Below are positions 1 to 64,000 of a stretch of 64,000 nt of DNA, piece by piece. Origin of the DNA: an uncultured Pelagibacteraceae bacterium (lineage in GTDB: Bacteria > Pseudomonadota > Alphaproteobacteria > Pelagibacterales > Pelagibacteraceae). The notes beneath the pieces are model-generated. The model ran no database searches. It saw only the letters and a list, made by a program, of their open reading frames with translations, and was not told where the DNA came from. Location: positions 52,480 to 116,479 of the forward strand of contig CACFSO010000002.1 in the NCBI GenBank assembly GCA_902568975.1. The letters run 5' to 3'. Made by a program: the position numbers and the translations under genes. How positions within the stretch are numbered: the stretch's first letter is position 1; each line of letters begins with the position of its first letter.

Positions 1-3000
1 ACCGTCCCATAGAAAAGTTTGACCCGAGCTAGGTAAATTTGCTAATTCAAGCATTTTTGTTACATCTTCTTCTTTAGCTCCATCAAAAACAGGTGTAGAA
101 ATTGGCACTCCATTTTTAATATTTTCACACAAATCTTTAAACTCTACATTAGATAAATTATCAATTTTTTCCTGGTAAGCTTCTTTGCTGTATATAGATT
201 TTAAAAAAGAACTTATTTTTTCCGTTTTTTCTATTTTTTTTTGATTTTCATTAACTAATTTTTTTAATTTTTCGCCTAATTCTGTACATGACCAACCTAT
301 ATGAGTTTCTAAAATCTGCCCAACATTCATTCTACTTGGTACTCCTAATGGATTTAATACTATATCGACTGGTTTACCATTTTCTTGGTATGGCATATCT
401 TCCACAGGTACAATTTTACTCACTACCCCTTTATTTCCATGTCTTCCTGACATTTTATCTCCTGGTCTCAACCTTCTTTTAATTGCAACAAAAACTTTAA
501 CCATTTTCATTACACTTGGTAACAAGTCATCTCCCTGTCTTATTTTTAAAACCTTATCTTCAAATCTTTCTTCAATATCTTTTTTTGCTGAATTATATTG
601 GTCTTTTAATTGAGAAAGTGCTGCAGATTTTTTATCGTTATTAAATGATATTTTAAATATATCAGAAACACTTAAACTAGAAATTTTTTCTTCGTCAAGT
701 TTTGTTCCTGTGTTAATTTCTTTTATTTTTTTATCTAACGTTATTCCAGATAATATTAATGATGCACTTTGTTTAATACTTCTCTCTAAAATCTCCTCTT
801 CGACATTTTTATCTTGTTGAACACTTTCTATTTCAGCTCTTTCAATAGTTATTGATCTTTCATCTTTTTCAACTCCGTGTCTATTAAAAACTCTTACATC
901 TACTACAATACCTCCGCTTCCACTTGGCATTTTAAGTGATGTATCGGTAACATCAATTGCCTTTTCTCCAAATATTGATCTTAAAAGTTTTTCCTCTGGG
1001 CCTGAAGCTGAATCTCCTTTAGGAGTAACTTTTCCAACTAAAATATCGCCTTGTTTAACCTCAGCCCCTATATATACAACTCCGGACTCATCTAGATTTT
1101 TTAAAGCTTCTTCATTAACATTAGGAATATCTCTTGTTATATCTTCCTCACCTAATTTTGTATCCCTTGCCATTATTTCATATTCTTCAATATGAATTGA
1201 AGTAAAAACATCATCAGTTACACATCTTTCAGAAATTAATATTGAATCTTCAAAATTATATCCTTGCCATGGCATAAATGCCACTGTCACATTTTTCCCT
1301 AAAGCTAGCTCTCCTATTTTTGTTGAAGGACCGTCAGCAATTATATCTCCTGATTTTACTTTATCACCCACTCTAACAAGTGGCTTTTGATTTATGCAAG
1401 TATTTTGATTTGACCTTTTAAACTTTTGTAAATTATAAATATCTACACCTGACTTAGTGTAATCTTTTTCATCAGTAGCCTTAATAACAATTCTTTTTCC
1501 ATCAATTTTATCAACTACCCCATCCCTTTTGGCAACTATTGTAACTCCGGAATCAAGAGCTACATCACTTTCAATTCCAGTTCCTACCAAAGGAGCTTCT
1601 GGTTTAAGTAAAGGAACAGCCTGTCTCATCATATTAGAGCCCATTAAAGCCCTGTTAGCATCATCATTTTCCAAGAATGGAATTAATGAAGCAGCAACAG
1701 ATACTAACTGTTTTGGGGATACGTCAATATAATCAATATTTTCTGGTTTTGACAAAATAAAATTTAAATTTTGTCTGCAAGAAACCAACTGTTCTTTAAA
1801 TTTACCATTTTTATCAATAACAGAATTTGCCTGGGCTATTGTGTATTTTGTTTCTTCCATCGCTGAAAGATATTCTATTTTATCTTGAACAATTCCATTT
1901 TGAACTTTTTTATATGGACTTTCAATAAATCCATATTTATTAATCTTTGAATAGGTTGATAAACTATTAATCAAACCTATGTTTGGTCCTTCAGGAGTTT
2001 CTATTGGGCAAATTCTACCATAATGCGTTGGGTGTACATCTCTTACTTCAAAACCAGCTCGTTCTCTTGTAAGTCCTCCTGGTCCAAGTGCAGAAACTCT
2101 CCTTTTATGAGTAATTTCAGAAAGAGGATTTGTTTGATCCATAAATTGAGAAAGTTGAGATGTAGCAAAAAAATCCTTAAGTGATACCGTTAGAGGTTTA
2201 GCATTTATTAAATCCTGAGGCATTGCAGACTCAATATCTAAAGTTGTCATTTTTTCTTTAATAGATCTTTCCATTCTATAGACGCCAATCCTAGCTTGAT
2301 TTTCTACCAATTCTCCAACTGATCTTACTCTTCTATTTCCTAGATGATCAATATCATCAACTTCATCCTTTCCATCTCTAAGATCTAACATTTTTTTAAT
2401 TATTGAAATAATATCGTCGTTTCTTAGTATTGTTATCTTATCTGAGCAATCCATTTCTAATCTTGAGTTCATCTTAACTCTACCAACGTCTGAAAGGTCG
2501 TATCTATCGGAGCTGAAAAACAAATTATTGAAAATTTGAGTAGCTATATCTATAGTTGGCGGCTCTCCTGGTCTTAATACTTTATAAATTTCAGTTATAG
2601 CATCATTTTTACTTTCATTTTTATCATTTATTATTGTTTGTAAAAGATAAGGACCTTTGTTAATTGAATTAGTTTTTGAAATTTCTATGGTGCTAACATC
2701 GAAATTAATTATTTTTTCCAAAATAGATTGATTAATCTCTGTACCAATTTTAAAAATTTCATCTCCAATAGATATGTCTTTGTGTAAAAATTTTCCATAA
2801 AGTGATTCATTTGATAAAAATATTTCTTTAAGTCCATCATTTGAAAGTTTTTTTGCAGTTACATAATTAATTTTTTCACCTAATTTAACCACTATTTTTT
2901 TGGTTTTTACATCAATAACTTCTTCGGAGAAATTTTTAGATCTATAGTTTTCTGGATCAAATTTTGTTTTCCATTTTTTTTCTTTTGGATCAAATTGATA

Positions 3001-3705
3001 ATTTTCTTTTTCATAAAACTCATTTACAATATCATTTTTTGAATATCCAAGAGCTAATAGTAAAGTACTTACAAAAATTTTCTTTTTTCTGTCTATTCTA
3101 AAATATAGAAAATCTTTTACATCAAATTCAAAATCTAACCAGGATCCCCGGTTTGGTATAACACGACAATTGAAAAGTAATTTCCCACTTGCATGAGATT
3201 TTCCTTTATCATGATCAAAAAAAACACCCGGACTTCTGTGCATTTGGTTAACCACAACTCTTTGAACTCCATTGGTTATAAATGTTCCGCTATTAGTCAT
3301 CATGGGCACTTCTCCCATATAAACTTCTTGTTCTTTTGCTGATAATATATCTTTAGTATTATTTTCTTGATTAATTTCATAAACTACTAATCTAAGATTG
3401 CATTTCAGTGCTGCTGAGTATGTTAATCCTCTAGCGATACATTCCTCAACATCGAATTTTGGTTTTTCTAATCTATAAGACAAGTATTCTAGTGTGGCTT
3501 TATCATTTACATCTTCAATAGGAAAAATACTTTTAAAAACCCTGTCAAAACCTTTTATCATGTGTTGCTCAAGGTCTTGTTTATATTCTGTCAACTCTTT
3601 ATAAGAATTTTTTTGTACCTCTATAAGATTTGGAATTGATAAACTTTCCTTAAGTTTTCCAAAATTTTTTCTTATATTTTTTTTTTCAGTAAAAGATAAT
3701 TGCAT
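1..3705 (-). CDS. rpoB: DNA-directed RNA polymerase beta subunit (3' end outside window)
   Basis: Catalytic beta subunit of RNA polymerase. The ORF track misses it because no stop lies inside the window. Reading the minus strand from the ATG at 3705 gives MQLSFTEKKNIRKNFGKL and stays open for exactly 1235 codons to base 1, ending in a GQTFLWDG-like stretch that resembles the region shortly before the C-terminus of RpoB. The usual length is about 1350-1400 residues, so roughly the last 120-150 are cut off. The N-terminal beta domains, fork/rifampicin region and the long lobe are therefore all present. It lies 46 bases downstream of rplL in the classic rplKAJL-rpoBC order, so it is probably co-transcribed with the ribosomal stalk genes. 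Identification is secure from sequence and synteny; rpoC should follow outside the window. Confidence 0.96.
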   Translation of the reverse strand, partial: MQLSFTEKKNIRKNFGKLKESLSIPNLIEVQKNSYKELTEYKQDLEQHMIKGFDRVFKSIFPIEDVNDKATLEYLSYRLEKPKFDVEECIARGLTYSAALKCNLRLVVYEINQENNTKDILSAKEQEVYMGEVPMMTNSGTFITNGVQRVVVNQMHRSPGVFFDHDKGKSHASGKLLFNCRVIPNRGSWLDFEFDVKDFLYFRIDRKKKIFVSTLLLALGYSKNDIVNEFYEKENYQFDPKEKKWKTKFDPENYRSKNFSEEVIDVKTKKIVVKLGEKINYVTAKKLSNDGLKEIFLSNESLYGKFLHKDISIGDEIFKIGTEINQSILEKIINFDVSTIEISKTNSINKGPYLLQTIINDKNESKNDAITEIYKVLRPGEPPTIDIATQIFNNLFFSSDRYDLSDVGRVKMNSRLEMDCSDKITILRNDDIISIIKKMLDLRDGKDEVDDIDHLGNRRVRSVGELVENQARIGVYRMERSIKEKMTTLDIESAMPQDLINAKPLTVSLKDFFATSQLSQFMDQTNPLSEITHKRRVSALGPGGLTRERAGFEVRDVHPTHYGRICPIETPEGPNIGLINSLSTYSKINKYGFIESPYKKVQNGIVQDKIEYLSAMEETKYTIAQANSVIDKNGKFKEQLVSCRQNLNFILSKPENIDYIDVSPKQLVSVAASLIPFLENDDANRALMGSNMMRQAVPLLKPEAPLVGTGIESDVALDSGVTIVAKRDGVVDKIDGKRIVIKATDEKDYTKSGVDIYNLQKFKRSNQNTCINQKPLVRVGDKVKSGDIIADGPSTKIGELALGKNVTVAFMPWQGYNFEDSILISERCVTDDVFTSIHIEEYEIMARDTKLGEEDITRDIPNVNEEALKNLDESGVVYIGAEVKQGDILVGKVTPKGDSASGPEEKLLRSIFGEKAIDVTDTSLKMPSGSGGIVVDVRVFNRHGVEKDERSITIERAEIESVQQDKNVEEEILERSIKQSASLILSGITLDKKIKEINTGTKLDEEKISSLSVSDIFKISFNNDKKSAALSQLKDQYNSAKKDIEERFEDKVLKIRQGDDLLPSVMKMVKVFVAIKRRLRPGDKMSGRHGNKGVVSKIVPVEDMPYQENGKPVDIVLNPLGVPSRMNVGQILETHIGWSCTELGEKLKKLVNENQKKIEKTEKISSFLKSIYSKEAYQEKIDNLSNVEFKDLCENIKNGVPISTPVFDGAKEEDVTKMLELANLPSSGQTFLWDG

Positions 3706-3751
3706 CTATAGCGCCAATCTATTTAAGATCAGCTATTAATTTTTTTAAAAT

Positions 3752-4120
3752 TTACTTAAGTTCTACTTTTGCGCCAGCTGCTTCGAGTTTTTTCTTAATC
3801 TCTTCAGCTTCTTTTTTATTAACACCTGTTTTTAATTCTTTTGGAGCGCCTTCAACTAAATCTTTCGCTTCTTTTAAGCCAAGTGATGTAACTGCTCTTA
3901 CTTCTTTAATAACATTTATTTTTTTTTCACCTGATGAAGCTAATACAATAGTAAATTCGTCTTTTTCCTCCGCTGGAGCTGCTGCTCCTGCAGCTGCTGC
4001 TGGAGCTACTGCTGCTGCTGCTGTTACTCCCCATTTTTCTTCTAATTGTTTAGATAGTTCAGCCGCTTCAACTACGGTCAAACTTGATAAGTCTTCGATA
4101 ATTTTATTTAGATCAGCCAT
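3752..4120 (-). CDS. rplL: 50S ribosomal protein L7/L12
   Basis: Stalk protein of the large ribosomal subunit that recruits and stimulates translational GTPases. The 122 residues are the standard length. The N-terminal dimerisation domain (about residues 1-33) is followed by an Ala/Pro-rich flexible hinge ([19 protein letters not shown], about 35-53) and a C-terminal factor-binding domain containing the conserved [15 protein letters not shown] segment. It is 18 bases after rplJ and 46 before rpoB, the conserved bacterial order. The GC-rich, Ala-coding hinge stands out locally against the AT-rich genome, which is expected for this protein. No unusual features. Confidence 0.98.
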
Positions 4121-4138
4121 AATAATTTTTGTTCCTGG

Positions 4139-4645
4139 TTATTTTTTTGATTTTTCGAGCGCTAAAATAGCGATTTTTGAAGCTGGTGCAAGTAAAATAC
4201 TTGCTATTTTTTGAGCCGGTGATCTCAAAATTCCCACAATTTTAGCTCTAGCTTCATCTAAAGATGGAAGTAATGCCACATTTTTTACTGCTGCGACATC
4301 TAGGATGTCATTTCCCATGATTCCACCTAATATTTTCAAATTTTGATTCTCCTTTGAAAAATTAGTTAATATTTTAGCAGAAGATATGGCATCCTTAGAA
4401 AGGGCAACTGCTGTTGGGCCGGAAAATAAATCCGATAAATCTTTGCATTTGGTATCTTCTAAAGCAATTTTAGTTATTCTATTTTTAGTAACTTTAAATT
4501 GAATGCCATGTTCTCTCATTTTATTTCTTAATTCATCTAATTGCTTAACTGTCAATCCTTGATAATGTGCAACTATAACAGCCTCTGAATTATCAAAATG
4601 ACTCTTCATTTCTTTAATATATTCTTGTTTTTTTTCTTTATTCAT
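4139..4645 (-). CDS. rplJ: 50S ribosomal protein L10
   Basis: Base of the ribosomal stalk; binds 23S rRNA and anchors L7/L12 dimers through its C-terminal helix. The 168 residues match the family. The N-terminal rRNA-binding domain is visible as NSEAVIVAHYQGLTVKQLDELR and VTKNRITKIAL. The C-terminal helix (KIASILLAPASKIAILALEK) is the L12-docking segment. It lies 4 bases after rplA. In many bacteria the L10-L12 complex represses its own mRNA through a leader upstream of rplJ. Here the rplA-rplJ gap is too short for an independent leader, so any such control would have to sit within rplA or further upstream (inference). Confidence 0.97.
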   Translation of the reverse strand: MNKEKKQEYIKEMKSHFDNSEAVIVAHYQGLTVKQLDELRNKMREHGIQFKVTKNRITKIALEDTKCKDLSDLFSGPTAVALSKDAISSAKILTNFSKENQNLKILGGIMGNDILDVAAVKNVALLPSLDEARAKIVGILRSPAQKIASILLAPASKIAILALEKSKK

Positions 4646-4649
4646 AATT

Positions 4650-5339
4650 TTAAATACTTTTTGATAATTTAAGTTTGTAAGAAACTCCCATTGTTGAAGT
4701 TATATAGGCATTTTTAATTAGTTCCCCTTTAACTGTAATGTTTGATTTTTCTCTTTCAATTGTTTCAATTACAGAATTAAAATTTTTAATAAGTTTTTCA
4801 TCAGAGAAAGATTTTTTACCTATGCTTAAACCGATATTTCCATCCTTGTCATTTTTCAATTCAACTTGTCCAGATTTAGAGTTTGTAACAGCTTTTTGCA
4901 GATCATCAGTAACTGTTCCGAGTTTTGGATTAGGCATTAGTCCTTTAGGTCCCAAAATTTTTCCTAATTTTGATAACTTTACCATCATAGAGGGTGTGCA
5001 AATTAATTTCTCAAAGTTTAGATCTCCATTCTTAATTTTTTCTATAAAATCATCAGATCCAACAATATCAGCTCCTGCATCTTTTGCAGTTTTACTTTTA
5101 GAGTCTTCGCATACAACAGCAACTTTAATTTTTTTACCACTTCCAGATGGCAAATTAACAACTGTTCTTAAATTTATTTCATTTTTTTTTTGTTTATTAT
5201 TTATTTGAAAACTTAAATCAATAGACTCATCAAATTTAGTAGTTGAGTTTTTTTTAACTTCAGGAATAAGTTTTTCAATAGCTTCAGGTTTTAAATCTTT
5301 TGTTTTTTCAGGAAGTTTTTTGTATCTTTTAGATGCCAT
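4650..5339 (-). CDS. rplA: 50S ribosomal protein L1
   Basis: L1 binds 23S rRNA at the mobile L1 stalk and helps release deacylated tRNA; in many bacteria it also represses the rplKA mRNA. The 229 residues are the normal length. The signature loop GPKGLMPNPKLGTVT is intact, followed by the SGQVELKNDKDGNIGLSIGK segment typical of domain I. The start codon shares one base with the rplK stop (TAATG), indicating translational coupling. Four bases separate it from rplJ. The ORF on the opposite strand at 4738-5208 is a shadow of this gene. Confidence 0.97.
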   Translation of the reverse strand: MASKRYKKLPEKTKDLKPEAIEKLIPEVKKNSTTKFDESIDLSFQINNKQKKNEINLRTVVNLPSGSGKKIKVAVVCEDSKSKTAKDAGADIVGSDDFIEKIKNGDLNFEKLICTPSMMVKLSKLGKILGPKGLMPNPKLGTVTDDLQKAVTNSKSGQVELKNDKDGNIGLSIGKKSFSDEKLIKNFNSVIETIEREKSNITVKGELIKNAYITSTMGVSYKLKLSKSI

Positions 5340-5767
5340 TATTCCTTAACCTCAATTCCCATTGATCTTGCTGACCCCGCTATAATTTTAGATGCTTGTT
5401 CAATATCATGGGCATTTAAATCTTTCATTTTCTTTTTTGCTATTTCTTCAACTTGTTTTTTTGTTATTGAGGCTACAATATTTCTACCTGGTTCTTGAGA
5501 TCCACTTTTTAATTTAGCAGCCTCCTTAATAAAATGAGATGCAGGAGGAGATTTAATTACAAAGTCAAATTTTTTATCTTTATATACTGTGATTATCACT
5601 GGTACTGGTTTACCCATAAATGCTTTTGTTTTTTCATTAAAAGCTTTACAGAAATCCATTATATTGATTCCTCTTTGTCCTAAAGCAGGTCCAACTGGTG
5701 GTGCTGGATTTGCCTGACCACCATTTATTTGTAACTTTACATAACCACTAATTTCTTTTTTTGCCAT
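5339..5767 (-). CDS. rplK: 50S ribosomal protein L11
   Basis: L11 forms the GTPase-associated centre with 23S rRNA and is needed for RelA activation in bacteria that have it. The 142 residues match the family. The N-terminal proline-rich [20 protein letters not shown] motif and the C-terminal rRNA-binding domain ending in [15 protein letters not shown] are both intact. It overlaps the nusG stop and the rplA start by one base each (TAATG), so nusG, rplK and rplA are translationally linked. Confidence 0.98.
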
Positions 5768-6297
5768 TAGCTTGCTTTCTCCACTTGATTATATTCTAAC
5801 TCAACAGGTGTTGGTCTACCGAATATTGAGACTGAAACTTTTAATCTAGATTTTTCTTCATCTATATCCTCAACCAAACCACTAAATGATGCAAAAGGTC
5901 CATCTATAACCTGAACTTTTTCACCAATGTTGTATTCTATACCAGATTTTGGTTGGACTACACCATCTTTAATTTGTCCTAAAATTCTTTCTATCTCATT
6001 ATCTGATACAGGAACAGGTGATCCTTTAGATCCCAAGAAGCCACTAACTTTTTTTATATTTTTAATCATATGATATATATCATTATCCATTTCACTCTTG
6101 ATTAGTACATATCCTGGAAAATATTTTTTTTTTCTTTGTACTCTTTTTCCTCTTTTAACCTCTGTGATATCATGAGTAGGTACTATTATTTCCTCTATTT
6201 TTTCTGATATATTTGCTTTTTCAGCCTCTTCTTTTATTAATTGAGCTACTTTGTTTTCAAAACTTGAATGTGATTGAACTATATACCAATTTTTCAT
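5767..6297 (-). CDS. nusG: Transcription termination/antitermination protein NusG
   Basis: NusG binds RNA polymerase, suppresses pausing and couples transcription to translation or Rho. The 176 residues are the normal length for a two-domain NusG. The NGN domain begins [20 protein letters not shown] and includes [15 protein letters not shown]. The C-terminal KOW domain carries [21 protein letters not shown]. It shares one base with the secE stop (TAATG) and one with the rplK start, giving the conserved secE-nusG-rplK order. Confidence 0.98.
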
Positions 6298-6488
6298 TAA
6301 AAACTCAGCCTAAGTATTAATTCTAAAAAGAATTTTAAAAATTGGTCTAAAAGCAAAAAAAAGAGGGAAGCTATTATTGCCATAGCAACAACCATTAATG
6401 TCCCTTGTAAAGTTTCTTTACCTGTTGGCCAAGTAACTTTAAAAGCTTCTTGTTTTACCTCTTGTATAAATTTTAAAGGGTTTTTCAT
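6297..6488 (-). CDS. secE: Preprotein translocase subunit SecE
   Basis: SecE clamps SecY in the SecYEG translocon of the inner membrane. The 63-residue protein is the short one-helix form common outside the enterics. It has an N-terminal amphipathic segment with FIQEVKQEAFKVTWPTGKE (the conserved W-P motif) followed by a single hydrophobic membrane span of roughly residues 30-55. It sits between tRNA-Trp and nusG, the usual alphaproteobacterial arrangement. Confidence 0.95.
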   Translation of the reverse strand: MKNPLKFIQEVKQEAFKVTWPTGKETLQGTLMVVAMAIIASLFFLLLDQFLKFFLELILRLSF

Positions 6489-6508
6489 ATTTTTTCATTT
6501 CATTTATT

Positions 6509-6584
6509 TGGCAGGAGCGGAGGGAATCGAACCCCCAACCTCCGGTTTTGGAGACCGGCGCTCTACCAATTGAGCTACACTCCT
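6509..6584 (-). tRNA. tRNA-Trp(CCA)
   Basis: The minus strand folds into a full cloverleaf. The acceptor stem AGGAGTG pairs with CGCTCCT, the D-loop carries AGCTCAATTGGTAGAGC, the anticodon loop CTCCAAA carries CCA, and the T-loop is GGTTCGATTCC. The terminal CCA is encoded (76 nt including it). It lies between tuf and secE, a position conserved in many proteobacteria, and is probably processed from the tuf-secE transcript. Confidence 0.97.
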
Positions 6585-6593
6585 ATTTGGAGT

Positions 6594-7784
6594 TTACTCT
6601 AAAATCTTAGTTACTACTCCAGCTCCTACAGTTTTTCCACCTTCTCTAATAGCAAAATTTAATTTCTCACTCATTGCAATTGGAGTTATTAATTTAACTG
6701 TAAACTTAGCATCATCACCTGGCATAACCATTTCCGTACCAGATGGTAACTCTACTTCTCCTGTTACATCAGTAGTCCTAAAATAAAATTGTGGTCTATA
6801 CTTAGTAAAAAAAGGCGTATGTCTTCCACCTTCCTCTTTTTTAAGTACATAAGCTTGGGCTTCAAATTTAGTATGTGGAGTAACAGAACCTGGTTTAGCT
6901 AAAACCTGTCCTCTTTCAACATCAGTTCTCTCTACTCCTCGCAATAAAGCTCCTATATTGTCACCTGCTTCACCTGTATCTAATATTTTTCTAAACATTT
7001 CTACTCCAGTACAAACAGTTTTTTTGGTATCTCTAATTCCAACTATTTCAATTTCTTCTCCTGTTTTTACAACTCCTTGTTCGACTCTACCCGTAACCAC
7101 TGTACCCCTTCCAGAAATTGAAAAAACATCTTCAACAGGCATTAGAAAAGGTTTATCTTTTGGTCTATCAGGTTGAGGAATATGTTCATCTATAGCCTTA
7201 ACAAGTTCTAAGATAGAATTTTTTCCTATTTCATCATCTTTTCCCTCTACAGCTGCTAAAGCAGATCCTTTTATTATAGGAGTCTTGTCTCCTGGGAATT
7301 TGTATGAAGTTAGTAATTCTTTTATTTCTTCTTCAACAAGATCTATTAGTTCTTTATCTTGAACTTGATCAACTTTATTCAAATAAACAACAATTGCTGG
7401 TACACCTACTTGCCTCGCTAAAAGTATATGTTCTCTTGTTTGTGGCATTGGGCCATCAGCGGCATTAACTACTAATATTGCACCATCCATTTGAGCTGCG
7501 CCTGTAATCATATTTTTTACATAATCAGCATGACCAGGGCAGTCTACATGAGCGTAATGTCTTTTTTCACTTTCATATTCGACATGGGCGGTTGCTATGG
7601 TTATTCCTCTTTCTTTTTCTTCTGGAGCTTTATCAATTTGATCATAAGCTACAAATTGTGCGCCACCTTTCTCAGCTAAAACTTTTGTTATAGCTGCGGT
7701 TAAAGTTGTTTTACCGTGATCCACGTGTCCAATTGTACCAACATTGGCGTGTGGTTTACTTCTATTAAATTTTTCTTTCGACAT
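6594..7784 (-). CDS. tuf: Elongation factor Tu
   Basis: EF-Tu delivers aminoacyl-tRNA to the ribosome as a GTPase. The 396 residues are full length. The G1 motif [10 protein letters not shown]3 DCPGH, G4 NKVD and the switch I region ERGITI are all visible in the N-terminal domain. Domains II and III follow through to the C-terminal [13 protein letters not shown]. It sits between tRNA-Gly upstream and tRNA-Trp downstream, an ancient tufB-type order. This is the only tuf copy in the window; streamlined genomes often have just one, but that cannot be checked here. Confidence 0.99.
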
Positions 7785-7820
7785 TACTTTTATTACCTCA
7801 TTTTAATATTTTTATTTTCT

Positions 7821-7894
7821 TGGAGCGGGTGATGGGAATCGAACCCACGCAACCAGCTTGGAAGGCTAGTGTTCTACCACTGAACTACACCCGC
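7821..7894 (-). tRNA. tRNA-Gly(TCC)
   Basis: Minus-strand cloverleaf of 74 nt including the encoded CCA. The acceptor GCGGGTG pairs with CACCCGC, the anticodon loop CTTCCAA gives anticodon TCC, and the T-loop is GGTTCGATTCC. It precedes tuf and follows tRNA-Tyr, matching the glyT position in the E. coli tufB operon. Confidence 0.97.
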
Positions 7895-7939
7895 ATACCC
7901 AAGTGCGCACTCCAATTTATTATTTAAAAAATTATTGAA

Positions 7940-8025
<86 letters not shown>

Positions 8026-8160
8026 AACTAAGTCGGGGAAGCGTCCCCTTGTTCAATAAAGCTTTAAACAACATGCGTTTTATATATTTTTATTGCATAA
8101 TTGCAATAATAGAAATAGCGGGAAAAGAGCCAAAAAAACGTATAAAAACCATTATTAATT

Positions 8161-8904
8161 ATGAATAAATCATCTTTTTTTATAGTTGGAAAACATGCTG
8201 TGCTAGAAGCGTTAAAAAATCCTAAAAGAAAAGTATTAAGAGTTTTTTTAACAGAAGAAAGTAAAAAAAATATCCACAGATTTAGTCCAAATAACAATTT
8301 ATTAAAAAATATAAAAATTTTTTATAAAACAAAAAAAGAGATGGATAAATTTTCTAAAAATGAAGGAATTTTACATCAAGGTTTTATTGCTGAAATAGAA
8401 CACTTGGAAAATATAGATATAAAAGAGTATATAAAAAAAAAAGATAATTTAAATTTTGTTTGTTTAGATAATGTATCAGATCCAAGAAATATTGGATCAA
8501 TAATAAGAAGTGCAGCTTGTTTTAAAATTGATGGAATAATTGTTAAAGATAGACATTTCCCTAGAGAAAGTAAAATAATGTACAAGTCTGCAAGTGGTGG
8601 TTTTGAACATATAAATATTTTTAAAGTTTCAAATATAAATACTATTTTAAAATACTTAAGAGAAAAAAATTTTTGGGTTTATGGATTTGATGCTCAAAGT
8701 GATAAAGATTTTACAAAAGTTAAATGGGAAGGAAAAAATGTACTTTTATTTGGATCTGAAGGATTTGGTATAAAAAAACATACTGAAAAATATACAGATT
8801 TTTTAGTAAAAATTGATATAAACAAAAAAATTGAAAGTTTAAATATATCAAATAGTGCATCGATTGTTTTTCATCATATAAATCAACAAAAAAAAACATC
8901 TTGA
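8161..8904 (+). CDS. rlmB: 23S rRNA (guanosine-2'-O)-methyltransferase, TrmH/SpoU family (RlmB-like)
   Basis: SPOUT-fold ribose methyltransferase using S-adenosylmethionine, in this family acting on a 23S rRNA guanosine (E. coli G2251). The 247-residue protein has an N-terminal substrate-binding domain beginning FFIVGKHAVLEALKNP. The SpoU motifs follow: LDNVSDPRNIGSIIRSA (motif 1), LLFGSEGFGI (motif 2) and SLNISNSASIVFHH (motif 3), which form the trefoil knot and cofactor pocket. It diverges from the tRNA-Tyr/tuf operon and is followed 32 bases later by tRNA-Thr. Assignment to RlmB rather than another TrmH paralogue rests on the N-terminal domain and the neighbourhood. Confidence 0.88.
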   Translation: MNKSSFFIVGKHAVLEALKNPKRKVLRVFLTEESKKNIHRFSPNNNLLKNIKIFYKTKKEMDKFSKNEGILHQGFIAEIEHLENIDIKEYIKKKDNLNFVCLDNVSDPRNIGSIIRSAACFKIDGIIVKDRHFPRESKIMYKSASGGFEHINIFKVSNINTILKYLREKNFWVYGFDAQSDKDFTKVKWEGKNVLLFGSEGFGIKKHTEKYTDFLVKIDINKKIESLNISNSASIVFHHINQQKKTS

Positions 8905-8936
8905 TAATATAAAAATTCCTATTAAAAAACATTTAA

Positions 8937-9012
8937 GCCCTTGTAGCTCAGCTGGTAGAGCAATTGATTTGTAATCAATAGGTCCGCGGTTCGAATCCGT
9001 GCGGGGGCACCA
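8937..9012 (+). tRNA. tRNA-Thr(TGT)
   Basis: Plus-strand cloverleaf of 76 nt including the encoded CCA. The acceptor GCCCTTG pairs with CGGGGGC (G-T tolerated), the D-arm is AGCTCAGCTGGTAGAGC, the anticodon loop TTTGTAA carries TGT, and the T-loop is GGTTCGAATCC. It follows rlmB by 32 bases and ends 3 bases before the convergent nadK stop. Confidence 0.97.
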
Positions 9013-9015
9013 TTA

Positions 9016-9786
9016 TTAATTTACTTCTTTTCTTAACTGCTCGATTTTAATTTTTTTTTGAAGACTGCTATTAGTATCATAAAGCAATTTAAATTTAATT
9101 TTATTATTTGTTTTAATAAAAATTGATTTTGCATTTCTTACTTCAAAATTATCGGCAACAGCACTTATTGGTCTTTTTTTAATATTTAGATTGATAATTT
9201 TTATTTTTGATTTTTCACTTATTATTTTGCCTCTCCAACGTCTTGGTCTAAATGGACTTATTGGACTAATTGAAATTTTTTTTGAATTTAAATTTAAAAT
9301 AGGTCCATGAACTGACATATTGTATGCTGTGCTACCAGCTGGAGTGGATATAATAACGCCATCAGAAATTAGTTTTTTTATTATGACCTTAGATCCATTT
9401 ATAATTGATAATGATGCAGTTTGACGACTTTGTCTAAGTATAGATACTTCATTAATAGCAATGGATTTTTTAATCTTACCTAATTTATTTTTTACTAACA
9501 TTTCTAATGGAGATATTGAAATAATTTTTGCTTTTGATAAATTTTTGATCGTATTCTTATTAGAAAATTTATTCATGAGAAATCCATAACTTCCAGAATT
9601 TATTCCATAAAAAGGTTTATTATACTTTTGAAATTTTTTTAATATTTTAAGCATAAATCCATCACCACCAACAACAATTATCAAATTTGATTTTAAAATA
9701 GAAAATGTTTCTATTTTTCTTTCAATAAAATTTTTAATCTTTTTCGATAAATTATTATTGTCAAAAACTATAAAAGGTTTAATCAT
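9016..9786 (-). CDS. nadK: NAD kinase
   Basis: ATP-NAD kinase producing NADP+ in the cytoplasm. The 256-residue length is typical of the alphaproteobacterial form. The GGDG motif (VVGGDGFMLKIL) and the following GINSGSYGFLMNKF segment are the family hallmarks. The SDGVIISTPAGSTAYNMSVHGPIL region provides the NAD-binding loop. It starts 5 bases after the 3' end of tRNA-Leu and so appears to share a transcript with tRNA-Leu, the GGCT-like gene and the CinA-like gene upstream. The 3' end abuts tRNA-Thr from the other strand with 3 bases between. Confidence 0.95.
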   Translation of the reverse strand: MIKPFIVFDNNNLSKKIKNFIERKIETFSILKSNLIIVVGGDGFMLKILKKFQKYNKPFYGINSGSYGFLMNKFSNKNTIKNLSKAKIISISPLEMLVKNKLGKIKKSIAINEVSILRQSRQTASLSIINGSKVIIKKLISDGVIISTPAGSTAYNMSVHGPILNLNSKKISISPISPFRPRRWRGKIISEKSKIKIINLNIKKRPISAVADNFEVRNAKSIFIKTNNKIKFKLLYDTNSSLQKKIKIEQLRKEVN

Positions 9787-9791
9787 TTTTA

Positions 9792-9877
9792 TGGTGCCCT
9801 CGGCCAGACTCGAACTGGCACTCCCAAAAGGGCAAGGATTTTAAGTCCTTTGTGTCTACCAATTTCACCACGAGGGC
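9792..9877 (-). tRNA. tRNA-Leu(TAA)
   Basis: Minus-strand class II tRNA of 86 nt with encoded CCA. The acceptor GCCCTCG pairs with CGAGGGC, the D-arm is TGGTGAAATTGGTAGACAC, and the anticodon loop CTTAAAA carries TAA. The long variable arm is TGCCCTTTTGGGAGT and the T-loop is AGTTCGAGTCT. Its first 13 bases coincide with the last codons and stop of the upstream GGCT-like gene, so the mature tRNA 5' end lies inside a coding sequence. Confidence 0.96.
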
Positions 9878-10272
9878 ATTAAAGCTTTTTTTAGATATTT
9901 TTTATCAAGATTGCAATCTTTATATCCACGTTTTACTATATTTAAATATCGTTCAGTTGGAAACTTGAATGGGGATTTCTTTACCATTGTATAGGTCATG
10001 ACTTTTTTACCATAATATAAAAAATAATATTTTTTATATAGAATTGGAAAATCTTCATAAATATCTAATTTTTTTTCATCGCTTTTTGAAATTTTAAAAA
10101 GACCACCTGGAACAATTGAATTTATTTTTGATTCAATATCAGCTGCTCTATATTTACTTCTAAAAGTTAATTTGAAATCTTTTAAATTAATTTTTTTTAG
10201 AAAAATACTGTCTTTACATCTTCGCTTCATTTGAAAATGATTAAGATTGCTGCCGTACGCAAAATAAAGCAT
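9865..10272 (-). CDS. Gamma-glutamylcyclotransferase-like (AIG2/GGCT) family protein
   Basis: A 135-residue protein of the GGCT/AIG2 fold, which in characterised members cyclises gamma-glutamyl groups to 5-oxoproline. The N-terminal MLYFAYGSNLN motif forms the substrate loop. The LDIYEDFPILY segment contains the glutamate expected at the catalytic position. Both hallmarks are intact, but the physiological substrate cannot be told from sequence. The start codon shares one base with the stop of the CinA-like gene. The C-terminal codons (MPSW-stop) run into the first 13 bases of tRNA-Leu, which is unusual: RNase P processing of the tRNA would remove the stop codon from the message. Confidence 0.82.
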   Translation of the reverse strand: MLYFAYGSNLNHFQMKRRCKDSIFLKKINLKDFKLTFRSKYRAADIESKINSIVPGGLFKISKSDEKKLDIYEDFPILYKKYYFLYYGKKVMTYTMVKKSPFKFPTERYLNIVKRGYKDCNLDKKYLKKALMPSW

Positions 10273-11024
10273 TAATCTCTCTCAATTATTTCTATTTTTT
10301 TTTCTTTAACAAACGCAAGTATTTGAGAATTACAATTATTAATTTTTGACTTATCTTTAGATCTTATAACTATTGAAACTCCAACCTTTCCTTGTCTAAA
10401 AAAAGGATAACTGCCTATATCGACATCAATATTTTTATTCTGTACCTCCTTTAAAGGTTTTGAAATTTCGCTTTCTAAAGTTCTCAAGCTAATCGTTAAA
10501 CTCAATATTGGATCTCCTCCTACAAGTTTATTGTTTATTGATGGCAACATTGACTCCAAAATTGATGGAACACCAGGTAAACAAAAAACGTTCTCAACAT
10601 AAAATCCAGGTGCACCACTTGAAGGGTTTAATATTAATTTAGCATTTGATGGCATCCAAGTCATTCTTTGCCTGCCCTCATTAAATTCACTAGGTTGATA
10701 ATATTTCTCTAATATTTTAAAAGCTTCTTCATTAATTTCGTATTTCAATCTAAATGCTTTAGATACAGACTCTGATGTTATATCATCATGTGTTGGTCCA
10801 ATTCCTCCAGAGGTAAAGACATAATCAAATCTTTTTCTTAAATCATTAATAGTTTTTACTATTATTTCTTCAACATCGGGTATAGATCTAACTTCTTGAA
10901 CTTTTATCCCTATAGAATTTAACCATTTTGAAATAGTACTTGTATTTAAATCCTTAGTTCTTCCAGATAATATTTCATTACCTATTATTATTATTCCTGC
11001 AATTATTTCTTTTTTATTTTTCAT
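10272..11024 (-). CDS. CinA-like molybdopterin-binding domain protein
   Basis: A stand-alone MoCF-biosynthesis/CinA N-terminal domain. Visible hallmarks are AGIIIIGNEILSGRTKDLN at the N-terminus and the FTSGGIGPTHDDITSE loop. The C-terminal nicotinamide-nucleotide deamidase domain of full CinA is absent, so this is the short form, possibly a pyrophosphatase-type protein; function uncertain. The ORF track starts at 11078, but that would overlap the divergent sfsA by 32 bases and add a hydrophobic leader (MPLIKELVNFIIIYLYLL) not typical of the family. I place the start at the ATG at 11024 (MKNKKEIIAG). It is the first gene of a minus-strand run with the GGCT-like gene, tRNA-Leu and nadK. Confidence 0.82.
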   Translation of the reverse strand: MKNKKEIIAGIIIIGNEILSGRTKDLNTSTISKWLNSIGIKVQEVRSIPDVEEIIVKTINDLRKRFDYVFTSGGIGPTHDDITSESVSKAFRLKYEINEEAFKILEKYYQPSEFNEGRQRMTWMPSNAKLILNPSSGAPGFYVENVFCLPGVPSILESMLPSINNKLVGGDPILSLTISLRTLESEISKPLKEVQNKNIDVDIGSYPFFRQGKVGVSIVIRSKDKSKINNCNSQILAFVKEKKIEIIERD

Positions 11025-11046
11025 TAACAAATATAAATAAATAATA

Positions 11047-11736
11047 ATGAAATTTACAAGTTCTTTAATTAAAGGCAAATTTATAAAGAGATATAAAAGA
11101 TTTTTTGTTGATATTGGGTTAAAAAAACAAATTATTACTGCTCACTGCCCTAATACTGGTTCTATGATGGGTTTATTGAATAAAGGTAACGATGTATGGA
11201 TAACAAAAAATAATGACCCAAAACGTAAATTAAAATACACATTAGAGATAATAAAAGTAAAGAGTTCTTTAATTGGAGTAAACACTCATAGGGCTAATAG
11301 AATTGTAGAGCATGGTTTAAAAAATAAACTAATTAAAGAATTTAATAAAGTTAATATTATAAAACCAGAATTTAAGTTTAACCAAGATACTAGGTTTGAC
11401 TTTTTATGTGACAAAAAAATAATTGAAGTTAAAAATGTTACTCTATGTAGAAATAAAAATATTGCTGAATTTCCAGATGCTATTACCTCAAGAGGTTCAA
11501 AACACTTAAAAAATTTGATTAATTCTATAAAAAAAGGATTTCAACCTTATGTCTTATTTTTAACTCAAATTCAAAATATAAAATATTTTAAAATAGCTAA
11601 AGATATAGATATTGATTATTATAAAAATTATCTTGAAGCGAAAAATGCTGGAGTTAAATTTTTAGTATATATATGTAGTATTAGTCCAAAAGAAATTAGA
11701 ATTGATAAAAAAATAAAAATATTAGATGAAAAATAA
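11047..11736 (+). CDS. sfsA: SfsA family DNA-binding/sugar fermentation stimulation protein
   Basis: A 229-residue SfsA homologue of normal length. The signature ITAHCPNTGSMMGLL is intact, as are the FDFLCD and EVKNVTLC segments and the later EFPDAITSRGSKHLK motif. These are consistent with the PD-(D/E)XK-like fold proposed for the family. Its cellular role is poorly defined; in E. coli it was linked to maltose metabolism and DNA binding. It diverges from the CinA-like gene with about 22 bases between start codons and overlaps map by 11 bases. Confidence 0.9.
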   Translation: MKFTSSLIKGKFIKRYKRFFVDIGLKKQIITAHCPNTGSMMGLLNKGNDVWITKNNDPKRKLKYTLEIIKVKSSLIGVNTHRANRIVEHGLKNKLIKEFNKVNIIKPEFKFNQDTRFDFLCDKKIIEVKNVTLCRNKNIAEFPDAITSRGSKHLKNLINSIKKGFQPYVLFLTQIQNIKYFKIAKDIDIDYYKNYLEAKNAGVKFLVYICSISPKEIRIDKKIKILDEK

Positions 11737-12499
11737 TTACTCAGAGAAATTCGAAAAAATGAGAGTTGCTGGTAAATTGGCAGCTCAAACTTTAGATATG
11801 CTAACTGAATTTATTAAACCAGGAATTACAACTGAAAAGATTGATAGATTAAGTTATGAATTTATTCGAGATAATGGTGGATACTCTGCTCCTTTATTCT
11901 ACAGGGGGTTTAAAAAATCATTATGTACATCTTTAAATCACGTTGTTTGTCATGGTGTTCCATCCGAAAGAATTTTATCAGAGGGAGATGCATTAAATGT
12001 TGATGTCACAGCAATTATAAATGAATATTATGGCGACACGAGTAGAATGTTTGTTGTTGGTGAAGTATCTATAAAGGCAAAAAATTTAATTGATACGACA
12101 TACGAATCAATGAATAAAGCTATTAAAATTTTAAAACCTGGAATTAAACTCGGTGATATAGGTTATGAAATCCAATCTTATGTTGAAAATAAAGGTTACT
12201 CTGTTGTGAGAGATTTTTGTGGTCATGGTATAAGTAACGTTTTCCATGAAGCTCCAAATATTCTTCATTATGGGAAAAAAAATAGCGGTACTGAACTTAA
12301 GCCTGGTATGACATTTACTATTGAACCAATGATTAATGATGGAAAATATGACGTTAAAATTTTAAATGATGGTTGGACAGCAGTTACAAAAGATAAATCA
12401 CTATCAGCACAATTTGAACACACTGTAGGTATAACAGAAAATGGATATGAAATTTTTACAGAATCTGATAAAGGTTTTATAAAGCCTCCGTATAACTAA
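11726..12499 (+). CDS. map: Methionine aminopeptidase, type I
   Basis: Removes N-terminal methionine from nascent proteins using two divalent metal ions. The 257 residues are typical for type Ia. The metal-ligand regions are present: LNVDVTAIINEYYGDTSRMF (two Asp), CGHGISNVFHEAP (His), TIEPMINDG (Glu) and SAQFEHTVGITENG (Glu). It overlaps sfsA by 11 bases and shares one base with the purB start (TAATG). Confidence 0.96.
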   Translation: MKNNYSEKFEKMRVAGKLAAQTLDMLTEFIKPGITTEKIDRLSYEFIRDNGGYSAPLFYRGFKKSLCTSLNHVVCHGVPSERILSEGDALNVDVTAIINEYYGDTSRMFVVGEVSIKAKNLIDTTYESMNKAIKILKPGIKLGDIGYEIQSYVENKGYSVVRDFCGHGISNVFHEAPNILHYGKKNSGTELKPGMTFTIEPMINDGKYDVKILNDGWTAVTKDKSLSAQFEHTVGITENGYEIFTESDKGFIKPPYN

Positions 12500-13791
12500 T
12501 GATATCTCGTTACTCAAGAAAAGAACTCACTGAAATTTGGTCCGAAGAAAATAAATATAAAATCTGGTTAGATATTGAAGTTGCAGCTGCGCAAGCAATG
12601 GAAAAATATAAAATAATACCCAGGGGAGTATCTGGTATTGTTAAAAAAAAAGGTAAAATAAAAGTAAAAAGAATTCAAAATATTGAGTCAAAAGTTAAGC
12701 ATGACATTATTGCTTTTTTGACTTCTATTAGTGAACAAGCGGGAATAAAAGCAAGATATTTACATCAAGGAATGACATCTTCTGATGTTTTAGATACAAG
12801 TTTTAATATTCAATTAGTACAATCAGGAAAAATTTTATTAGAAGATATTAATAAAATTTTAAATATTCTCAAAAAAAAGGCAAAAAAATATAAATTCACT
12901 CCTTGTATTGGTAGAAGTCACGGTATTCATGCTGAACCATTAACTTTTGGTTTAAAATTAGCATCATATTATGCAGAATTTAGAAGAAATAAAAGAAGAT
13001 TACAAAGTGCAATTCATGAAGTTGCCACATGCGCAATTTCTGGAGCTGTAGGAACGTTTGCTAATATTGATCCAAGAGTAGAAATTTTTGTTGCTAAAAA
13101 ACTTAAATTAAGACCAGAGACTATATCAACTCAAATAATACCAAGAGATAGACATGCATATTATTTTTCAGTATTAGGAATCATAGCGGGCTCGATTGAA
13201 AGGCTTGCTACAGAAATCAGACATTTGCAAAGAACAGAGATTTATGAACTTCAAGAATTTTTTTCAAAAGAGCAAAAAGGATCATCTGCAATGCCTCATA
13301 AAAAGAACCCCATCCTTTCAGAAAACCTAACTGGCTTATCAAGAATGGTAAGAAGTTATGTGATACCTGCTCTTGAAAATATAGCGCTCTGGCATGAGCG
13401 AGATATTTCACATTCAAGTGTTGAAAGAAATATAGGTCCAGATGCAAATATAACTTTAGATTTTGCTTTGAACAGATTGGTTAATGTTTTAGATAAAATG
13501 ATTATTTATCCTAAAAAAATGTTATCTAACATCAATACAACTCAAGGAATTATTTTTTCTCAAGAATTAATGTTGGAACTTACCAAAACAAATTTAAGCA
13601 GAGAGAAATCATACAAAATAGTACAATTGCATGCCAAAAAATGTATTTCACAAAATTTAAATCTATTTGAAGTTGTAAAAAAAGATAAAAATATAACCAA
13701 TAGAATTTCTTTGAATAAATTAAAAAAAATATTTAACTACTCTTCACATTTTAAACGTGTAAATTTTATTTTTAAAAGAGTATTTAAATAA
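12499..13791 (+). CDS. purB: Adenylosuccinate lyase
   Basis: Catalyses two fumarate-releasing steps of purine synthesis (SAICAR to AICAR, adenylosuccinate to AMP). The 430 residues match the shorter bacterial form. Family signatures are HQGMTSSDVLDTS near residue 85-100, RSHGIHAEPLTFG (catalytic His region) and the SSAMPHKKNPILSENL lyase signature with the flexible catalytic loop. The start overlaps the map stop by one base, and the stop overlaps the purC start by one base, so it heads the purB-C-S-Q-L block. Confidence 0.97.
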   Translation: MISRYSRKELTEIWSEENKYKIWLDIEVAAAQAMEKYKIIPRGVSGIVKKKGKIKVKRIQNIESKVKHDIIAFLTSISEQAGIKARYLHQGMTSSDVLDTSFNIQLVQSGKILLEDINKILNILKKKAKKYKFTPCIGRSHGIHAEPLTFGLKLASYYAEFRRNKRRLQSAIHEVATCAISGAVGTFANIDPRVEIFVAKKLKLRPETISTQIIPRDRHAYYFSVLGIIAGSIERLATEIRHLQRTEIYELQEFFSKEQKGSSAMPHKKNPILSENLTGLSRMVRSYVIPALENIALWHERDISHSSVERNIGPDANITLDFALNRLVNVLDKMIIYPKKMLSNINTTQGIIFSQELMLELTKTNLSREKSYKIVQLHAKKCISQNLNLFEVVKKDKNITNRISLNKLKKIFNYSSHFKRVNFIFKRVFK

Positions 13792-14573
13792 TGAAAAAAG
13801 GTAAAAAGCTCTACGAAGGTAAAGCAAAAATTATTTTTGCTACAATAGATAAAAATACCGTTATTCAACATTTCAAAGACGATGCAACTGCATTTAATAA
13901 CCAAAAAAAATCAAATATAGAAGGAAAAGGAATTTTAAATAATAGAATTTCAGAACATTTGTTAAAATCACTTGCAGAAATTGGAATTAGAAATCATCTT
14001 ATTAAAAGATTAAATATGAGAGAACAGTTAGTTGAATTTGTAAATATTATACCAATTGAGTTTGTAATAAGAAACATAGCAACAGGTTCTTTAACTAAAA
14101 GATTGGGAATTGAAGAAGGAACTATTTTAGATAAACCATTAATTGAGTATTGTTTAAAAAATGATCAACTTGGTGATCCAATTGTTTCTCGTGAACATAT
14201 ATTAAATTTTAATTGGCTGAATATAATTGAATTAGATCTAATAAATAAACAATGTTTAAGAATTAATGATTTTCTTCAAGGCTTATTTAGAGCTGTCGGA
14301 ATTAAATTAGTTGATTTTAAAGTAGAATTTGGAAAAACAAAATTAAATGAAAAGATAATATTAGCAGACGAAATAAGCCCTGACACATGTAGGTTATGGG
14401 ATCAACAAACAGAAAAAAAATTAGACAAAGATAGATTTAGAAAAAATTTAGGTTATGTGGTTGATGCTTATCAAGAGGTCGCTAAAAGACTTGGAATTCT
14501 TCACGAACAATCAAATATAAGGCCGGTAAAATTCTCAAAACCAACAGCAGTTAAAATCAAAAGAAATAAATGA
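13791..14573 (+). CDS. purC: Phosphoribosylaminoimidazole-succinocarboxamide synthase
   Basis: SAICAR synthetase, ATP-dependent condensation of CAIR with aspartate. The 260 residues begin MKKGKKLYEGKAKIIF, the usual SAICAR synthetase start. FKDDATAFNNQKK follows, then IPIEFVIRNIATGS, LADEISPDTCRLWD and the VDAYQEVAKRL segment. A short basic C-terminal tail (KFSKPTAVKIKRNK) extends past the core. It overlaps purS by 4 bases (ATGA). Confidence 0.97.
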   Translation: MKKGKKLYEGKAKIIFATIDKNTVIQHFKDDATAFNNQKKSNIEGKGILNNRISEHLLKSLAEIGIRNHLIKRLNMREQLVEFVNIIPIEFVIRNIATGSLTKRLGIEEGTILDKPLIEYCLKNDQLGDPIVSREHILNFNWLNIIELDLINKQCLRINDFLQGLFRAVGIKLVDFKVEFGKTKLNEKIILADEISPDTCRLWDQQTEKKLDKDRFRKNLGYVVDAYQEVAKRLGILHEQSNIRPVKFSKPTAVKIKRNK

Positions 14574-14803
14574 AAATAAAAGTAATTGTTACTCTAAAAG
14601 AAGGAGTGCTTGATCCTCAAGGTAAAGCTATACAACAAACTTTGAATGGAATGAATTTTTCTGATGTAAAGGAAGTAAGACAAGGAAAATATTTTGATAT
14701 TGAGGTTGATACAAAAGATGAAAAAAAAGCAAAAACTAAAGTTGAAGAAATGTGTAAACATCTTTTAGCCAACCTAGTAATTGAAGATTATAAAATTCTA
14801 TAA
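14570..14803 (+). CDS. purS: Phosphoribosylformylglycinamidine synthase subunit PurS
   Basis: Small subunit of the three-part FGAM synthase (PurS-PurQ-PurL), bridging the glutaminase and synthetase subunits. The 77-residue protein has the ferredoxin-like PurS fold, with KIKVIVTLKEGVLDPQGKAI at the start and VRQGKYFDIEVD in the middle. It overlaps purC by 4 bases and precedes purQ by 6. Its presence confirms the split PurSQL system rather than one large PurL. Confidence 0.96.
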   Translation: MKIKVIVTLKEGVLDPQGKAIQQTLNGMNFSDVKEVRQGKYFDIEVDTKDEKKAKTKVEEMCKHLLANLVIEDYKIL

Positions 14804-14809
14804 ATATTA

Positions 14810-15493
14810 ATGAAGTCATCAGTAATAATTTTTCCTGGATCCAATTGTGATAGAGATATGGATGTAGCTTTAAAAAAGTTTGGTTTTAAAAATCAAATGG
14901 TTTGGCATAACGATGCTGAAATTCCAAAAAGCGATTTAATTGTTCTTCCTGGTGGATTTTCTTATGGTGATTATTTAAGATGTGGAAGTATTGCTGCAAA
15001 ATCAAAAATAATTAAATCTGTTGTTGAGTTTGCAAATACAGGTGGCTTAGTATTAGGTATATGTAATGGATTTCAAATACTTACAGAAACAGGTTTGTTA
15101 ACAGGAATCCTCCAGCAAAATAAATATCAAAAATTTATATGTAAAAATGTTCATGTTAAAATAAATGATAAAGAAAATAAGTATTTTAAAAATATTAAAA
15201 AAGAAATCCTAAGCTTGCATATAGCTCACAATGAAGGAAATTATTTTTGTTCGGAAAATGAATTGAAATTTTTAAAAGATAATAATCTAATTGCGGTCAC
15301 ATATTGTAGCAAAAATGGTAATGAAAGTGAAGAATACAACCCTAATGGCACATTAAAAAATATCGCTGGAATATTTAATAAAGATAAAAACATTCTAGGA
15401 ATGATGCCTCACCCTGAAAGAATGATAGACAAATATCTTTCAAGTAATGATGGTAGTTTTTTCTTTGAAAACCTATTTGAAAATTTAAAATAA
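14810..15493 (+). CDS. purQ: Phosphoribosylformylglycinamidine synthase, glutaminase subunit PurQ
   Basis: Class I glutamine amidotransferase subunit supplying ammonia to PurL. The 227 residues show [16 protein letters not shown] at the N-terminus, [14 protein letters not shown], and the nucleophile elbow [14 protein letters not shown] with the catalytic cysteine. The MMPHPERM segment provides the catalytic His/Glu. One base is shared with the purL start (TAATG). Confidence 0.97.
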
Positions 15494-17685
15494 TGAAAGT
15501 TAACGAAAAAATTGCAATAGATCATGGTCTTAAAAAAGAAGAATTTAATAAAATTTGTGATCTATTAAAAAGAACACCAAACTTAACTGAGCTTGGAATT
15601 TTTTCTGCTATGTGGAATGAACATTGTTCCTATAAATCATCAAAAGTTCATTTAAAAAAGCTTAACACTAAAGGAAAAAAAGTAATTCAAGGTCCAGGAG
15701 AGAATGCTGGAGTAATTGATATCGAAGATGAAGATGCAATAGTTTTTAAAATTGAAAGCCACAATCATCCTTCATTTATTGAACCTTATCAAGGAGCTGC
15801 AACTGGGGTTGGTGGTATAATGAGAGATGTTTTTACAATGGGAGCAAGACCCATTGCAAATTTAAATTCTATTCATTTTGGATCACCAAGACATCCTAAA
15901 ACAAAAAATTTATTAAGAGGTGTAGTTAAAGGTATAGGAGGATATGGAAATTGTATAGGTATACCAACTGTTGGTGGACAAACAAGCTTTGATGAGTCTT
16001 ATAACGGAAATATTTTAGTTAATGCAATGACACTTGGGTTAGTTAATAAAAATAAAATTTTTTATTCAAAAGCTGCTGGAATAAACAAGCCAGTAATTTA
16101 TGTTGGTTCAAAAACTGGTCGTGATGGAATACATGGCGCTAGTATGGCTTCTGCAATTTTTGATGACAAAATAGAAGAAAAAAAACCAACTGTACAAGTA
16201 GGTGATCCTTTTACAGAAAAATTGTTACTAGAAGCTTGTTTAGAACTAATGTCAGGAAAATCCATTATATCCATTCAAGATATGGGAGCAGCAGGATTAA
16301 CATCTTCAAGTATTGAAATGGCATCAAAAGGTAATTTAGGTATTGAGTTAAATCTAAATAAAGTTCCTTGTCGTGAAAAAAAAATGTCACCTTATGAAAT
16401 TATGCTTTCAGAAAGTCAAGAAAGAATGTTAATTGTTTTAGAAAATGGAAAAGAAACTGAAGCAAAAAAGATTTTTGATAAGTGGAATTTAGATTTTGCT
16501 ATTATTGGAAAAACTACTGATACAAAAAAAATAGAACTATTTTTTGATAATAAAAAAGTTGCAGAAATTCCAATAAATATATTAGCTGAAAATGCTCCTG
16601 TATATAATCGAAAGTGGAAAAAAACTAAACTTCCTCAAAAAATAAAATTTAATAAAATTATTTATAAAAAATTAAAAATTACTGAAGTTCTTAAAAAAAT
16701 TTTAGGATTACCAAATATTTCTTGCAAAGAATGGATCTGGCAACAATATGATCATACTGTAATGGGAGACACTATTCAAAAACCAGGCTCAGACTCTGGA
16801 GTAATAAGAGTTCATGGAACCAATAAAGCAGTTGCAACATCTGTAGATTCTTCAGCAACTTATTGTTATGCTCATCCTCTTACTGGTGGAAAGCAAGTTG
16901 TGTGTGAAAGTTGGAGAAACTTAATTTCATGCGGATCTAAGCCAATTGCAATAACCAACTGTTTAAACTTTGGAAACCCTGAAAAAGAAAAAAATATGGG
17001 TGAGTTTGTTGAATGCGTTGAAGGAATTAATGAAGCAAGTAAATTCTTGGATTACCCTGTAGTTTCAGGAAATGTATCTTTTTACAATGAAACAAAAGAT
17101 AAAGGTATTAAACCTACTCCTACTATTGGCGGAGTTGGTTTAATTAAAAATTACGAAAAAATGATTACTATGAACTTTAAAAAAAATGAAAATTTAATTT
17201 TAGTTGTTGGAAAAACTGAAGGTCATATTGATCAAAGTGTTTTTGCAATTAATATTTTAAGTGAAAAAAAAGGCCCACCGCCAGTAATAAATTTATTTAA
17301 TGAAAAAAATAATGGAGAAACTGTTCTGAAATTAATTAATGGAGGTTTTATCGAATCGGCTCATGATGTATCCTTGGGTGGAATAATCACAGCTGTTTCA
17401 AAAATGGCAATAAAGGGCAAAAAGGGATTTAAACTAAACAAGCTTAAAGTTTTAATAAACAAATTTGATTATTATTTTGGTGAAGATCAAGGAAGATATA
17501 TAATTGAAATTGAACAAAAAAACCTGTCAAAAGTACAAAAAATTTTGAAAGATAATTCGGTTCATTATGATGAAATTGGAAATGTTACAGAAAATAAGGT
17601 AATATTTGATAAAGAACCAATTCTGCATATTGACGATTTAATTGAATTTAATAAACATTGGTTAGAAAATTATATGGATAATTAA
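15493..17685 (+). CDS. purL: Phosphoribosylformylglycinamidine synthase, synthetase subunit PurL
   Basis: ATP-dependent FGAM synthase catalytic subunit. At 730 residues it is the small (Bacillus-type) PurL that needs PurS and PurQ. Hallmarks are [14 protein letters not shown], the [21 protein letters not shown] nucleotide/metal region (about residues 90-110), the repeat half with [18 protein letters not shown], and [14 protein letters not shown] near the C-terminus. It shares one base with purQ and is followed by the bolA-like gene after one base. Confidence 0.98.
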
Positions 17686-17686
17686 T

Positions 17687-17914
17687 ATGGCAATGGATTT
17701 AAAAGAAATTGAAAAATTAATTAAAGAAGCTATGCCGGATGCAAAGATAGAAATTCAAGATTTAGCAGGTGATGGTAATCATTATTCAGCAACTGTTACA
17801 TCATCTACATTTGCAGGAAAAAGTAAAATAGAACAACACAAAATGGTATATAATTCATTAAAGGGAAAAATGGGAAATGAATTACATGCGCTAGCAATAA
17901 AAACAAAGGAATAA
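17687..17914 (+). CDS. BolA family protein
   Basis: A 75-residue BolA/IbaG-like protein. It contains the family core DLAGDGNHYSATVTSSTFAGK and the helix-turn segment IEQHKMVYNSLKGKMGNELHALAIKTKE, with a conserved His. BolA proteins pair with monothiol glutaredoxins to bind a shared [2Fe-2S] cluster, and here the gene sits one base upstream of such a glutaredoxin, supporting that partnership. It follows purL by one base, a gene order common in alphaproteobacteria. Confidence 0.92.
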   Translation: MAMDLKEIEKLIKEAMPDAKIEIQDLAGDGNHYSATVTSSTFAGKSKIEQHKMVYNSLKGKMGNELHALAIKTKE

Positions 17915-17915
17915 T

Positions 17916-18248
17916 ATGGATCAACAAATAAATGATTTAATAAGCAAAGAGATAGAAGTAAATGAAGTTTGTCTTTTTATGAAAGGAACGCCTGATGCTC
18001 CTCAATGTGGATTTTCAATGGCTGTTTCAAATATGTTGAAAGTTTTAGAGGTAAATTTTAAAGGTGTTAATGTTTTAGAAAATGAAAAACTACGACAAGG
18101 CATAAAAGAATTTAGTGATTGGCCAACAATACCTCAACTATATATTAAAAAAGAATTTGTAGGTGGTTGTGATATTGTAAAAGAAATGTATGAGAATGGT
18201 GAACTTAAAAAAGTTCTTGAAGATAAAGGAATTAATTTTAAAAAATAA
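17916..18248 (+). CDS. grxD: Monothiol glutaredoxin (Grx4 type)
   Basis: A 110-residue CGFS-type glutaredoxin involved in iron-sulfur cluster carriage. The active-site CGFS is at about residues 31-34 within GTPDAPQCGFSMAVSN. The WPTIPQLYIKKEFVGGCDI segment forms the glutathione-binding region with its cis-proline. It directly follows a bolA-like gene, its usual partner. The stop is immediately adjacent to the convergent rpsD stop: the hexamer TAATTA serves both genes. Confidence 0.95.
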   Translation: MDQQINDLISKEIEVNEVCLFMKGTPDAPQCGFSMAVSNMLKVLEVNFKGVNVLENEKLRQGIKEFSDWPTIPQLYIKKEFVGGCDIVKEMYENGELKKVLEDKGINFKK

Positions 18249-18866
18249 TTATCTAGAATAATATTCAATCACAAGATTTGGTTCCATAACCACAGGATAA
18301 GGAACTTCTTCAAACTTTGGTATTCTTATAAATTTTACTTTTTTGTTTTTTTCATCAACCTGTAAATACTCTGGCACTTCTCTTTCTTTGTTAGCTAAAG
18401 CTATATCTATTAACGCTAATTTTTTAGATTTATCTCTAATCTCAATGGAATCATCTTCTTTAACTTGATAGCTAGAAATATTAACTTTTTTACCGTTAAC
18501 TCTAACGTGTCCGTGATTAATTAGCTGTCTGGAAGAAAAAATTGTATTTGATAATTTAGATCTATATATAACTGCATCAAGTCTTCTCTCTAATAATCCT
18601 ATTAAATTTTCTGCACTATCACCTTTTTTCATTATAGCTTTTTTATACATGTTTCTAAATTGTCTTTCATTCATATTTCCATAATAAGATTTAAGTTTTT
18701 GTTTAGCTTGTAATTGAATTCCATAATCAGAAGGTTTGGAAGTTTTAGTTTGTCCGTGCTGTCCTGGTGGATATGCTCTTGTGTTAAAAGGGCTTTTTGG
18801 TCTTCCCCACAGATTCACTCTAAGCCTTCTATCAACTTTATGTTTAGAGTTTAATCTTTTTGTCAT
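18249..18866 (-). CDS. rpsD: 30S ribosomal protein S4
   Basis: Primary 16S rRNA-binding protein of the small subunit. The 205 residues are full length. The N-terminal region with NLWGRPKSPFNTRAYPPGQHG is intact, as is the S4 RNA-binding domain RLDAVIYRSKLSNTIFSSRQ...LINHGHVRVNGKKVNI. It stands alone rather than in the alpha operon, as in alphaproteobacteria generally. About 40 bases separate its start from trmJ, leaving little room for an autoregulatory leader. Confidence 0.98.
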   Translation of the reverse strand: MTKRLNSKHKVDRRLRVNLWGRPKSPFNTRAYPPGQHGQTKTSKPSDYGIQLQAKQKLKSYYGNMNERQFRNMYKKAIMKKGDSAENLIGLLERRLDAVIYRSKLSNTIFSSRQLINHGHVRVNGKKVNISSYQVKEDDSIEIRDKSKKLALIDIALANKEREVPEYLQVDEKNKKVKFIRIPKFEEVPYPVVMEPNLVIEYYSR

Positions 18867-18906
18867 TTAATAAAACGTTTTATAAACTTAAGATCAATTT
18901 TGTCAA

Positions 18907-19620
18907 TCAGCCTTTTTTTTTGGCTAAACTAGCAAATACACTTGATAAAATACGAGTTTCTTTTTCTGATAAATCCATTTTATAAAATATACTCCTCAAG
19001 TTTTCCAGCATTTTGGGTTTTTTTTCCTTTGGTTTAAAAAAATTGATTTCCTCAAGGTGTTTTATACAAAGATTAGTCATTGCTTGAATATTTTTTTTTG
19101 ATGCAGGTTTAATTTTCTTTGATTTAGAATATTTAGATTTTTTAATATTTAATAATTGAAAAACTGTGTTAGCCACAATTATCAAGCTATGAGATAAATT
19201 TAACGATTTAAATTTATAATTACTGGGTATCTGTAATACATAATTTGAAAAACTTATTTCATTATTTGACAATCCTGATGCTTCGGGTCCAAATAAAAAA
19301 GCAATTTTTTTATCAAAATTAATTTTATTTAATTCGTTTAACTTAATATGTTTAACATTTTTATTTCTAAATCTAGAAGTTGTTGAAATTAAATAATCTA
19401 TGTTTTTTATGGCAGGCTCTAAACTCTCATAAATCTTACTTTTTTTTATAATTTCTTGAGCTCCTACAGAGGTAGCTATTATTTTATCATTTGGAAAACT
19501 GGGCTTTGGATTAATTACAATTAATTTAGAGAAATTAAAATTTTTCATTGCTCTAGCACATGCTCCAATATTTTCTGATAATTGAGGTTTATGTAAAATA
19601 AAAGAAATATTATTAAACAT
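18907..19620 (-). CDS. trmJ: tRNA/rRNA methyltransferase, SpoU family (TrmJ-like)
   Basis: SPOUT 2'-O-ribose methyltransferase; TrmJ acts at tRNA position 32. The 237-residue protein starts NISFILHKPQLSENIGACARAMKNF (motif 1 with Asn/Arg). It carries IAFLFGPEASGLSNNEI (motif 2) and FKSLNLSHSLIIVA (motif 3), the AdoMet knot. A C-terminal basic region may extend RNA binding. It shares one base with the end of cimA, so it is the last gene of the cysS-cimA-trmJ run. The TrmJ assignment is by motif spacing; another member of the family is possible. Confidence 0.83.
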   Translation of the reverse strand: MFNNISFILHKPQLSENIGACARAMKNFNFSKLIVINPKPSFPNDKIIATSVGAQEIIKKSKIYESLEPAIKNIDYLISTTSRFRNKNVKHIKLNELNKINFDKKIAFLFGPEASGLSNNEISFSNYVLQIPSNYKFKSLNLSHSLIIVANTVFQLLNIKKSKYSKSKKIKPASKKNIQAMTNLCIKHLEEINFFKPKEKKPKMLENLRSIFYKMDLSEKETRILSSVFASLAKKKG

Positions 19621-21221
19621 TAAAGGCTAGCTGGTGCTTTATCTTTAAATAGTTTGTAATCTAAACTATCAACAAGTGCTTTAAATGATGCATCAATTAT
19701 GTTTGCTGATACTCCGATAGTAAACCAGTTTTTGCCTTTTGAATCTGTACTTTCAATTGAAACTCTTGTCACTGCTTCAGTTCCAGTATTAAGAATTCTA
19801 ACTTTATAATCCACCAATTTTAAATCTTTTAAATATTGTGAATATTTAGCAAGTTTATCTACGTTCTTTCTAATTGCATTATCTAGTGCATGCACAGGTC
19901 CATTACCCTCTCCTTCACAAAGAATTAACTTTTTATCAACTTCTAATTTTGCTTTAGCAGAAGAAATAATTTCTCCTGAACTATTTTTTTTTACACTAAC
20001 ATCATATTCTTTAATTGAAATATATCTTGGAATTTCTCCCATTATTCTTCTTGCTAGTAGTTCAAAAGATGCGTCTGCACCGTCGTAACTGTATCCGATA
20101 AATTCTCTATCTTTAACTTCTTCTAAAAGTTTTTTTATTTTTGGATCATCTTGTTTAAAATCTATTCCAATAGAATTTAATCTTGAAACTATATTTGATT
20201 TTCCAGATTGATCTGAAACAATAATATTTCTAACATTTCCTACAATTTCAGGATTTATATGTTCATAAGTTTTTGGATCCTTTTGTACTGCTGAAACATG
20301 CAGCCCACCTTTATGAGAGAAAGCAGCAGCACCAACATAAGGCAAATGTTGATTGGGCTTTCTGTTTAATATTTCATCAAGTAATCTTGAACACTGTGTT
20401 AATTTACTAATATTTTCCTTTTTGATATTTATTTCATAATTTTTTGAGTATGTTTGTTTTAAGTGTAAAGTTGGAATTACTGACATTAAATTTGCATTAC
20501 CACATCTTTCACCTAATCCATTAATTGTTCCTTGTATTTGTCTTGCTCCTGACAAAACTGCTGCTAGAGAGTTTGCGACTGCATTTCCTGTATCATTATG
20601 TGCGTGTATACCTAAATTTTTTCCTGGTACATTTTTAATTACTTCATTTACTATTTCAGAAACTTCATTAGGCAAAGTTCCTCCATTTGTATCACAAAGC
20701 ACAATCCATCTTGCACCATTGTCATATGCTGATTTAATGCATGAAAGTGCGTATTCTTTATTATTTTTAAAACCATCAAAAAAATGTTCAGCATCAAACA
20801 TAAATTCTTTTTTTTCTTTAATAAAAAGTTTTGTGCTTTCAGAGATATTTTCTAAATTTTCCTCATTTGATATTCCTAATGCTACACCAACATGAAAATC
20901 CCATGATTTACCTACTAAACATACAGCTTGGGTATTACTATTCAGTATAGAAGATAGTCCTGGATCATTATCAGCACTTCTGCCTGTTTTTTTTGTCATA
21001 CCGAAAGCTGTCATTATTGAATTATTTAATTTAATTTTTTTTTGAAAAAATTCAGTATCAGTAGGATTGGCTCCTGGCCATCCTCCTTCAATATAATCTA
21101 CACCTAAATCATCTAAAGCTTTGGCTATTTTTAGTTTATCATCTATTGAAAAATCTACACCCTGAGTCTGAGCACCATCTCTAAGTGTAGTGTCAAATAT
21201 ATGTATTTTTTCTTTACTCAT
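19620..21221 (-). CDS. cimA: (R)-citramalate synthase
   Basis: Condenses pyruvate with acetyl-CoA to citramalate, a threonine-independent route to 2-oxobutyrate for isoleucine. The 533-residue protein opens with HIFDTTLRDGAQTQGVDFS and YIEGGWPGANPTDTEFF, the latter characteristic of the CimA group rather than LeuA. The metal/catalytic GIHAHNDTGNAVANSL and GTINGLGERCGNANL motifs follow, then a C-terminal LeuA regulatory domain. The homologous alternatives are 2-isopropylmalate and homocitrate synthase. The start overlaps the cysS stop by 4 bases (ATGA). Confidence 0.88.
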   Translation of the reverse strand: MSKEKIHIFDTTLRDGAQTQGVDFSIDDKLKIAKALDDLGVDYIEGGWPGANPTDTEFFQKKIKLNNSIMTAFGMTKKTGRSADNDPGLSSILNSNTQAVCLVGKSWDFHVGVALGISNEENLENISESTKLFIKEKKEFMFDAEHFFDGFKNNKEYALSCIKSAYDNGARWIVLCDTNGGTLPNEVSEIVNEVIKNVPGKNLGIHAHNDTGNAVANSLAAVLSGARQIQGTINGLGERCGNANLMSVIPTLHLKQTYSKNYEINIKKENISKLTQCSRLLDEILNRKPNQHLPYVGAAAFSHKGGLHVSAVQKDPKTYEHINPEIVGNVRNIIVSDQSGKSNIVSRLNSIGIDFKQDDPKIKKLLEEVKDREFIGYSYDGADASFELLARRIMGEIPRYISIKEYDVSVKKNSSGEIISSAKAKLEVDKKLILCEGEGNGPVHALDNAIRKNVDKLAKYSQYLKDLKLVDYKVRILNTGTEAVTRVSIESTDSKGKNWFTIGVSANIIDASFKALVDSLDYKLFKDKAPASL

Positions 21222-22579
21222 TTAAATTTCCACAGGGTTTTATCATCTTTATCTTCAATTAAAACTCCTTTATCTAATAATTCATTCCTAATTTTATCTG
21301 CTTTTTTATAATCTTTATTTTTTCTAGCATTATTTCTTTCATTAATTTTTTTCATAATTTCCTCTTCAGAAATATTTAATTTACTTTTTTTAAATTTATT
21401 CCAAGAATCTTTGTTTTCACATAACAAACCAATAAAATTGCATGCTGACATAAATATTTGTTTATCTTTATCGTTACCATTTTGAGATTTTTCAAATAAT
21501 TTATGAAGATTAGCAATATAACCTGGTGTATTTAAATCATCATATAAAGGAGATAAATATTCATCAGGAATTAAAACTCGTTTTTTAATCTCTGTAAAAC
21601 TTTCGTACCATTTATTAATAGTTTTTTCACATTCTAATAAAAGTTTATCATTCCAATCTAATGGTTGTTTATAATGAGAACTTATAAGAGCTAATCTCAA
21701 AACTTGTCCACTTACTTTATTTTTAAAATCACCAATTTTTAAAATATTTCCTTGGGATTTTGACATTTTTTCATTTGAAATTGTTATAAATCCATTATGT
21801 ACCCAAAAATTTGCAAAAGTTTCATTTTCATTAGCACATCTTGATTGTGCAATTTCATTTTCATGATGTGGAAAAATTAAATCTTTTCCTCCTCCATGAA
21901 TATCAAATTTATCACCTAAGTATTTCTTTGACATAACTGAACATTCGAGATGCCAACCAGGTCTTCCTTTTCCCCATGGAGATTCCCACGAAGGTTCATT
22001 TTCGGTTGATGGTTTCCATAATACAAAATCTGCTGGATTATTTTTATTATCAGAGATCTCTACTCTTGCTCCTGCAATTAATTCATCTAATTTTTTATTT
22101 GATAATTTTCCATAATCTTTAAATTTTTTTACTTCAAAATAAACATGTTTATTTTTTTCATATGCAAATTTATTTTTAATAAGCTTATTAATCATTTCAA
22201 TCATTAATGAAATGTTTTCTGTAGCTTTTGGTTCGTGTGTTGGATTTTCACAATTCAAATATTTACAATCTTCGTGAAAAATATTTGTAATATTTTTTGT
22301 AAGATCATTTATTGTAATTTTTTTTTCAATTGAGGAAGCTATTATTTTATCATCAATATCTGTAATATTTCTTACATATGTAACTGAGTTATTACCATAT
22401 TTGCATTTTAAAACGTTGAACAAAATATCAAAAACAACTAAAGGTCTTGCATTGCCAATATGAGGATTCTCATAAACTGTTGGACCACAAACGTACATAC
22501 CAATTTTTTTTGGATTTATTGGTGTAAATTTTTCTTTCTTCCTGAAAAGGCTATTAGTTAAAAAAATATCTTTATCCAT
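21218..22579 (-). CDS. cysS: Cysteinyl-tRNA synthetase
   Basis: Class I aminoacyl-tRNA synthetase for cysteine. The 453 residues match the family. Visible features are MYVCGPTVYENPHIGNARP (zinc Cys and HIGH-like motif), GWHLECSVMSKKYLG, and HHENEIAQS contributing further zinc ligands. The KMSKSQGN loop is followed by a helical tRNA-binding C-terminal domain. It overlaps cimA by 4 bases. Confidence 0.97.
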   Translation of the reverse strand: MDKDIFLTNSLFRKKEKFTPINPKKIGMYVCGPTVYENPHIGNARPLVVFDILFNVLKCKYGNNSVTYVRNITDIDDKIIASSIEKKITINDLTKNITNIFHEDCKYLNCENPTHEPKATENISLMIEMINKLIKNKFAYEKNKHVYFEVKKFKDYGKLSNKKLDELIAGARVEISDNKNNPADFVLWKPSTENEPSWESPWGKGRPGWHLECSVMSKKYLGDKFDIHGGGKDLIFPHHENEIAQSRCANENETFANFWVHNGFITISNEKMSKSQGNILKIGDFKNKVSGQVLRLALISSHYKQPLDWNDKLLLECEKTINKWYESFTEIKKRVLIPDEYLSPLYDDLNTPGYIANLHKLFEKSQNGNDKDKQIFMSACNFIGLLCENKDSWNKFKKSKLNISEEEIMKKINERNNARKNKDYKKADKIRNELLDKGVLIEDKDDKTLWKFK

Positions 22580-22624
22580 TATTCTAGAAATATACTTTAA
22601 TTGATGATTTGTGAATCCCTAAGA

Positions 22625-23362
22625 TTACTTAGGTATCTTGCAAACTGGAATGGGGTCCATCTTATGCAGGTTTGCTTTTCTTATTTTAATATATTTATCT
22701 CTATTTATTGAGCTTTCATTATCCATTGCTTCTTCTAGTTCTCTATATGTAAGACCAAGCTGACCTTCATCTGTTCTACCATCATCCCATAAACCGTCAG
22801 TCGGTGGTGCTTCAATTATTTCTTTCAAAATATTTAGTTCTCTTCCTAATTCCCAAACTTCGGTTTTGTTGCAATCTGCTATTGGTGATATATCTACTCC
22901 ACCATCTCCGTACTTTGTATAAAATCCAACTCCAAAATCTTCAACTTTATTTCCTGTTCCTACAACTATTCCATTATTTGCTGCTGCAACCTGGTAAAGT
23001 GTTGACATTCTTAATCTTGCTCTAGAATTTGCCATACCATGCTCATTATTAAAATTTGAAAGTGTTTTTTCAAAGGTGCTGAAAAGATCATCTAATTCAA
23101 TTGTAAATCCATTTACATTTTTAAAATTTTTTTTTAACCATTCTTGGTGTTTCAAACTTAGATCATGTTGAAAACTTTTTTGTTTAATAGGCATTGAAAT
23201 TGCAATTGTTTTTAAACCTGTCATTGCACTTAAAGTACTAGACACTGATGAGTCTATACCACCAGAGATTCCTATAACTAAAGATTCAGCTTTTTTTGGC
23301 ATTAAATTTACATAATTTAATATCCAATTTTTTATAAATAGAACTTTTTTACTTACTTCCAT
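22625..23362 (-). CDS. nadE: NH3-dependent NAD+ synthetase
   Basis: Amidates deamido-NAD using ATP. The 245-residue length shows the ammonia-dependent form without the N-terminal glutaminase domain. The P-loop of N-type ATP pyrophosphatases is visible as VIGISGGIDSSVSSTLS. ARLRMSTLYQVAAANNGIVVGTGNKVED and PIADCNKTEVWELGRELN follow, typical of NadE. It lies 45 bases upstream of cysS and 36 downstream of the DAHP synthase, so all may share a transcript. Confidence 0.95.
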   Translation of the reverse strand: MEVSKKVLFIKNWILNYVNLMPKKAESLVIGISGGIDSSVSSTLSAMTGLKTIAISMPIKQKSFQHDLSLKHQEWLKKNFKNVNGFTIELDDLFSTFEKTLSNFNNEHGMANSRARLRMSTLYQVAAANNGIVVGTGNKVEDFGVGFYTKYGDGGVDISPIADCNKTEVWELGRELNILKEIIEAPPTDGLWDDGRTDEGQLGLTYRELEEAMDNESSINRDKYIKIRKANLHKMDPIPVCKIPK

Positions 23363-23398
23363 AACTTAAATATACTTTATAGAATTTATTTATAAAGC

Positions 23399-24778
23399 TT
23401 AAGAAACAGCTCTAATGCCGCTTTTCGCATAAATAGAATTTTTTTTAATTTCATCGGAAATTAAAAAAGCTAATTCTAAAGCTTGGTTAGCATTTAACCT
23501 TGGATCACAATGAGTATGATATCTGCTAGATAAATCTGTATCAGATATCTTTTGAGCTCCACCTGTGCATTCTGTTACATTTTGTCCTGTCATTTCAATA
23601 TGTAATCCACCAGCATATGAACCTTCACTTTGATGAACTTCAAATACATTTTTTACTTCATTTAAAACATTATTGAAAGGTCTGGTTTTAAAACCTGTAG
23701 CAGACTTAATTGTATTACCATGCATAGGATCACAAGACCAAATAACATTTAATCCTTCTTTTTTAATTCCTTTTATAAGTTTTGGTAAAAATTTTCCTAC
23801 TTTGTCATGTCCAAATCTTGAAATTAATGTAATTTTTCCTTTTTCATTTTTAGGATTAATTACTTCACATATTTTTGCAATTTCTTCCGGTTTAGAAGTT
23901 GGTCCACATTTTATGCCTATTGGATTTTCTATTCCTCTGCAAAACTCTACATGCCCACCATCTAACTGTCTAGTTCTGTCTCCTATCCAAACAAAATGGG
24001 CCGATGTGTCATGGTATTCACCTGTTGTAGAATCTATTCTTGTCATGCTTTCTTCAAATGGTAATAATAAAGCTTCGTGGGAAGTCCAAAAATTTACTGT
24101 TTTCAATCTTCTATTAAACTCAGATGTTATTCCACATGCATCCATAAAAGCTAATGCATCTGCAATTTTATCTTCTAGTTCTTTAAATTTTTTAGCTTGA
24201 GGGCTTTTTTTTATATAGCCCAAATTCCAAAGATGAACTTTTTTTAAATCTGCAAATCCTCCATGACAAAAAGCTCTTATAAGGTTTAATGTTGAAGCTG
24301 CTTGTGAATAAGCTTTAAATAATCTTTTAGGATCAGGTTTTCTTGCTTTTTCACTAAACTCTATTCCATTTATATTGTCACCTAAATAACTTGGAAGCTC
24401 AATATCTCCACTTACTTCGGTTGGTGAACTTCTTGGTTTTGAGAATTGTCCCGCAACCCTTCCGAGTTTAACCACAGGTAAAGACGCGGAGTAAGTCAAA
24501 ACTAATGACATTTGTAGCATAACTTTAAAATAATCTCTTATATTGTCAGGATTAAATTCAACAAAACTTTCTGCGCAGTCTCCACCTTGTAATAAAAAAG
24601 CTTTGCCATCGACAACATCCGCAAGTTGCTGTTTTAAATGTCTAGTTTCTCCAGCAAAAACCAAAGGAGGAAAAGTTTTAATTTTGTTAAGAACCATATT
24701 AAGTTCTTTTTCGTCCTGATAACTTGGAATATGCTTAACTGGATAATTCCTCCAACTATTTGTTTTCCATTTTTTCAT
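23399..24778 (-). CDS. 3-deoxy-7-phosphoheptulonate synthase, class II
   Basis: First enzyme of the shikimate pathway, joining phosphoenolpyruvate and erythrose 4-phosphate. The 459 residues and sequence match class II (plant/mycobacterial/alphaproteobacterial) DAHP synthases. They include PPLVFAGETRHLKQQLADV, FLLQGGDCAESF (metal Cys region), GRVAGQFSKPRS, VWIGDRTRQLDGGHVEFCRG and the C-terminal GGLHIEMTGQNVTECTGG. A separate regulatory domain is not obvious. It begins a minus-strand run toward nadE. The opposite-strand ORF at 23673-24200 is a shadow. Confidence 0.95.
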   Translation of the reverse strand: MKKWKTNSWRNYPVKHIPSYQDEKELNMVLNKIKTFPPLVFAGETRHLKQQLADVVDGKAFLLQGGDCAESFVEFNPDNIRDYFKVMLQMSLVLTYSASLPVVKLGRVAGQFSKPRSSPTEVSGDIELPSYLGDNINGIEFSEKARKPDPKRLFKAYSQAASTLNLIRAFCHGGFADLKKVHLWNLGYIKKSPQAKKFKELEDKIADALAFMDACGITSEFNRRLKTVNFWTSHEALLLPFEESMTRIDSTTGEYHDTSAHFVWIGDRTRQLDGGHVEFCRGIENPIGIKCGPTSKPEEIAKICEVINPKNEKGKITLISRFGHDKVGKFLPKLIKGIKKEGLNVIWSCDPMHGNTIKSATGFKTRPFNNVLNEVKNVFEVHQSEGSYAGGLHIEMTGQNVTECTGGAQKISDTDLSSRYHTHCDPRLNANQALELAFLISDEIKKNSIYAKSGIRAVS

Positions 24779-24821
24779 AATTCAACTAATAGTATATATA
24801 CCAAGTAAAAAAATTTTAAAG

Positions 24822-25538
24822 CTATAGAATTATTTTTGATACGATAATTCCCAATTTTTCTCTAAAAAAAACATTTACTTTTCTTAGATTTTTAGAAATA
24901 TCAAAGTTTTGATATAGATTTATCAATTTTTCATTACCTTTGGTACCTATAAAATCAACCGCATAAGGAGTAAAAGTTAAATTTAAATGTTTTGAGATAT
25001 ATAAAGATCTATCCATATGAAATGCGGATGTTATTAATATATCGTTATTTTTGTTAATATTAAGTTTTTCAAATTCTCTCAGGGCCTCAATTGTGTTTCT
25101 GGCTGTTGAAACAAATATTACTCTATTTAAATCAAATCCAATATTTTGATAAAAAATTCTAGCTATATCAGATTCATTTTTTTTTGTTTTGTGCATATAT
25201 CCAGACCCTCCTAAAAAAATAATTTTTGAATTTTTTTTCTCTAAAGCCAATTTAACTGAAGCTATAAGTCTATCTGTATGTCCTGCTAAAACAACAATAT
25301 TTTGATACTCAGGTAAGTTTTTTTTATTTGAATATTTTTTTTCTATACTATTAATTAAAAAATTTCCTAAAGGTAGAAAAGTTATAATAAAAAAAATTAT
25401 TGAAAAAAAGATTAAAATTTTTTTAATTATATTTTTTTTATAAAAAAAATTTAATATCATCAATAAAATAATAGAAAAAAATACAAAATTTGCGATATTT
25501 ATTAAAGGAGCTAGTATTTTAGACAAGTAAAAGTACAA
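24822..25538 (-). CDS. YdcF/ElyC-like DUF218 membrane protein
   Basis: A 238-residue protein with two hydrophobic spans in the first 60 residues, followed by a DUF218 domain. The domain shows IVVLAGHTDRLIASVKLALEK, KIIFLGGSG, STARNTIEALREF and LITSAFHMDRSLYI, the usual DUF218 pattern. E. coli ElyC in this family affects envelope/peptidoglycan precursor metabolism, but the biochemical activity is unknown. It is 2 bases after glmS, an enzyme of envelope amino-sugar synthesis, consistent with a cell-wall role (inference). Confidence 0.8.
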   Translation of the reverse strand: MYFYLSKILAPLINIANFVFFSIILLMILNFFYKKNIIKKILIFFSIIFFIITFLPLGNFLINSIEKKYSNKKNLPEYQNIVVLAGHTDRLIASVKLALEKKNSKIIFLGGSGYMHKTKKNESDIARIFYQNIGFDLNRVIFVSTARNTIEALREFEKLNINKNNDILITSAFHMDRSLYISKHLNLTFTPYAVDFIGTKGNEKLINLYQNFDISKNLRKVNVFFREKLGIIVSKIIL

Positions 25539-25540
25539 AA

Positions 25541-27361
25541 TTATTCCACAGTTACAGATTTTGCCAAATTTCTTGGTTTATCTATATCATATCCTTTTTT
25601 ATTTGCTGAATGATAAGCTAATTTTTGCAAGGGTATAGTTATTAAAAAAGGCAATAAATCTTCTGAAGTATTTTCTACTTCAATTTTTTCCCAAATATTT
25701 TCTGAATGTACTTCATCTTTGTTTTTATTGGTGATTAATAAAACTTTAGCTCCTCGTGCTATAACTTCTTGCATATTAGACATTGTTTTTTTGTAATAAT
25801 GATCTCTAGGAGCTAATACTACAACTGGCATTCCTTCTTCAATTAAAGCAAGAGGACCATGTTTCATTTCACCGGCTGGATATCCTTCTGCATGAACATA
25901 AGCTAACTCTTTTAATTTCAAAGCTCCCTCTAAAGCAATTGGAAATGAATATCCTCTACCTAAAAACATACAACCTTTAATATTTACAAAGGAACTGCAA
26001 ACTAATTGAATTTTGCTTTCAGTTTCTAGCGAAAGTTTAACTAATTTAGATAAGGACAAAAGTGAATTTATTTTTTCTAAGTATTTTTTTTTATTTATAT
26101 CTTTTCTCATATAAGAAAGTTTAAGACACAATATATACAAAACTAACATTTGACCTAAAAAAGCTTTAGTTGAAGCAACACCGATTTCTGGGCCACAATG
26201 AATAGGAAGTACAAATTTTGATTCTCTAGCAATCGAGCTTTCAACAACGTTCACAACGCTACAAGTTTTCATATTATTTTTATTACATAGATCTAAAGCA
26301 GCATAAGTGTCTGCTGTTTCTCCAGATTGAGAAACAAAAATATACATGGTATCTTTTTTAAAGTTATTCTTTCTGTATCTAAATTCAGATGCAATATCTA
26401 CATTTACATTTAAAGTAGTTATTTGTTCAAACCAGTATTTAGCCATTAAACAAGAGTGGTATGCAGTCCCGCATCCTATTAATAATATTGAGTTAATTTC
26501 CTCACTTTTCCAAGGAAAATTGAAAATATTTATATTACTATTAATTTTATCTATATATTCGTTTACACAATTTTTTATTGTCAGCGGTTGTTCTTCTATT
26601 TCTTTAGCCATGTAATGTTTGTATTCTCCTTTATCATAATTATTTTCTGTAGAAGATAATTGTAAAATTTTTTTGTTAATTTTTTTTCCATTACTATCAA
26701 AAAATTCTATTTGATCTTTTTTAATAATGCAGAATTCACCGTCATTTAAATAGGAAATTTTATTAGTCATACTTTTTAGAGCGTAAGAATCTGAACCAAG
26801 ATAATTTTCATTTGGTCCATAACCAACTGCGAGTGGAGAGCCTCTTCTAGCTCCTATAATTAAATCGGGTTGATCTTTAAATATTATACCAAGAGCAAAA
26901 CTTCCATGAAGTTTTTTTAACATTTTTAAAATTGATTTTTTTAAATTATTTTTTTTTAAATACTCGGTAATTAAGTGAACAATTACTTCTGTATCAGTTT
27001 GTGATTTAAAAATATGGCCTTTTTTTATTAAATACTTTTTCAATATAGTAGAATTTTCAATTATACCATTATGAACTACAGAAACTTTTTCTGAAGAGTG
27101 TGGATGAGCATTAATAGTGCTTGGTATACCATGTGTTGCCCATCTTACATGACCTATTCCGATTGTTCCTTTTAAGTTTGTTTGTGATAAATTTTTTTCT
27201 AGAGTATCAACTCTACCTTCGCATTTTACTTCATTTATAAAACCATTGTTTAAAGTTGCGATACCAGCTGAATCATAACCTCTGTATTCTAATTTTTTTA
27301 AAGAATTTATTATAGTTGAGGTTACTTGTTTATTGCTAGTTATGCCAACTATTCCACACAT
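25541..27361 (-). CDS. glmS: Glutamine-fructose-6-phosphate aminotransferase (isomerising)
   Basis: Makes glucosamine-6-phosphate from fructose-6-phosphate and glutamine. The ORF track begins 11 codons upstream, but the N-terminal nucleophile cysteine must follow the initiator Met directly. The start is therefore the ATG at 27361 (MCGIVGITS), giving 606 residues, the standard length. The Ntn glutaminase domain (LEYRGYDSAGIA, GIGHVRWATHG) is followed by two SIS domains (FVSQSGETADT, SFPIALEGALKLKE) and the C-terminal KPRNLAKSVTVE. The gap to the upstream GlmU-like gene is one base. No glmS ribozyme can fit in that gap. Confidence 0.97.
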   Translation of the reverse strand: MCGIVGITSNKQVTSTIINSLKKLEYRGYDSAGIATLNNGFINEVKCEGRVDTLEKNLSQTNLKGTIGIGHVRWATHGIPSTINAHPHSSEKVSVVHNGIIENSTILKKYLIKKGHIFKSQTDTEVIVHLITEYLKKNNLKKSILKMLKKLHGSFALGIIFKDQPDLIIGARRGSPLAVGYGPNENYLGSDSYALKSMTNKISYLNDGEFCIIKKDQIEFFDSNGKKINKKILQLSSTENNYDKGEYKHYMAKEIEEQPLTIKNCVNEYIDKINSNINIFNFPWKSEEINSILLIGCGTAYHSCLMAKYWFEQITTLNVNVDIASEFRYRKNNFKKDTMYIFVSQSGETADTYAALDLCNKNNMKTCSVVNVVESSIARESKFVLPIHCGPEIGVASTKAFLGQMLVLYILCLKLSYMRKDINKKKYLEKINSLLSLSKLVKLSLETESKIQLVCSSFVNIKGCMFLGRGYSFPIALEGALKLKELAYVHAEGYPAGEMKHGPLALIEEGMPVVVLAPRDHYYKKTMSNMQEVIARGAKVLLITNKNKDEVHSENIWEKIEVENTSEDLLPFLITIPLQKLAYHSANKKGYDIDKPRNLAKSVTVE

Positions 27362-27362
27362 T

Positions 27363-27974
27363 TTATTTTTTAGTTTTATAGTTTTTAATTTCAATCTGAG
27401 AATTTCTTGTTAACGCTAAAGATTTTTTTCTCACATTTTTTGTTATAACTGAACCTGCTCCAATGATACTATTTTCATTTAATGTAACAGGAGCAACTAA
27501 AGATGAATTTGAACCAACAAATACACCATTTTTAATTTTAGTTTTATTTTTTTTTACTCCATCATAATTACAAGTAATCGTCCCAGCTCCTATATTAACA
27601 TTTTCTCCTACCTGGGTATCACCAACATATGATAAGTGATTTATCTTTGATCTTTTTCCAATTTTGCTTTTTTTGACTTCAACAAAATTTCCAACTTTTG
27701 AACCTAATTTTAAAACTGTTCCTGGTCTTAATCTTGCGTATGGTCCAACGCTAACATTGTTTTCTATTTTTGTATCTTCTAAATGTGAAAATGAATGAAT
27801 TATTACATTATTGCTAATTTTTACTTTTTTCCCAATAACTACAAACGGTTCGATCGATACATCTTTTCCAATCTTGGTATCTTTTGAAAAAAAGACCGTT
27901 TCAGGAGCAATCATTTTTACTCCTTTTTTTATAAATTTTTTTCTTAAATTTTCTTGTAAATTTATTTGTTTCAT
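27363..27974 (-). CDS. glmU: Stand-alone GlmU C-terminal domain: glucosamine-1-phosphate N-acetyltransferase
   Basis: Left-handed beta-helix acetyltransferase matching the C-terminal half of GlmU. It starts at a position equivalent to roughly residue 225 of the E. coli enzyme. Conserved stretches are VGPYARLRPGTVL, VGNFVEVKKSKIG, INHLSYVGDTQVG (with the catalytic His) and NIGAGTITCNYDGV. It ends in the usual acetyl-CoA-binding coils. The N-terminal uridyltransferase domain is missing: in-frame TAA and TAG codons directly precede the ATG, and the region upstream is occupied by divergent gph. It is one base from glmS, fitting a UDP-GlcNAc pathway role. The missing pyrophosphorylase must be encoded elsewhere if the pathway is complete. 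Confidence 0.85.
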   Translation of the reverse strand: MKQINLQENLRKKFIKKGVKMIAPETVFFSKDTKIGKDVSIEPFVVIGKKVKISNNVIIHSFSHLEDTKIENNVSVGPYARLRPGTVLKLGSKVGNFVEVKKSKIGKRSKINHLSYVGDTQVGENVNIGAGTITCNYDGVKKNKTKIKNGVFVGSNSSLVAPVTLNENSIIGAGSVITKNVRKKSLALTRNSQIEIKNYKTKK

Positions 27975-28044
27975 CTATTAAATTACTTATAGTTTAGTAA
28001 ACATGTTCTTTAATTCACAAATTGTTTCTTAAAAAAACTTTTAA

Positions 28045-28734
28045 ATGACTCAAAAACTAACGATATTATTTGATCTTGACGGAACTTTGGCAGATACAGC
28101 TCCAGATCTCATGATGGCACATAATCATGTAATGAAAAAATTCGGATATAATACGAAAAGTACAGAGGAAATAAGAAGCTATTTAGGTCAAGGAGCGGCT
28201 GTAATGATTGGTAGATCTATCTGGGGTCAAGCAAAAAAAGAATTATCGAAAATTAACGACCCGAAAATAAAAAATGAAATGATAAAAGAATTTCTTAATT
28301 TCTATGAAAAAAATATAGTTGTTAAAAGCAAGCTTATTAAAGGAGTTTACGAATTTTTAAAATGGGCTAAGTCAAAAAATATTTCAATGGCCGTTTGTAC
28401 AAACAAACAAGAACATTTAGCTATCGATTTCTTAAAAAAAATAAAAATTTATGATTTTTTTGAATATGTTGCGGGAAGAAATACATTTGATTATTGCAAA
28501 CCAGACCCAAGACATCTAACAAATACAATAGAAATAATGAATGGAAATATAAAAAAAAGTTTAATGATTGGTGACAGTGAGAATGATGCGGACGCAGCAA
28601 AATCTGCTGGAATCCCTATGGTACTTCTTGAAGATGGATATACTGAAAAAAAAATTGATCAAATTCATCATGATCATTTAATTAAAGACTTTATAGGTAT
28701 GGAAAAAATAATTTCTTTATATTTGAATGATTGA
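28045..28734 (+). CDS. gph: Phosphoglycolate phosphatase-like HAD hydrolase
   Basis: HAD-superfamily phosphatase of 229 residues. Motif I is LFDLDGTLADTAPDL with the nucleophilic Asp. The cap region follows, then motif II in MAVCTNKQ, motif III Lys in YCKPDPRHL, and motif IV MIGDSENDADAAKSAG. The sequence resembles Gph, which removes phosphoglycolate, although specificity within the family is hard to call. It overlaps the following LysE-type gene by 8 bases and diverges from the GlmU-like gene. Confidence 0.85.
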   Translation: MTQKLTILFDLDGTLADTAPDLMMAHNHVMKKFGYNTKSTEEIRSYLGQGAAVMIGRSIWGQAKKELSKINDPKIKNEMIKEFLNFYEKNIVVKSKLIKGVYEFLKWAKSKNISMAVCTNKQEHLAIDFLKKIKIYDFFEYVAGRNTFDYCKPDPRHLTNTIEIMNGNIKKSLMIGDSENDADAAKSAGIPMVLLEDGYTEKKIDQIHHDHLIKDFIGMEKIISLYLND

Positions 28735-29329
28735 TCTTAATCTTTTTATTGCTTTAGTAAGTTATTATTTTGTTATGTATGTAACTCCAGGACCAAATAA
28801 TGCTATGGTTCTTACCTCAGGTTTAAAATTTGGCTTTTTAAAAACAATTCCTCACATGTCAGGAATTACAATTGGCCATATTTTGCAATTAATTTTAGTT
28901 TGTTTTGGTTTAGGTAAAATATTTCAAATGTTTCCTGAAATTCAAAATTTACTTAAAATAATTTGTGCAATATATTTGTTATATCTTGGATACAAAATTA
29001 TTGGTTCTTTCAGTAAAATTAAAGAGGACGATTCAAGACCATTGAAATTTCATGAAGCTGCATTATTTCAAATTGTAAATCCAAAAGCCTGGACTATCTC
29101 TAGTATGGCAGCTTCGGGTTTTTTACCTAAAGATGGAAATTTAATTTTTTCAATATTTTTTATAGCTATTGTCGCACTGATTGTGTGTCCATTGTCTATA
29201 TCTCCATGGGCAGCATTTGGTTCTGCGATAAGAAATTTGGTTAAGAATAATAAAATAAAAGCATTAATTGAGTATTTTTTAGCATTTTTGCTTTTAGTAA
29301 CTGCCATTTTGATTGTAATACAAAAATAA
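28727..29329 (+). CDS. LysE/RhtB family amino-acid exporter
   Basis: A 200-residue inner-membrane protein with about six hydrophobic segments. The family motif near the N-terminus is YVTPGPNNAMVLTSGLKFGF. The NPKAWTISSMAASGF segment in the middle is also typical. Members export amino acids such as homoserine, threonine or lysine; the substrate cannot be assigned. It overlaps gph by 8 bases and precedes prpD by 35. Confidence 0.87.
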   Translation: MIDLNLFIALVSYYFVMYVTPGPNNAMVLTSGLKFGFLKTIPHMSGITIGHILQLILVCFGLGKIFQMFPEIQNLLKIICAIYLLYLGYKIIGSFSKIKEDDSRPLKFHEAALFQIVNPKAWTISSMAASGFLPKDGNLIFSIFFIAIVALIVCPLSISPWAAFGSAIRNLVKNNKIKALIEYFLAFLLLVTAILIVIQK

Positions 29330-29364
29330 ATTATTATTACTATTAAAAAATTTAAGGAGATATT

Positions 29365-30867
29365 TTGATTTTACATAAAGTAAGAGTTTATCCTTCTAAA
29401 ATAAAATTAGACAAAAAAAAACAGCTTGCTTGGAAAATTGCTGAAATGGCAAGTGATAATGCAAAATTGAACAAGGATTCAATTGAAATGGCAATTAATA
29501 GAATTATAGATAATGCTTCTGTTGCTTTGGCTTCATTAAATAGAAAATCAGTTATATCATCAAGAGAAATGGCTTTAAAACATCCAAGAAAAAAAGGTGC
29601 TACCTTGTTTGGAGTAAGTCCAAAACTAAAATTTGACTGCGAATGGGCCGCTTGGTCAAATAGCACTGCTGTAAGAGAGCTTGATTTTCATGATACATTT
29701 TTAGCAGAGGATTACAGTCATCCTGGAGATAATATTCCTCCTTTATTAGCCGTTGCAGAACAAAAAAAAAGAAATGGTTTGGATTTATTAAGAGGAATAA
29801 TTACAGCATACGAAGTTCAAGTAAACTTAGTTAAAGGTATTTGTTTACATAAACATAAAGTAGATCATATAGCTCATTTAGGTCCTAGTGTTGCAGCAGG
29901 AATAGGTTCAATGTTAAAATTAAAAACAGAGATTATATACCAGTCTATACAACAAGCATTACACACAACAATTTCGACTAGACAGTCACGAAAAGGTGAA
30001 ATTTCAAGTTGGAAAGCATTTGCTCCCGCACATGCAGCCAAATTATCTATTGAAGCCGTAGATAGAGCAATGAGAGGTGAAGGTGCGCCAAGTCCTATTT
30101 ATGAAGGAGAAGATAGTGTAATTGCAAGAATACTAGATGGTAAAAAAGCTTTATACAAAGTTCCTCTTCCAAAGAAGAATGAGAAAAAAAAAGCAATTTT
30201 AGAAACTTATACAAAAGAATATTCTGCCGAATATCAAGCTCAAGCATTGATAGATATCGCTATCAAATTAAACAAAAAAATTAATAATTTAAATCAAATT
30301 AAAAAAATAGACATATACACAAGTCATCATACACATTATGTGATTGGGACAGGAGCAAACGACCCACAAAAAATGGATCCAAATGCTAGCAGAGAAACTC
30401 TAGATCATTCTATAATGTACATTTTTGCAGTGGCGCTTGAGGATGGAGGTTGGCATCATATAAAATCTTATACAAAAAAAAGAGCAAGAAAAAAAAGTAC
30501 AATTAAAATTTGGCATTCTATTAAAACTCATGAAGATAAAAGATGGACAAAAAAATATCATGATCCAAATCCAAAAAAAAAATGTTTCGGTGCAAAAGTT
30601 ATAGTCCATTTAAAAAATGGTAAAAGATTTATAGAAAATTTAAATAGAGCTGATGCTCATCCTTATGGTTTAAGACCATTTAAAAGAAAAAATTATATAA
30701 ATAAATTTTTAAAATTAACTAAGAATTTAATATCAAAAAAAGAAAGTGATAGATTTATAAAAAATGTTCAACAATTAAAAAAACTTAAAGCTGGTCAATT
30801 ACATAGAATAAATATAGAAGTGAAAAAATCAAATTTGAAGAGAAATAAGAAAATTGGAATATTTTAA
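29365..30867 (+). CDS. prpD: 2-methylcitrate dehydratase (MmgE/PrpD family)
   Basis: Dehydrates 2-methylcitrate in the methylcitrate cycle for propionyl-CoA disposal. The 500-residue protein shows PrpD features: KIAEMASDNAKLNKDSIEMA, FHDTFLAEDYSHPGDNIPPLLA (around residues 105-130), HIAHLGPSVAAGIGSML, and SSWKAFAPAHAAKLSIEA. The start is a TTG preceded by a clear Shine-Dalgarno AAGGAG at 29354-29359. No in-frame ATG lies near, so TTG is accepted. It shares one base with prpB; the order D-B-C forms a complete cycle set except for the aconitase step. Confidence 0.93.
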   Translation: MILHKVRVYPSKIKLDKKKQLAWKIAEMASDNAKLNKDSIEMAINRIIDNASVALASLNRKSVISSREMALKHPRKKGATLFGVSPKLKFDCEWAAWSNSTAVRELDFHDTFLAEDYSHPGDNIPPLLAVAEQKKRNGLDLLRGIITAYEVQVNLVKGICLHKHKVDHIAHLGPSVAAGIGSMLKLKTEIIYQSIQQALHTTISTRQSRKGEISSWKAFAPAHAAKLSIEAVDRAMRGEGAPSPIYEGEDSVIARILDGKKALYKVPLPKKNEKKKAILETYTKEYSAEYQAQALIDIAIKLNKKINNLNQIKKIDIYTSHHTHYVIGTGANDPQKMDPNASRETLDHSIMYIFAVALEDGGWHHIKSYTKKRARKKSTIKIWHSIKTHEDKRWTKKYHDPNPKKKCFGAKVIVHLKNGKRFIENLNRADAHPYGLRPFKRKNYINKFLKLTKNLISKKESDRFIKNVQQLKKLKAGQLHRINIEVKKSNLKRNKKIGIF

Positions 30868-31763
30868 TGCATTTTGTAAAAAAAAAACCTAAAGAAAAAA
30901 GATTAGATTTTGATAAAAAACTAAAAAAAAATAAAATATTAAGAGTTCCGGGAGCTTATAACCCATTAACTGCAAAACTTATTGAAGAAATAGGTTATGA
31001 TGCAGTTTATGTATCTGGTGGAGTTATGTCTAATGACCTTGGTTATCCTGATATTGGTTTAACAACACTTAAAGATGTAAGTAATAGATCCATGCAAATT
31101 GCTAGAATTACGAACTTGCCAACTATTGTTGATATAGATACTGGATTTAGATCATGTAAAAAAACAATAAGAACTTTTGAAAAAATTGGTGTTACTGCAG
31201 TTCATATAGAAGATCAAATAAGTAAAAAAAGATGTGGTCATTTAGAAAATAAAGAATTAATCCCTACAAAAAAAATGGTAAAAAAAATTACAGAATGCGT
31301 AAAGGCAAAAAAAGATAAAAATTTTAAAATTATAGCAAGATCAGATGCAAGAAATGTTGAAGGATTGGAAAAAATGATTGAAAGATGCAAATCCTATATA
31401 GATGCAGGAGCTGAAATTATTTTCCCAGAAGCTTTAAAAGATGAAAAAGAATTTGAATTGGTAAGAAAAAAACTTAAATCTTATTTATTAGCTAATATGA
31501 CAGAATTTGGTAAATCAAAACTTCTTAATTTTAAAAAATTGGAAAATCTTGGGTACAATATAGTAATATACCCTGTTACAACTCAAAGATTAGCAATGAA
31601 AAATGTAGAAGATGGACTGCGCGCTATTTTTGTTGATGGACACCAAAACAATATTATTGATAAAATGCAAACAAGAAAAAGATTGTATGACTTGGTTGAT
31701 TATGAAAAGTACAATTCATTAGATGAAAAAATATATAATTTTAGTACTGATGGACATGAATAA
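30867..31763 (+). CDS. prpB: Methylisocitrate lyase
   Basis: Cleaves 2-methylisocitrate to pyruvate and succinate. The 298 residues belong to the PEP mutase/isocitrate lyase superfamily. The N-terminal LRVPGAYNPLTAKLIEE, YVSGGVMSNDLGYPD, VDIDTGF (Mg-binding Asp) and IEDQISKKRCGHLENKE (active-site Cys loop) are intact. It overlaps both prpD and prpC by one base. Identification is reinforced by the operon context. Confidence 0.95.
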   Translation: MHFVKKKPKEKRLDFDKKLKKNKILRVPGAYNPLTAKLIEEIGYDAVYVSGGVMSNDLGYPDIGLTTLKDVSNRSMQIARITNLPTIVDIDTGFRSCKKTIRTFEKIGVTAVHIEDQISKKRCGHLENKELIPTKKMVKKITECVKAKKDKNFKIIARSDARNVEGLEKMIERCKSYIDAGAEIIFPEALKDEKEFELVRKKLKSYLLANMTEFGKSKLLNFKKLENLGYNIVIYPVTTQRLAMKNVEDGLRAIFVDGHQNNIIDKMQTRKRLYDLVDYEKYNSLDEKIYNFSTDGHE

Positions 31764-32887
31764 TGAGTGATGAAATAAAAAAAGGATTATTGGGAATTGT
31801 AGTTGATGAAACAACTATTTCCCAAGTTATGCCTGACATAAATTCTCTAACTTATAGGGGCTACGCGGTACAAGATCTTTGTGAAAAATGTAATTTCGAA
31901 GAAGTTGCATACTTGGTTTTGAATGGAGATCTCCCAAAAAAAAATCAGCTTAAAAAGTTCAAAAAACAATTAGAAGAAAATAGAAATATAACAGTAAATC
32001 TTAGAGAAATTGTTAAACATATGCCTAAAAAATCACACCCGATGGACGTTGCTAGAACTGTTGTAAGCGTATTAGGTTTAGAGGATAAAGAAACTGACAA
32101 CAATTCACCTCAAGCAAATATGAGAAAAACTATAAGAATATTTGCAAAAACTCCTACTGCAATAGCTGCTTTCTTTAGAGCTAGAAAAGGTAAAAAAATA
32201 ATAACCCCAAAGAAAAAATTATCATTCTCTGAAAATTTTTTCCATATGTGCTTTGGAAAAGTACCCAGTAAAGAAATAGTAAAAGCTTTTGATGTTTCTC
32301 TGATTCTTTACGCTGAACATAGTTTTAATGTTTCAACATTTACAGCACGAACTATTACGAGTAGTTTATCTGATATACATGGAGCAATTACTGGAGCAAT
32401 AGCTAGTTTAAAAGGTCCTTTGCATGGAGGCGCTAATGAAGAAGTTATGCATATGATGAATAAGATAAAAAGTCCAATTAATGCCTATAAATGGATTAAT
32501 AATGCCCTTGATAAAAAAGAAGTAGTAATGGGATTTGGTCACAGAGTTTATAAAAAAGGCGATTCAAGAGTTCCAACAATGGAAAAGTATTTTAAAAAAG
32601 TAGCCGAAATAAATAAAGATAAAAAATTTAAAAAAATCTACGACATTGTTAAAAAAGTAATGATTGATAAAAAAAACATCCATCCTAATGTTGATTATCC
32701 TACTGGTCCCACCTACCATTTAATGGGCTTTGATACAGACTTTTTTACCCCAATTTTCGTTATTTCTAGAATTACTGGATGGGCAGCTCATATTATGGAA
32801 CAGCATGCTGCAAATAAATTAATTAGACCATTATCTAAATATAGTGGCCCAGAACATCGAAAAGTGATGCTTCTAAATCAAAGATAA
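31763..32887 (+). CDS. prpC: 2-methylcitrate synthase
   Basis: Condenses propionyl-CoA with oxaloacetate. The 374-residue length is that of short type I/methylcitrate synthases rather than the longer type II citrate synthase. Active-site regions are LYAEHSFNVSTFTARTI (His), LKGPLHGGANEEVM (His) and VMGFGHRVYKKGDSR. The C-terminal IIEQ-like segment is AAHIMEQHAANKLIRP. It is the last gene of the prp operon. It converges with nrdB after 7 bases. Confidence 0.94.
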   Translation: MSDEIKKGLLGIVVDETTISQVMPDINSLTYRGYAVQDLCEKCNFEEVAYLVLNGDLPKKNQLKKFKKQLEENRNITVNLREIVKHMPKKSHPMDVARTVVSVLGLEDKETDNNSPQANMRKTIRIFAKTPTAIAAFFRARKGKKIITPKKKLSFSENFFHMCFGKVPSKEIVKAFDVSLILYAEHSFNVSTFTARTITSSLSDIHGAITGAIASLKGPLHGGANEEVMHMMNKIKSPINAYKWINNALDKKEVVMGFGHRVYKKGDSRVPTMEKYFKKVAEINKDKKFKKIYDIVKKVMIDKKNIHPNVDYPTGPTYHLMGFDTDFFTPIFVISRITGWAAHIMEQHAANKLIRPLSKYSGPEHRKVMLLNQR

Positions 32888-32894
32888 TTTAATT

Positions 32895-33905
32895 TTAGGA
32901 AAAAGCTTCTGTCCAAGAACCTTGAGTAGATGCTTTAGAATACTCCGTTGCCCTACCTTCAAAAAAGTTCATATGTTCTACAGCATTTAACATTGTATCA
33001 AGCCAAGTAAGAGGATTTTTTTCTATTTCATAAATTGGCTCTAAACCTAATTGTACCAATCTTCTATTTCCAATAAATCTTATATAGTCTTTAACTTCTT
33101 TTGCGGTTAATCCTTCCATCGGACCCATTTCAAAAGCTAAATCTATAAATGCATCTTCATGATGAACAATAGTTCTGCAAGCTTCGTAAAGCTCTTTTTT
33201 AAGTTGTGGTGTCCAAATTTCAGGGTTTTCTTGAATAAATTCTTTAAACAATCTAATCATAGAGTTACAATGCAAAGTTTCATCTCTTACTGACCAAGTA
33301 ACAATCTGTCCCATTCCTTTCATTTTATTAAATCTTGGAAAGTTTAATAGAATTGCGAAGCTTGCAAACAATTGTAGACCTTCTGTAAAAGCACTAAACA
33401 CCGCCATTGTTTTTGCAATATCTGCTTTTGAATTTACATTAAAGGCTTGCATATAATCATATTTATCTTTCATCTCTTTATACTTCATAAAAGCTGAATA
33501 TTCTGATTCAGGCATTCCAATTGTATCAAGCAAATGAGAGTAAGCTGCGATATGAACCGTTTCCATAGAAGCAAATGCTGTCATCATCATTAAAACTTCT
33601 GTTGGTTTAAATACAGTTGTGTAATGCCTTAGATAGCAATTATTAACTTCTACATCGGCCTGAGTAAAAAATCTAAAAATTTGTGTTAGTAAATTTTTTT
33701 CAGCTTGAGATAAATTTTTCTGCCAATCTCTAACGTCATCACCTAAAGGAACTTCTTCGGGTAACCAATGAATTCTTTGTTGTGTTAACCAGGCATCATA
33801 ACACCACGGATATCTAAAAGGTTTATAAACAGGATTTTCAACCAAAAGACCTTTTTTATTTGGAGAAATAATTTCTGTTTTTTTATTTTTTACTACTATT
33901 GACAT
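32895..33905 (-). CDS. nrdB: Ribonucleoside-diphosphate reductase, beta subunit (class I)
   Basis: Radical-generating subunit of class I ribonucleotide reductase. The ferritin-like fold carries metal-ligand motifs: TQADVEVNNCYLRHY, SMETVHIAAYSHL (E-x-x-H, with Tyr at the radical position) and WSVRDETLHCNSM (E-x-x-H). The presence of that Tyr suggests a tyrosyl-radical enzyme rather than class Ic. The ORF track begins at a GTG at 33914. I prefer the ATG at 33905 (MSIVVKNKK), which overlaps the nrdA end by 10 bases. About 336 residues, a normal short NrdB. Confidence 0.95.
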   Translation of the reverse strand: MSIVVKNKKTEIISPNKKGLLVENPVYKPFRYPWCYDAWLTQQRIHWLPEEVPLGDDVRDWQKNLSQAEKNLLTQIFRFFTQADVEVNNCYLRHYTTVFKPTEVLMMMTAFASMETVHIAAYSHLLDTIGMPESEYSAFMKYKEMKDKYDYMQAFNVNSKADIAKTMAVFSAFTEGLQLFASFAILLNFPRFNKMKGMGQIVTWSVRDETLHCNSMIRLFKEFIQENPEIWTPQLKKELYEACRTIVHHEDAFIDLAFEMGPMEGLTAKEVKDYIRFIGNRRLVQLGLEPIYEIEKNPLTWLDTMLNAVEHMNFFEGRATEYSKASTQGSWTEAFS

Positions 33906-35833
33906 GATAAACACTCTTCGTAATCAGTTTCTTCACTTTGTTGTTGTTTAGATTTGTAAACATTAGCAGTAACATCTGTTAATTTTGCATCATTAACATT
34001 TTCCGCTCTTTGGATAGATTTGGATCTACAATAGTAAAGGCTTTTAAGTCCCTTTTTCCAAGCTTGAAAATGAATTTGATGCAAGTCCCTTTTATGAATA
34101 TCTGCAGGTATAAATATATTAACAGATTGAGCTTGTGATATATGTGGTGTTCTGTCTGCTCCTAGTTCAACAATCCATTTCTGATCTAATTCAAAAGCTG
34201 TTTTAAAAACATCTTTTTCTTCTTTCTTTAAAAAATCCAAATGAGAAACTGAACCTTGGTTAGTTGTTATGCTAGACCAAATTTCATCATCATTTTTTCC
34301 ATATTTATCAAGTATCTTTGTTAAATATTTATTTCTAACATTGAACGATCCTGAAAGAGTTTTATGGGTATAACTATTAGCAGCAATTGGTTCAATTCCT
34401 GGCGATGTTCCTCCACATATTATAGAAATTGATGCTGTTGGAGCTATAGCTGTTTTATTTGAAAATCTTTCGTTAATACCATAATCGGCTGCATCTGGAC
34501 AAGGTCCTCTTTCTTCTGCTAAATCCATAGATGCTTTATCAACTTGTTTTTGAATATGTTCAAATATTTTTTTATTCCATACTTTGCTCATAACAGATTC
34601 AAATGGTATCATTTTTTGTTGAAAGTACGAGTGAAGTCCCATAACTCCTAAACCAACACTTCTTTCTCTTAAAGCAGAATAAGTGGCATCACTAAAAGAT
34701 TCGGGAGCTTTTTCAATAAAATCAGTTAAGACATTATCTAAAAATCTCATAACATCAGAAATAAAATTTTCATCATCTTTCCACTCGTCATACTTTTCAA
34801 GATTTAATGATGATAAACAACAAACGGCAGTTCTATCATTTCCTTCTTTATCAACACCAGTGGGTAAAGTAATTTCACTACACAAATTAGATGTTTTAAC
34901 AGTAAGTCCAGCTAGTTTATGATGTTGTGGTATCATTCTATTAACTGTATCTATAAATATTATATACGGTTCCCCAGTCTCTATTCTTGCTGTTAGTAAT
35001 CTAATCCATAAGTTTCTTGCAGACACAGCTGATTGTATAGAGCCATCTTTAGGACTTTTTAATGCCCATTGTTCATCTAATTCAACAGCTCTCATAAAAG
35101 CATCTGTAACTAGAACTCCATGGTGTAGATTTAATGATTTTCTATTTGGATCTCCACCAGTAGGCCTTCTCATTTCTATAAATTCTTCTATTTCAGGATG
35201 ATCTATAGGTAAATAACAAGCAGCAGAACCTCTTCTTAGTGAGCCCTGGCTTATAGCCATAGTTAAAGAATCCATAACTTTTATAAAAGGAATAATTCCT
35301 GAAGTCTTTCCCACTCTTCCAATTTTTTCTCCAATTGATCTTAAATTTCCCCAATAACTTCCGATACCTCCTCCTTTTGCCGCAAGCCAAACATTTTCAC
35401 TCCATAGATCTAATATTCCATTTAAACTATCACCTGCTTCATTTAGAAAACAAGAAATAGGTAATCCTCTCTTAGTTCCTCCATTTGACAAAACTGGTGT
35501 TGCAGGCATAAACCAAAGATTGCTAATATAATTGTAAAGTCTTTGTGCATGTAAGTTATCATCTGCATAATGACTAGCAACTCTCGCAAAAAGATCTTGG
35601 AATGACTCGTTTGCACCCAAATATCTATCACTTAAAGTTGCTTTTCCAAACTCAGTAAGATTTATATCTTTTGATCTATCAATTTTAATTGTTATTCCTT
35701 TTGAATTTTGAAACAATTCGGTTTCATTATTTAAAGAAAACAAATCAATTCTTTTTTCCTTATTTTGAGCCTTTGTAATAGGTGAAAATTCTGAGACAGC
35801 TTTCTTGATCGCTTGTGACAATAATTTATTCAT
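33896..35833 (-). CDS. nrdA: Ribonucleoside-diphosphate reductase, alpha subunit (class I)
   Basis: Catalytic subunit reducing ribonucleotides to deoxyribonucleotides. The 645-residue chain has the barrel active site: ISCFLNEAGDSLNG (redox Cys), KTSNLCSEITLP (N-x-C-x-E radical site) and APTASISIICGGTSPGIEP (phosphate-binding loop). The C-terminal ECLSCQ supplies the shuttle cysteine pair. No N-terminal ATP-cone is recognisable, so dATP feedback through that domain is probably absent. A Shine-Dalgarno AGGGAG lies just upstream of the ATG. A likely NrdR box is 22 bases upstream of the start. Confidence 0.96.
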   Translation of the reverse strand: MNKLLSQAIKKAVSEFSPITKAQNKEKRIDLFSLNNETELFQNSKGITIKIDRSKDINLTEFGKATLSDRYLGANESFQDLFARVASHYADDNLHAQRLYNYISNLWFMPATPVLSNGGTKRGLPISCFLNEAGDSLNGILDLWSENVWLAAKGGGIGSYWGNLRSIGEKIGRVGKTSGIIPFIKVMDSLTMAISQGSLRRGSAACYLPIDHPEIEEFIEMRRPTGGDPNRKSLNLHHGVLVTDAFMRAVELDEQWALKSPKDGSIQSAVSARNLWIRLLTARIETGEPYIIFIDTVNRMIPQHHKLAGLTVKTSNLCSEITLPTGVDKEGNDRTAVCCLSSLNLEKYDEWKDDENFISDVMRFLDNVLTDFIEKAPESFSDATYSALRERSVGLGVMGLHSYFQQKMIPFESVMSKVWNKKIFEHIQKQVDKASMDLAEERGPCPDAADYGINERFSNKTAIAPTASISIICGGTSPGIEPIAANSYTHKTLSGSFNVRNKYLTKILDKYGKNDDEIWSSITTNQGSVSHLDFLKKEEKDVFKTAFELDQKWIVELGADRTPHISQAQSVNIFIPADIHKRDLHQIHFQAWKKGLKSLYYCRSKSIQRAENVNDAKLTDVTANVYKSKQQQSEETDYEECLSCQ

Positions 35834-35854
35834 TTAACTCCCTAAACTTTTGTA

Positions 35855-35873
35855 AGACAACTAGATGTTGTGT
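35855..35873 (-). promoter_or_regulatory. Likely NrdR box upstream of nrdAB
   Basis: Reading the minus strand, ACACAACATCTAGTTGTCT forms an inverted repeat with arms ACAAC/GTTGT around a CATCTAG-type centre. It resembles the bacterial NrdR consensus of about 16 bp (acaCwAtATaTwGtgt). It lies 22-40 bases upstream of the nrdA ATG, where the repressor of ribonucleotide reductase genes would be expected to act. NrdR normally binds two boxes about 31 bp apart; no clear second box is seen, only an AT-rich TATATTGTATATTA stretch further upstream. Confidence 0.6.
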
Positions 35874-35977
35874 GTAGATTTTCTTAATATACAATATAAA
35901 TAAGAAATCAATAGAACATTTATAGAACTTTGAAAAAATTATCAATAAAAAAATAAAAAAAATGTACATATATTCAC

Positions 35978-37423
35978 ATGGATAGTTCAATAAAAATTGA
36001 CCCTTTGGGGTTTAGAGAATACGACGCCCGATGGTTGTATCCAAAAAACATAAACAATCAAGGTATAAAGAATGTTGGTAGAGGATTTGGCACTCAAATA
36101 ATAAAAAAAAATAAAAATCCGAGAGTCACAGTTGGTCACGACTATAGATCTTATAGTGAGGAGGTAAAAAAAAATTTTATAAAAGGGCTTATATCAACAG
36201 GATGTAATGTAGAAGACATAGGTCTATGCTTATCACCAACCATTTACTTTTCACAATTTGATTTAAATACAGATGCTGTAGCGATGATAACAGCAAGTCA
36301 CAATGAAAATGGATGGACTGGCATAAAGATGGGAATTGAAAAAGGTCTAACACATTGCTTTGAAGAAATGAAAGAGCTTAAAGAGATAGTATTAAATAAA
36401 AAATTTACAGAAGGAGAAGGAAGTTATAAAAAAATAAAAAATTACAACATTAAATATATAAATCACTTATCAAAAAATAAAATAAATAAAAAAATTAAAG
36501 CTGTTGTTGCATGTGGAAATGGAACGGCAGGTATTTTTGCACCCACTATATTAAAAAACATAGGATGTGAAGTTATTGAGTTAGATTGTAATTTAGATTT
36601 CAACTTTCCAAAATATAATCCCAATCCTGAAGATATGAAGATGTTAAATGAAATCAGTAAGGTTGTTAAAAATAATAATGCAGATATTGGATTTGGTTTT
36701 GATGGGGATGGAGACAGAGTTGGTATAATTGATAACAATGGTAATGAAATATTTGCTGATAAAATAGGATTATTGATTGCAAGAAATATTTCATATCAAA
36801 ATAAAAATTCAAAGTTTATTGTTGATATCAAATCAACTGGATTATTTACAAATGATAAAATTTTAAAAAAAAATAATTGTGAAACAATATACTGGAAAAC
36901 GGGTCACTCATATATAAAAAGGAAAGTTAAAGAAGAAAATGCTATAGCTGGATTTGAAAAAAGTGGACATTTTTTTTTCAACGAACCACTTGGATATGGA
37001 TATGATGACGGAATTAATTCTGCTATTCAGATATGTTATTTATTAGATAATGAAAATATAAAAATTAGTGATTTAATAAACAATTTACCTAAAACTTTTC
37101 AAAGTCCTACTATGGCACCTTTTTGTAACGATAATGAAAAATATTTGGTAATTGATGAATTAAAATTAAAGATAAACAATTTAAAAAAAAATAATACAAG
37201 GATTGATGGATTGTTAATTAAGGATATATTAACTGTGAATGGAATCAGATTTAGCTTAGAAGATGATTCTTGGGGATTAATAAGGGCATCATCCAACAAA
37301 CCTTCTCTAGTAGTAGTCACTGAGAGTCCTACCTCAGATAATAGAAAAAAAGAGATTTTTTATTTTATAGATATGTTATTAAAAGAAACTGGTAAAGTTG
37401 GAAAATATGATCAAAAAATATAA
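35978..37423 (+). CDS. Phosphomannomutase/phosphoglucomutase
   Basis: Alpha-D-phosphohexomutase of 481 residues interconverting hexose 1- and 6-phosphates for nucleotide-sugar and polysaccharide synthesis. Four-domain features are visible. The N-terminal LGFREYDARWLYP leads to the phosphoserine loop AMITASHNENGWTGIKMG, the Mg-binding loop GFGFDGDGDRVGII, the sugar loop IAGFEKSGHFFF, and a C-terminal phosphate-binding segment around LIRASSNKPSLVVVTES. It stands alone, diverging from nrdA. Its stop shares the TAATTA hexamer with the convergent TauE-like gene. Confidence 0.9.
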   Translation: MDSSIKIDPLGFREYDARWLYPKNINNQGIKNVGRGFGTQIIKKNKNPRVTVGHDYRSYSEEVKKNFIKGLISTGCNVEDIGLCLSPTIYFSQFDLNTDAVAMITASHNENGWTGIKMGIEKGLTHCFEEMKELKEIVLNKKFTEGEGSYKKIKNYNIKYINHLSKNKINKKIKAVVACGNGTAGIFAPTILKNIGCEVIELDCNLDFNFPKYNPNPEDMKMLNEISKVVKNNNADIGFGFDGDGDRVGIIDNNGNEIFADKIGLLIARNISYQNKNSKFIVDIKSTGLFTNDKILKKNNCETIYWKTGHSYIKRKVKEENAIAGFEKSGHFFFNEPLGYGYDDGINSAIQICYLLDNENIKISDLINNLPKTFQSPTMAPFCNDNEKYLVIDELKLKINNLKKNNTRIDGLLIKDILTVNGIRFSLEDDSWGLIRASSNKPSLVVVTESPTSDNRKKEIFYFIDMLLKETGKVGKYDQKI

Positions 37424-38254
37424 TTAAAAACTTAAATATCTATATAAAAATATAGTTCCAACAATATATAAAAAAATACCAAACATATTCTGTACTTTTG
37501 ACTTATTAATCTTATGTACTGTATTTGCTCCTATCCTTGCCATAAACATAGTTATAGGAATAAATATTAAGAAAGCAGGTATATTTATAAAACCTAGACT
37601 CATAGGTAAGTTGGCTTTTAAAAGAGATCCGGAAGTTAAGAAACCTATAGCTCCAAAACAAGCAATTATAAAACCTATAGCTGCAGCACTTCCAATTGCT
37701 TTATTTATTGGATAACCAAAATACCTTAAAACTGGTACATTCATAACTGCTCCACCTATACCCATGGGGGCAGAAATAAAACCTGAAATAAAACCAAAAA
37801 TAACTCTAGGTAATAATTTGAAATTTGATTTTAATTTTTTTTCTCTATTTGTATTTAGAAGATAGCTTCCAAGAAAATAAACAATTATAGTAAAAAAAAG
37901 CAAAAGCGATTTTGTATCTAATAGAGAGGCAAAAATAGTTCCAAATAAGACTCCTATAATAACAAAAATTCCATAATTTTTGATTATTTTTATATCTACT
38001 GAATCATGTTTGTTATGAGTTAAAACTGAAGATATGGCAGTAGGAATAATAATTGAAAAAGAAGTTCCAACAGATAGATGCATTAAATAAGCTCTATCTA
38101 TATTAACACTTTCAAAAATAAAAAATAGAAATGGAACAGTTATAAGTCCTCCACCAATACCAAATAATCCAGCAAAGAATCCCACAGGAAAAGCTGTGAT
38201 TATCATTAATAAAATGTAATAAAGAAAATCGTTTGTTAAAACTGTATTAATCAA
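37424..38254 (-). CDS. Sulfite exporter TauE/SafE family membrane protein
   Basis: A 276-residue polytopic inner-membrane protein with roughly eight hydrophobic segments. The two internal family repeats are seen as FFAGLFGIGGGLITVPFL and FISGFISAPMGIGGAVMNVPVL. Members include TauE (sulfite/sulfoacetate export), but many have unknown substrates. The window also encodes sulfite-releasing enzymes some 20 kb away, so sulfite export is plausible but unproven. It follows dusA by one base. Confidence 0.85.
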   Translation of the reverse strand: MINTVLTNDFLYYILLMIITAFPVGFFAGLFGIGGGLITVPFLFFIFESVNIDRAYLMHLSVGTSFSIIIPTAISSVLTHNKHDSVDIKIIKNYGIFVIIGVLFGTIFASLLDTKSLLLFFTIIVYFLGSYLLNTNREKKLKSNFKLLPRVIFGFISGFISAPMGIGGAVMNVPVLRYFGYPINKAIGSAAAIGFIIACFGAIGFLTSGSLLKANLPMSLGFINIPAFLIFIPITMFMARIGANTVHKINKSKVQNMFGIFLYIVGTIFLYRYLSF

Positions 38255-38255
38255 T

Positions 38256-39239
38256 TTAACCTACTGAATGTGCTTGAGGAGCAAATTTTACTTTATCCAT
38301 GATATGATCAATTTTTTGGACATCGGCATTTCTCACGCACATATTTTCACTTAAATATCTTTTCCAAAAACTTGAACCGGTTTGTCCATGAAACAAACCT
38401 AAGGTGTGTCTCATTATTTGGTTCATTCTGGTGCCTTTCTTAATTTCTTTTTTTAAATAAATAACCAATTCTTTAATTACTTCCTCTCTAGATGGAACAT
38501 TTGTATTATTAAAAATATTATTTTCTATATCAGCTAACATATATGGAGAATGATAAATGGATCTTCCAATCATAACACCATCCACTTTGTTTAAATGATT
38601 TTTGATTTCATCTATTGTGGTAATTCCGCCATTAATAATAATTTCTAGATCTTTAAATTCTTCTTTTAATTTATATACCATTCCATATTTTAATGGAGGA
38701 ATATTTAAGTTTTGTTTAGGTGTAAATTTACCAAGCATAGCTTTTCTAGCATGAATAATAAAAGTTTTTACACCTGTAGTTTTAAAAAGACTAATTAAGT
38801 TTGATAAGTTATCATAGTCTTCAATATCATCGTATCCAATTCTAGTTTTAACAGTCACAGGTATTTTTGTTTTCGATTGCATCTCAGATAAACATTCGGC
38901 AACAAGTTTTGGTTCTTTTAATAAACATGCACCAAATCTATTTTTTTGAACTTTTTTACTTGGACAACCTAAATTTAAATTTATTTCATCATATCCAAAT
39001 TCTTCACCTAATTTGGAAGCATTTGATAGTAATTTTGGAGAAGATCCACCTATTTGAAGCGCCACTGGTTTTTCTTTTACATTAAACGATAATAATTTTT
39101 TTTTATCTCCTCTATCAATGGCTTCAGAAACAATCATTTCTGTGTATAAAAGTACATTTTTACTTATTAATCTTAAAAAGTATCTTTCGTGTTTATCAGT
39201 ACAATCCATCATAGGAGCAACTGAAATTTTTCTGTTCAT
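38256..39239 (-). CDS. dusA: tRNA-dihydrouridine synthase A
   Basis: FMN-dependent enzyme reducing uridines in the tRNA D-loop. The 327 residues fit DusA. The start ISVAPMMDCTDKHERYFLR is distinctive for DusA. Other motifs are VALQIGGSSPK, INLNLGCPSKKVQKNRFGACLL (active-site Cys), VKTRIGYDD, IINGGITT and VMIGRSIYHSPYML. It is one base upstream of the TauE-like gene. Confidence 0.93.
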   Translation of the reverse strand: MNRKISVAPMMDCTDKHERYFLRLISKNVLLYTEMIVSEAIDRGDKKKLLSFNVKEKPVALQIGGSSPKLLSNASKLGEEFGYDEINLNLGCPSKKVQKNRFGACLLKEPKLVAECLSEMQSKTKIPVTVKTRIGYDDIEDYDNLSNLISLFKTTGVKTFIIHARKAMLGKFTPKQNLNIPPLKYGMVYKLKEEFKDLEIIINGGITTIDEIKNHLNKVDGVMIGRSIYHSPYMLADIENNIFNNTNVPSREEVIKELVIYLKKEIKKGTRMNQIMRHTLGLFHGQTGSSFWKRYLSENMCVRNADVQKIDHIMDKVKFAPQAHSVG

Positions 39240-39277
39240 TACTTAACTATTATATTATTTTTTTATTTATTTGAAGC

Positions 39278-39799
39278 TTACGAATCTTCTTTTTGAGTTT
39301 CGCTTGATTCTTCTTCTTTTAAATCTTCAATTGAAACATTTTCATTTTCTTCTAAATCGGTATTTTCAGTGTTAATCTCGGATGATAATGGATCTTTTAT
39401 TTCATTTTCCAATTCGACCAAATCTTCTTTTGTTATTTGTATTTTTTCAGGTATTTTTCTTGCTCTTTTTGAAGGTAATATAGGAACTCCACTTTTCGAA
39501 GTTTCTCCTTTGTATAAATTTTCAAAATCGTCACCAATAGACTCGTCGTCTTCAATTGTGTCATCTACCTGCTCTACATGTTTTCTAAGTTTGTAGACTG
39601 CACTTTCAGTTAAATCAGAAACTTTAACTTTTTCATCAGCAATTTCTCTTAATGCTATAACTGTATTTTTATCATTGTCTCTATCTACTGAGGGTTCTAA
39701 ACCTGAATTAAGCTGTGCAGCTCTTTCTTTTGCAACTAAAACTAACTCGTAAGGACTATCAACCTTGTCTATACAATCTTCAACTGTAACTCTTGCCAT
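39278..39799 (-). CDS. rpoZ: DNA-directed RNA polymerase omega subunit with acidic tail
   Basis: Omega stabilises the beta-prime subunit. The N-terminal [31 protein letters not shown] and [17 protein letters not shown] segments are typical omega. At 173 residues it is longer than most (about 70-130). After residue 90 or so it continues as a low-complexity Glu/Asp-rich extension, apparently disordered. It has about 38 bases to dusA and about 40 to the MFS gene. The product is safe from the N-terminus; the role of the tail is unknown. Confidence 0.92.
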
Positions 39800-39840
39800 G
39801 GCTGCTGTTTATACTTTCTTTAATTAAAATCAAGACTTTT

Positions 39841-41049
39841 TTATAATTTTATCGGGTTTAATTTATTTCTAATAATAAAAAGCGAAATAATACTTAAAGA
39901 AATATATACACTTGAAACTATAGCAATTGCTTCAATGCTAAAACCATTGTCTATTAAAATGCCGAATAAAGCAGTACCAAAAGCAGTTCCAAATACCATT
40001 AAAGCATGTGTTAACGCCTTTATTGATCCTATAAATTTTACTCCATATATTTCAGCCCAAGTTGATGATCCCAGTACATTTGCAAATCCATTTGAAATTC
40101 CAATTAAACCTAAAAAAACAAATGAAAAAATAGCACTATCAAAAAAAATAATTACAAGTGCGGCAAGTAACAACGGGATATTCATATATATTAATAATTT
40201 TCTACTTGTAAATTTATCAATCAAAAACCCAGAAGCAAACAATGTTAAAACTGAAAGTATGGAATAAGACATAAAAGATTGAGCTATTACATATGGTCCC
40301 CAATTTTTTGATGAAAGTATAAAAGATTGAAAAACAAAAACTCCTGTAGCTATCCATGGCATTGCTAGCATATTTGCAGTAATTATATAAAATCTATAAT
40401 CTTTAAGAACTTCTATTCTTTTCCAATTCTTTATATTATCGTCTTTTAAATTATATTTATCATTTAATTCTCTAGATTCTAATTTTAAATCTTTTATTAA
40501 TAAAAAAGAAATTATCGGAAGAAATATTATAATTACAATTGAAATTGATAACCAAATATTCTGCCAGATTGTTAAAGATAACAAATAAATAATCAGTACA
40601 GGCATAACAAATTCAGCAGTTGATAAGCCTAACCAACTTATGCTTAAAGCCTTTCCCCTAGATTGTAAAAAATATCTTGAAATCGTTGTACTTGATGTAT
40701 GAGTCATTAAACCTTGACCAGAAAGTCTCATTAAAAAGATTCCAATGAATAAAATTACTACAGTTGAAACTTTTGAAAATAAAAATGAAGATAAAGCAAA
40801 CAATACACTTACAAATAATGCAAATTTAAAAGCATTAACATCATCTATTTTTTTACCTATCCAAATTAAAATTAAGCTACTTAATAATGTTGCTGATGCA
40901 TATATTGAGCCAAATTGTCCATGACTAATTTGTAGCTCTCCTCTTATACTAGAGTTAAAAAGTCCTAAAAAAAAACTCTGTCCAAAGCTAGAAAAAAATG
41001 TAAATATAAAACCAAATAAAATTATTTTTAAACTTAAACTTTTAAACAT
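39841..41049 (-). CDS. MFS transporter
   Basis: A 402-residue protein with about twelve hydrophobic segments in two halves. It begins directly with a first membrane span (SLKIILFGFIFTFFSSFGQSF). SHGQFGSIYASATLLSSL precedes the loop 2-3 region with IGKKIDDVNAF, resembling the MFS signature. The substrate is unknown. The start codon is only 8 bases from the divergent dehydrogenase start, so promoters must lie inside the opposing genes or the two share a very compact signal. Confidence 0.85.
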   Translation of the reverse strand: MFKSLSLKIILFGFIFTFFSSFGQSFFLGLFNSSIRGELQISHGQFGSIYASATLLSSLILIWIGKKIDDVNAFKFALFVSVLFALSSFLFSKVSTVVILFIGIFLMRLSGQGLMTHTSSTTISRYFLQSRGKALSISWLGLSTAEFVMPVLIIYLLSLTIWQNIWLSISIVIIIFLPIISFLLIKDLKLESRELNDKYNLKDDNIKNWKRIEVLKDYRFYIITANMLAMPWIATGVFVFQSFILSSKNWGPYVIAQSFMSYSILSVLTLFASGFLIDKFTSRKLLIYMNIPLLLAALVIIFFDSAIFSFVFLGLIGISNGFANVLGSSTWAEIYGVKFIGSIKALTHALMVFGTAFGTALFGILIDNGFSIEAIAIVSSVYISLSIISLFIIRNKLNPIKL

Positions 41050-41057
41050 TTTTTAAT

Positions 41058-41927
41058 ATGAGTTGTAATGTTGCGTTCATAGGTCTTGGTGTAATGGGGT
41101 ATCCAATGGCTGGTTATATATCAAAAGCAGGACATAATGTAACTGTTTTTAATAGAACTGTATCTAAAGCAGAAAAATGGATTTCAGAATATAAAGGTTC
41201 TAAAGCTGATACTCCCGCAAAAGCTACCGAAGGCGCGGACTATATATTTACATGTGTTGGAAATGATAATGATCTTAGAGAAGTAACTTTTGGAGATAAT
41301 GGAATTTTTAAAACTATTAAAAAAGGGGCAGTTTATATTGATAACACCACTGCTTCGGCAACAATTGCTAGAGAGATATATGATTATGCTAAAAAAAATG
41401 GTTTTGGATTTTTAGATGCACCTGTATCAGGTGGTCAAGCTGGAGCTGAGAATGGTGCTCTAACAGTAATGATAGGTGGTGATCAAAAAGATTTTGATAA
41501 AGCTAAAGATAAAATAGATTGTTACAGCAAAAAAATGAAGCTTCTTGGCAAATCTGGATCAGGTCAATTAGCTAAAATGGTTAATCAAATATGTATTGGA
41601 GGACTTGTTCAAGCTCTATCTGAGGCTATTAATTTTGGAATGAATGCAGGTCTTAAAATGGAAGATGTAATTGAAGTTATATCAAAAGGTGCTGCTCAAT
41701 CTTGGCAAATGGAAAATAGATACAAAACAATGATTGATGATAAATTTGAATTTGGTTTTGCTGTAGATTGGATGAGAAAAGATTTAAAAATTGCACTTGA
41801 AGAAGCTAAAAAAAACAATTCTCCTCTACCTATAACCGAAGTAATAGATAAATACTATGCCGAGGTTCAAGATATGGGTGGAAATAGATGGGATACTTCA
41901 AGTTTAATTAGGAGATTTAGAAAGTAA
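41058..41927 (+). CDS. 3-hydroxyisobutyrate dehydrogenase-like beta-hydroxyacid dehydrogenase
   Basis: NAD(P)-dependent beta-hydroxyacid dehydrogenase of 289 residues. The Rossmann motif VAFIGLGVMGYPMAG is at the N-terminus. The substrate motif FLDAPVSGGQAGAENGALTVMIGG and the catalytic-Lys helix GSGQLAKMVNQI follow. The NADPH-preferring FNRT segment is present. Candidate substrates are 3-hydroxyisobutyrate, tartronate semialdehyde or similar; the family does not discriminate reliably. The next gene, an FMN-binding protein, is 6 bases downstream. Confidence 0.87.
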   Translation: MSCNVAFIGLGVMGYPMAGYISKAGHNVTVFNRTVSKAEKWISEYKGSKADTPAKATEGADYIFTCVGNDNDLREVTFGDNGIFKTIKKGAVYIDNTTASATIAREIYDYAKKNGFGFLDAPVSGGQAGAENGALTVMIGGDQKDFDKAKDKIDCYSKKMKLLGKSGSGQLAKMVNQICIGGLVQALSEAINFGMNAGLKMEDVIEVISKGAAQSWQMENRYKTMIDDKFEFGFAVDWMRKDLKIALEEAKKNNSPLPITEVIDKYYAEVQDMGGNRWDTSSLIRRFRK

Positions 41928-41933
41928 TTTCGT

Positions 41934-42533
41934 ATGCAACCGGCATACTACGAAGATTTTAAGGAAATTAAAAAAAAAATTTGGTCCATGCTAGATGATG
42001 CAGTGACTAATAGAGGTTCTCAATTTAGAATTCCTGTATTTATTTGTGGAGATCAATCTGACTTTGATGGAAGAATAGTTGTCTTAAGAAAATCTGATCA
42101 AACAAAGAATATATTACAATTTCACAGTGATATAAGATCAGATAAAATTCCTAAATTAAAAAATAATAAAAATGCTTCAATGCTATTTTATGATAAGGAT
42201 GAAAAAATCCAAGTAAGATTAAAAGTTGAATGTGCTATTAATCATAATAATGAAATAACAAAAGAGTCCTGGTCAAAAACAGGACACATAAGTCGAAAAT
42301 GTTATTTAGTTGATAATGGACCTGGTACCGAATCCCCTGCTCCAACATCTGGATTAAAACCTGAATTTGATAATTTTGAATTTACTATGGATCAAAGTGA
42401 AGAAGGTTATAAAAATTTTACTGTTATTCAATGTAAAATAAAAAGTATTGAATGGCTTTACTTAGCTGCCAAAGGTCATCGAAGAGCTAGATTTGACTTA
42501 ATAAACAATAAAGAAAACTGGTTAGTTCCTTAA
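41934..42533 (+). CDS. Pyridoxamine 5'-phosphate oxidase-like FMN-binding protein
   Basis: A 199-residue split-barrel flavoprotein relative. The central region FDGRIVVLRKSDQTKNILQFHSD and KNNKNASMLFYDKDEKIQVRLK is the barrel, and the end (HRRARFDLINNKENWLVP) resembles the PNPOx family C-terminus. It lacks enough to claim pyridoxal phosphate synthesis; a related FMN oxidoreductase is equally possible. It lies between the beta-hydroxyacid dehydrogenase (6 bases) and a small membrane protein (2 bases), suggesting one transcript. Confidence 0.75.
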   Translation: MQPAYYEDFKEIKKKIWSMLDDAVTNRGSQFRIPVFICGDQSDFDGRIVVLRKSDQTKNILQFHSDIRSDKIPKLKNNKNASMLFYDKDEKIQVRLKVECAINHNNEITKESWSKTGHISRKCYLVDNGPGTESPAPTSGLKPEFDNFEFTMDQSEEGYKNFTVIQCKIKSIEWLYLAAKGHRRARFDLINNKENWLVP

Positions 42534-42535
42534 GT

Positions 42536-42736
42536 ATGATAAAATTTATTTTTTATTTATCTCTCATAATTTTTGGAATGTTTGTTATGAGATTTGGCAT
42601 AATCCAAATAAGACAATACAAGCAAGGTAAAACTAAAATTAAAAAGAAATTACCTGAACAAATTGCTTTTATAATATTTTTTGTAATAATCTTAGGATTA
42701 ATTATTTATTCGGTTAATGATTTGCTTTTTAATTGA
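42536..42736 (+). CDS. Small two-helix membrane protein, unknown
   Basis: A 66-residue protein not recognised as a known family. It has two hydrophobic stretches (roughly residues 3-25 and 42-62), separated by a basic loop QIRQYKQGKTKIKKKLPEQ, suggesting a hairpin in the inner membrane. It starts 2 bases after the FMN-binding protein, which supports real translation. It converges with the gamma-carbonic anhydrase-like gene. Confidence 0.6.
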   Translation: MIKFIFYLSLIIFGMFVMRFGIIQIRQYKQGKTKIKKKLPEQIAFIIFFVIILGLIIYSVNDLLFN

Positions 42737-42755
42737 GGGTTATTTTTTCATTTTT

Positions 42756-43268
42756 TTATTTTATAAATTTTGAGTATTTCTTCCAGTTTTCTTGATAACG
42801 AATTGCATTTTTCTCAACAGCTTGAATCTCTTCATTTGTAAGCTTTCTAATAACTTTTCCAGGAGCTCCTACAACTAGAGAGTTATCTGGAATTTCTTTA
42901 TTTTCAGTAATTAAAGATTTTGCTCCAATGATACAGTTCTTTCCAATTTTTACATTGTTAAGAATGACTGCACCTATTCCTATTAAGCTGTTATCTCCAA
43001 TAGTGCATCCGTGAAGCATAACAAGATGCCCAATAGTTACATTCTTTCCAACTTTTAAAGGATACCCAGGATCGGTATGTAATACACTGCCATCTTGAAC
43101 ATTCGAACCTTCGCCTATATGAATATTTTCAATGTCTCCTCTTAGGGTTGCATTAAACCAAACACTTGTATTTTTTTCTAATGTTACATCTCCTATTACA
43201 ACAGCATTAGGTGCGACCCAATTTTCGCCTAAATTTTTTGGTTTTTTATTTTCCAAATCGTACAACAT
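42756..43268 (-). CDS. Gamma-carbonic anhydrase-like hexapeptide protein
   Basis: A 170-residue left-handed beta-helix protein of the gamma-CA/YrdA-PaaY group. The pattern is VWFNATLRGDIENIHIGEGSNVQDGSVLHTDPGYP followed by VTIGHLVMLHGCTIGDNSLIGIGA. The three histidines (VLHTD, IGHLV, LHGC) match the zinc-ligand positions of the family. The C-terminus VVGAPGKVIRKLTNEE is typical. Carbonic anhydrase activity is not demonstrated for most members. It diverges from the thioredoxin-fold gene with 19 bases between starts. Confidence 0.85.
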   Translation of the reverse strand: MLYDLENKKPKNLGENWVAPNAVVIGDVTLEKNTSVWFNATLRGDIENIHIGEGSNVQDGSVLHTDPGYPLKVGKNVTIGHLVMLHGCTIGDNSLIGIGAVILNNVKIGKNCIIGAKSLITENKEIPDNSLVVGAPGKVIRKLTNEEIQAVEKNAIRYQENWKKYSKFIK

Positions 43269-43287
43269 ACTTTATATAATACTTAAC

Positions 43288-43842
43288 ATGGCTCTTACAA
43301 AAACTCCAATATGTGATTTTGGAAAAAAAGCTGAAAATTTTAAGTTAAGATCAACAGATGGTAAAGTTATTTCGCTAGAAGATATAAAGGGTGAAAATGG
43401 AACTTTAATAATGTTTATATGTAATCATTGCCCTTATGTAAAAGCGGTAATTAAAGATATTGTTCAAGATTGTGATAAATTAAAACATAATGGAATAAAT
43501 TCAGTGGCTATTTGTTCTAATGATGTAAAAAACTATCCAGAAGACTCTTTTGAAAATATGGCTATTTTTTCAAAAAATCATAAATTTGCTTTCCCTTATC
43601 TTTATGACGAAACACAAAAAGTGGCTAAAGAATATGGGGCAGTATGTACTCCAGATTTTTTTGGTTATAATAAAAATTTAGAACTACAATACAGAGGAAG
43701 AATTAGAGAATTAAAGGATTTAAAACCTGTAACCAGCGGTGATAGCGATTTATTTATAGCAATGAGACAAATTGCTGAATCCGGAAATGGTCCAAAAAAT
43801 CAAATACCAAGTATGGGCTGCAATATAAAGTGGTTTAATTAA
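43288..43842 (+). CDS. Thioredoxin-fold/AhpC-TSA-like protein
   Basis: A 184-residue protein with a thioredoxin-like fold. The N-terminus ICDFGKKAENFKLRSTDGKVISLEDIKG is followed by MFICNHCPYVKAVIKDI, which carries a C-x-x-C-P redox-type motif, then EYGAVCTPDFFGYNKN with the cis-proline. It resembles the YfhL/AhpC-TSA thioredoxin-like family of unknown partner. The ORF track begins at 43132 inside the opposing gene; the ATG at 43288 (MALTKTPICDF) restores the family start. Confidence 0.8.
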   Translation: MALTKTPICDFGKKAENFKLRSTDGKVISLEDIKGENGTLIMFICNHCPYVKAVIKDIVQDCDKLKHNGINSVAICSNDVKNYPEDSFENMAIFSKNHKFAFPYLYDETQKVAKEYGAVCTPDFFGYNKNLELQYRGRIRELKDLKPVTSGDSDLFIAMRQIAESGNGPKNQIPSMGCNIKWFN

Positions 43843-43847
43843 ATTTA

Positions 43848-44930
43848 ATGCATTTAGTAATAACGAGATCTTATCCTCCAGAAGTAGGAGGCATGCAAAG
43901 TTTAATGTGGGGCCTAACAAGGTATTTATCAAAATACAAATTGATAAAAGTATTTGCTAATCTTCATGAAGGACATGAAAGTTTTGATAAAAAGGTATCT
44001 TTTTCTATAGAAAGAGTGGGTGGAGTAAAATTCATCCGAAAATATAGAAAATCGTATTTAATAAATGATTATTTAAAAAAAAATCATAAAATTGAATGTA
44101 TTATAGGTGATCATTGGAAAAGTTTAGAATTAATTAAATCGAAAAAAAAAAAAATTTGTTTAATTCATTCAAAAGAAATAAATCATAAAAAAAATTCAAG
44201 ATTAAATTTAAGATCTATTAATGTCTTGAATAACGTAGATCATGTAGTTGCAAATTCGAATTATACTAAAAATCTAGCTATAGAAATTGGAGTTAAACCT
44301 GAAAAAATAATTGTAATCAATCCAGGAATCGATCGTATAAAAAAATTAAATACAAAAAGCTTACTCGAAGCTGAAAATTTTCTTAAAAATAAACATCCAA
44401 GATTAATTACCATATCTAGATTTGATAAAAGAAAAAATCATGAAAAAGTAATTATGTCTTTAAAAAATTTAAAACAAATTTATCCAAATATTATCTATAT
44501 ATGTGTAGGATATGGTGATGAAGAAGAAAATATAAAAAAATTAGTTAAAGAATTAGATTTAAATGAGCAAGTTTTATTTTTTAAAAATATTTCTCAAGAT
44601 TTAAAAAATGCAATAATGGCTAAGTCTCATGTATTTGTTATGCCTTCAATAATTTATAAAAAATCGGTTGAAGGATTTGGCATAGGATACATTGAGGCTG
44701 CACAATACAGTTTACCATCGATTGGTGGCAAAGATGGAGGTGCTTCAGATGCTATTATTAACAATAAAACTGGATTTATCTGTGATGGAAATAAATTAGA
44801 AGAAATTTATTCAAGTCTAGATTTAATTTTAAAAAATAATTCATTTAACAAGCTTGGAAAAAATGCAAAAGAATATGTAAAAAAGTTCGAATGGGAAAAT
44901 ATAATAAACGAATATTTAAAAATTATTTAA
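43848..44930 (+). CDS. Glycosyltransferase family 4 (GT-B fold)
   Basis: A 360-residue retaining GT-B glycosyltransferase. The N-terminus MHLVITRSYPPEVGGMQSLMWG is typical of GT4. Residues RLITISRFDKRKNHEKVIMSL begin the donor domain. The EGFGIGYIEAAQYSLPSIGG segment corresponds to the E-x7-E nucleotide-sugar motif. It probably adds a sugar to an envelope glycan or lipid, but donor and acceptor cannot be inferred. It is 5 bases downstream of the thioredoxin-fold gene. Confidence 0.85.
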   Translation: MHLVITRSYPPEVGGMQSLMWGLTRYLSKYKLIKVFANLHEGHESFDKKVSFSIERVGGVKFIRKYRKSYLINDYLKKNHKIECIIGDHWKSLELIKSKKKKICLIHSKEINHKKNSRLNLRSINVLNNVDHVVANSNYTKNLAIEIGVKPEKIIVINPGIDRIKKLNTKSLLEAENFLKNKHPRLITISRFDKRKNHEKVIMSLKNLKQIYPNIIYICVGYGDEEENIKKLVKELDLNEQVLFFKNISQDLKNAIMAKSHVFVMPSIIYKKSVEGFGIGYIEAAQYSLPSIGGKDGGASDAIINNKTGFICDGNKLEEIYSSLDLILKNNSFNKLGKNAKEYVKKFEWENIINEYLKII

Positions 44931-44938
44931 AATTTTAG

Positions 44939-45586
44939 CTACTTTGAAGAAAAATAAATATTTTGATAATATGAAACTGCTTTTATTCCAGATTGATCCG
45001 TGTCTGTCATTAATGCTATGCCACTAATTTTCTCTACATCTAGTTGATGAAGTCGTTTAAAGTGATCTTTAACATTAGCTTTGACTGAGACCCATTCATT
45101 AAAATTACTTTTTGTAGAAGATAGAACATAATCAATTGAACTTTTAGTATAAGGACTTCTCCAATTGTCATTAACTGAAAAATTACTAGAAAACACATAA
45201 TTAATTGCTTTGTTTGAAAGTGCTGTATAACCTGTTTTCTTTACGACAAAGACTCTGGCAGCAAAATCATGGCCTTTTTTTCCTTTTTCATCTATTCCTT
45301 TTAGGTCCTTTTCAACCTTCCATGTAATGTTAATAAATGGAGTTTTGTTTAAATCTACTTCTATTTCTTTTCCTAGTCCCGAGCCAACACCTTCAGCTTC
45401 AGCTCTTAAAAAATTTCCGTTTTCATTACTGCCTAATGAATAACTTGTTAATTTCTTAACTTTTCTTACTTTAAGGTCCTTTAGTCCACTTTCGGTAAAC
45501 TCAAAAACATCTATTTTTTCGGAAAAGACTAAGTTTGTTCCCAAAAAAAATATAACTATAAATTTAAAAAAGATCTTTAACATCAC
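44939..45586 (-). CDS. DUF3047 family exported protein
   Basis: A 215-residue protein with an N-terminal hydrophobic signal (MMLKIFFKFIVIFFLGTNLVFSEK) suggesting periplasmic export. The body shows INITWKVEKDLKG, HDFAARVFVVKKTG, INYVFSSNF and GIALMTDTDQSG, features of DUF3047. No enzymatic function is established. It converges with the glycosyltransferase (8 bases) and stands alone on its strand. Confidence 0.7.
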   Translation of the reverse strand: MMLKIFFKFIVIFFLGTNLVFSEKIDVFEFTESGLKDLKVRKVKKLTSYSLGSNENGNFLRAEAEGVGSGLGKEIEVDLNKTPFINITWKVEKDLKGIDEKGKKGHDFAARVFVVKKTGYTALSNKAINYVFSSNFSVNDNWRSPYTKSSIDYVLSSTKSNFNEWVSVKANVKDHFKRLHQLDVEKISGIALMTDTDQSGIKAVSYYQNIYFSSK

Positions 45587-45693
45587 TCACCGTATAGACA
45601 AAGTTTAAAACTTTTCAATAAATATTTTAAATAACAAAATTTAGTCACTATTTTAACAATCTAAATTCATTATTTATCATTACTAATTTAATT

Positions 45694-45825
45694 ATGAAGT
45701 CTATAACTATTTTTTTATTACTCTTATATTGGTCAATAATTTTTTTAGCTCCAGTAGTTGGTAATGAAATGAAGCTTTTAAATATAAAAAACTCAGTTTT
45801 GCCTATAAAAAAACCTATTAATTAA
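45694..45825 (+). CDS. Possible small hydrophobic peptide (43 aa)
   Basis: Too short for the ORF track. ATG at 45694 gives MKSITIFLLLLYWSIIFLAP followed by VVGNEMKLLNIKNSVLPIKKPIN. That is a signal-peptide- or single-span-like N-terminus with a short polar tail. It sits in the otherwise unexplained 235-base gap between DUF3047 and the zinc dehydrogenase and overlaps the latter's stop by 4 bases (TTAA). No strong Shine-Dalgarno is seen. In such AT-rich DNA an ORF of this length could be chance. Confidence 0.35.
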   Translation: MKSITIFLLLLYWSIIFLAPVVGNEMKLLNIKNSVLPIKKPIN

Positions 45826-46826
45826 GGTATCAAAACTATTTTTGGAGCTGAACAGGTTCCATCATGAATTTGCCTGAATGCTTCAGCCCCTTTGTTTAAA
45901 TCTCTAAATTCTATCCAATTTAAGTCACCTATTTGTTTTTTAGATAGTATTTCTAAGGTATTTTCAAAATCTTTATTTGTATAACAATATGTGCCAATAA
46001 AAGTGACTTCTTGAAGAGTAGCCTTTCTAAAATCAAAAACACCCGATGGCTGTGTTAAACCTATGTGGACAATTACACCGCCGGGCTTTGTATATTTTAT
46101 CGCCGCTTGTCTTGTGGCCTCTAGACCAACGGAGTCAATCACAATATCAAAAAAGTTTTCTTTTAATAAAGGACTATCGGGTTTAACAGAATTTGAATTC
46201 AAATTATCAGAGCAAACTTTTAACCTTTTTTCATTTGGTTCAGATAAATAAATTTCTCTACTTTTCTTAATTTTTTCAAGTATTAAAGCGGAAAGTAATC
46301 CAATTGCTCCCCCTCCTATAACTAAAGCTTTGCATTTTTCAAAAGACTTATTTATATTTTTTTCTGCCAATTCTACAGCATGTAATGCTACGGCGGTAGG
46401 TTCTGCAATTGGTGCTTTCTTCATATCTAAATTTTTTGGAAGTTCGTATATATTTTTATCTGGAACTAAAACTAACTCTGCAAATCCACCTTGTCTTTCT
46501 ATTGGTCTGTTCATTCCTAAAAGAACTCTCTTTGGACAGAGATGTTCTCTTTTAGAATCACAATATTCACAATTTCCACATGTAATTAAGGGGTTTAATA
46601 CAACCTTTTTTCCCTTATCTTTTCCCTCTTGTATTACACCACTAATTTCATGACCTAAAATTAGTGGAGGAACTCTTCTTTCATCTTTTCCATGATAAGC
46701 ATGCATATCAGATCCACATATTCCTGATGCGGATACTTTTATAATGCTTTCTTTATTTTTAAGATTAGGATTTTCAAAATTTTTATATTCTAGCTTTTCT
46801 GTACCAGTATAAACTAAAGCCTTCAT
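45822..46826 (-). CDS. Zinc-dependent alcohol dehydrogenase (sorbitol/threonine dehydrogenase-like)
   Basis: Medium-chain dehydrogenase of 334 residues. The catalytic zinc region SGICGSDMHAYHG and GHEISGVIQEG are followed by the structural zinc cysteines CGNCEYCDSKREHLC. The NAD-binding GGGAIGLLSALIL motif is at about residue 170. It probably oxidises a polyol or hydroxy compound. It is immediately next to the NCS1 transporter (0 bases) in the dctPQM-NCS1-ADH run, suggesting it acts on an imported substrate (inference). Confidence 0.87.
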   Translation of the reverse strand: MKALVYTGTEKLEYKNFENPNLKNKESIIKVSASGICGSDMHAYHGKDERRVPPLILGHEISGVIQEGKDKGKKVVLNPLITCGNCEYCDSKREHLCPKRVLLGMNRPIERQGGFAELVLVPDKNIYELPKNLDMKKAPIAEPTAVALHAVELAEKNINKSFEKCKALVIGGGAIGLLSALILEKIKKSREIYLSEPNEKRLKVCSDNLNSNSVKPDSPLLKENFFDIVIDSVGLEATRQAAIKYTKPGGVIVHIGLTQPSGVFDFRKATLQEVTFIGTYCYTNKDFENTLEILSKKQIGDLNWIEFRDLNKGAEAFRQIHDGTCSAPKIVLIP

Positions 46827-48284
46827 TTAATCGCTCGCTAGAAGATAATATGTAATCCAGGATACTAAGGCACCAATTAACCATGAAAAAGAATTTAAAA
46901 AAGACAAATTTACATTCCATATTGTTGCTGCGGAAAAAACAAAACCTATAAATAGTGAATAAATTGCTTTGATTTGCCATCCGTTTGAATAGAAATATGA
47001 ACTTCCTGTGGTTGATGAAAAAATATCACTATTAGAAATTTTGCTTTTTTTAATTAAATAATAATCTGCAATTATTATTCCAAATATTGGTCCAAAAAAT
47101 GCACCTATTGTGTCTACAAAAGACATTATCCCAACTTGACTTAACACTGGTAACCAAAAAATACCTATAAAAAATCCTAAAAAAATAATGATAAAGCCAG
47201 ATGAATTTAAGTTCAAACCTTTAGGAAAAAAATTTATCAATGAATTTTGTGAAGGTACATAATTAGCAATTAAATTTGTAGAAGCTGAAGCAAATAAAAT
47301 AAAAAACAAGACTATTACTGTTAGAAAATTATTATCAATTTTTCCTATGATATCTGTTGGATTAGTTAATAATTTTTCTACTTGAATCATATTTTTTGTT
47401 AAAACAATATCCGCACCGATAACTATTAGTATTGAAAGTAAAGAAAATATAATTAAATTTAATATTAAACTTAAGTTACCTAGATTTAATTCTTTTTCAT
47501 TTTTAACATATCTAGAAAAATCTCCAAAATTTACAATTACTATTGAAAAATATGCAAACATTGTTCCAACAACTGTTATAAGTGGGTTAATATTGCTTTT
47601 TGCGAAAGCATTTTCAATATTTACAGATAATCTAAAAGAATTTAATACTTCATTATAATTCTCAGAAATAATAATTATAAAAAATAATATCAATCCAAAA
47701 TATACAAACATAGCTGAAAAATTAATAAATGATCTAATTATTGATTGACCTTTGCTAAATAGAAAATACTGCAGTAATATAGTTAGAAGAAAAGAAGCTC
47801 CATCGATTAAATCCATACCCATATAAAAAAACAAAAAAATATCTTTTTCTAATATCGTTTTGTCTATTTCAAAAATTAATATTCTTAATAAAAAACCAAT
47901 TGATTTTGATATAAAAAATGTTTGTACACCAAACATAAATATTCCAATCAAACCTCTTAGCATAGCTACATATCTTGCGCCGTTGATTCCCATTGATAAT
48001 CTAAGAATTACCGGAAAAGGTAATCCATGATTTTGAGAAGGCTTTCCTATTAAATTAGTAAATATATAAACCAAAAATGATGCTATTAAACATCCCATAA
48101 ATACTATTAAAAAATTTAAATCATAAATTAAATAAATTGAAGCTATTAAAGAAAAACCAATAATACTTTGAATGCTACATCCCCAAAAGCAGAATAAATC
48201 TGTCCAAGTCCAATTCTTATCAGAAGGGTTTACTGATACGATTTCCCAATTTTTAAGATCAAAATTTTCTTTTGTTTGAATCAC
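46827..48284 (-). CDS. NCS1 family nucleobase/hydantoin-type transporter
   Basis: A 485-residue permease with about twelve membrane segments. The N-terminal WTWTDLFCFWGCSIQSIIG and GLPFPVILRLSMGINGARYVAM segments are NCS1 signatures; later FGDFSRYVKNEKEL and ANYVPSQNSLINFFPKGLN are also typical. NCS1 carriers import uracil, cytosine, allantoin, thiamine or hydantoins by cation symport. The substrate is unknown. It lies between dctM and the zinc dehydrogenase, an unusual combination of two transporter types in one run. Confidence 0.87.
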   Translation of the reverse strand: MIQTKENFDLKNWEIVSVNPSDKNWTWTDLFCFWGCSIQSIIGFSLIASIYLIYDLNFLIVFMGCLIASFLVYIFTNLIGKPSQNHGLPFPVILRLSMGINGARYVAMLRGLIGIFMFGVQTFFISKSIGFLLRILIFEIDKTILEKDIFLFFYMGMDLIDGASFLLTILLQYFLFSKGQSIIRSFINFSAMFVYFGLILFFIIIISENYNEVLNSFRLSVNIENAFAKSNINPLITVVGTMFAYFSIVIVNFGDFSRYVKNEKELNLGNLSLILNLIIFSLLSILIVIGADIVLTKNMIQVEKLLTNPTDIIGKIDNNFLTVIVLFFILFASASTNLIANYVPSQNSLINFFPKGLNLNSSGFIIIFLGFFIGIFWLPVLSQVGIMSFVDTIGAFFGPIFGIIIADYYLIKKSKISNSDIFSSTTGSSYFYSNGWQIKAIYSLFIGFVFSAATIWNVNLSFLNSFSWLIGALVSWITYYLLASD

Positions 48285-48308
48285 ATCTATATATTAAACC
48301 AATATAAT

Positions 48309-49643
48309 TTACTGTCCATATAAGACAGTTGGTAACCATAGTACAATTTTAGGAAAAACTATTATTATTATAAGTCCGATAACTTGTAAGACCATAAACT
48401 GCATCATTCCTATATAAATATCTTTTAAATCCCATTCGGGAACAACTCCCTTTAAAAAATAAGCTGATAAGGCAACTGGTGGGGAGAGCCAGGCGGTTTG
48501 TAAATTTACAGCAACTAGAATAGCAAACCATGTTAGATTAAAACCTAATGCTTCAATTAAAGGTAATATAATTGGAACAATAATCATAACAATTGGTACC
48601 CATTCTAAAGGCCAACCTAAAAGAAAAATTACAGCCATTACAATTGCAAGAATTAAATATCTATTCATTTCTAATGAAAGTAAAAATTCAGTTAAAAGCA
48701 TAGGCGTGCCAAGTCTTGCAAAAACTGCTCCGAAGAAGTTAGAAGCTGCCACTAAAACCATTATTAAAGCAGAAATTTCTAAAGTTTTAACTAAAGCATC
48801 TTGTAATTTTTTGAATGTTAATTTTTTATAAGCTAAAGATAATAACAAAGCACCCATTGCTCCACATCCAGCAGCTTCTGTAGGTGTAGCAAATCCTAAT
48901 AATATACTCCCAAGTGCCGCAAATACTAAAGCAGCAGGAGGAACTAATCCTAAAAAGAATTCTATCCAAACTACTTTCATACTTTTTGCTCTCATGTCTT
49001 CTGGTAAAGGAGGACCTAACTTAGGATTAAGCATACATCTAATAGTAGTGTAGGCTGCATAAAGAGATGCTAAAAGTATTCCTGGAAAAATTGCTGCCGC
49101 AAATAAATCAATAACTGGAATTTCCATTATTGGACCCATAACGACCAACATAATACTTGGAGGAATTAAAATTCCTAAAGTTCCACCAGCTGTTATAGTT
49201 CCTGCTGCTAATTGAACATTATAACCTGATCTATTCATTGATTTAGCAGCCATGATACCTAAAATAGTTACTGAGGCACCAACAATCCCCGTAGCAGCTG
49301 CAAAAATTACAGATACAAAAAGAACAGCGTAGTAAAGAGATCCTCTAACCCTTGCTAACATTAATTGAAAAGCAGAAAATAGTCTTTCCATTAATCCAGC
49401 TTGTTCCATCATAATTCCCATAAATACGAATAATGGTACGGCGGCAAGTGTTTGTTCGGTCATGACCATTGAAAATTGTAAGGTCATTAAATAAAAAACA
49501 AGTTTTCCAAAACCTAAGTAACCAAAAACAAATCCAAGAAAAATTAATGTAAAAGATATTGGAAAACCAATAAATATAGAAAACAGCATAACTCCTATTA
49601 AAATAAAACCTAAAATAGCTGGATCTATTAATTCTGATATCAT
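48309..49643 (-). CDS. dctM: TRAP transporter large permease subunit (DctM)
   Basis: Large membrane subunit of a tripartite ATP-independent periplasmic transporter, driving uptake with an ion gradient. The 444 residues have about twelve hydrophobic segments. Typical stretches are FIGFPISFTLIFLGFVFGYLG, AAVPLFVFMGIMMEQAGLMERLF, AGTITAGGTLGILIPPSIMLV and FATPTEAAGCGAMGALLLSLA. It overlaps dctQ by 4 bases (ATGA). The NCS1 gene follows after 24 bases. Confidence 0.95.
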   Translation of the reverse strand: MISELIDPAILGFILIGVMLFSIFIGFPISFTLIFLGFVFGYLGFGKLVFYLMTLQFSMVMTEQTLAAVPLFVFMGIMMEQAGLMERLFSAFQLMLARVRGSLYYAVLFVSVIFAAATGIVGASVTILGIMAAKSMNRSGYNVQLAAGTITAGGTLGILIPPSIMLVVMGPIMEIPVIDLFAAAIFPGILLASLYAAYTTIRCMLNPKLGPPLPEDMRAKSMKVVWIEFFLGLVPPAALVFAALGSILLGFATPTEAAGCGAMGALLLSLAYKKLTFKKLQDALVKTLEISALIMVLVAASNFFGAVFARLGTPMLLTEFLLSLEMNRYLILAIVMAVIFLLGWPLEWVPIVMIIVPIILPLIEALGFNLTWFAILVAVNLQTAWLSPPVALSAYFLKGVVPEWDLKDIYIGMMQFMVLQVIGLIIIIVFPKIVLWLPTVLYGQ

Positions 49644-50251
49644 TCTTTACCTGGCCACCTTCCTTTTGTAGCTGCATAATAACTTTTAAATAATTCTGAA
49701 ATTCCTTGTATAAGTAAAAAAATTATTCCAAACCATAAACATGATTTTATTGGCCACATATATGGCATCCATGTAGTATCCATTCCTCTTTCTCCTCTCA
49801 TAATTGACTCCTGGAGAAAACCTGTAGTCATATAAAGAAAAACTAATAGTCCCGGAAAATAAAATAAAATATAAAGTATAAAATCTATAGCTCCTTGAGT
49901 TTTTACTTTAAAATTTCTATATAAAAAATCTGCTCTTATGTGAATTCCTTTTGATAATGCATAACCAGCGCCAAGCATAAATAATGCTCCATATAAAAAA
50001 CGACTAATATCATATGCCCATATAGTTGGGGCTAAAAATAATTTTCTAGCAAAGACTTCGTACGTCATTGCAAGAATTAAAGGCATGGTTATCCAGCAAA
50101 CAATATTACCGGTCCACTTACTGAATAAGTCAATTCTTGTGATTAAAAATGCCATCCATTTAGGCATATCTTTAGGCATTATAAATTTATCGCCTCTTCT
50201 TTCTGCGATCATTTCATCTGAAATGTCTAATCTTTTAGATTTTTTTTTCAT
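49640..50251 (-). CDS. dctQ: TRAP transporter small permease subunit (DctQ)
   Basis: Small membrane subunit of the TRAP system, 203 residues, with about four hydrophobic segments after an N-terminal cytoplasmic stretch. The MTYEVFARKLFLAPTIWAYDISRFLYGALFMLGAGYALSKG segment is the DctQ hallmark, followed by HIRADFLYRN. It lies downstream of the dctP terminator and overlaps dctM by 4 bases. Confidence 0.92.
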   Translation of the reverse strand: MKKKSKRLDISDEMIAERRGDKFIMPKDMPKWMAFLITRIDLFSKWTGNIVCWITMPLILAMTYEVFARKLFLAPTIWAYDISRFLYGALFMLGAGYALSKGIHIRADFLYRNFKVKTQGAIDFILYILFYFPGLLVFLYMTTGFLQESIMRGERGMDTTWMPYMWPIKSCLWFGIIFLLIQGISELFKSYYAATKGRWPGKE

Positions 50252-50263
50252 AAATCTCTAAAA

Positions 50264-50295
50264 AAATAAAGCGGACTGTTAAGTCCGCTTTATTT
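50264..50295 (-). terminator. Intrinsic terminator between dctP and dctQ
   Basis: On the minus strand AAATAAAGCGGACT, loop TAAC, AGTCCGCTTTATTT forms a perfect 14-bp stem. It is followed by a run of T (TTT continuing the stem tail). It is 31 bases beyond the dctP stop and ahead of dctQ, the direction expected for termination or attenuation that leaves more binding-protein mRNA than permease mRNA. Confidence 0.85.
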
Positions 50296-50326
50296 AAACT
50301 TCATTATAGTTTAACTAAAACTATTT

Positions 50327-51418
50327 TTACTTCAATGTCGCTGCGTGAGCCATTCCTAGCTTAGCGTTTGACATTTGAGCTCCACTCCAGAATGGAACAG
50401 CTACATCAGCAAAAGCTTTTTGTGAGTCCCATACTTTTTTGAAAAACGCATTTTTAGCTGCATTTTTATCTAAAGTTGCTTTAGCTGCTGCCATATATTC
50501 TGTGAAATAATCTGAAGGAGTATCTTCTAAAATAACACCGTGTTTAGTAGTTAACTCTCTTAGAGCTTTTCCATTTTCATATATTCTATAGCTTAATGAT
50601 TTTGCCAAAGATGCATTAGCTGCAACTTCAAGAGATTTTTTCTCATGAGCAGTTAAACCGTTGTATGTTTTTCCAGTCATATAAAAGTCAGCATTAACTA
50701 CTACTTGGTGTAAACCTTGCAGGTAGTAATGTTTTAAAACTTTTTGGAAACCAAAAACCATATCTGGTTTTGGACAACACCATTCAGCAGCATCAATTGT
50801 TCCTGCTTGAAGTGCTGGAAGAATATCTCCACCACCCATAGCTACTGATGCAATACCAATATCTTTGTAGGTTTGTCCAGGAATTCCTGGAGGAGTTCTG
50901 AACTTGTAAGTTCTGAAGTCATCCATGTTTTTGATTTGTTTTGGAAACCATCCTAAAGCTTCTGGACCAACAGGTTGAAGCATAAATCCTTTTATATCTC
51001 TTCCCATTTCTTTCCAAAGTTGTTCGTACAACTCTTTTCCACCTGCGTATTGGAACCAAGATAAGAACGCTAGATTGTCAATTCCTACTCCTGCTCCTGC
51101 AACTGGTGAACCAAATAACATTGCGGCTGGATGATCACCTGACCAATAGTGTGTCCAAGCAAAACCACAATCAATCAAACCTTTGTCAACAGCATCTAAT
51201 GTTTCTTTAACACCAACTACCGTTCCTGCAGGCATGATTTCAAATTTTAAAGAACCACCTGTTAATGCAGTTACTGTATCCGTAAAATCTTTTAACATTA
51301 CAACTTCATCAGCTTTTGCACTAATAACAGTTTGGCACTTTAATGTTTTAGCATTAGCATTAGTTATGAAACCAAAAACTAAAGTAATAGCAAATAACAT
51401 TGAAATGATTTTTTTCAT
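50327..51418 (-). CDS. dctP: TRAP transporter substrate-binding protein (DctP family)
   Basis: Periplasmic solute-binding protein of the TRAP system. I start at the ATG at 51418, giving a clean signal peptide (MKKIISMLFAITLVFGFITNANA) with a GAGGGA Shine-Dalgarno just upstream. The ORF track start 14 codons earlier is unlikely. About 363 residues. The long DctP body shows IMPAGTVVGVKETLDAVDKG, TYKFRTPPGIPG (carboxylate-binding Arg region) and GGGDILPALQAGTIDAAEW. It resembles the mannitol/chloroaromatic or keto-acid subgroup; the real ligand is not predictable from sequence. Confidence 0.93.
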   Translation of the reverse strand: MKKIISMLFAITLVFGFITNANAKTLKCQTVISAKADEVVMLKDFTDTVTALTGGSLKFEIMPAGTVVGVKETLDAVDKGLIDCGFAWTHYWSGDHPAAMLFGSPVAGAGVGIDNLAFLSWFQYAGGKELYEQLWKEMGRDIKGFMLQPVGPEALGWFPKQIKNMDDFRTYKFRTPPGIPGQTYKDIGIASVAMGGGDILPALQAGTIDAAEWCCPKPDMVFGFQKVLKHYYLQGLHQVVVNADFYMTGKTYNGLTAHEKKSLEVAANASLAKSLSYRIYENGKALRELTTKHGVILEDTPSDYFTEYMAAAKATLDKNAAKNAFFKKVWDSQKAFADVAVPFWSGAQMSNAKLGMAHAATLK

Positions 51419-51558
51419 TATTTTCCCTCTTTGTTTGTTAAATTTAACGAAACGTATCAAACCAAAAAAAAGTTTTATTTACAAGCAACAATTAGGTTAA
51501 TTTTTAAATAAAAAACCTTTAAATAGCTTAATAATTTAAATAAATTATAATCGTTCTA

Positions 51559-53163
51559 ATGGAAAATTTTGATTTTATAATTATTGGTGCAGGTTCAGCT
51601 GGTTGTGTTTTAGCAAATAGACTTTCGGCTAATCCTAATAATAAAATTTTACTGCTTGAGGCGGGTGGAAAAGATACAAATCCTTGGATACATATTCCTG
51701 GAGGTTATTTCAAAACAATGCACAATCCTAATACAGATTGGTGTTTCAATACAGAAAAAGAACCTAACTGTAATAATAGAGAAATGGTTTACCCAAGAGG
51801 AAAAACACTAGGTGGGAGTTCTTCAATAAATGGAATGCTTTATATTAGAGGACAATCAAATGATTATAATTATTGGAGACAACTCGGTAATGTGGGTTGG
51901 TCTTGGGAAGATGTTTTGCCTTATTTTAAAAAATCGGAGGATTTTCAATTTGGTGAAAATGAATTTCATGGTTCAGGGGGTCCAATAAAAGTAGAAAAAA
52001 TAAGAGCAACTTTTAAGGTCTTAGATTTATTTTTAGAAGCAGCTGAAGAATTTGGTTATAAAAAAACTGATGATTTCAATACTGGTAATAATGAAGGAAT
52101 GGGATATTTTCCTTTCACAGTAAAAAATGGATTTAGATGTAGTACAGCAGTTGGATATTTAAATCCTGTAAAAAAAAGAAAAAATTTAAAAATTATTACT
52201 AAAGCCCATATAAAAAATATTGAATTTGAAAATAAAAAAGCAATAAAAGTAAATTACTATGTTAATAATAATTTAGTATCTGTTAAATCTAATAAAGAAA
52301 TAATATTAAGTGCGGGAACAATTGGCTCACCTCATATTTTGCAAGCTTCAGGTATAGGACCTGGCGATCTATTAAAAAAAAATAATGTAGAAGTTATTAA
52401 AGATCATTCTAATGTCGGTAAAAATCTTACAGATCATTTAATGCTTAGGCCTGTATATAAAATAAAAAATTTAGAAACGTTGAATGATATTTATTATAGC
52501 ATGACTAAAAAAATTATAACCGGTTTAAAATTCTTTTTTTTTAGAAAAGGACCTCTTAGCGTAGGGGCTAGTTATGTTTGTGGTTTTATTAAAAGTGAAC
52601 CTAGCTTAGAAACTCCAAATTTACAGTTTCATGTATCACCAGCTAGTACTGATTTATTAGGAAAATCATCTCTTCATAGATTTCCTGCTTTTACTCCAAC
52701 GATAACTAATATTAGACCAACAAGTAGAGGTTCGATAGAATTAAATTCATCTGACACAAGAATTCCTCCTAAAATAAAAATGAATTATTTATCTACTCCT
52801 GAGGATAGAGAAATAGCTGGAAAATCTTTAAAAATTGTTCGTAACATTGTTATGAATTCAAAAGCTTATAAAGAATATGAACCAGAAGAATTAAGGCCAG
52901 GTATTAATATTACTGATAATGAAACTTTAGCTACTGAAGCCGGTAAATATGCTAACACAATATTTCATCCCGTAAGCACATGTAGAATGGGAAATGATGA
53001 AAATGCAGTTGTTAATGATAGATTGATTGCACATGGGTTAGGAAATTTAAGAATAGTTGACGCTTCTGTTATGCCACATATAACTTCAGGAAATACAAAC
53101 GCTCCTACTATTATGATTGCAGAAAAAGCAGCAGACATGATAATAGAGGATAGTAGGTCATGA
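51559..53163 (+). CDS. GMC family oxidoreductase (choline dehydrogenase-like)
   Basis: FAD-dependent GMC oxidoreductase of 534 residues. The N-terminal FIIIGAGSAGCVLANRLS binds FAD. GKTLGGSSSINGMLYIRGQ is GMC signature 1, and GTIGSPHILQASGIGP is signature 2. The C-terminal FHPVSTCRMG and GNTNAPTIMIAEKAADMI complete the active-site/FAD region. It resembles BetA, but many GMC enzymes oxidise other alcohols or polyols. It diverges from dctP and overlaps the TerC gene by 4 bases. Confidence 0.9.
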   Translation: MENFDFIIIGAGSAGCVLANRLSANPNNKILLLEAGGKDTNPWIHIPGGYFKTMHNPNTDWCFNTEKEPNCNNREMVYPRGKTLGGSSSINGMLYIRGQSNDYNYWRQLGNVGWSWEDVLPYFKKSEDFQFGENEFHGSGGPIKVEKIRATFKVLDLFLEAAEEFGYKKTDDFNTGNNEGMGYFPFTVKNGFRCSTAVGYLNPVKKRKNLKIITKAHIKNIEFENKKAIKVNYYVNNNLVSVKSNKEIILSAGTIGSPHILQASGIGPGDLLKKNNVEVIKDHSNVGKNLTDHLMLRPVYKIKNLETLNDIYYSMTKKIITGLKFFFFRKGPLSVGASYVCGFIKSEPSLETPNLQFHVSPASTDLLGKSSLHRFPAFTPTITNIRPTSRGSIELNSSDTRIPPKIKMNYLSTPEDREIAGKSLKIVRNIVMNSKAYKEYEPEELRPGINITDNETLATEAGKYANTIFHPVSTCRMGNDENAVVNDRLIAHGLGNLRIVDASVMPHITSGNTNAPTIMIAEKAADMIIEDSRS

Positions 53164-53735
53164 CTGAACAAATAATAATTTTCTTTCAAATAGTTTTAAT
53201 TGACTTAGTCTTAGCTGGAGATAATGCAATTATAATTGGAATGGTAGCTTCACAATTCCCACTAGAGCAAAGAAAAAAAATAATTTTTTGGGGAATATCG
53301 GCTGCTATTATTTTAAGGATAGTTTTCACTTTAATTACAGCATATTTGCTTCAAATTAATGGTTTAAGATTAATTGGTGGAATTTTATTATTATATATAT
53401 GTTACAGATTGTATGTTGATGTAGTAAAAAATACTTCCGAAGAAAAGAAAGATATACAAGTCGATAATTCTAGTTTTTTAAAAGCAATATCAACAGTTAT
53501 ATTAGCAGACATAACTATGAGCCTAGATAACGTTTTGGGTGTAGCTGGTGCTGCAAAAGATCATTATTTCTTATTAATTTTTGGACTAATTCTTTCTATA
53601 GCTTTAATGGCAACTGCTGCAACTTTAATATCAAATTGGATAAAAAAATATAAATGGATTGGATGGCTTGGTTTAATTGCAATATTAACAGTAGCTATTG
53701 ATTTGATTTATACTGATATAAAGTTATTCATATAA
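53160..53735 (+). CDS. TerC family integral membrane protein
   Basis: A 191-residue membrane protein with about six or seven spans. The VLIDLVLAGDNAIIIGMVASQFP stretch is the first TerC metal-binding-like motif. The second is LADITMSLDNVLGVAGAAKDHY. Members such as YjbE/YceF are linked to manganese export or metal homeostasis during protein secretion, but evidence is limited. It overlaps the GMC gene by 4 bases and the SDR gene follows after one base. Confidence 0.9.
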   Translation: MTEQIIIFFQIVLIDLVLAGDNAIIIGMVASQFPLEQRKKIIFWGISAAIILRIVFTLITAYLLQINGLRLIGGILLLYICYRLYVDVVKNTSEEKKDIQVDNSSFLKAISTVILADITMSLDNVLGVAGAAKDHYFLLIFGLILSIALMATAATLISNWIKKYKWIGWLGLIAILTVAIDLIYTDIKLFI

Positions 53736-53736
53736 T

Positions 53737-54495
53737 ATGTATTTAAAAAAAATAAATCTTAAAAATAAATATGCCCTTGTAACTGGTGCTGGAAAAGGTT
53801 TGGGTAAAGCTTGTTCAATTGCACTTGCAGAAGCTGGAGCTAAAATAATTGCGATAAGTAGAACTCAATCAGATTTAAACAATTTAGAGAAAAAAATAAA
53901 AAAAATAAAAGGAAAAGTTATAAAAGTAAATTGTGATATAATGAACTACCACGATTTAAAATTTAAATTAAAAAAAATTAAAATTGTTGACATTTTAGTA
54001 AATAATGCAGGCACAAACATCCCAGAACCTTTTGAAAAAATCAAACAATCTAGCTTAAACCATTTAATAGATTTAAATTTAAAAGCAGCATTTAATGTAG
54101 CTCAGATAGTTGTAAAAAAAATGAGTAAAAATAAAAAAAGGCCAGGGTCAATAATAAATATGTCTTCACAACTTGGACATGTTGGAATGTCGGGTAGAAA
54201 TATTTATAATATGACAAAGTTTGGTATTGAGGGATTAACTAAAGGAATGGGTGTAGAGCTAGCTAGTAAAAATATTAGAGTAAACACAGTTGCACCAACT
54301 TTTGTTGAAACTCCTATGGTAAAAAAATTTTTTAAAAATAAAAAATTTAAAAAACTAGCTTTAGGAAATATACCAATGGGTAGACCTGCAACTGAAAGTG
54401 ATGTGGCTACTGCAGTTTGTTTTTTAGCATCAGACGCAGCTGCTATGATTACTGGAACATCTATAATTATAGATGGAGGATGGACTGCAAAGTAA
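53737..54495 (+). CDS. Short-chain dehydrogenase/reductase (SDR)
   Basis: Classical SDR of 252 residues. The cofactor motif ALVTGAGKGLGKACS is TGxxxGxG, the NNAG motif is LVNNAGTNIPEP, and the catalytic YNMTK is present with the Ser in NMSSQ. The end (MITGTSIIIDGGWTAK) is typical. It resembles gluconate 5-dehydrogenase/2-deoxygluconate dehydrogenase-type enzymes. It lies between TerC and an M23 peptidase in a plus-strand run with the GMC oxidoreductase. Confidence 0.87.
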   Translation: MYLKKINLKNKYALVTGAGKGLGKACSIALAEAGAKIIAISRTQSDLNNLEKKIKKIKGKVIKVNCDIMNYHDLKFKLKKIKIVDILVNNAGTNIPEPFEKIKQSSLNHLIDLNLKAAFNVAQIVVKKMSKNKKRPGSIINMSSQLGHVGMSGRNIYNMTKFGIEGLTKGMGVELASKNIRVNTVAPTFVETPMVKKFFKNKKFKKLALGNIPMGRPATESDVATAVCFLASDAAAMITGTSIIIDGGWTAK

Positions 54496-55283
54496 TGAAT
54501 AAATTATTGCTTTTAGTAGCAATTTTATTTTCTACTAAATCTATAGCGATCGAATTTAATGGAAAATTTATTCAAGGACATTTTATTATTGGAAAAACTG
54601 AACCAAATTCAAAAATAATCATAGATAAAAAAAAAGTTAGAGTTTCAAAAAATGGCTATTTTGTATTTGGTATTGACCGTGATAGAAAATTTGATTTTTT
54701 AATAACCAAAATTAATAGTGGAAAAAAAGAAAAAATTATAAAAAAAGTTTTTAAAAGAAAATACAAAATTCAAAGAATAGATGGTCTTGCAGAAAATAAG
54801 GTAACTCCACCAAAGGAAGTTTATGAAAGAATTAAGAAAGAAAATAATAAAATTGGAGAAGCAAGAGGAATTAATTCAAGTTTAGTTTTTTTTAAAAATA
54901 AATTCATAATGCCAGTAAACGGTATAATTACAGGAGTTTATGGAAGTCAAAGAATACTTAATGGAAAACCTAGGTGGCCGCATTATGGAATTGATATTGC
55001 TGCTAAAAAAGGAACTAAAATTAAATCATCTGGATCTGGATTAGTAACAATGGCAGAAAATGATCTTTATTATACTGGGGGAACTATTATAATGGATCAT
55101 GGCCACGGTATTTCAACAATATATTCTCATCTAGAAAAAATTATGGTTAAAGTTGGTGATGAAATTAAACAAGGCGACATAATTGGAACTGTAGGTTCTA
55201 CTGGAAGATCAACTGGTCCACATTTAGATTTTAGGATAAATTGGTTTCAAACAAGACTTGATCCGATGTCTGTATTAAAATAA
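54495..55283 (+). CDS. M23 family metallopeptidase-like protein
   Basis: A 262-residue secreted LytM-like protein. I start at the ATG at 54495, which shares one base with the SDR stop and yields a signal peptide MNKLLLLVAILFSTKSIAI. The C-terminal M23 domain shows HYGIDIAAKKGTKIKSSG (H-x3-D), ATIYSHL and TGRSTGPHLDFRI. The last motif is normally H-x-H but here is H-L-D, so one zinc ligand is an Asp. It may still act on peptidoglycan or be a non-catalytic regulator. The ORF track start at 54417 is inside the SDR gene. Confidence 0.87.
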   Translation: MNKLLLLVAILFSTKSIAIEFNGKFIQGHFIIGKTEPNSKIIIDKKKVRVSKNGYFVFGIDRDRKFDFLITKINSGKKEKIIKKVFKRKYKIQRIDGLAENKVTPPKEVYERIKKENNKIGEARGINSSLVFFKNKFIMPVNGIITGVYGSQRILNGKPRWPHYGIDIAAKKGTKIKSSGSGLVTMAENDLYYTGGTIIMDHGHGISTIYSHLEKIMVKVGDEIKQGDIIGTVGSTGRSTGPHLDFRINWFQTRLDPMSVLK

Positions 55284-55291
55284 TTAATACT

Positions 55292-56596
55292 TTAGATTTC
55301 ACTTCTAGCTTTCATTCTTTCATATAATAATCTTAAATTAATTCCAAAATTTAAAAAAGGCTGAGGTGGAAGCCAATTTGGTTTTATTCTTTCTTGGATA
55401 ATTGCAATTTCTCTTGAATTTTGATCTGAAGCCATCAAAGCTATTTGTTCTCCAAATAATGATCCAACACCAATTCCAGAACCATTATAACATCCTGCGG
55501 CATAAACATTGTTATCGATTTTTTCAAAAATTTGTGAACCATTTCCACTTCTACAAACTATTCCTGACCAACTTGACTCAATTATACCTTTTGGAAGAGA
55601 AGGAAACCTTTTGTATAAACCCATTTCATGAAATTTAACTCTTGAAAGTAATTTTGATTTACTCATAAATTTAGGATTAGTAATTTCAGCAGTATTTCTA
55701 ATTAATATTTTCCTATCTTTTGTAAATCTTATTGTTGCACCCATAGGTCTAATAGGTAATACGCCCCATTCTTTTGGACTACCAAGGAACTCGTATTCGC
55801 TATCACTTAAAGCTCTGGTCATACTAGCTGTCAAAGTAATAGGAAAACTATATCTATGTTTAATATTATTCGAACTCAAAAAACCATTTGTACAAAATAT
55901 AATTTTATCAGTGGTAATATTAGATTCTTCAAATTCACAATATATTTTTTGATTTAATTTTTTCCATTTTATTAATGGAGAATTTTCAAAAAGATCAATA
56001 TTTTTTGGCAAAGTATCAATCATTGCTCTCACTAATTTTGCGGGGTTTAAAAGAATTCCTCCTTCGGTATAAATAGATATTTTATAAAATTTTGTTCCAA
56101 GTTTATTTTTTAATTCATCTTCATAAACAATTTTATTTTTAAAGTTTAATTGAGATAAAAGTGTGCTAAATAATTTAGCTTTTTTCTCATCTTCAATTCT
56201 TGAAGATGCAAAATATTTTCCAGAATTGTTCCAATCACAGTCAACTTGATATTCTTTAACAAATTTCTTAACGGTTTTAATGCCTTCTTCGTAAATTTTA
56301 ACTTTTTTATTGTAATTTTTTAAATCTTTATTTGATGTAAAACCATCGTTTAAAGTAGTATCCACTAAGTAACCAGAGTTTCTACTGCTTCCGCCTTCTC
56401 CTGCTATTTGAGCATCAACTATAACTATTTTTTTATTTTTATGAATTTCTGATAAAGTTCTAGCTGCAGATAATCCGGTGTAACCAGCTCCAACAATTAA
56501 ATAATCACATATTATATCCTTTTTTAAAGATTTAATATTTGTTCTTTTAGGTAATTGATTTAACCAACCGCATCCATTATCATTAATAACAGTCAT
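55292..56596 (-). CDS. FAD-dependent oxidoreductase (DAO/PuuB-like)
   Basis: A 434-residue D-amino acid oxidase-fold flavoprotein. CDYLIVGAGYTGLSAARTL binds FAD at about residues 30-50, followed by GEGGSSRNSGYLVD. Near the C-terminus NVYAAGCYNGSGIGVGSLFGEQIALMAS completes the FAD site. The resemblance to gamma-glutamylputrescine oxidase and related amine oxidases suggests it oxidises an amine or amino acid, substrate unknown. It converges with the M23 gene and lies 39 bases downstream of xsc on the same strand. Confidence 0.85.
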   Translation of the reverse strand: MTVINDNGCGWLNQLPKRTNIKSLKKDIICDYLIVGAGYTGLSAARTLSEIHKNKKIVIVDAQIAGEGGSSRNSGYLVDTTLNDGFTSNKDLKNYNKKVKIYEEGIKTVKKFVKEYQVDCDWNNSGKYFASSRIEDEKKAKLFSTLLSQLNFKNKIVYEDELKNKLGTKFYKISIYTEGGILLNPAKLVRAMIDTLPKNIDLFENSPLIKWKKLNQKIYCEFEESNITTDKIIFCTNGFLSSNNIKHRYSFPITLTASMTRALSDSEYEFLGSPKEWGVLPIRPMGATIRFTKDRKILIRNTAEITNPKFMSKSKLLSRVKFHEMGLYKRFPSLPKGIIESSWSGIVCRSGNGSQIFEKIDNNVYAAGCYNGSGIGVGSLFGEQIALMASDQNSREIAIIQERIKPNWLPPQPFLNFGINLRLLYERMKARSEI

Positions 56597-56635
56597 CGAA
56601 CTATATTAGTTTTTACCTGATTTTTTAAATTATAA

Positions 56636-58420
56636 TTAGTTTACTAATGATTTTTGAGGTTTCATATCCTCTTTACTAATACCCGCTACTTTAACAGGTT
56701 TTTTCATTGCATCTCTTCTAAAAGGTTCTCCTAATTCTTGATTTAAAATAACCTCTATAAATGTTGTTATTCCTTTCTTTTGATCTTCGCACGACTGTTT
56801 AATTGCTGAAGTTGTTTCTTCCATTGTTTTAACTGTTACTCCTTTTAATCCACATGCAGTAGCAACTTTAGAATAACTGAGTTCTGGATCAAGTTCTGTG
56901 CCCACAAAATTATCTTCATACCAAAGTATAGAGTTTCTTTTTTCAGCTCCCCACTGATAATTTCTAAATATAACCATTGTAATTCCTGGCCATTCTTCTC
57001 TAGCACAAGAACTCATCTCATTCATACTTATTCCAAATGCTCCATCTCCAGCAAAACCAATTACTGGTGTGTTTGGACAGCCGATTTTTGCTCCAAGAAT
57101 GGAAGGAAATCCATAGCCGCAAGGACCGAATAATCCTGGAGATAAATATTTTCTTCCCTTTTCAAAAGTAGGATAAGCATTACCAATTGCACAATTATTT
57201 CCTATATCACTTGATATAATTACATCATCTGGCATAGCAACTTGAATAGCTCTCCAAGCTTGTCTTGGCGACATTCTATCTTTATCTCTTTCTCTAGCTT
57301 CTTTATTCCAAACTGTACCTGGATCATCTTCCTCATGATCTAAACCTGTTAGTGTTTGAAGCCAAGCAGATTTTGTTTTATGTATTAAATTTTTTCTATC
57401 TTCTCTTCCATTATCTCCAGCATTAGAAGAAAGTTTTCCAAATATCTGTTGTGAAACCATTTTGGCATCTCCACATATTCCTACTGTTACTTTCTTTGTT
57501 AAGCCAATTCTATCCGCATTCATATCAACTTGAATTACTTTTGCATTGTTTGGCCAATATTCAATTCCATAACATGGTAATGTTGAAAAAGGATTTAATC
57601 TAGTTCCTAAAGCTAAAACAACATCTGCTTTTGAAATTATTTCCATAGCAGCTTTAGAACCATTGTATCCTAATGGACCTACAGCTAAAGGATGGCTACC
57701 GGGAAAGCTATCGTTATGTTGATAACCATTGCATACTGGTGCATCTAATTTTTCTGCTAATTTTTTACATTCTTCAATTGCATTACCTATAACAACTCCA
57801 GCTCCTGATAAAATTACCGGAAATTTAGCCTCTGATAATAATTTTGCAGCTCTATTGATTGCTTCTTCTCCACCACCTTGTTTTTCAAATCTAACTATTG
57901 GAGGAATCTCAATATCTACTACCTTTGTCCAATAGTCCCTTGGAATATTTATTTGTGCGGGAGCTGATCCTCTAAATGCCTTTTCGATAACTCGGTTTAA
58001 TACTTCCGCCATCCTTGATGGGTCTCTTACCTCTTCTTGATAACAAACCATATCTTTAAACAAATTCATTTGTTCAACTTCCTGGAAACCTCCTTGGCCC
58101 ATTGTTTTATTAGCTGCTTGAGGAGTTACTAATAATAAAGGTGTGTGATTCCAATATGCGGTTTTGATTGGAGTAACCAAACCAGTTATTCCTGGTCCAT
58201 TTTGTGCAATTACCATAGACATTTTTCCAGTTGCTCTGGTATAGCCATCAGCAATCAATCCACCATTTGTTTCATGAGCAACATCCCAAAATGTAATACC
58301 TGCGGTTGGAAAGAGATCTGAAATTGGCATGAATGCAGATCCAATAATTCCAAAAGCATTTTCAATGCCATGTTTTTGAAGAACTTTTATAAAAGCTTCT
58401 TCTGTTGTCATTTTTGTCAT
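56636..58420 (-). CDS. xsc: Sulfoacetaldehyde acetyltransferase
   Basis: Thiamine diphosphate enzyme converting sulfoacetaldehyde plus phosphate to acetyl phosphate and sulfite. The sequence TTEEAFIKVLQKHGIENAFGIIGSAFMPISDLFP at the N-terminus and AHETNGGLIADGYTRATGKMSM are strongly Xsc-like. The C-terminal thiamine-binding GFAGDGAFGISMNEM motif is present. I use the ATG at 58420 instead of the TTG at 58426. About 594 residues, normal length. It diverges from suyA across about 92 bases. It would feed carbon to acetyl-P/acetyl-CoA and release sulfite to the neighbouring Apr system. Confidence 0.93.
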   Translation of the reverse strand: MTKMTTEEAFIKVLQKHGIENAFGIIGSAFMPISDLFPTAGITFWDVAHETNGGLIADGYTRATGKMSMVIAQNGPGITGLVTPIKTAYWNHTPLLLVTPQAANKTMGQGGFQEVEQMNLFKDMVCYQEEVRDPSRMAEVLNRVIEKAFRGSAPAQINIPRDYWTKVVDIEIPPIVRFEKQGGGEEAINRAAKLLSEAKFPVILSGAGVVIGNAIEECKKLAEKLDAPVCNGYQHNDSFPGSHPLAVGPLGYNGSKAAMEIISKADVVLALGTRLNPFSTLPCYGIEYWPNNAKVIQVDMNADRIGLTKKVTVGICGDAKMVSQQIFGKLSSNAGDNGREDRKNLIHKTKSAWLQTLTGLDHEEDDPGTVWNKEARERDKDRMSPRQAWRAIQVAMPDDVIISSDIGNNCAIGNAYPTFEKGRKYLSPGLFGPCGYGFPSILGAKIGCPNTPVIGFAGDGAFGISMNEMSSCAREEWPGITMVIFRNYQWGAEKRNSILWYEDNFVGTELDPELSYSKVATACGLKGVTVKTMEETTSAIKQSCEDQKKGITTFIEVILNQELGEPFRRDAMKKPVKVAGISKEDMKPQKSLVN

Positions 58421-58512
58421 AAACAATAAAACCTATTAAAAAAAAATTTATTTGCAATCGGAGAATTAATATATAGATTTAGTACTATTTTCTACAAGGA
58501 AATTTTGCCACA

Positions 58513-58800
58513 ATGGCCAATACAGATGTAATTATACACGATAAAAAAGACAACGTAGGAGTTGTTGTAATAGAAAAAGTAAATAAAGCACAAGATTGTG
58601 AATGCTGGATCATGGAAGATGACTCATCAACAAAAATTCAATCAATTAGCGATATACCTTTAGGTCACAAAATAGCAATGGTTGATTTTAATGAAGGAGA
58701 TACGATTATAAAATACGGTCATGATATAGGGAAAGTAGTTAAATCAATTAAAAAAGGTGAACATGTTCATGTTCACAATGTAAAAACTAAAAAGTGGTAA
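58513..58800 (+). CDS. suyA: (2R)-sulfolactate sulfo-lyase alpha subunit
   Basis: A 95-residue SAF-domain protein. The segment [30 protein letters not shown] and the ending [14 protein letters not shown] correspond to SuyA and to the N-terminal domain of altronate dehydratase. The adjacent large subunit and xsc favour sulfolactate sulfo-lyase, which splits 3-sulfolactate into pyruvate and sulfite. A sugar-acid dehydratase small subunit is the alternative. A Shine-Dalgarno-like AAGGA lies about 12 bases upstream of the ATG. suyB starts one base after its stop. Confidence 0.82.
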
Positions 58801-58801
58801 A

Positions 58802-59968
58802 ATGGAAATTCCAAAAAGTTTTTTAGGTTATAAAAGAGAAAATGGTAGAGTCGGTACAAGAAATCATGTGGTAATTCTTCCTGTGGACGATATTTCTAAT
58901 GCGTGTGCAGAAGCTGTTGCAAATAATATAAAAGGTACCTTTGCTATTCCTCATGCGTATGGGAGGCTTCAGTTTGGTGCTGACTTAGAATTGTTTTTTG
59001 ATACGATGATTGGTACTGGAAAGAATCCAAATGTAGCAGCTTGTATTGTTATTGGAATTGAACCTAAGTGGACAAAAAAAATTGTTGATGCAATTACGAC
59101 TACTGGAAAACCTGTAGAAGGTTTTAGTATAGAGGGTTCGGGTGATATTAAAACTATAATGAAAGCATCCCAAAAAGCACAAGAATTTTCACAGTGGGCT
59201 TCGGAAAAACAAAGAGAAGAATGTCCTATAAGTGATTTATGGATTTCAGTTAAATGTGGAGAATCGGATACAACATCTGGTATGGCAGCAAATCCTGCTG
59301 TAGGAAATTTAATGGATAAATTAGAACCTTTGGGAGTACATTTATGTTTTGGCGAAACATCAGAACTTACAGGAGCCGAAAAGGTTTGTGCTTTGAGAGG
59401 AAAAACATCAGAAGCTTCAAAAAAATTTATGAAAACATGGAGTGATTATAATGATTTTATACTTAAAGAAGCAACTAACGACCTTTCAGAAAGCCAGCCA
59501 ACAGCCGGTAATATTGCAGGTGGTCTAACAACAATCGAAGAAAAAGCATTCGGTAATTTTCAGAAAATTGGATCAAGAAAATTTATTGATGTATTAACAC
59601 CAGCAGAGGAGCCAAAAAAAGGTCCAGGATTATATTTTATGGATACTTCATCTGCCGCTGGTGAATGTCTAACTTTACAAGCGGCAGCTGGGTTTAATAT
59701 TCATTTATTTCCAACTGGGCAAGGTAATATTATTGGTAATGCAATAGAACCTGTTGTCAAATTAACCGGTAATCCAAGTACAGCTAAAAACATGAAAGAA
59801 CATATTGATTTAGATGTTTCTAAAATTTTAAAACGAGAAATGAACATGGATCAAGCTGGTGATGAATTAATTAAAACTACTATTAAAGCAGCCAGTGGTA
59901 GATTGACTTGTGCTGAAGTTTTGGGTCATAAAGAATTTATTATGACAAAATTATTTAGAAGCGCTTAA
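58802..59968 (+). CDS. suyB: (2R)-sulfolactate sulfo-lyase beta subunit
   Basis: A 388-residue UxaA-family large subunit, iron-dependent lyase. The start [21 protein letters not shown] is the family signature; [20 protein letters not shown] and [23 protein letters not shown] follow. Cys residues likely to hold an Fe-S cluster are present. It pairs with suyA one base upstream. With Xsc next door both are expected to yield sulfite from marine sulfonates. Altronate/galactarate dehydratase is the main alternative for this fold. It converges with the cytochrome gene after 3 bases. Confidence 0.82.
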
Positions 59969-59971
59969 AAA

Positions 59972-60277
59972 TTATTTTCCAGCAGTTTCAGATACAAAAT
60001 ATGAAACTGCGTTAATTTCTTCCTCTGTAAGAATTCCTTCAAATCTAGGCATGACGCCTATACCATTTTTAACTGAGTTCATAACTTGAGACATGATAGG
60101 TGCCAGTTGGTCCAAATTTGGCCCAATCTGTCCCTGTGAACTGGCAGCTTGCAAAGTATGGCAGGTGCCACATTGAGCTTTATTTTTATATACATCTAGA
60201 CCAAGATCCATTTTATCATTTGAAAAAACTTGACTTGAATTAATTAAAAAAAACAAAATAAATAAAGCTTTTTTCAT
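59972..60277 (-). CDS. Small periplasmic class I cytochrome c
   Basis: A 101-residue c-type cytochrome. A signal peptide (MKKALFILFFLINSSQVFS) is followed by the haem-binding CGTCH at about residues 36-40 and a later Met in VMPRFEG (about residue 76) as the likely axial ligand. It ends EEEINAVSYFVSE, as in many monohaem cytochromes. It is the last gene of the aprM-B-A-orf116 run (6 bases after orf116), so it could carry electrons from sulfite oxidation. Any other role is open. Confidence 0.82.
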   Translation of the reverse strand: MKKALFILFFLINSSQVFSNDKMDLGLDVYKNKAQCGTCHTLQAASSQGQIGPNLDQLAPIMSQVMNSVKNGIGVMPRFEGILTEEEINAVSYFVSETAGK

Positions 60278-60283
60278 AAAAAG

Positions 60284-60634
60284 TTAAAATATAGTAGCTC
60301 CAAAAACTTTAACCTGATCTCCTTCTTCACCTAATACAAGTCTGCCTAAAAATTCTCCAGGAATTTTTGTACTTTTTTGTTTATATAGTACTGTAACATA
60401 TAAACCTCTCCTAAGACATCCAAATGCTTTACTATCATCTGAAAGGGTAGATATTAGTTCATTGCTAGACCATTGTTTTCCAAGTTCAACTTCATTTGCT
60501 CCATAAAGCATCTGAGATGAAAGATCTTTTGTAAAACTGCCATAATCTTTAATATTAGAAGACCTTAATAAATTTTGCCAAATTGGATCGGCTATTTTAA
60601 TAATTTCCTCATCGGATTTATCTAAAAAACTCAT
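60284..60634 (-). CDS. Unknown protein in the apr operon
   Basis: A 116-residue protein I do not recognise. No signal peptide or membrane segment is visible, so it is probably cytoplasmic. It has an acidic N-terminal helix (FLDKSDEEIIKIADPIWQNLL) and a C-terminal half with possible beta strands (GCLRRGLYVTVLYKQKS, GRLVLGEEGDQVKVFGATIF). It lies 19 bases after aprA and 6 before the cytochrome c, with no separate promoter space. Operon position suggests an accessory role in AprBA assembly, maturation or activity, but this is inference. Confidence 0.75.
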   Translation of the reverse strand: MSFLDKSDEEIIKIADPIWQNLLRSSNIKDYGSFTKDLSSQMLYGANEVELGKQWSSNELISTLSDDSKAFGCLRRGLYVTVLYKQKSTKIPGEFLGRLVLGEEGDQVKVFGATIF

Positions 60635-60653
60635 TATATTTTAAAAAATTATT

Positions 60654-60956
60654 TTAAGAAGCTTGTTTCTTCTCTTTATCATCAACTATATGATAAACTG
60701 GTTTTTTTTCCATTAAGAATTTACCAGTCTCAGTGTCTCTGCTTGAAACAGTTAAACAATGCCAGTTTTCATCATCTAACTTCATATAATCTCCTCTATA
60801 GTAATATCCTGGCCAACGTGTTTCTTGTCTAAAAAGAGTATGTTCGGTTACGCACTGGGATGTAAGAGTTCTATGTTTTAATTCCCAAGCTCTCATTAAT
60901 TGGTGATAGTCTTCAGCGCCTAAATTTTCAAGATCTTCTTGCAACCATTCTAGCAA
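60654..60956 (-). pseudogene. aprA: AprA C-terminal segment, out of frame with the main aprA ORF
   Basis: This ORF encodes the C-terminal ~100 residues of adenylylsulfate reductase alpha. LEWLQEDLENLGAEDYHQLM and RAWELKHRTL are recognisable. The frame actually opens at GGA CTA GAG directly after the A-run at 60966-60973. Removing one A would join it to the upstream ORF as NENTLKK-GLELLEWLQ and give a normal ~617-residue AprA. It is therefore the displaced 3' end of aprA, not a separate gene. The listed start is a TTG that is unlikely to initiate. Confidence 0.85.
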
Positions 60957-62508
60957 CTCTAGTCCTTTTTTTTAGAGTATTTTCATTAGTCATATAATTA
61001 TAAGTTATACCTCCTACATACTCATCCATTATTTTCTGTAATCTCTGAAGACCTTGAATTGGAGAAATGTAACTTGGAGAAACAGTTCCTCCAGTAATTT
61101 CATTTCTACCAACTGTATAGTTTTCCATAGGTTTATAAATGACTTCTTTTAAATTTTGATATTGTCTTTCTGAAACTTGAATACCGTTAGCTTTTTTGTC
61201 TTGGATATATTTAACTGCAGCTTTAGCGGCCAATCTTCCTTCGGTAAAAGAACCTGATGAAAATTTATGAGCACTTCCTCCAACAGTATCTCCTGCTCCA
61301 AACAAGCCTTCCACTGACATCATTCTATTATAACCCCAAAAATAATCATCAGGAGCTATATCTTCTGGGCCACTTACCCATGCTCCTGAACAAGTTGCAT
61401 GGGAACCCATTACATATGGTTCAGATGTAGTTAGTTCTGGATTTGTATATTTTGGATCAATATTTTGTGATGCCCAAACAACAGCTTGACCAACAGTCAT
61501 GCCTAGAAAATTTTCCCATCCGATGGTTTCTAAATGTGGGTCTTGAAAGGCTTCTTTTGTAACCATATGAATTGGTCCACCACCTGCCATAACTTCCTGT
61601 ATAAAAGCATGGTTACGTAAACAAGTTGGAGTTGGGTGATGATCTATATATTCTCCAACTAGCTCTTTAGTTTTTTCATACCATTTCTTCTCATAATTTT
61701 CACCATTTGCATTTTGAGTGTAAGTTTTTAAATGTAAAAAATATGCTCCTACAGGTCCATAACCATCTTTAAATCTACATAAAACAATTCTATTTTCCAT
61801 TTGTGTCATTTTAGCTCCAACAGCTATAGGAAGTGCGTAAGCTGAACCATTGCTCCATGGAGCATACCAAGTTCTTCCCATTCCTTCTCCTACTGCTCTC
61901 GGTTTAAAAATATGTGAAGCTCCACCAGCTGCTACTATTACAGTTTTAGACTTAAAAACATAATAATCTCCAGTCCTCATGTTAAAACCTACTGCTCCAC
62001 CTATTCTATTTTGCTTACTTTCATCTTTTAAAAGATGAGTAATCATTATTCTATTGTAAATTTTATCTGCTGATTTTTTTGCAGCTTCTGCAACAATTGG
62101 TTTATAGCTTTCGCCATGTATCATTATTTGCCACTTACCTTCTCTTTGATATCTACCTTCTTTGTTTTTCATCATTGGCAGACCCCATTCGTCAAACATA
62201 TGCACTGTTGAATCTACATGCCTTGCCATATCATAACCTAGATCCTCTCTAACAAGACCCATTAAGTCATTTCTTGCATAACGAACATGATCCTCTGGCA
62301 TATTCTCACCCCATTGCATACCCATATAACAATTGATTGCATATAGGCCCTGCGCAACAGCTCCGCTTCTATCTATGTTTGCTTTTTCTACACAAATTAT
62401 TTTTAAATCTCTTCCCCAATGTCTGGCTTCAAATGCGGCGCCGGTACCAGCCATACCTCCACCAACTACTAGAACATCACACTCTTCATAAATAGTTTTT
62501 CTAGCCAT
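60928..62508 (-). CDS. aprA: Adenylylsulfate reductase alpha subunit (frameshifted near the 3' end)
   Basis: FAD subunit of APS reductase, which in this lineage probably oxidises sulfite plus AMP to APS. The N-terminal VVGGGMAGTGAAFEARHWG binds FAD. The IVAAGGASHIFKPRAVGEGMG, CRFKDGYGPVGAYFLH and FGAGDTVGGSAHKFSSGSFTEGR segments are strongly AprA-like. After KK at about residue 514 the ORF runs into 12 foreign residues (RTRVARMVARRS) and stops. The correct C-terminus continues in another frame, so the gene is split by one extra A in an 8-A run. The start overlaps the aprB stop by one base. Confidence 0.9.
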   Translation of the reverse strand: MARKTIYEECDVLVVGGGMAGTGAAFEARHWGRDLKIICVEKANIDRSGAVAQGLYAINCYMGMQWGENMPEDHVRYARNDLMGLVREDLGYDMARHVDSTVHMFDEWGLPMMKNKEGRYQREGKWQIMIHGESYKPIVAEAAKKSADKIYNRIMITHLLKDESKQNRIGGAVGFNMRTGDYYVFKSKTVIVAAGGASHIFKPRAVGEGMGRTWYAPWSNGSAYALPIAVGAKMTQMENRIVLCRFKDGYGPVGAYFLHLKTYTQNANGENYEKKWYEKTKELVGEYIDHHPTPTCLRNHAFIQEVMAGGGPIHMVTKEAFQDPHLETIGWENFLGMTVGQAVVWASQNIDPKYTNPELTTSEPYVMGSHATCSGAWVSGPEDIAPDDYFWGYNRMMSVEGLFGAGDTVGGSAHKFSSGSFTEGRLAAKAAVKYIQDKKANGIQVSERQYQNLKEVIYKPMENYTVGRNEITGGTVSPSYISPIQGLQRLQKIMDEYVGGITYNYMTNENTLKKRTRVARMVARRS

Positions 62509-62978
62509 TAATAGTAAACTCCTTTTTTAAAAACACTTTTCTCAACTTTGGGTAATTCTTCATTCGTGTTTAATCCTTGAGGTTCTGAATATAAAATTTG
62601 AGAATTCATTTCTCCCTGGTTTGGTTTATCTCCATCAGCTAATTTAGGAATAAATTTTCCCCATGGTTTAGTAGTTATTGGAGAAATAAAATCTTTAACT
62701 GTTCCATTTCTAAATTTAATTTTCCAAGATATTGTTCCTTTTTCTTCCTCTCTTCTAACTCTAACACTATGTCCCATCGGTGCAAAATCTGCGTATCCAC
62801 GAACATCAATTGCATGATTAGGACATGCTTTTACACAAGAATAACATTCCCAACAGAAGTTAGGTTCAATGTTTTTTGCACGTCTAATTGTTTCATCAAT
62901 ATGCATAATATCAGAAGGGCAAATATCTACGCAATGGCCACATCCATCACATCTAGTCATGTATACAAAAGTTGACAT
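62508..62978 (-). CDS. aprB: Adenylylsulfate reductase beta subunit
   Basis: Iron-sulfur subunit of APS reductase, 156 residues. Two 4Fe-4S motifs are visible: CDGCGHCVDICPSD at about residues 10-20 and CWECYSCVKACPNHAID at about 42-56. The C-terminal tail (TTKPWGKFIPKLADGDKP) wraps around AprA in known structures. It shares one base with the aprA start and follows aprM by 21 bases. Confidence 0.95.
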   Translation of the reverse strand: MSTFVYMTRCDGCGHCVDICPSDIMHIDETIRRAKNIEPNFCWECYSCVKACPNHAIDVRGYADFAPMGHSVRVRREEEKGTISWKIKFRNGTVKDFISPITTKPWGKFIPKLADGDKPNQGEMNSQILYSEPQGLNTNEELPKVEKSVFKKGVYY

Positions 62979-62999
62979 ATTTAATTTTTCTCTATCATA

Positions 63000-63800
63000 T
63001 TAATAATGTTTTGGCTCTTCTCTTTTTATACCCAAGCCAAATTTTTCAGGTGCATCTGCTGGGGGCGGCAAATTATCTCTAGAGCCGTCAGCTTCAGCTA
63101 AATTTTTTTGTATTGCGGCCCCGGGTTTATAAAACATATGTGCAAATTTTGACCAATATACACCTCCAAACAATACAAGATTTGATAAAATATAAAAAAC
63201 TAAAAATACTTTATCATCCCATCTATCGTTAAGATTTAATGATTGAAGAAACGACCAAGCTAAACCAAAAAGAGAAGAAGCTATAAGAGCTAGAACAAAT
63301 AAGTCTGCTTTAATAATTCTGTACCAAGGTTGAGCTTCTGAGTAAACATCAACTCTTAAAAAAAACCAGAACCATGATCCTCCTACCACTGTCATTATAG
63401 CGCCCATGTGCCAGATAATTGGCCAAACTGAAGGTGTATCAGAAGATGGAGATGAATAACAAAAAATCATTATTACTGAGGCAGCCCAAAATAAAATAGT
63501 ACCATACATACCAAGAAGATGAGCAGCTCTTCTTTGTCCGGCTCCTAGTTCAGATGTAGTGGCAATGTCACTAACTATAGTTTTAGAAATTACAGAAATT
63601 TTTTCACTAGTGGTTAAAGTTTTAGTTGCAGATAATTTTGCTTTTTTTGCATTTTCAAAAAAATATTTTACATTTTTTTTATGAATAATATCTATTAGAG
63701 TTCCAACAATAACTAACAATATCATAAAAACCACAAATGATTGAATAAATATCAGTGAAATACTTTCAGATAATACTGCAAATGGATTAATAGATAACAT
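63000..63800 (-). CDS. aprM: Putative membrane anchor of APS reductase (AprM)
   Basis: A 266-residue membrane protein with about five or six hydrophobic segments; start placed at the ATG at 63800 (MLSINPFAVL) behind a GGGGGA Shine-Dalgarno. The ORF track start 17 codons earlier would overlap the upstream gene's stop. Histidines in the membrane segments (AAHLLGMYG, IWHMGAIM) could hold haem, as in related redox anchors (inference). AprM-type proteins co-occurring with aprBA are known in SAR11 and other bacteria lacking the Qmo complex. It would transfer electrons between AprBA and the respiratory chain. The C-terminal tail (PPPADAPEKFGLGIKREEP) is soluble. Confidence 0.85.
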   Translation of the reverse strand: MLSINPFAVLSESISLIFIQSFVVFMILLVIVGTLIDIIHKKNVKYFFENAKKAKLSATKTLTTSEKISVISKTIVSDIATTSELGAGQRRAAHLLGMYGTILFWAASVIMIFCYSSPSSDTPSVWPIIWHMGAIMTVVGGSWFWFFLRVDVYSEAQPWYRIIKADLFVLALIASSLFGLAWSFLQSLNLNDRWDDKVFLVFYILSNLVLFGGVYWSKFAHMFYKPGAAIQKNLAEADGSRDNLPPPADAPEKFGLGIKREEPKHY

Positions 63801-63847
63801 TATAGTTTCCCCCGAACTAAGGTTTTTAGTATAGATAAGATAATAGA

Positions 63848-64000
63848 TCAACCGTTATATCTTGGACAATTCGAAACAGCTTTTTGATAAATTTTTAATA
63901 AAATTCTGTAATATTTCAAACTTGTTCTTTTCCAATTAGTGTTAATTATAGAATTTACTGATACTACACCCTTTCCAGAACCTATTAGTATAATTTCATT
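63848..64000 (-). CDS. Class IV aminotransferase-like protein, C-terminal end only
   Basis: The ORF track omits it because it enters from beyond the window. The minus strand is open from 64000 to the TGA at 63848-63850, giving 50 residues: NEIILIGSGKGVVSVNSI, then WKRTSLKYYRILLKIYQKAV and a short end. The EI-x-L-x-GSGKGVVSV motif followed by a basic C-terminal helix matches the end of PLP fold-type IV enzymes. These include aminodeoxychorismate lyase, branched-chain or D-amino-acid aminotransferases. Which of these cannot be decided from this fragment. Its stop lies 47 bases from the aprM start. Confidence 0.55.
   Translation of the reverse strand, partial: NEIILIGSGKGVVSVNSIINTNWKRTSLKYYRILLKIYQKAVSNCPRYNG

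Follow-up and report, generated by a model that had tools for sequence, protein, structure and literature searches.

The window, a stretch of 64,000 nucleotides from the draft genome of an uncultured member of the Pelagibacteraceae, has a G + C content of 29% and contains aprA on its minus strand (62508-60654), the gene for adenylyl-sulfate reductase subunit alpha. The frame of the gene is broken by one surplus base in a run of eight A, and both flanks of the run are intact. On the plus strand, the run appears in the window sequence as a T8 at exactly 60966-60973, inside aprA. The open reading frame 62508-60928 codes for 526 amino acids and reads ...NENTLKKRTRVARMVARRS before its stop codon. 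Downwards from position 60965, the next frame reads GLELLEWLQEDLENLGAED... and continues for 103 amino acids without an internal stop until the stop codon at 60654. When joined, the two frames (511 + LKK + 103) add up to 617 residues. Compared to the aprA profile TIGR02061 (616 positions), the N-terminal part matches positions 1-518 and the C-terminal part positions 523-616, in two different frames that cover the whole length of the profile. In this assembly aprA is thus not a single open reading frame. The first-pass annotation had described the gene in the same way, as a protein of about 617 residues that is split by one extra A in an 8-A run and intact on both sides without further stops, and this description proved accurate. 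The gene contains a second A8, 1799 bases from its start, which is in frame. Only one copy of aprA was found in the assembly, which is approximately 77% complete.

The gene adjoins aprB, which lies upstream. Downstream of aprA follow a small protein for which no family match was obtained, a cytochrome c, and then xsc and a probable suyAB pair (Table 1). The suyAB genes are core genes in the family, and aprAB belong to the SAR11 core genes on which purifying selection is strongest (PMC12636525). The reductase corresponds to the Pelagibacteraceae AprA of SOB Apr lineage I (PMC2211403) in sequence, joined length and the neighbouring aprB. It differs from it by the one extra A that breaks the frame, and no other difference was observed.

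Table 1 Features of the aprA region (window positions) and approximate positions of similar frame breaks in the same genome
Feature	Position	Strand	Basis
A8 run (T8 on the plus strand), site of the frame break; 2-7 A in relatives, in frame	60966..60973	-	Window sequence, alignment of relatives
aprA before the run (N-terminal part; 511 codons); FAD-binding domain, capping domain and start of helical domain	60974..62508	-	TIGR02061; A. fulgidus domain borders (PMC2211403)
aprA, C-terminal part, 103 codons and stop in the next frame; remainder of helical domain	60654..60965	-	TIGR02061
Out-of-frame tail of the truncated frame, ending ...RTRVARMVARRS and stop	60928..60973	-	Translation of the open reading frame
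aprB, intact	62508..62978	-	TIGR02060
xsc, sulfoacetaldehyde acetyltransferase (sulfite source), intact	56636..58426	-	TIGR03457
Probable suyA and suyB (two genes; sulfolactate sulfo-lyase, sulfite source), intact	58513..59968	+	Name inferred from size, family and literature
Six further split genes	L201 ~18960; L122 ~8690; L209 ~11050; L131 ~1220; L130 ~17170; L202 ~19260		Window's own genome

The best matches of the draft were Pelagibacteraceae (SAR11) genomes, the nearest AprA being 96% identical over the N-terminal part. At the DNA level, the closest relative is approximately 85% identical over aprA. Comparison of the run length with close relatives, a check proposed in the first-pass annotation, showed that the A8 is unique to this genome: none of 110 SAR11 aprA sequences, which include some genomes counted twice, has eight A at this site. 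Their runs range from 2 to 7 A and are in frame in all 110, so that neither a slippery run nor a frame break, as expected of a recoded gene, is conserved among the relatives. A pattern search of 399 sampled genomes of the genus yielded no near-identical genome in which the run length could be compared, the stretch being present only in the window's own genome, and no near-identical sequence at the run was found in viral contigs either. Values of dN/dS are low in both halves of aprA wherever they could be estimated, indicating that the gene has not been decaying. There was no clear sign of relaxed selection on the C-terminal part, for which dN is only somewhat above that of the N-terminal part; rates for this part are noisy and synonymous sites are near saturation for some pairs.

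The draft genome comprises 997 kb in 31 contigs, of which 753 kb were screened for frame breaks with reading frames from 1.2 Mb of the complete SAR11 relative G078 as reference. Frame changes break 7 of 560 conserved proteins, all seven at A/T runs of 7-9 and none elsewhere, which corresponds to approximately 0.35% of the A/T runs of this length in aligned coding sequence. Six of the breaks are +1 and one is -1 in the DNA. Besides aprA, the split genes are proS (prolyl-tRNA synthetase), accC (biotin carboxylase subunit of acetyl-CoA carboxylase), polA (DNA polymerase I), a sarcosine/dimethylglycine-oxidase-like gene of 810 amino acids, an omega-aminotransferase gene and a lexA-like gene (LexA-like repressor), all six of which are open in G078. 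When breaks at A/T runs recur across unrelated conserved genes within an assembly, this is the pattern expected of homopolymer errors. Loss of prolyl-tRNA synthetase or of biotin carboxylase would be lethal, and DNA polymerase I is likewise an enzyme that living cells can scarcely do without. Since proS and accC are indispensable for growth, their breaks should either be absent from the DNA of the organism or be rescued, provided that the split copies are the sole copies.

Among the controls, stretches of two related drafts contained 1 and 0 breaks, and a further 5 were found in 80 neighbourhoods of aprA taken from other genomes. This corresponds to 6 breaks in 416,166 aligned control residues compared to 7 in 175,977 here (one-sided p = 0.06), a marginal excess. 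When both flanks were required to be at least 70% identical, a threshold chosen post hoc, 1 control break remained compared to 7 here (p = 0.001). Across SAR11 drafts, frame breaks thus occur at a low rate and affect different genes from case to case; in this assembly they are somewhat more frequent.

The apr genes themselves are sporadically broken in other genomes. In genome G110 (L115:1460-1510), the frame of aprA is broken at a different place, at a T6 run that follows roughly 150 codons of the gene, and in genome G203 an in-frame TAA interrupts aprA some 30 codons ahead of the gene's end (L117, near 2832). In L111, a frame break in aprB lies close to an A7 run, and the sequence apparently differs by 11 bases. 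These cases fit real mutations and errors alike.

Based on the whole set of breaks, of which aprA is one member, we infer that the split is probably a technical error of this assembly. The gene would be an ordinary SAR11 aprA into which one base was inserted by a slip at an A/T run during amplification, sequencing or consensus calling, and in the living organism it probably reads through to a normal AprA of 617 residues. Technical error accounts best for the set because essential genes are among those broken and because rescue by slippage fits badly. Homopolymer indel errors in draft genomes produce the same pattern, namely several unrelated genes of an assembly that are each broken by a single base at an A/T run, and no feature distinguishing the present breaks from them was seen in the assembled sequence. 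Against this explanation, real homopolymer indels should be common in organisms lacking mutS and mutL, and other SAR11 drafts show some breaks as well.

The main alternative is a real and very recent +1 slip in the A run of one cell or population that inactivated aprA, which we consider possible but rather unlikely. No match to mutS was found in any of 31 genomes of the order, including that of the window, and nothing above the cut-off was found for mutL in 21 of 21 genomes, which agrees with a report on some SAR11 subclades (PMC12374537). With mismatch repair missing, frequent replication slips at A/T runs are to be expected, and a fresh aprA mutation in a single cell is therefore plausible; mutant cells of this kind would continually arise and be removed. 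It is in line with such a mutation that aprA is not an informational gene and that apr genes are sporadically broken at other sites in L115, L117 and L111. However, breaks of the same type occur in proS and accC of this assembly, where true losses are hardly possible, and the strong purifying selection on the core genes aprAB also speaks against it. For the A8 of aprA, the present sequence comparisons are compatible with both error and recent mutation. If the genome came from a single amplified cell, an early amplification slip would appear in all reads.

Slippage-dependent expression, in which RNA polymerase would stutter on the A8 and yield some in-frame mRNA, thereby setting the dose of AprA, is very unlikely. 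Buchnera and Blochmannia provide precedents at long poly(A) runs (review: PMC5009743), including eight genes of Blochmannia vafer, essential ones among them (PMC3017870). The AT-rich genome resembles those of the endosymbionts, and slippage would likewise predict that a single genome contains several essential genes that are split at A/T runs. As in these endosymbionts, otherwise intact genes carry single-base indels at A/T runs, several per genome. In Buchnera and Blochmannia, however, the runs are long, some are conserved between species or populations, and mixed mRNA has been demonstrated, whereas the breaks observed here lie at runs of 7-9 bases, are not conserved, are mostly of the +1 type and are known from the DNA of a draft assembly. 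In addition, the same slippage would damage the second A8 of aprA, which is in frame.

The direction of the slip points the same way. For six of the seven breaks, restoring the frame in the RNA would take slips of -1 (or +2), and this applies to the A8 of aprA. At A/T runs, insertions outnumber deletions genome-wide, and no frame-restoring transcription errors were found in Buchnera (PMC5574713). In reporter assays with E. coli RNA polymerase, none of the tested poly(A) runs showed detectable rescue by -1 slips (PMC6260861). The literature on these two organisms is thus contrary to the slip that aprA requires, although the SAR11 polymerase may differ. A broader form of the idea is that SAR11 bacteria, which have no mismatch repair and many A/T runs, tolerate breaks in essential genes such as aprA, proS, accC and others because polymerase or ribosome slips at short A runs so frequently that enough full-length protein is made. 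This would be a rescue like that of the endosymbionts in the most numerous free-living bacteria of the ocean, and we regard it as highly improbable.

In the reverse search of G078, most of the frame breaks were at A runs of greater length, in genes that are poorly conserved. A few such genes, on C1 near 1011420, 1054690 and 104730, are broken on A runs of 10-12, and these are better candidates for a real rescue by slippage than aprA. A ribosomal -1 frameshift was considered for aprA and rejected: the -1 frame meets a stop two codons past the run (AAA AAA AAG GAC TAG), and the shift needed is +1.

That a truncated AprA and a separately started C-terminal piece act as two functional polypeptides is hardly conceivable: 100 codons without a stop follow a TTG in the C-terminal frame, but none of the compared relatives has a two-piece AprA, and the helical domain is firmly attached and strongly conserved in the alpha subunit (PMC2211403).

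Of the three readings offered in the first-pass annotation, very recent mutation and sequence error thus stand, and the slippage-dependent gene is unsupported in view of the A8 shared by 0 of 110 relatives, seven like breaks including those in essential genes and a slip in the disfavoured direction (PMC5574713, PMC6260861). Its suggestion that sulfite oxidation would be controlled in quality or dose finds no support for the same reasons, to which the strong purifying selection on aprAB is added (PMC12636525).

Taken together, aprA is most likely an ordinary gene with a homopolymer indel of technical origin, and a regulatory interpretation is unsupported. In AT-rich drafts, the assembly's own rate of splits at A runs should be taken into account for any single gene split in this way before regulation is invoked. 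If the split were real, alignment to the A. fulgidus enzyme indicates that AprA would lack its last 103 residues and thus most of the helical domain. This domain (A488-643 in A. fulgidus) is more conserved than any other part of AprA and has been proposed as the interface at which heterodimers meet (PMC2211403). The protein would then likely lose its function, so that the cell's removal route for the sulfite made by Xsc and SuyAB would be lost and no dose control gained. Breaks that proved to be both real and rescued would change the way in which gene loss is read from SAR11 genomes.
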